Shown here in pieces: positions 1 to 21,755 of a stretch of DNA of 21,755 bases. The stretch comes from Cladochytrium replicatum (taxonomy: Eukaryota; Chytridiomycota; Chytridiomycetes; Cladochytriales; Cladochytriaceae). Location of the stretch: NCBI GenBank assembly GCA_025526935.1, contig JAHLKD010000171.1, positions 1 through 21,755 on the forward strand. The letters run 5' to 3'. Both the position numbers and the translations under genes were made by a program. Position 1 is the stretch's first letter. The number at the start of each line of letters is the position of its first letter. The notes under the pieces were generated by a model. That model was not told the DNA's origin, did no database searches, and saw nothing but the letters and a program-made list of their open reading frames with translations.

Positions 1-141
1 TAACTAACCCTAACTAACCCTAACTAACCCTAACTAACCCTAACTAACCCTAACTAACCCTAACTAACCCTAACTAACCCTAACTAACCCTAACTAACCC
101 TAACTAACCACTAACTAACCCTAACTAACCCTAACTAAACC
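1..141. repeat. Telomere-like array, 10-nt unit TAACTAACCC
   Basis: Ten perfect consecutive TAACTAACCC units fill 1-100. An 11-nt variant with one extra A follows (101-111), then two perfect units (112-131) and a degenerate one (132-141) before unique sequence. The G-rich strand is the minus strand (TTAGTTAGGG reading leftward), which is the orientation expected for a chromosome end at position 1. The unit equals TTAG plus the canonical TTAGGG. The inner border carries the only irregular units, as is typical of real telomeres. Calling it a telomere is an inference from position, orientation and sequence type. Confidence 0.9.
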
Positions 142-167
142 AGCTACAAGAGAGATTGAGGAAGCAT

Positions 168-382
168 GAATTACAGTTGAAGCAGAATAAATTGCATCTG
201 GAAGGTCCGTCCATGGTTAATAAAAATGGGTTGGACGGTTCGTCCGCGCCTAATAAAAACGCGTTGGACGGTCCGTCCGTGGCTGATAAATTCGAGGTGG
301 ACGGTCCGTCCGCATTTAATAAATTCGCGTCGGACGGTCCGTCTGAATGTTATTAACATTCCGGCTTGGAATAACTGTTAGT
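168..382. repeat. Subtelomeric repeat copy A with 33-bp minisatellite
   Basis: This 215-bp block recurs at 1151-1332. It starts GAATTACAGTTGAAGCAG, then carries four 33-bp units that each contain the 13-bp palindrome GGACGGTCCGTCC or a variant, and ends with the 17-bp palindrome GAATGTTATTAACATTC followed by CGGCTTGGAATAACTGTTAGT. Because 33 bp is 11 codons, an open frame crosses it on the plus strand (156-356, with an LDGPS-like motif repeated every 11 residues). The minus strand is also open across 359-171. Neither frame resembles a known protein. I read it as a minisatellite-type subtelomeric repeat whose coding status is unknown. Confidence 0.85.
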
Positions 383-1150
383 TTTTACCTCAATACCCTT
401 TTTTGTGTTTCTCTGAATTTACGCCAGACCATTGTCTGACTAATGCTCTTCTCCTCTCAGTACTGCTTGCTGGTCTTCATTGTTGTTGTCTTCGTTGTTT
501 TCGTTCTGGTCGAGGTCATTGTCGTGGCTACACTTGTCATCTCACTGGTGTTGTTCTTCTCCTCTCCCGCCATCAGCTCCTCTTGGTGCCCTCTCTCATC
601 CTGTTCCCGCTCCTACATCGCTGACAAGGTAAGATGTTTTTACTACACGTTGCTACCAAAGTTTTCCATTCACTGTTTGATTTCCAACAAAAGGCACTTC
701 TCTCGTGCTGCTTGTGTTTGCTGTTGTGTCCAGGTAAGTTTGCTGTTGTCGTCAAGGTAAGTTTGCTGTTACAAATTATTTATATTACCACAAATGAGCA
801 CTCACCGTTTAATTTTCTTCATGTGTCGTAATAGTCTTTTCTGCTGTCCGATTTCTCCCTGGTCGGAAGGTGAGTTGACAGAATTATGTTTTTGTTTCAG
901 CAAATCCAACTAATCACGTGAATTGTACCAGAGTCTGGTAAGATTCACGTGACCTCCCTGAAAAAGGTATTTGAGAATCTTTTTTTTCCCACTCAAAATA
1001 GAAGATGTGGGGTGCAAAAGCTTTGAAGTAGCAAAAGCAAAACTCTCCAAACCAATCTTCTGATCTGTCACATTTCTCCTTTTCTCGACATCTGCTCTTT
1101 TTTTGCAGTTCCAAATTCAGTAGTGTCGCCATTTTTAACCTTTCCCCTGT
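383..1150 (+). other. Spacer rich in splice signals, no assignable gene
   Basis: This 768-bp spacer separates the two subtelomeric repeats. On the plus strand it holds well-formed splice signals: acceptor-like CTCCTCTCAG near 459, donors AAGGTAAGAT near 626, CAGGTAAGTT near 733, AAGGTAAGTT near 756 and AAGGTGAGTT near 868, and acceptors TTTGTTTCAG ending at 900 and TTTTTTTGCAG near 1109. A frame at 443-760 encodes a strongly hydrophobic, Val/Leu/Phe-rich stretch that could be one membrane span. No family is recognisable. It could be a decayed multi-exon gene or a spliced non-coding transcript. Confidence 0.4.
716..770 (+). repeat. 22/23-bp tandem repeat containing splice donors
   Basis: The unit GTTTGCTGTTGT...AAGGTAA occurs at 716-737, 738-760 and, partially, 761-770. 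Each full copy ends in a consensus 5' splice site (CAG|GTAAGT or AAG|GTAAGT), so the repeat duplicates a donor rather than neutral sequence. Confidence 0.75.
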
Positions 1151-1332
1151 GAATTACAGTTGAAGCAGAATAAATTGCATCTGGAAGGTCCGTCCATGGT
1201 TAATAAGAACAGGTTGGACGGTCCGTCCGCGCCTAATAAAAACGCGTTGGACAGTCTGTCTGTGGCTAATAAATTCGCGTTGGACAGTCCGTCCGAATGT
1301 TATTAACATTCCGGCTTGGAATAACTGTTAGT
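1151..1332. repeat. Subtelomeric repeat copy B with 33-bp minisatellite
   Basis: This is the second copy of the block at 168-382, with the same start (GAATTACAGTTGAAGCAG) and the same end (CGGCTTGGAATAACTGTTAGT). It is 182 bp long, exactly 33 bp shorter than copy A, and has three internal units instead of four. The plus-strand frame stays open through the block and stops at the same TAA in the terminal palindrome, but no in-frame ATG precedes the block after an upstream stop. Several GGACGG sites are altered to GGACAG, so this copy has diverged more. Confidence 0.85.
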
Positions 1333-2356
1333 ATTGCAATGGTATAGCACGGTCGCAGCACGAGCCAGCACACAGAGACATTCAGCAATTTCACAAGTTT
1401 CAATCATCTAATCTATGACACTGTGGCTATGATGCAATTGGTGTGGTTGATTGGGGATGGTTTCTCTTTGCCGGAACTCACTCCTCTTATAGTCCACGAA
1501 CAATATTAAGATTTGTGGTTATTTCGAATGCTTTGATTTCAGATGGATGATGCAAAATTTGTCTTCTGTAGTGCTGTGCGTGGCGAGTGTTGGTTTGGTG
1601 GCAGAAGAGCACGTTCAAAGTCTCAGAACGGAAGTGACTCTGATAAAGACCCTTGTAGCCGAGTTGCAACCCCACGGATGCTGGTACAACGGATAACGTT
1701 AGGCTGACGCATGGCAGACAAAATTGCCGTTAGCGTTCGACATTGTTCGGCGAGATCAGAGGTGATTTCCTCTGCTCAGATACTGGACCGTACAACCACA
1801 ATCTTCTTTTTGGGAACGTTGTGCGACTGTGCAGAAAGGAAGTCCTTGTGCTGCTGTGCGTGATTCACACCCAAGGCTTCGTGCAGCGTCGAAGCCTGCC
1901 TTCTTTGAATCAGAATGTCGAACATGGAGATAAAGTTAGCTCACACTACATATTTTTTCTGAACATGAAGAGGTCATAAGCCGGCCAGCTGCACGGCTTT
2001 GCTGAAGATAAGTAACAACACTAATTTTGATGAGATATACACAAGTTAAACATGGGAGGGAATCAAGATACACGCAAAAAAGAAAGGGTTCACCATTACC
2101 TGCCATCACACTCGACTTTTTCCCCCCCAAAAAATAAACAAAACTCGTTTCTCAAAGAAGTAGCAACACCAGCACAAACACACAAGACAAAAAGCACTGC
2201 TCGGATACCAGGAAAGTACAAGAGAGCAAAAGCCGCGAAAACAAGTTCAACAAAACGCAATCGGCAAGGGAGGAAAAGATAAAGAGTTCTTCCTTTAAAA
2301 ACTGTCCGCGCATTTCTGCTTCAATCATTCTCTTGCCCGCTCCCTCCCTGTCGCAT
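1333..2356. other. No recognisable gene
   Basis: I see no known protein family, RNA gene or repeat here. A 48-codon plus-strand frame at 1550-1696 begins with a hydrophobic stretch (MQNLSSVVLCVASVGLV) that would suit a signal peptide and lies just after an acceptor-like TTTGATTTCAG. It is too short to call a gene. The last ~300 bp are purine-rich on the plus strand and probably include the 3' untranslated region of the RING gene on the minus strand. Confidence 0.4.
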
Positions 2357-4550
2357 TCATCCGCCTCGCCTCCCCCCCCTCTCCATCAGCACAATCTCCT
2401 GCTCCGCATCCCTTCTCCTCCGCCCAATCCGCACCATCGGAGCCCTCAGCCGCCCAAAACTCCTCCTCCTCCGCTCCGCGTTCACCCCAACCCGATCCTG
2501 CACAACCACAACCGCAGGCCCTGTCGTGGTCGTCGCTTGCCCCTGTCCTTGTGCGCCCCCCCCGTCCTCGTCCTCATCGTCCACCGGAATCCCAAGAAAA
2601 CTCCTCAGATCCACCCTGCACAGCGGACACGCACAGCTCTGCTCGGCCAACCACACGTCGACGCACTCCTTGTGGAACACGTGTTCGCACGAAGGTAGCA
2701 CGCGCACCGCGTCGCCATCGTCGAAGCGCTCGAGACAGATCGAGCAAAGGGGTTTGGTCGGGTCGTGAAGTGTGGATGCGCGGGATCGCACACTCACGGC
2801 GCGTGTTGGGGGATAGACGTGTGTTGTTGACGAGTACGCAGGCTCGAGATCGATGGTCACGAGCTCAGGTGTCGGTTCAAGGACGGGGGGGTGCGGAGGC
2901 GAGGTGCTCGAGAGGTTCGAGTTGGATGGTGTGCTTGTGGTGAGGTTCGATTTCGATGGGATTCTAGAGAGAATGGGCTTGGACGGCGTGCTGGATGGAG
3001 TGCCAGAAAGTGTGTGTGGATTTGGAGGGTGTGCAGGTGAGGGTCGACTTGGTCTCGCCATTTGAAGACGTTCCCTCCTCCGTCGTTGCTACCAGTTTCG
3101 CCTCCTTTGTCTCCTTCGCTTCGTCCTTCACCTCAACCTTTGCTCCTTCCGCCTCCTTCTCTCCCCCTCCTTCTTCGTCGTCGTCCTCGAAATACTCCCC
3201 CTTGCGACGGAGCTCCGAAAGCCACCAGGAACGCGTAAATACCCTCTCCGGGATCTTTTTGATCGCGTCGGCACTCAACACGGGCCGTCTCTGCAATTGA
3301 AACGGCGTGTTTTCGATCCCAGCTGGCGCAAGTCCCATCTGCTGCCTTCTGGCCATCAGGTCACGCATGCGCCTGCGAACGCGCCATTGGAGGTACACTG
3401 ACGTAGGGACCCAGATCCCCAGCACGACAGCGATGCCAACGAGCCCGAGTCGAAGAAACTCGTCCATGGCGTTCGTGTCGGTCTTGAGCTCAACGGAGAA
3501 CGAGAGCCGAATGGCCTGGTTGATGCTCGTGGCGCGCATGTCCTTGAGAGCCTGGATGTTGGTCAGAGTGACGTTGGGGCGGGAGATGAAGGCAGTCGCG
3601 TAGTGGTTTGAGTAGAAGGTCGAGGAGAGGTTGGCGGATTCGAGAAGGTCTTCGGGATCGAGGAAACCAGACGAAGTGCGGGCACTGTCTCGGAGGAGGG
3701 CGTAGTCGTTCGGGTAGGCCGTGACGATGGCGGGAACGGTGAAAGGGGAGTCGTAGTCCTCGGCAAAGACCTTTTGGAGGTCGGATTTGTAAAACGCATC
3801 GACAGCAAACTGGGATTGGGAGGCGAAGATAAAGACAGCGACGAGAGATGCATTGAGAGAGGAGGAGGTGATGCGGGTCATGCGGGTGGTCATGGAGAGT
3901 CTGCATGCATTAGGCAGACCCTTATCGGCGAAATTGACCACACCGATGAGCGGATAGCCAGAGCTCAGTAGAGACCAGCCAGTGCGGGAATAGGTGATGC
4001 AGCCGTCACCGAGATCGACGAGGAGGCCAGCAACAGTGGGCGAGTTTGAGCCGACCCCGATGGTGGTGGGTCTGTTGTATGCAGAGCCAGAGATCTGCAT
4101 GGACTGGAAGTTGTACAGAGCGTTGACCACAGTGAGGTTCAGGATGTTAGGAAAATCTCCAGTGACGATGGAAGGACTTGGGATGGAGTAAGACGAGTTT
4201 GAGCCAGGGGATGAAGAGAGGGTCGAGTTTGCATCGGCCCACGGAAGTGGTTTAAGGACGGCAGATGTGTCGACGGAAGCGCCAAGACCGTTCGTAGCGT
4301 AGGCATCGTACTTTCTGTTTGCATCAGATACGTTGTTTGACGAGTAGCCTGAGGAGTAGGAGGGCGGAGTCCAGTTGGCACCCTGGTTCCCTAAAGAGTT
4401 GTTCCGCACATCATCGGTGTCGATGACAAACGGAACGTAGGGATGGCCCGAGCCGTTCGCAGCGACAGCCGCTGCATCAATGAAGAGGAGCGCTAGAAGC
4501 ACCAGCAGTCCATTGCTCCGACGACTCCAATCGCCGTCCGGGAACCCCAT
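2357..4550 (-). CDS. PA-TM-RING (RNF13/GRAIL-type) E3 ubiquitin ligase, frame junction unresolved
   Basis: Probably a membrane E3 ubiquitin ligase of the endosome/vacuole pathway. The first frame (4550-2964) gives a signal peptide (hydrophobic LLVLLALLFIDAAAVAA), a Ser/Asn-rich N-glycosylatable lumenal region, a protease-associated domain (about residues 130-260), one transmembrane span (about 368-388, LGLVGIAVVLGIWVP) and a charged cytosolic tail. The second frame (3088-2357) is Ser/Pro-rich and then carries a complete C3H2C3 RING-H2: CSIC, CEHVFHKEC, CPLC. This PA-TM-RING order is the family's standard architecture, so I treat it as one gene. The frames overlap at 3088-2964, and joining them needs an intron whose length is 1 modulo 3, or an indel. 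The best acceptor is TTCTCTCTAG ending at 2964, but available donors (GTCTTC at 3069, GTCGAC at 3048) are poor. The alternative is two separate or broken genes. Confidence 0.75.
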
Positions 4551-4685
4551 CGGTTATCCGTAGCTGTGCTTCAGGAGCGGGTGAGAATTTATTTTCATTG
4601 AGAGAATCAGATTCAACGCCTGAAAAAAACAAACATAGACTTCATCACCACTTTAATAACTGGCAACTGCAAAAAAGACCCGCCA

Positions 4686-6073
4686 TCAGTTCCCTGGGGC
4701 GGCCTTCTGGGCATCCACAGGCTTTCCAGCTAGAGCCTTTGATTGGGTTGGCTTTACCCCCGAACTGTCACCATTGTCCGATCCGCTTGTCACACTGGTT
4801 TCAACATCGGTCTTCGAGACAGGTCCGAAAACCTCTCGGGCTACGTCCCTTCTGGCAATTTCGCCGATTTGTGCATTGAACGAGTTTTCTGGAACCTTTC
4901 GGACAACGAACTGGTAGTACCACAGTCCAACGGTCAAAATGACGACAACGATGCTGGTAATGTAAGGCACGTAGTACGGGTATGAGGATGAAGCGCTTTT
5001 GGGCGGATAGAAAGCAAGTACCAGCTGGTAAAGCGCAAACAAGATGTAGAGGGATGCTACAACAAGAGGATCTCTGACAGGGCGGCAGATGTCAGGCTCA
5101 CGACGACGGATCCTAAGGCTCCAACAACAGCCAATAGCGCGAAAACAGCTCCTCTGTAGCCGGCGAAGGTCACGATGAAGGAGAAAACTGAGCCTGGCGG
5201 TGGCGCGAACAGGAAGACCAGCACGAGAATGTAGAGACCAAGTATTGCTGCAATCGGGCTAGTTGGTACGCTTGTCTACATGGTTGAAGAACTTTGCGAA
5301 AGAAAGAAGTCCTTCACGACTGGTTTCCAGAATAACTCGAGAGCCAATGTAGGATCGATGAGGAGAAGACGAAGAGCGAAAGCGCGATCAGTGCGGGAAG
5401 GACAACGAATTCCGAATGTGCTGCCAATGGCCTTGGTGAAGAAGTTGGCAGCAATGGTCCGGTTTGATGCGTTGATTTCTGCCTTTATAAGCACACTATT
5501 CTGTTGAATCATGTTAGCTTGATAGTGATTGCATTGATGTGGATTTCAAGCAATGGTCCGGTTTGATGCGTTGATTTCTGCCTTTATAAGCACACTATTC
5601 TGTTGAATCATGTTAGCTTGATAGTGATTGCATTGATGTGGATTTCAAAATTTACCTAAAGTATGAAAGATTGGCAAGAAGGTAGAGTATGGTGGTGCTG
5701 CCCAACCCAAGACTAGCAGCTTTAGGAAGGTTGCGAATCGGTAAATAAGTGATACTTACTGGACTTCGTCGAGGATATAGTTCACATGGGCCCAACCGCC
5801 GTAAGCAAATATGACGTAGTACATGGCCAAAACGTAGCTTCCAGGGTCAGATGCGCTGTTTTCGAAGGTAATCTTCTTGACCAGTCCAGGGTTTCGGCTT
5901 GAAATCCGCCACTGATTGCAACAATCCCAGTTATGACAACCATGGCGAGCAAAAGAGTTGAGGGTGATTGGCTGACATTGAAAAGTCCGGCTTCGAATCG
6001 CAAGAGGAGCCGTTTCGGCATATTTCCGGTGGTTGCGCTCAGTGCCAGCTTCCAAGTTGTTTTCGGCGGACAT
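4686..6073 (-). pseudogene. LAT/APC-type amino-acid permease pseudogene
   Basis: Fragments of an APC-superfamily amino-acid transporter lie in the expected order but in changing frames: LLLAMVVITGIVAISGGFQAE (TM5-like, near 5950), a TM6-like AMYYVIFAYGGWAHVNYILDE (near 5790), RNLPKAASLGLGS plus ILYLLANLSYF (near 5700), VLPALIALSLFVF (near 5390), HVDKR and SPIAAILGLYILVL (near 5260), LRIRRREPDICRPV (near 5100) and the C-terminal span and tail (5042-4686). At least five disruptions are visible: a frameshift near 5885; a GTAAGT donor at 5758 with no good acceptor before the next coding segment; and frameshifts near 5415, 5270 and 5125. TM1-4 are not found upstream, so it is also 5'-truncated. 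It lies tail-to-head behind the RING gene. Family assignment is from motif order only. Confidence 0.85.
5451..5648. repeat. Perfect 99-bp tandem duplication inside the permease pseudogene
   Basis: Positions 5451-5549 and 5550-5648 are identical over 99 bp. On the minus strand each copy contains an intron 3' end (branch-like GCTAAC, then TTCAACAGAATAG) and the first ~45 bp of the next exon. The donor at 5655 (AG|GTAAAT) could pair with the acceptor ending at 5595 (61-bp intron, soon reaching an in-frame TGA) or with the one ending at 5496 (160-bp intron, frame kept). Complete identity implies a recent event. Confidence 0.95.
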
Positions 6074-6676
6074 CGATTCTACACAGCTGCTTGCGAAAAG
6101 TAGCAGTAGCGACAGTTTTGTATATGATCCTCACTTAATGGTATTACAAGCATGTTATCTGGAATCTTTTAAAGTCGCCATTATGTTGAAATTAAGCAGG
6201 TGCAATGGAGAAATGGAACTTTTTGCTTCTGTATGTCCTCCATTTTGATGAATTTTGCGTCTTCCTTGAAAAGTTTAGGACGCTCTAGTTTCAGATCGCA
6301 GTGATCGAAATTGTTAAAATGAGGATTGGCTACTCGGGTTTGCGAAGGCAGTATTGGTAAGACATTTGAATTCCATGCAATCCTGATTCCCTTGGAATGC
6401 CCTCATTCTATAACAAACTGCACGGAAATGAATATCACCAACGAACAATGTGTGAGAATTCCCAACCAAGTTAACAAGTTAAGCGGACGGTCAAGGTGTA
6501 TCGCCAATCACTTTACGGAAGTCTTTATGCTTTGATTTCAAACATCGGCTGTGATGCAATCTTATCTGATGCATTCTTATCTAATTGCCGAGGAGATTAC
6601 AACGTCAATCATAAGTAGAGCGTGATGCTTAGAGCCAGTCTGTTCAACCACCCAAAACTTCCATCCGATTCAAAGT
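6074..6676. other. Intergenic, no recognisable feature
   Basis: I looked here for the missing N-terminal half of the permease and for the 5' part of the dioxygenase and found neither. The short open frames on both strands show no domain signatures. The stretch separates two divergently oriented pseudogenes. Confidence 0.4.
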
Positions 6677-7680
6677 ATGGCCGTCGCAGTTGACGAAATT
6701 CGGGAACAGTATGCTACACCTCTTAATACAACCGTCTCAAGGAACCTCACCGCGAACGAGATTCTCGAAGTACCCTCTCGACTATACGATTAGTTACTCG
6801 CCTAACCGCTCCGAATGGATTGAGCGCTAGACAGATCAATATGTGCCAAAGGGTAAGTATTTTCCTGCCCAAAGGTTTCCCTGAGAAGATCGAGTCGCCT
6901 TCGGTATGGTAGTTTGTTCATACGAACAGTTTATAAACATACTTTCTTGTTCAGGTTTGGGATGCTTTTGAGCTCCAAAACCAGCCTGAGTGCTGGATCT
7001 ACCACTTGAGCCTCAGGTCGCTTCGATTGGACTCGTGTACAACGACATCGCAAAGTACTGTCCAGATGTTGTTCGTACACTCGGTTCGAACTGGCTTCTT
7101 GACAAGTAAGTCGGATCGCATCTACAGCTTACAGAGCATACGTAACCTACTCGACTGTGCAGCTCAAACTACCCGCACGGGAAGGCCGGTGACTTTGCCA
7201 ATAGTCCTTTGCTCTACTACGAGAAAAACCGAACCGTGGCAGCGATGGCGCCGATAAGCGGCAGGCTACGGTATTCGGGGTCACCACAAGTCTCTTCCTC
7301 GCGCAACTGAAGAGCACTTCCACACTCTCAACTTCCTTGGGAAGAGCACGGCCTGACCATCGGAATCCGGAGAGGTGAAATTCAGGTAGAGTCTTGCACA
7401 TCATTTCAGAGAAAGTGTTGACACTCTTGAATTACTTCTTAAATAACTACGAGGTGTTCCATGCGCGTCAAGACTACGAAGACAGCGAGAAAAACACGAA
7501 TGTAAATTGAAATAACAGCTTCTCAAATGCTGACAGGACGTTGCCAATCGTCACCTCGTTCGACTTTGGTTGAAATCCGAACGCATTGAATGGAAGATCA
7601 GCGAGAACTTGAATGGGAAGAAGGAACCATACGAGAGCAACGGAACGGAGAAGTGGAACTTTGAAGACGCATCACTGTAA
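6677..7680 (+). pseudogene. TauD/TfdA-family 2-oxoglutarate/Fe(II) dioxygenase pseudogene
   Basis: A decayed fungal TauD-like oxygenase. Segments appear in family order: EVPSRLYD then SYSPNRSEWIER near 6770-6830; a core FGMLLSSKTSLSAGS and GLVYNDIAKYCPDVVRTL (6956-7105); SPLLYYEKNRTVAAM (exon from 7163); EEHGLTIGIRRGEIQ (ending 7385); FLNNYEVFHARQDYED (7436-7501), which holds the distal Fe-binding His; and RHLVRLWLKSERIEW with the 2-oxoglutarate-binding Arg, ending at TAA 7678-7680. Introns are visible at about 6852-6954, 7106-7162 and 7502-7536. Disruptions include a frameshift near 6792, in-frame TAG near 6830 and TGA at 7007, an extra G at 7016 and two frameshifts near 7300-7345. The N-terminal HxD motif is not found, so the 5' end is lost or too diverged. 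Substrate cannot be inferred. Confidence 0.8.
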
Positions 7681-8652
7681 ACAACTTCTGTAAAACGATC
7701 AATGAACATGTTTACCAGTCGAACAATGTTTTCGTATCGCTGATGCTATTGCAAAAATATATCTTTATGTTTTACGTAAATCACATCCTGTTTATCATGG
7801 AAGCGTCAGAATTTGTTCCAGTCTCATACTATGGAGAACGGACCGTACGATGACTGAACTTTTGCTCAAAAATCGAAACAATGACCGGGAATTATAATGT
7901 CGACGTCGACCTGGATTTTCTGCAAGATGGCAGCTTTTGCTCAAATCGCGCCAGCACCATGTTGATCTTCATCAATCAAAACTCTAGTGGTTTCCCTATT
8001 CACATCTGCTATTTTTTTGCGGCGGACGTTGGTGTGTTTGAGAGAGAAATTCTCTGATTCTCGGACATATGACTACTTAAATTGTGCAACAATCACCTAG
8101 GATGATGGTGCAACTCGACGATCACTCCGAGCGGTTAGGATCAACCTATTAGATTTTGAAAACATCGCATATATAGGTTAGCTCCACTGTCATTCAGAGT
8201 TGGAGGTGCCCGCTCGCACTGGTATACACTAGTGCAGATCCTGAGTAGACCCACGGACAAGTGGGGTGGTTGCGATGTGGCCCTTTTCTATTTGCTATGT
8301 CCATAGACAAACCATAATCCAAAGGAAGGAGTTCGATCTGGACAATGTTGTCGTCGAAGGAATGCTGCAATAGGGAAACATTGGATTGCGAATACTTTGC
8401 AGTAGCCGAGTGTGATCATAATGAATTGGGTGGGAGAAATGCCATGAATTTTGTGTGGCAAGCAGTGATAAACTCGTTATATTTGACTAATCGTCAAAAT
8501 CTGGGTTGATACAATTGGAAACGCATACACCATTTAGCTCGATGAACCAGCTGCTCTCCAACCAGTCAGCTTACTCTCCGAATTTCCGGTGATTTTTATC
8601 ATTCACACCCCTAAACAATAACTTCTGTGGAGAGGCCCGGACTCGATCCACC
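7681..8652. other. Intergenic, no recognisable feature
   Basis: About 970 bp with no long frame, no family motif and no obvious repeat on either strand. It separates the dioxygenase pseudogene from the LOR gene array. Confidence 0.4.
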
Positions 8653-9268
8653 ATGCTTGAACAATCTGATGTAGAGGGGAACCAAGTCTCGTCCCATTAC
8701 AACAGCTAACCCTAGCAATTTCGTTCGGCTTTCTCCGCTGTACCCAGTGGTCCATGATAAAAAGTACATGGCGTTGTGACCCTCATGACAAATCCGAAAC
8801 CTTCACAGTCACAAATCAAACCACAAAAGAAGTCCTTTTCCGCACCCGCCGCGGTTCCCAGTCCCTCTTCGTCATAGAGGACCACATCACAAAGCAAATC
8901 ATTGGCAAAATGAACCTAAATGTATTCGGAGGCGAGAAGGACGTATTGGATGCGGAGAGGCAGCAGCTCTACCACGTGGAAAGGAAGTTAGAGGGTGAAT
9001 GGGAGAAGGAAGATGGGGCTTTCACGGCGGGAGTGAAGAATACACTGGACGGACTGGATTATGAGATCACTTGAAGATTTAGTATGAAACTGGAAAGTGG
9101 GAATATTATCTTGAATGGAGCGAAGAAGACGTTGGCGTTGTGTGAGAGGATCGACGACAAGAGGCTGATAACAAGTACTCGTATCTGATCAGCATTGCGG
9201 AGGGGATGGACATGGTGTTGGTTTTGCCGTTAATATCGCTAGCACATGGTGGGAAGTCGAAGCTGTAA
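8653..9268 (+). pseudogene. LURP-one-related/Tubby-like gene, array copy 1, pseudogene
   Basis: This is a paralogue of the intact gene at 9526-10196. Matching segments in order: first-exon-like ATGCTTGAACAATC (8653), LSPLYPVVHDKKYMA (from 8729), the longest frame at 8754-9074 (TFTVTNQTTKEVLFRTRRGS, QQLYHVERKLEGEW, TAGVKNTLDGLDYEI), YETGKWEYYLEW, AKKTLALCERIDDK, and YSYLISIAEGMDMVLVLPL ending with TAA at 9266-9268. Damage: the donor after the first exon reads GGGAAC where the intact copy has GTACGT; the acceptor reads TTCGG where the intact copy ends in CAG; there is a frameshift near 8775, an in-frame TGA at 9072 and two or three further shifts to 9175. The family role is poorly defined, a phospholipid-scramblase/Tubby-like beta barrel. 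Confidence 0.8.
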
Positions 9269-9525
9269 GAAATTGCAAATTTGAGTTTTCTCTGGTTTCT
9301 TTTGGTTTTAGACGTTACCCGCAAATTACACTAAACGCTGACACACAAATTCAATGGGTTTTTAAGGAGTCGCAACAGGCAAACTTGAAAGAAGTCAGGT
9401 TTGATTTTAGGTGGAGTACCTCGTTACCTTCATTCTTTGCATGTTGTGCATGATAACAACCGAAGTCGCTCACAGCCCCAGATTCTTTAAAATCCTCGCA
9501 AACTGCCACCGAAATCATAGCTAAC

Positions 9526-10196
9526 ATGCTGGAATCAGAGGTACGTGTTTCTCGTTAGCCTGTTCCTATCTGACTTCTCTAAAGCAGCTTTCCCCATTCT
9601 ATCTCGCCGTGCACGACAAGAAATATACGGCACCTCCCAACCTCCCCACCCTGATCCTAAAATCCTCTTCCGACAAATCCCAGACCTTCACCCTCTCAAA
9701 CTACTCCAACCCCGACTCCACTCCGCTCCTGCAAATCCGCCGTGGGGTCAAATCGCTCGTGATCATCCTGGACCCCTCCTCCTCACAAACCATCGCTAAA
9801 CTCGACACCCCGCCATTCACTAACAAGCGGATTGCGGTAGACGGATCCAAACACAAGCTCTACAAGCTCGAGCAGTCGATCGAGAACGAGAAGCGAACGT
9901 TTACTGCCACTGTGCGGAATTTGTTGGATGGGTTGGAGTATGTGGTGAAATTGCAGACAACGAGGGAGTATTGGGAGTTTTTTGTTGTTGTGAACGCTGG
10001 GGAGAGGAGAGTCGTTGCCGTGTGTGACAGGATCAGGGATCCAGAGAGCGATAACGGATTTTCCTACCAGATGCATGTGTCGGAGGGCTTTGATCTTGTC
10101 TTGTTGATGATGTTGACGATGGCGGCGAATGGAGGGGCATCCAAGCTGACGAACACGGTCGGTGGGGTAATGGTCGGGTTTGCGTTGGCATTCTAG
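9526..10196 (+). CDS. LURP-one-related (LOR)/Tubby C-terminal-like protein, array copy 2, apparently intact
   Basis: Two exons, 9526-9540 (ATG CTG GAA TCA GAG) and 9588-10196, flank an intron that starts GTACGT and ends AAAGCAG. The product is 207 aa. Features along the protein are typical of LOR/Tubby-like barrels: an N-terminal strand (LSPFYLAVHDKKYTA), a repeated-strand core with LLQIRRGVKSLVIILDP, a middle KHKLYKLEQSIENEKRTFTA, GLEYVVKLQTTREYWEFF, RRVVAVCDRIRD and the C-terminal EGFDLVLLMMLTMAANG, which matches the family's closing helix. A hydrophobic tail (VGGVMVGFALAF) follows. The start was chosen because the same short first exon is traceable in copies 1 and 3. The acceptor is a NAGNAG tandem (AAAG|CAG|); the CAG choice matches copy 3. 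Molecular function is unknown, with lipid or membrane association inferred from the fold. Confidence 0.8.
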
Positions 10197-10425
10197 ATCT
10201 GCCTGTAAAGTTCCGAATGATGACTCAAGTTAATGGTTCTCCACACACGTTTTCTTTGTGCTTGGCACATCGCATCGCCCACAAGCTGGATGAAGGCGAA
10301 ATAGTAAGCAGCATTTCAACGATTTTGGCCGAAAAATGTTCTTACCAATTCATCAATTCATTACGACACACGGTTAAGTGAAATCTCCTATTCTCGAGTT
10401 TGAGGAGCCCACCAATTTCCACATC

Positions 10426-10925
10426 ATCCTACTGTCAGAGGTATATCTCTTCCTATTCAAATCAGTCTCGAACAACTATTTAACACACAGCTGTCTCCGT
10501 TCTACGTCGCGGTGCTCGTCCTCAAATCCGAAACCGGCACCGTCTCAAACTACTCCGCCCCCGAATCCTCACCACTCCTCCTCGTGCGTCGCGGTATCAA
10601 ATCCCTCGCGATCATCCTGGACCCTACGCCTTAAACACCCATCGCGAAGTTCGACGCCCCGCCCCAGACCAACAAAGGATCGTCGTGGACAGATCCAAAC
10701 ACAAACTCTACAGGATCGAGGACGAAAAGCGGATGTTTCCTGCACTGGTGAGGAGCGTGTTGGACCGGTTGAGTACACTGTAACGTTGCAGATGACCTTG
10801 GGAGTATTTTGTCATGATGGATGGTGGCGGGAGAGAATGGTTGTGATGTGTGAGAGGAACGGTTTCTCGTACAGTTACATGGTTCAGAGGGTGTGGATCT
10901 TGTGTTGGTGGTGATTATCAACTGG
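10426..10925 (+). pseudogene. LURP-one-related/Tubby-like gene, array copy 3, pseudogene
   Basis: The nucleotide and protein layout matches copy 2: first exon 10426-10440, intron GTATAT...CACACAG at 10441-10490, then LSPFYVAVLVLKSETG, NYSAPESSPLLLVRRGIKSL, RIVVDRSKHKLYRIEDEKR, VEYTVTLQM, WEYFVMMDGG, RMVVMCERNGFSYSYM and SEGVDLVLVVII in changing frames. Damage: the position of the start codon reads ATC, there is an in-frame TAA near 10632, and frameshifts occur near 10675, 10765, 10800, 10835 and 10890. The intron boundaries are still intact, unlike copy 1, so the two copies died by different routes. Confidence 0.8.
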
Positions 10926-11150
10926 GAGGATCATGACTGCTTTACATGTGCCGGTTGAGACACTCTACACCGAGATGTTGTTTATGATACCAGTACGGGA
11001 AATAGCGGTTTGTTTTTTGCAGTTATTTTGGTCATTTTTGTGAAACAGGAAAGTTTATGTGCGAAGTTTTGCATCTGTCCAAAAAGAAGTGAAGTTGGAG
11101 AGCAGAAATTATTATACACCAAAAGTATGTTTCTTCACCCATGCCACTCA

Positions 11151-11216
11151 CTGGACGAGCGAAGATATAGCACCAAACATCAGCAACTCTATCATGTCCA
11201 AAAAAGTCGAATGTAG
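11151..11216 (+). pseudogene. Relic of a fourth LOR gene
   Basis: The frame ending at TAG 11214-11216 encodes a stretch ending KHQQLYHVQKSRM. It closely matches QQLYHVERKLE from the middle of LOR copy 1, and more loosely KHKLYKLEQ of copy 2. No other segment of the family is confidently visible between 10926 and 11275. The relic abuts the 3' end of the fungalysin gene, which lies on the opposite strand. The match is short, so chance cannot be excluded. Confidence 0.5.
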
Positions 11217-11275
11217 TTCGGGGTTAGCCTCTTCCGTTCTCACAACTTCCAGAGCAACCGCTAGCTATAATCTGT

Positions 11276-13646
11276 CTAGCAAGTCGGGTCGACCGTAAAG
11301 TCATCCTCGAACGTTGTGTCTCCAGCTTTGATGTTAAAGCCCAACCCCCTCTTTGCGAAACCAGCCTGAATCTCACACTTCAATTTCCCACCGTTAAACT
11401 CCTGGTCCGCCACTAAGATAGCGTCCCTGGCGTCGATCACGGTCGGGTTGCATGGCAACAACTTCAACGAGTCGATAACGATCTGCATCAAAGTCGTGTT
11501 CCCCTTCCCGCTCTTTGCGTCGTCCTTGAGGTTATCCGACGCGCCCAACTTCTCCACGACGTTCCAGTACACCTCGTACAGCATCTCCATGAACACCTCA
11601 CCGATGAAGTGCACGTCCTGGTTATCCAGCGCACCTGAGGTGCGAATAGCCGAGTACGTGTTTTTGTTTACCGCGGTGGACGTGGAGTACTGCTGGGTTC
11701 GCACACCCTTTGCAGAGTTTGTGACGTAGGTTCCGACGCCGATGTTGAGTGCCCTGGTGTCGGTCGATTTGATGACGGGGAGCACGCCGAAGAAATCAGA
11801 CCAACCTTCACCGAGACCGACCGATTCAACGGTGGTCAGGCAGTTCGCGTTGGCGTTGCCGCCGACGAGACGGTTCGACACGCCGTGGCCGAGCTCGTGG
11901 AGGACGATGGGGTTCTCGAGGGCACCGTCGCGGCCGGGGTTGGTGAGGGTGAAGACGAACATGCGCATGCGGCCGGGGGTTCCGTCCGGAGGCGTGGCGA
12001 ACTAGAAACGAAGTGAATCAGAGCTTTGGAATTCGTCAACTATTTTTCTTTGGAAACTCACGTTGGCGTTGTTGGTGCCCGAACCGTCCTGGGCAGATGC
12101 GACGACTGGGTCGTTGCCCTTCCCGCCCTTGCCAAAGTTGTCAAACTGGAAGTTTCCGGTAGCCTCCGTGAACCCGTAGGCGTAGAACAAGTCGTGGGCG
12201 GCGTTGGATACAAAGAACATGTTTGTGATACTTGCGTCAACGTATTCCGGTGGCTCCTGAGTCGTGTCGTCGACGGCGAAGTTGAACACAAAGTTGCGGT
12301 TACCGTTCGCACGCTGGTTGTTGATCACATTGTTTGCGTCCTGGGGGTTTGACACCGCAACGACGTTGTTGCCAGCAGTCGTTGCCGATGCACCGCGGCC
12401 GTTATTGAAGTCGTTCCAGCCGACCGGGGAAAACTTCGGGTCCTCGGGTGACACCACGGTCTTGAGACCATCTTCGACCGAGACCTGGCCGAGCGGGACG
12501 ACCGACCAGGTGGTCTTGGGGATCGCACGGCGGTTCAGGGAGTTGTGAACGGGACCAGCAGACGAGAGCGCATGCTCGCGGACGATTTCATTAACAGAGC
12601 GGGCAAAGTATGCGCGGCTGCCTCCGGTACGGCGGGTGAACCGGGATTTCGAGTGGCAGGTGAGGCGGTTGGACGCAGCACGGCGGGATAGACCGGTTTC
12701 GCGGCGGGCGAGGCGGTTGGAGCTGTCGCGCTTGGAGAGGTGAGTGTAGGGGTTGTGAAGGGGAATCATGGAGTTGGAGACCCAGTCGTTTGCACCAAGC
12801 ACCTGGCCATTGGTAGCACTGACAATGACGCTTGGCCTGAAAAGCAAATTAATCAAGTCAGTGCTTCTTCAAAGCTTTACCACTAGTAAAGTCTCACCAT
12901 GCATCCTCCATTTCGACAGCGAACGACCAGACGAGCTCGGCGGTCTTGTCTTTGGTCTGGTAGTATTTGAGTTTGGGCTCTACGGGTGAGAGAGCGCCTG
13001 GGACCCCGGTGATGGATGGAGTGTCCTCTGCACCAGTGCTCTTCAGCTTCTTGGCTTTGAAGGATTTGTCGCCGACAGAGTGAACGAAGGCTACGACGGC
13101 GTCAACAGCAGAAACAGCGGGAGTGTCAATGACAGCTTCGGCAACGACATCCTCCTCATCCGCAATATCCTTCTCCTCGGTCACATCCTCTTCTTCCTCC
13201 TCATCGTCATCCTCATCGGTGCGAGCACGCTTGATCACCCTTTTCTTCTTAGCGGTGGTGTCATCGAACCACGACGAACCCCACGAGAGAACCTTTCCCT
13301 CCTTCGAAACAACGACGCTGACATGGCTGTTTGCGAACGACTTGCCGTTCTTCAGCTGTGTTGCATGGACAATGGTCGCCCCGTTGTTGGGGTCCCTGTA
13401 TTCAGAAGTGAATTCGACAGCGGTGTCGAGGGAGTCGAGGTCGAGTTTGCTCTGGATGAATTCCCGAGCGATTTGAGCTGGATCGGAAGAACTCGCCTTG
13501 AAGGCCGGAGTAGTGGTGAAAGAGTGTTCTGGGTAGTAGTATGCGGGGAGTCTCGAATAGTGCTGCTCGTTGAGGGGAACCGAAGCGACGACCGAGAGCG
13601 AGGTTAGCGCTACAAGGCAGGCAGCCAACCACCTGAAGACCACCAT
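11276..13646 (-). CDS. Secreted M36 fungalysin metalloprotease, three exons, 749 aa
   Basis: Exons 13646-12898, 12836-12062 and 12001-11276 join in frame (2250 nt). Introns are 61 bp (GTGAGA...TTTTCAG) and 60 bp (GTGAGT...TTTCTAG), with CTGAC/TTGAC branch-like sites. Domains in order: signal peptide (1-22, LAACLVALTSLSVVAS), fungalysin/thermolysin FTP propeptide (about 50-125), an acidic insert (about 143-172), the rest of the propeptide, a basic stretch, and the M36 catalytic domain. The zinc site is complete: HELGH at 543-547 supplies two His ligands and the catalytic Glu, and GEGWSD (E573) supplies the third ligand. It is longer than typical fungalysins (about 600-650 aa), partly because of the charged inserts. 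The ATG at 13646 is the first start giving a signal peptide. Expected role: extracellular protein degradation after removal of the propeptide. Only about 60 bp separate its end from the LOR relic. Confidence 0.95.
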
Positions 13647-14231
13647 TGACAATTAAGTTGCTATGGCTAATAGCTAATAGCTGAGGGTCTTTCTTGTTGG
13701 CAGTAAAATTAAGTGCAAATTTGAGCGTGCGGCTCGCCGTTGCAGTGATGACCGCAGCTATCCGATTGGTCAAACCTTATTCGAATTCCCCTTGCGTCAC
13801 GTGCACATCACACCCCTAACCTAACCTGTTAAGAGTGTTAACACATAACACGTGTCACCTGACAAAATGATTTACCTTTTTGGATAATGTTTCAGCATTC
13901 GAAACATCTTGTTTTACTTTGTTGTCTTTTGCTTTCTCACCGTCCTGCAATGATTTCTCGTTTGGAAATATTTGCTTTGAGAAACATTTTAAGACTGTTT
14001 TACTTGATTACTTACCGCTTCTTTTCTTCCGAATTTTTCCACTTGTTGCTCATGGCCCTACCGTAAGATGTAATCTATCAGCAGTGATGTTTCTGCAATG
14101 GACTATGATGAGTTTGTTCACCACTCCTAAGTTTGCCCCTGGGAGCTCCTCACTACACGTGAACATACCCAATCTCGACCTTTCTCAACTAAAGGGCTCA
14201 TGTTTTTTGAGTAGCTTGGCCAATCTCGATC
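13647..14231. other. Upstream region of the fungalysin gene; otherwise empty
   Basis: It holds the presumed fungalysin promoter (see the CCAAT box). Further out are a CACGTG palindrome at 13798-13803, AACCTAACC-like bases near 13816-13826 and the palindrome GTGTTAACAC at 13835-13844. An open frame on the plus strand beginning at 13880 shows no family motif. Confidence 0.4.
13765..13769 (-). promoter_or_regulatory. CCAAT box upstream of fungalysin gene
   Basis: ATTGG on the plus strand (CCAAT on the minus strand) lies about 120 bp upstream of the fungalysin start codon, a usual distance for the HAP/CBF-type element in fungi. A five-base match alone is weak. Confidence 0.35.
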
Positions 14232-14629
14232 ATGTCCATGTTAGACCAGCTGAGCAACTGCATCAAGGAATCCAGGATGGAGTGGATCACCAGGGAAGTT
14301 GGCATGCTCGTGTGCACGCTTTGCACTGGCAAGGACCACAGGGAATACAAGGAGAGAGATACATTGAGGAAGCATTGTCGAGCTTCCCATCCCGCCAAGG
14401 AATGGTTGGGCACCAATCCTAGAGTTCATACCGAGGAGTTCCTACGCGACGCGTTTGAGGTTGGAGGCCCCCGTCTGCTGGCCAAGAAGGGTTTGACATG
14501 GTTCTTCGCATTCTGCAAGGCACTGTCAAGAGAGATAAGAACAGCTTCAATAATGACAGTTATGAAGAGGACCTCGCCAACGTACATGTAACACCATTTC
14601 ACAGTGAGGACCCTGTGAACACCCTCTGA
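14232..14629 (+). pseudogene. C2H2-like zinc-finger protein remnant
   Basis: The frame from 14232 encodes WITREVGMLVCTLC followed by a basic stretch and LRKHCRASHP, a Cys-x2-Cys...His-x4-His arrangement. It stays convincing to about 14465 (EEFLRDAFEVGG). At a run of five Cs (14469-14473) the plausible coding moves to another frame, which reads GFDMVLRILQGTVKRDK and runs to TGA at 14627-14629. A second, similar motif (FIAEEFGVLVCISC) occurs near 14740-14785, just before the foldback element. I do not recognise the family. A single-base error in the C run could also explain the shift, so its pseudogene status is inferred. Confidence 0.45.
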
Positions 14630-14792
14630 TTCAGAGCGCCATAGCTACAGGAAACCTTAGGCGTAAGCTTCCTTCATCAGGACTGCTGAAAGCATCTCAC
14701 CTCTATCATTTCCTATCCTCCAGGCATAGCCTTGGATTTCTTCATAGCAGAAGAGTTTGGTGTGCTGGTTTGTATCAGCTGTGGCTAAGGTT

Positions 14793-14949
14793 CGGCGGGT
14801 CCGGGTCGGGTCCGGGTTTCAGTGGCGACCCGCACCAAACCCTTTGGGTCGGGTCGTGTTTGTCTGGGGACCCGCAGGGACACTGAGGGGTACAAAGGGA
14901 ATACCCGGACCCGAAGTGGTTGAAACCCATACCCGACCCTGACCCGCCG
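14793..14949. mobile_element. Foldback (MITE-like) element with GGGTCGGG-type arms
   Basis: Arms at 14793-14821 and 14921-14949 are inverted repeats matching at 26 of 29 positions, separated by 99 bp. The interior is made of further GGGTCGGG/CCCGACCC-like motifs on both strands. GGTT flanks both ends (14789-14792 and 14950-14953) and could be a 4-bp target duplication, though one base of overlap or chance is possible. Composition (very GC-rich, G-tract-rich) differs sharply from the flanks. No coding capacity is credible. Confidence 0.65.
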
Positions 14950-15085
14950 GGTTTTTGCTGCCCAGGAGAGGATTGATTGAATTTTGAGTTAGACCACGGA
15001 TATTTACATGAACACTTTGTGTCTGTGTGGACAGTGTGTATTTTAGAAACACTATCGTTAAAAGAAACAAAACTCCACTGAGCAA

Positions 15086-16773
15086 TCACAAGTTGATAGG
15101 TGGAACAGCCCAAATCAGCTTCTGTATCTGGTTCATATCGTCAGAGTCCCATCCACCACTGGTTACGTCCTTCGCCAACCCAGTCCTGATGAACCGATCA
15201 ATGTCGTCATTTGAAAGCATGAAATCCTTGGCTAAACCTGTCTTCCAAGGTTTCCAATCCACCTCAGGGAGCGTTATGGACGAAAGATGCCCGATGTATG
15301 CTGTCCAGAACCTTAGCCACTCAGAAGGATAAGCATCCACTAATGCCCTGAACATGCGATAGATAGTGGCAGACGTACTTAGCGAATTATTGTGCCGTAT
15401 CCAGTTTCCGAGCAAAATGTGCACCCTAAGAAGAGTAAGGCTGCTCCGAGAACTGCTACTTGAAGTTGATATTCGGCTTGAGCGGTCGTCTGATTCAACA
15501 AATATGGGCCGTAAAAACTCATTTCGGGAGAGGACTTTGTAGTTTACGTTGACGTACTTGATTGATGGTGGAAGAGACGGCAATTTTAAGGTCATAAATA
15601 ACCTCATTGATCTTATGCATCTGGAAGCAGATACCCTGGATGACCTCTTTCACCACAAGGATAGCCGTACGACAGTGCTGCTGCAGGCTAAGCAATGCAA
15701 GGGAACTCGTTGGAGAACTGGTTCGATGTACCTTCGGAATTCTACCAATCCCCTTGATAGCCGACGATATGCTTATTAGGCCGCCTGTTGATGTTGGTGC
15801 CGCAGGTGCTGCAGCTTCTGAATGACCAGCCTGTCGTTTCAGAGCAGCAAGCTCTCCCTCCAGGGCGGTCACACGTGATTTCCATTGTGAAATCTCCTGG
15901 GAAGTTGCCTGCTTATCCTTTTCCATTGCAGCGGTGATCTCCCTGAATCTTGCTAGCTCTTCGTGCTCGCCGTGCTGAATCAATGCACCCGCCCTGCCCA
16001 ATTCATCAATGAGAGCCTTCTCTCGCACTTCTGCTGCGATGCGCGTCCTTCTCTCGTTCATTGCAGTCTCTTCAAGATCTTTTGTCATGTTCAACAGTCG
16101 TTCTGACTGTTTGAGGACCTGTTTTGTCCTTTCACGGTCCTCATCTGCTCGTTTGATGGTCGCTTGGAACGAACTTGTCAACCTTTGCAGTGACAGGCAT
16201 TCCTCTGTAAATGCCGTACTTGTGTCCCTGCCGCCTGTAAAAGTCCAGAAATGTTGTTTCCTTCTGAAAGGAAGAGCTTTTCAAGCACTCCATACGATAG
16301 GTGTTTGCTGCTGTTATGAACTCCGTTCGTCCACTGCATTCATCGTGAATTTCGTTCAGGGCTTGACGAACTAGCTTGCTGTCAGAGTTAAGTCGGTCGA
16401 TCAACCCTTGAAGAACAAATCTTGGGCCGCATTCATCACGATTTGTTTGACAGTTGCTGATGAAGTCCTCTGAGTCGTAGCTGTGGCCGCTTGCTTTGAA
16501 TTTTCGATACCAAAGTCGTATGTCTGAAGCAGGACAGAGTCCGTCGATGAGCAAATAGTCAGCATCCCCTTTAGTACCACGTCGTGCCGGTTTCTTTGAA
16601 GGAGCTGTCGATTTGACATCTGTCGATTTGACATCAAGGCCAACTTCTGCTTCTTCCACTTCAGAACCCGATCCCAGAGATGTTTCAGGTGCAGTCACAG
16701 GTTCAGCACTTGATTCTCTTTCAGATGATGGTCTGGATTGTTTTAACGCTTGCTTCTTTGTAGTTCGAGGCAT
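15086..16773 (-). CDS. Orphan coiled-coil protein, probably three exons
   Basis: I do not recognise this protein. Exon 1 begins at ATG 16773 (MPRTTKKQALKQ) with a Ser/Glu-rich, Lys-rich region and a 15-bp internal duplication giving VKSTDVKST, then a globular-looking segment (LLIDGLCPASDIRLWYRKF). A 61-bp intron fits at 16295-16235 (GTATGG...TTTTACAG) and brings the next frame in phase without stops. That frame encodes a long coiled coil (about 16150-15850; KRADEDRERTKQVLKQSERL, then heptad-like ELARFREITAAMEKDK), followed by an Ala/Pro-rich linker. A third frame (to 15086) encodes a Ser-rich start and a helical C-terminus with Trp-rich WLRFWTAYIG and VDWKPWKTGLAKDF. The second junction is less certain: donor GTACGT at 15557, with no strong acceptor in phase. 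The setting among transposon remnants suggests a mobile-element-associated or lineage-specific gene. Confidence 0.6.
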
Positions 16774-16915
16774 GGTGTTTGTACTGTTTGTCGTGGGAAG
16801 ATACTGGCCCGGTGTTCTAAGCCGGAATGTTACAGGAATGTATGCTATAATACTTCCCTGACACTATAGTTTTCTACCCGATCTGAAAATAATAATAAGC
16901 TAGGGAAGAAACTGG

Positions 16916-17138
16916 CTAGTAACATTGATAGAGAGGTTAGCTGTACTTGATAGAAGTTACTGAAGTACCGTCAATGAGTTGAGAAAGTGTCTGGGTGGAC
17001 AGAATCCTATTCTACCCAGACAGACACAGTGACACTCAGTCTCCCAGATTTCTGTCCACCCGGACACTTTCTCAACTCATTGACGGTACTTCAGTAATTT
17101 CTATCAAGTACAGCTAACCTCTCTATCAATATTACTAG
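16916..17138. repeat. 87-bp inverted repeat upstream of the orphan gene
   Basis: Arms 16916-17002 and 17052-17138 are reverse complements with three mismatches in 87 bp, separated by 49 bp that themselves contain shorter inverted motifs (GTCTGGGT / ACCCAGAC). As DNA or RNA this would form a long hairpin. It begins about 140 bp upstream of the orphan gene's start codon. Confidence 0.95.
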
Positions 17139-17301
17139 CAATAAGATTCTGTCCACCAGGACACTTTCTCAACTCATTGACGGTACTTCAGTGATACTTC
17201 ACTGATCTCGATCAAGTACAACCAACCTCTCTACAAATACTACTCGCAATAGGATTCTGTCCAGGCGGTCGCTTTCTCAACTCCTGGACGGTACTTCAAC
17301 A
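17052..17301. repeat. Tandem ~97-108-bp repeats, 2.5 copies
   Basis: Units begin with CTGTCCA at 17052, 17149 and 17257 (the last partial, to 17301). They share ACTTTCTCAACTCATTGACG and GTACTTCA, with divergence increasing rightward. The first unit is also the right arm of the inverted repeat, so one repeat family exists here in both orientations. Confidence 0.9.
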
Positions 17302-17329
17302 GATGAACAGTCTAAACAACAATTTATAT

Positions 17330-17631
17330 TTAAAAGAGTGGGTTATCATCAGTTGCTTCCAACTCTAATACCACATCAAAATCCTCGCCAAAATTATGCA
17401 CCTTTACAAAATCCTCACTAACATCACTTTTTGAATCTAGGGAATCATTTTTGAACGGTTCTTCAGCACTCAATTGATGCAACCAGTCATGACGGCACAT
17501 CAACGCATTTATTGTTCTTGGAGCAAGGCGGTTGCGAGTTGCAGGTACCAAATCATCTGGTGTTGATCGGGGGAAGCGCCTTGTGGCAATAACTATTGTG
17601 TCGAAGTTTGGTTTGAGGGTGATGTGATTTG
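17330..17631 (-). pseudogene. hAT-family transposase C-terminal relic
   Basis: The minus-strand frame, open from about 17631 to TAA at 17332-17330, contains NRLAPRTINALMCRHDWLHQ. This matches the hAT dimerisation-domain end pattern (R-N-R-L-x-P-x-T/V-x-x-L-M-C-x-x-x-W-L). The preceding residues (FPRSTPDDLVPATR) lack the usual ERxFS motif, and a TGA lies just upstream, so the rest of the transposase is gone. An acidic tail follows, as in many hAT proteins. No terminal inverted repeat could be tied to it. Confidence 0.6.
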
Positions 17632-17768
17632 ATCAGTTTTAGTGCTGCTGATCTGGGACTTGCGCTAGAGATAGTCCTCAGGTTGATCTGTGTATGTGCA
17701 GAGTTTCGTGTTTCTCCAATCACGCTCTCGCGCCACAGCCACCCGAAATCTCATATCGCCACAGGCTC

Positions 17769-18203
17769 TTTGAATTGTGCAAACAATTCAAATATACTGT
17801 CGTTTCGGCTTTTATAATTAACCTGTGGCTATAGATATATGGAAATATCTGATATAAACATTATTCTCTCGAATAGAGAGATATAGATCCCAGTGATCGT
17901 TCACAATAACCATTGTGAGCAGAACATGAAGATTAGCTATAATCTTGTCTACAATGATATGTTCTCTATGAGAAATAAGTGTGTAGTACCTTGCATTAAT
18001 ATCATACGAGATGTACTCGAGTATGATATAACGGTCAGCAGCAAACTGATTAGCATCACATTCTTTCTCAAACGCATGATCACTCTCAGAACTCTACTAG
18101 ATTCCAATGAGTAAAGAAGGATGTCTTCATGACCAATAGTTAGAAATGCCAGTTCTTTCATGTAATGTATGATTACGCATGAACTTGTCCCAGACGTCTC
18201 TGG
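17769..18203. repeat. Chain of eight short perfect hairpins
   Basis: Perfect-stem inverted repeats follow one another: 17769-17792 (10-bp stem, TTTGAATTGT), 17833-17850 (6), 17865-17879 (5), 17901-17918 (7, TCACAAT), 17929-17946 (7, AAGATTA), 17962-17974 (5), 17999-18029 (9, ATATCATAC) and 18190-18203 (5, CCAGA). Loops are mostly 3-6 nt; the 9-bp stem has a 13-nt loop. The stretch is AT-rich and non-coding. It lies immediately downstream of the retrotransposon's coding end, so part of it may belong to its LTR. Confidence 0.7.
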
Positions 18204-18278
18204 TAAGGCTATTTCCCCTCAGTGTCGGTAGTGGATGAAGACTGGAGTAGCTAGTTCCATATATGTGCATGCATCAAC

Positions 18279-18292
18279 ACACCCCCGCAGTC
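18279..18292 (-). other. Putative polypurine tract and 3' LTR start of the copia element
   Basis: On the minus strand, about 75-85 bp after the last codon of the copia frame, TGCGGGGGTG is followed by TGTTGATGCATG. A G-rich tract directly before a TGTTG start is the usual layout of a copia polypurine tract and 3' LTR. The LTR would extend leftward from 18279. Its far end and the partner LTR cannot be seen in this window. Confidence 0.55.
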
Positions 18293-18364
18293 AAAGCTGC
18301 GGTAGACAATGAGGATATTGGTATGAGCGTTGAGTCGCACGTCTGTTTGTTGGTAATGTATGTA

Positions 18365-19492
18365 TTAGTCAACAAGGGTCAAATCAGATTGACGTGTAAG
18401 ACCAAGTGCGCGTGTGAATTTTGAAAATAATTTGAATGTCAAGGGTTTTGTGAAAATATCAGCAATTTGGTTCTCAGTATCAATATCTCTGAGTTCCTGC
18501 TGCTTCTGCTCAATTTGAAGATTCACAAACTTTTCTCGAACATCCATGTGTTTAGTTCTGTGATCATTAAGCAGGTCATTGGCAATAGACTGTGTAGAGG
18601 TATTATCTTGCCAGAGGATCATGGGCTTACTTTTGGATGAAATACCAATGGTTGCCATGAGGTTTTTTATCCACTTCATCTCACTTGATAATTCATTCAA
18701 CGCATATAACTCTGCTTCAGTGGAAGAGCAAGTTATAACCTGTTGCTTTGTAGACTGCCAGCAAACAGCTGCATTGGCAAACATTACAACATATCCTGTC
18801 CTGGAATAGCGAGCAGGATCATTTGCCCAGTCTGCATCAGCATATCCCATAGGGATGTGTTCATTTGATGCAAACTCATATACACCATCAGAGTGTACGT
18901 TGGGAGTGGGTATGTTGTTGCGTGTATCATGCAAACCATAGTCCCATGTTCCCAATAAGTAACGATGCAGGCGAGCTAGTGCCTTTTGTTCGCAAACTCG
19001 TGGTTCAACCTGATGTTGTGCCAAGACATTGACAGCATAAGATAAATCAGGTCTGGTCTTTGTAGCTAGGTACAAGATTTTCATGAGTTCCGAGCGAAAA
19101 ATAGTTGCATCATTTTTGGATAAAATAGGCAAGCTTGTTTCATGTTTGTAGTGAGAAGAAATAGGTGTTTTGGCTGGTTTAAGATTGGATTCCCATAATT
19201 TCAATCTCTGCAATATTTCCTTTGCATATTGAGCATTGGTTATGAAATAACCGTGAGTAGTTTTGATCAATTGCATTTTCAGAATCCATTTGGCTGTAGA
19301 GTGACTTCCGACCTTGAATGAGGAATTCAAGCCATCCATGAAGTCTTGGTAGCCATTTGGGTCTGGAGAGAAATGAAGAATATCATCTACATGAACAGTA
19401 GTGTGTTCACGTATTTTCACAGTGGAACTGTGAGTAGATGGTTTCATTTGCCAGAAATGACAAGCATCTGAAAGATCACGGATGTATCCCAT
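18365..19492 (-). pseudogene. Copia reverse transcriptase (C-terminal part) and RNase H
   Basis: This is the longest intact frame of the element (375 codons). It holds the RT active-site motif as HVDDIL (the Tyr/Phe usual before VDD is His), then thumb-like sequence. The RNase H domain includes GYADADWAND, YSRTGYVVMF, STEAELYALNE, ILWQDNTSTQSIAND and the closing TKHMDVREKFV and DIFTKPL motifs. Acidic residues for RNase H are present. The frame enters at about 19492, where it overlaps the upstream RT fragment in another phase. Confidence 0.9.
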
Positions 19493-20088
19493 GTCTTCAT
19501 ATTTTCGCCCAGAGGCATTTGTACCACTTCTCTAGCAGCTTGATGTAAACCATATAAGCTTTTGACAAGATTACAAACTAATGGATTGCCAGATTCGTCA
19601 GTCTCTGTAAATCCATGAGGCATTTCAACATAAACATCTTCCTCAAGTGATGCATTGAGATATGCTCCTGTAATGTCAAATTGATAGATGTGTAATTTGA
19701 CAATTGCAGCAAGAGCAACTAGTAATCGAATTGTAGTGGTTTTCGCCACAGGAGAATAGGTTTTGTCCGAAATCCATTCCCTGTATCTGGGAGAACCCTC
19801 TAACTACCCATCGTGCCTTGAATCGGATGATGTTGCCATCTTCATCAAGTTTGTATGAATAAACCATTTGCCAGTGAGAAGGTTGTTCCCATTTGGCAAG
19901 ATGCGTTTGTTCCATGTTCCCAAATTGATAAGTTGTTGATTTTCTTCACACATGGCTGCAAGCCAGTATGGCCATTCATCAGGTCGCGACATAGCTACCT
20001 GGACTGTTTTGGGAATACTTCTCAAGTGTCCTTGAGGTATAGGAATGTCGGGTGTACTCGATTTTGCTTTCTCATTTACTATTGACAT
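19444..20088 (-). pseudogene. Copia reverse transcriptase N-terminal fragments
   Basis: Three overlapping frames together carry the front of the RT domain: EWPYWLAAMCEENQQLINLG and TWNKRILPNGNN (20088-19860), DGNIIRFKARWVVRGFSQIQ (19850-19785), and KTTTIRLLVALAAI, YQFDITGAYLNASLEEDVYV and LVKSLYGLHQAARE (19749-19520). Frameshifts lie near 19890 and 19740. The first catalytic Asp (in FDITGAYLNA) is present. Confidence 0.85.
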
Positions 20089-20613
20089 TGGGGATATTAC
20101 GTCTCAACAAAGGATGTCTTTGCTGGGGATGAAATCTGTTTGTTGGAGTAACCATAGGTTGTTTGCCTTTAAGTTTGCGACGTTTGGCTTTGTGTGCAAC
20201 AAATCCATAATCGTTGTCATCATCTTCACCAATCCATTGTAAATCTTCCAAATCACTTTGGGAATCATCTTCATTTTGTTCTTGTACGTGTTGTACAGAA
20301 AGTGGTACATAAGTGTCATCGTTCATGTTTAACGAATGGTTATAGTCGTTGGTGGTATCGTGCTCGTCATCAACACTTGAATCATGTTGGGACATAGGAG
20401 TAACACGCATTTGTGAGATATCCATTCGATGATAAAATCGTTGGTTGGGATCCAACTCCTCATCAGATGAGGTGTTAGCGCTATCATCAGAATCTGAGTC
20501 TGTAGTATTGTCATTATCGCTATTCATATCAGGTAAATTTGAAATATCAAAATGTTGACCCTGAGGAATAGGATAGTGTTTGGTGAGGTCATTTAAAGTT
20601 TGTGATGTTGGGT
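20072..20613 (-). pseudogene. Acidic linker between copia integrase and reverse transcriptase
   Basis: The frame 20527-20072 is rich in Asp, Ser, Asn and Thr and ends in a short basic patch (KAKRRKLKGKQ), resembling a nuclear-localisation-type segment. Linkers of this composition commonly sit between integrase and RT in copia elements. It has no catalytic motif. Confidence 0.6.
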
Positions 20614-21337
20614 TTAAGCCAACAATACTCCCTCATGAAAAGTAAAATGAAAATATTCACTTATGCGTTTGGTATTAAGATTCAAAGCATGAATGATTTT
20701 CATATCTTCACCCTTATAACCCAGAAATAGTCCTAGCTCTGACTTCTCTGATACTTTGCGACTAGACCTTTGTTCTGGAGAGATCCAGAGACTAACCAGG
20801 GTACCAAAGGTGTGAATGATTGCCGGATCAATCAGCTTGTCAAAGTAAACAGCATGTGGTACATTCTTAGTTCTAGAATGGTAAACACAATTTTTGACAG
20901 TCGCAGCATAAAGGATGGCAAATTTGATGAACTGTAAAGTATGTGGAAGACCAGCTGTTTTCAGCATAGACTTGTACATCTCTTTCATTGAACGGACATT
21001 CCGTTCAGCAAGACCATTCAGCTCTTTGACTGATGCAGGTGAAGGATGTGCATGTATGCGTGGTACTTGTTACTACACCAAGTCAAGAATTGGTTTGACA
21101 ATAGTTCTCTAGAATCGGATCTCACTTCATAGACGTGAAGTGGCAGAAATCTATTTTCAACATCTGCGATGTGTCTTAGCATACTATCAGAGGCTTCGCT
21201 CTTTCATTGCAAGAAGTAGATTGTGATGTGAGAACTGTATTCATCTACGATAATCTGCCAGTGACCTATTGTTTTGCCATTTCGGACAATTGGTACTGCA
21301 TCAGTATGTAGGCGATATAATTTCCTCAGTGCTGGAC
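20614..21337 (-). pseudogene. Copia integrase, fragmented
   Basis: Core-domain traces are visible in shifting frames upstream of 20988 (RLYRLHTDAVPIVRNGK, GHWQIIVDEYSSHITIYFL near 21320-21200). The C-terminal part is the frame 20988-20614 (MKEMYKSMLKTAGLP, KNCVYHSRTKNVPHAVYF, SELGLFLGYKGED), which matches the usual copia pattern in this region. The two Asp of the catalytic triad fall in HTDAV and VDEYS. Stops near 21070 and 21180 separate the pieces. Confidence 0.8.
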
Positions 21338-21755
21338 TTAGCGTTGAGTAAATTGGAGTTGTACAGCCTTAGTCTGATTGCAAATTATGCAGTTCTGTAA
21401 AATAGACGAGTTAACAAAATCAAGTGCATCACTCCTGACTTTGGGCAGTTTCTTTCCCAGAGAATGTAAAGTTTGCAGGATTTCCGCAATGTATGTGACC
21501 AAATGCTGGTGTAATCTAGCGAATTTGTTGATGGTCACAGCTGAAACGTTGTTTACTCCATTATCAGCCATTGTTTGGGAGTATAGACTTAATGTTGCAG
21601 ATGAAGCTCCCGTCTAAAACTTCACCCCCGTAATTTCTAGTTTTGTTAGAATCTTTTGGGAAAACATTGTTGTCCCTTCACTGTGTCAAACCTTACACCA
21701 GACGTGGTTGTCTGCTGCTCTTGGGCAGTGTTTGTAGGTACCAGGGTAAAACATT
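21338..21755 (-). pseudogene. Copia protease-to-integrase region with GAG-pre-integrase zinc motif
   Basis: The frame 21571-21338 holds an HHCC-like zinc-binding pattern: HQHL-type histidines, then CIICNQTKA, the family's end motif. Upstream to the window edge, short stretches such as VLYVPG-like coding appear in other frames (best near 21750), as expected for the protease/integrase linker. The protease active site is not visible. Confidence 0.6.

Follow-up and report, generated by a model that had tools for sequence, protein, structure and literature searches.

Which repeat closes the chromosomes of Cladochytrium replicatum, a chytrid of the order Cladochytriales (Chytridiomycota), and how is it made? 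The question is raised by the first bases of contig C171, whose 21,755 nucleotides are the window analysed here and which is one of 198 contigs in an assembly of 50,508,147 bases. Positions 1 to 138 of the window hold, on the minus strand, a telomere array (TTAGTTAGGG)n of 13.7 copies that reads towards the contig edge at base 1. Tandem Repeats Finder describes it by a period of 10, 98% matches and the unit TAACTAACCC, which is the complement of a rotation of TTAGTTAGGG. A sequence-only reading of the window had seen ten perfect repeats starting at the edge, and ten perfect ten-base units do fill bases 1 to 100. Its extent of 1 to 141 has to be corrected, as the array ends at 138 and includes one irregular unit: an irregularity near base 110, with the G-strand reading TTAGTTAGTGG at 101 to 112 (minus strand), is followed by more units. 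The analysis of the whole assembly confirms that this ten-letter repeat forms the chromosome ends of C. replicatum, replacing the common TTAGGG.

Two consecutive units, taken as a 20-mer, have 743 exact matches across the assembly (382 + 361), whereas the same pattern read backwards has none, so the array in the window is not a product of chance. Of the 100 matches listed, 99 are no further than about 175 bases from a contig end, and a single one is internal (C1:73712). Arrays of TTAGTTAGGG were found at 55 distinct telomeric contig ends, and C23 is the only contig among them that is telomeric at both. These ends were picked through the TTAGTTAGGG pattern and its pieces, with at least four units each, and their agreement is consequently in part a matter of selection. 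Throughout, the G-strand runs 5′ to 3′ towards the contig end, so that tandem, short, G-rich repeats stand at 55 contig ends in constant orientation, as in telomeres maintained by telomerase. The arrays measure 94–178 bp (median 136), lengths that assembly clipping may have shortened. The 567 20-mers within 56 counted loci, one contig end being entered twice, extrapolate to roughly 73 arrays genome-wide, and the unit was absent from the first 400 bases of all eight of contigs C1–C8. A count of (TTAGGG)3, which is independent of how the ends were selected, gave a single match in 50.5 Mb (C114:76333), and the two backward controls gave one match each. The suggestion that the array differs from plain TTAGGG is therefore upheld, and the check proposed for it, counting the unit at other contig ends, returned the 55 ends described above and no sight of a plain TTAGGG end.

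The arrays are highly regular. Leaving out the first token of each, the 55 arrays provided 683 scored tokens ending in GGG, and 639 of these are exactly TTAGTTAGGG. The variants comprise 14 units of TTAGGG, nine of TTAGTTTAGGG, three of GTTAGTTAGGG, two each of TTAGTTAGTTAGGG and TAGTTAGGG, and 14 types seen once each; the recurrent ones deviate at one point. An extra T fell ten times in the second TT of the unit and never in the first among scored units (two-sided p 0.002), and one unscored outer edge, that of the array on C44 (L073), does have extra T within the first TT. The three extra-G units (GTTAGTTAGGG) and the many single variants have no explanation here or may be sequencing noise.

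We consider it likely that these telomeres are made by an ordinary TERT telomerase, and its RNA template would probably read 5′-AACUAACCCUAA-3′, 12 nt in length. To judge from the repeat, this would be a TTAGGG-type template lengthened by CUAA, and copying it yields, by computation, TTAGGGTTAGTT. In each cycle, the TT at the chromosome end would pair with the AA at the template's 3′ end, the ten letters AGGGTTAGTT would be copied until copying stopped at the 5′ AA, and the new TT would then shift back onto the 3′ AA for the cycle to repeat. A 12-nt template with a realignment of 2 nt, which we infer from the products of synthesis, would explain the kinds of variant and also the junctions and tract ends described below. 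Units of TTAGGG would arise by release at the inner TT, those of TTAGTTTAGGG by pairing through one T, and those of TTAGTTAGTTAGGG if the TT paired with the inner AA; each would thus follow from one misstep of TT on a template AA. The extra T of Aspergillus telomeres has been given the same explanation, the template ends there sharing at least two nucleotides (PMC3603654). The earlier proposal that the array implies either a template for ten nucleotides or strictly alternating synthesis survives in part: the ten-base unit stands, with one template longer than 10 nt as its best explanation. Random mixing of TTAG and TTAGGG steps would not yield the observed proportion of exact units.

Where synthesis begins can be read from the boundary with unique DNA. 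Numbering the letters of TTAGTTAGGG from index 0 to 9, the first telomeric base falls at these positions in 1, 2, 1, 4, 15, 12, 12, 6, 2 and 0 arrays, respectively. Index 4–7, a start within TTAGGG, thus accounts for the junctions of 45 arrays out of 55 (tested against 0.4, p 2.6e-10, for phases picked after the counts were known), and from this the template's 3′ end would read ...CCCUAA. Ten junctions lie outside the favoured phases, four of them at index 3, and the fall from 15 to 4, 1, 2 and 1 is about that of chance matching past a fixed edge.

A template of another register, or one with a longer alignment region, might also generate a ten-base unit, although we regard this as rather unlikely. 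One example is 5′-CUAACUAACCCUAAC-3′, a human-type template with CUAA added. The human-type template CUAACCCUAAC is itself known from some Aspergilli (PMC3603654), exact 15-base tracts of the longer form occur internally at C14:367791 and C19:540404, and a template ending in ...UAAC would likewise give the four junctions at index 3. Longer alignment, however, predicts junctions further upstream than T4, where the counts drop to about chance level, and it does not readily produce the one-T slip. The sites on C14 and C19, moreover, are without telomerase RNA features, and the latter adjoins sequence resembling C149:40547. Far less probable is synthesis in two steps, in which two templates or two telomerase RNAs would add TTAG and TTAGGG by turns. 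The 14 plain TTAGGG units, two extra TTAG and one more with an extra T, among the 683, are what such a scheme might leave behind, but alternation as strict as that observed would need a memory that two independent templates should not supply. That the array is instead an assembly artefact, an internal satellite or the end of a transposon is hardly credible, for although several loci have a repeated element next to telomeric letters and interstitial tracts are present, the arrays lie at 55 contig ends with varied neighbours, constant orientation and short, similar lengths, in a genome with a TERT gene.

Support for the single 12-nt template with two-nucleotide realignment also comes from two interstitial tracts with empty-site relatives, few as they are (n = 2). 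An 18S rRNA copy on C104 contains a 13-bp insert, AACTAACCCTAAC, that is absent from both other copies spanning the site (C41 is clean, C2 further changed), three more 18S matches falling short of it. A subtelomeric repeat on C168 has the G-strand sequence ATGCAT-AAATT-AGGGTTAGTTAGGGTTAGTT-TA-GCCGG, and its five aligned relatives lack the tract: four other copies have ATGCATGTAAATTCATGTTTCCTGCCGG at this site, and the C104 copy is slightly different. If the AAATT of C168 belongs to the original genomic sequence, the addition would amount to exactly two rounds of ten bases. Both tracts finish in TTAGTT. The tract on C104 exceeds one template copy by a base, which must therefore have been contributed by either the flank or the template. 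In mammals, telomeric insertions at breaks have been reported and attributed, probably, to telomerase (PMC7215372). The 18S and 5.8S unit that carries the C104 insert (L047 2983-5183) has low scores given its length (1061.8 bits for SSU, 73.2 bits for 5.8S), and it may be an rDNA copy in decay. Downstream of it, L047 6500-6760 has 66 matching places, of which many are no more than a few kb away from a contig end and some are in tandem; from this placement the sequence appears to be a subtelomeric repeat, shared by C3, C23, C41, C47, C60, C83, C141 and others.

Next to the telomere of the window, and outside it, lies a repeated element of 33-bp units holding GGACGGTCCGTCC (139 to 381, plus strand), with a second, partial copy at 1150 to 1331 (plus strand). 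Further copies were observed at L001, L023, L024, L030, L065, L066, L075 and L112. The element borders the telomere at C98 as it does in the window, and there are other copies that finish in telomeric letters. Those on C46 (L030) and C1 (L023) pass through ...AACTGTT and then AGGGTTAGTT into differing flanks, as one round of telomerase might leave them, and other copies do not. These two ends give a faint hint of one-round synthesis, and shared descent of both is possible. Also on C1, at about 73.6–73.8 kb (L001 2125-2290), degenerate telomere units come directly after a 5S rRNA match of 52.9 bits, and a copy of the element comes next. By its position, the element recalls the MoTeR elements inserted in the telomeres of Pyricularia (PMC8381367). 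Elsewhere in the window, a RING-finger protein gene (2357-4550, minus strand) has a relative in the same species with 79% identity, at least two exons of a gene for a fungalysin M36 metallopeptidase occupy 11276-12856 (minus strand), and an open frame at 18365-19492 (minus strand) has a weak RVT_2 reverse transcriptase match below the cut-off. The last is presumably the end of a Copia-type element.

The protein half of the proposed enzyme is present. A TERT gene on C47, for which a hand-guided spliced model gives 961 aa, matches the Pfam TEN (36.9 bits), RNA-binding (88.5 bits) and RVT_1 (45.2 bits) families above their cut-offs and TERT_C (20.9 bits) below its cut-off of 27. Among its relatives are, at 31%, named TERTs from Basidiobolus and, at 32%, a protein from the chytrid Thoreauomyces, and its best match among solved structures is the TERT of 7qxa (E 5.7e-68), which we take to be human. 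For the end-binding protein POT1, one exon-sized partial match to the POT1PC family was found on C80 (33 bits, cut-off 27.2).

The RNA half was sought with five patterns for template pieces in different end phases, three of which, with two bases left free, do not catch every site. The internal loci examined were those of 15 of the 16 matches of one pattern (all except C174), all 19 AACTAACCCTAAD loci and those of a few matches of the three two-free-base patterns. At these template-like tracts, Rfam scans, pseudoknot scans and folding identified no telomerase RNA. The Rfam matches were to tRNA, to rRNA or at chance level. No pseudoknot was found at the candidate sites, and a relaxed scan scored 2 of 34 sites, at 21.8 and 18.4, where the best of 60 shuffles reached 27. 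Of 17 sites that were folded, two proved to be mostly open with a stem immediately 5′ of them, under limits set afterwards. These two, C131:26706 and C42:360662 (both on the minus strand), which are among the AACTAACCCTAA sites outside telomeres, may serve as leads only. Of the 45 matches to the pattern AACTAACCCTAAD, 24 belong to terminal arrays and 21 (19 loci) are internal; the backward pattern, a weak control, has three. Single-round insertions could account for the internal excess, which is inflated by repeats (three matches at C60; C128 and C157 near copies). Thirteen of the 19 internal loci start exactly at AACT, as chance predicts, and to this we attach no weight.

Contrary to the earlier impression that the unit had not been described as a fungal telomere, AACCCTAACT was reported in 2026 as the telomere motif of the ascomycete Morchella sextelata, in which 16 pseudochromosomes have it at both ends and the remaining 10 at one end (PMC13208314). 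The complement of that motif, AGTTAGGGTT, is a rotation of TTAGTTAGGG. By comparison of letters, C. replicatum therefore has the M. sextelata unit at its chromosome ends, which does not imply common descent. The two fungi are very distant from one another. The chytrid and morel occurrences are probably convergent, because Batrachochytrium dendrobatidis and most Pezizomycotina have TTAGGG. The former, also a chytrid, is reported to share the TTAGGG core in a six-base unit (PMC11797018), and the latter are so described in a survey whose section 7 names no chytrid (PMC10100673).

Other long telomere units invite comparison. Aspergillus oryzae has the 12-base TTAGGGTCAACA and A. aculeatus CATTTAGGGTTA. 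These resemble the chytrid arrays in that the units are long, regular and built around a TTAGGG core, that one template exceeds a unit in length and that extra-T slips occur at template AA; they differ in their added letters and in that telomerase RNAs are known there (PMC3603654). Ten-base units are also found in the bed bug Cimex, (TTAGGGATGG)n, an insect repeat with a TTAGGG core and ATGG in place of TTAG (PMC11354137), and in the plant Cestrum elegans, TTTTTTAGGG, where the T run is lengthened (PMC10100673, PMC10767889). Three further reports that hold the letters of the unit were set aside: those on a sea urchin and a birdwing butterfly concern irregular arrays of TTAGGG or TTAGG type, and in a Werner paper the letters lie within an oligonucleotide. 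As far as our searches show, which covered rotated forms in part so that further reports may exist, the occurrence in a chytrid, the proposed template and the reading by POT1 are new.

That reading starts from human POT1, whose minimal tight site is TTAGGGTTAG, with OB1 on TTAGGG and OB2 on TTAG (PMC8853558). The unit TTAGTTAGGG is an exact rotation of this site. That each unit preserves a whole POT1 site may be the reason why the change was tolerated. We speculate, and tentatively so, as the odds are somewhat against it, that the ten-base telomere arose independently in chytrid and morel since adding TTAG retains one complete POT1 footprint per unit, and that the chytrid telomerase moves with just two template-product pairs (TT on AA), yet makes about 94% of its units perfectly.

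Changes of the telomere repeat are infrequent, because the telomerase RNA has to match the proteins that bind the ends. That a chytrid and, according to a single report, a morel have an identical ten-base unit suggests that one path of change is favoured. A sharp, testable prediction of the template comes from the chytrid arrays, and their unit is long enough to assist in locating a telomerase RNA in chytrids; the 12-base unit of A. oryzae served in this way (PMC3603654). If our speculation is true, the evolution of telomeres would be channelled by the proteins that bind chromosome ends, and C. replicatum would possess a telomerase of minimal alignment.
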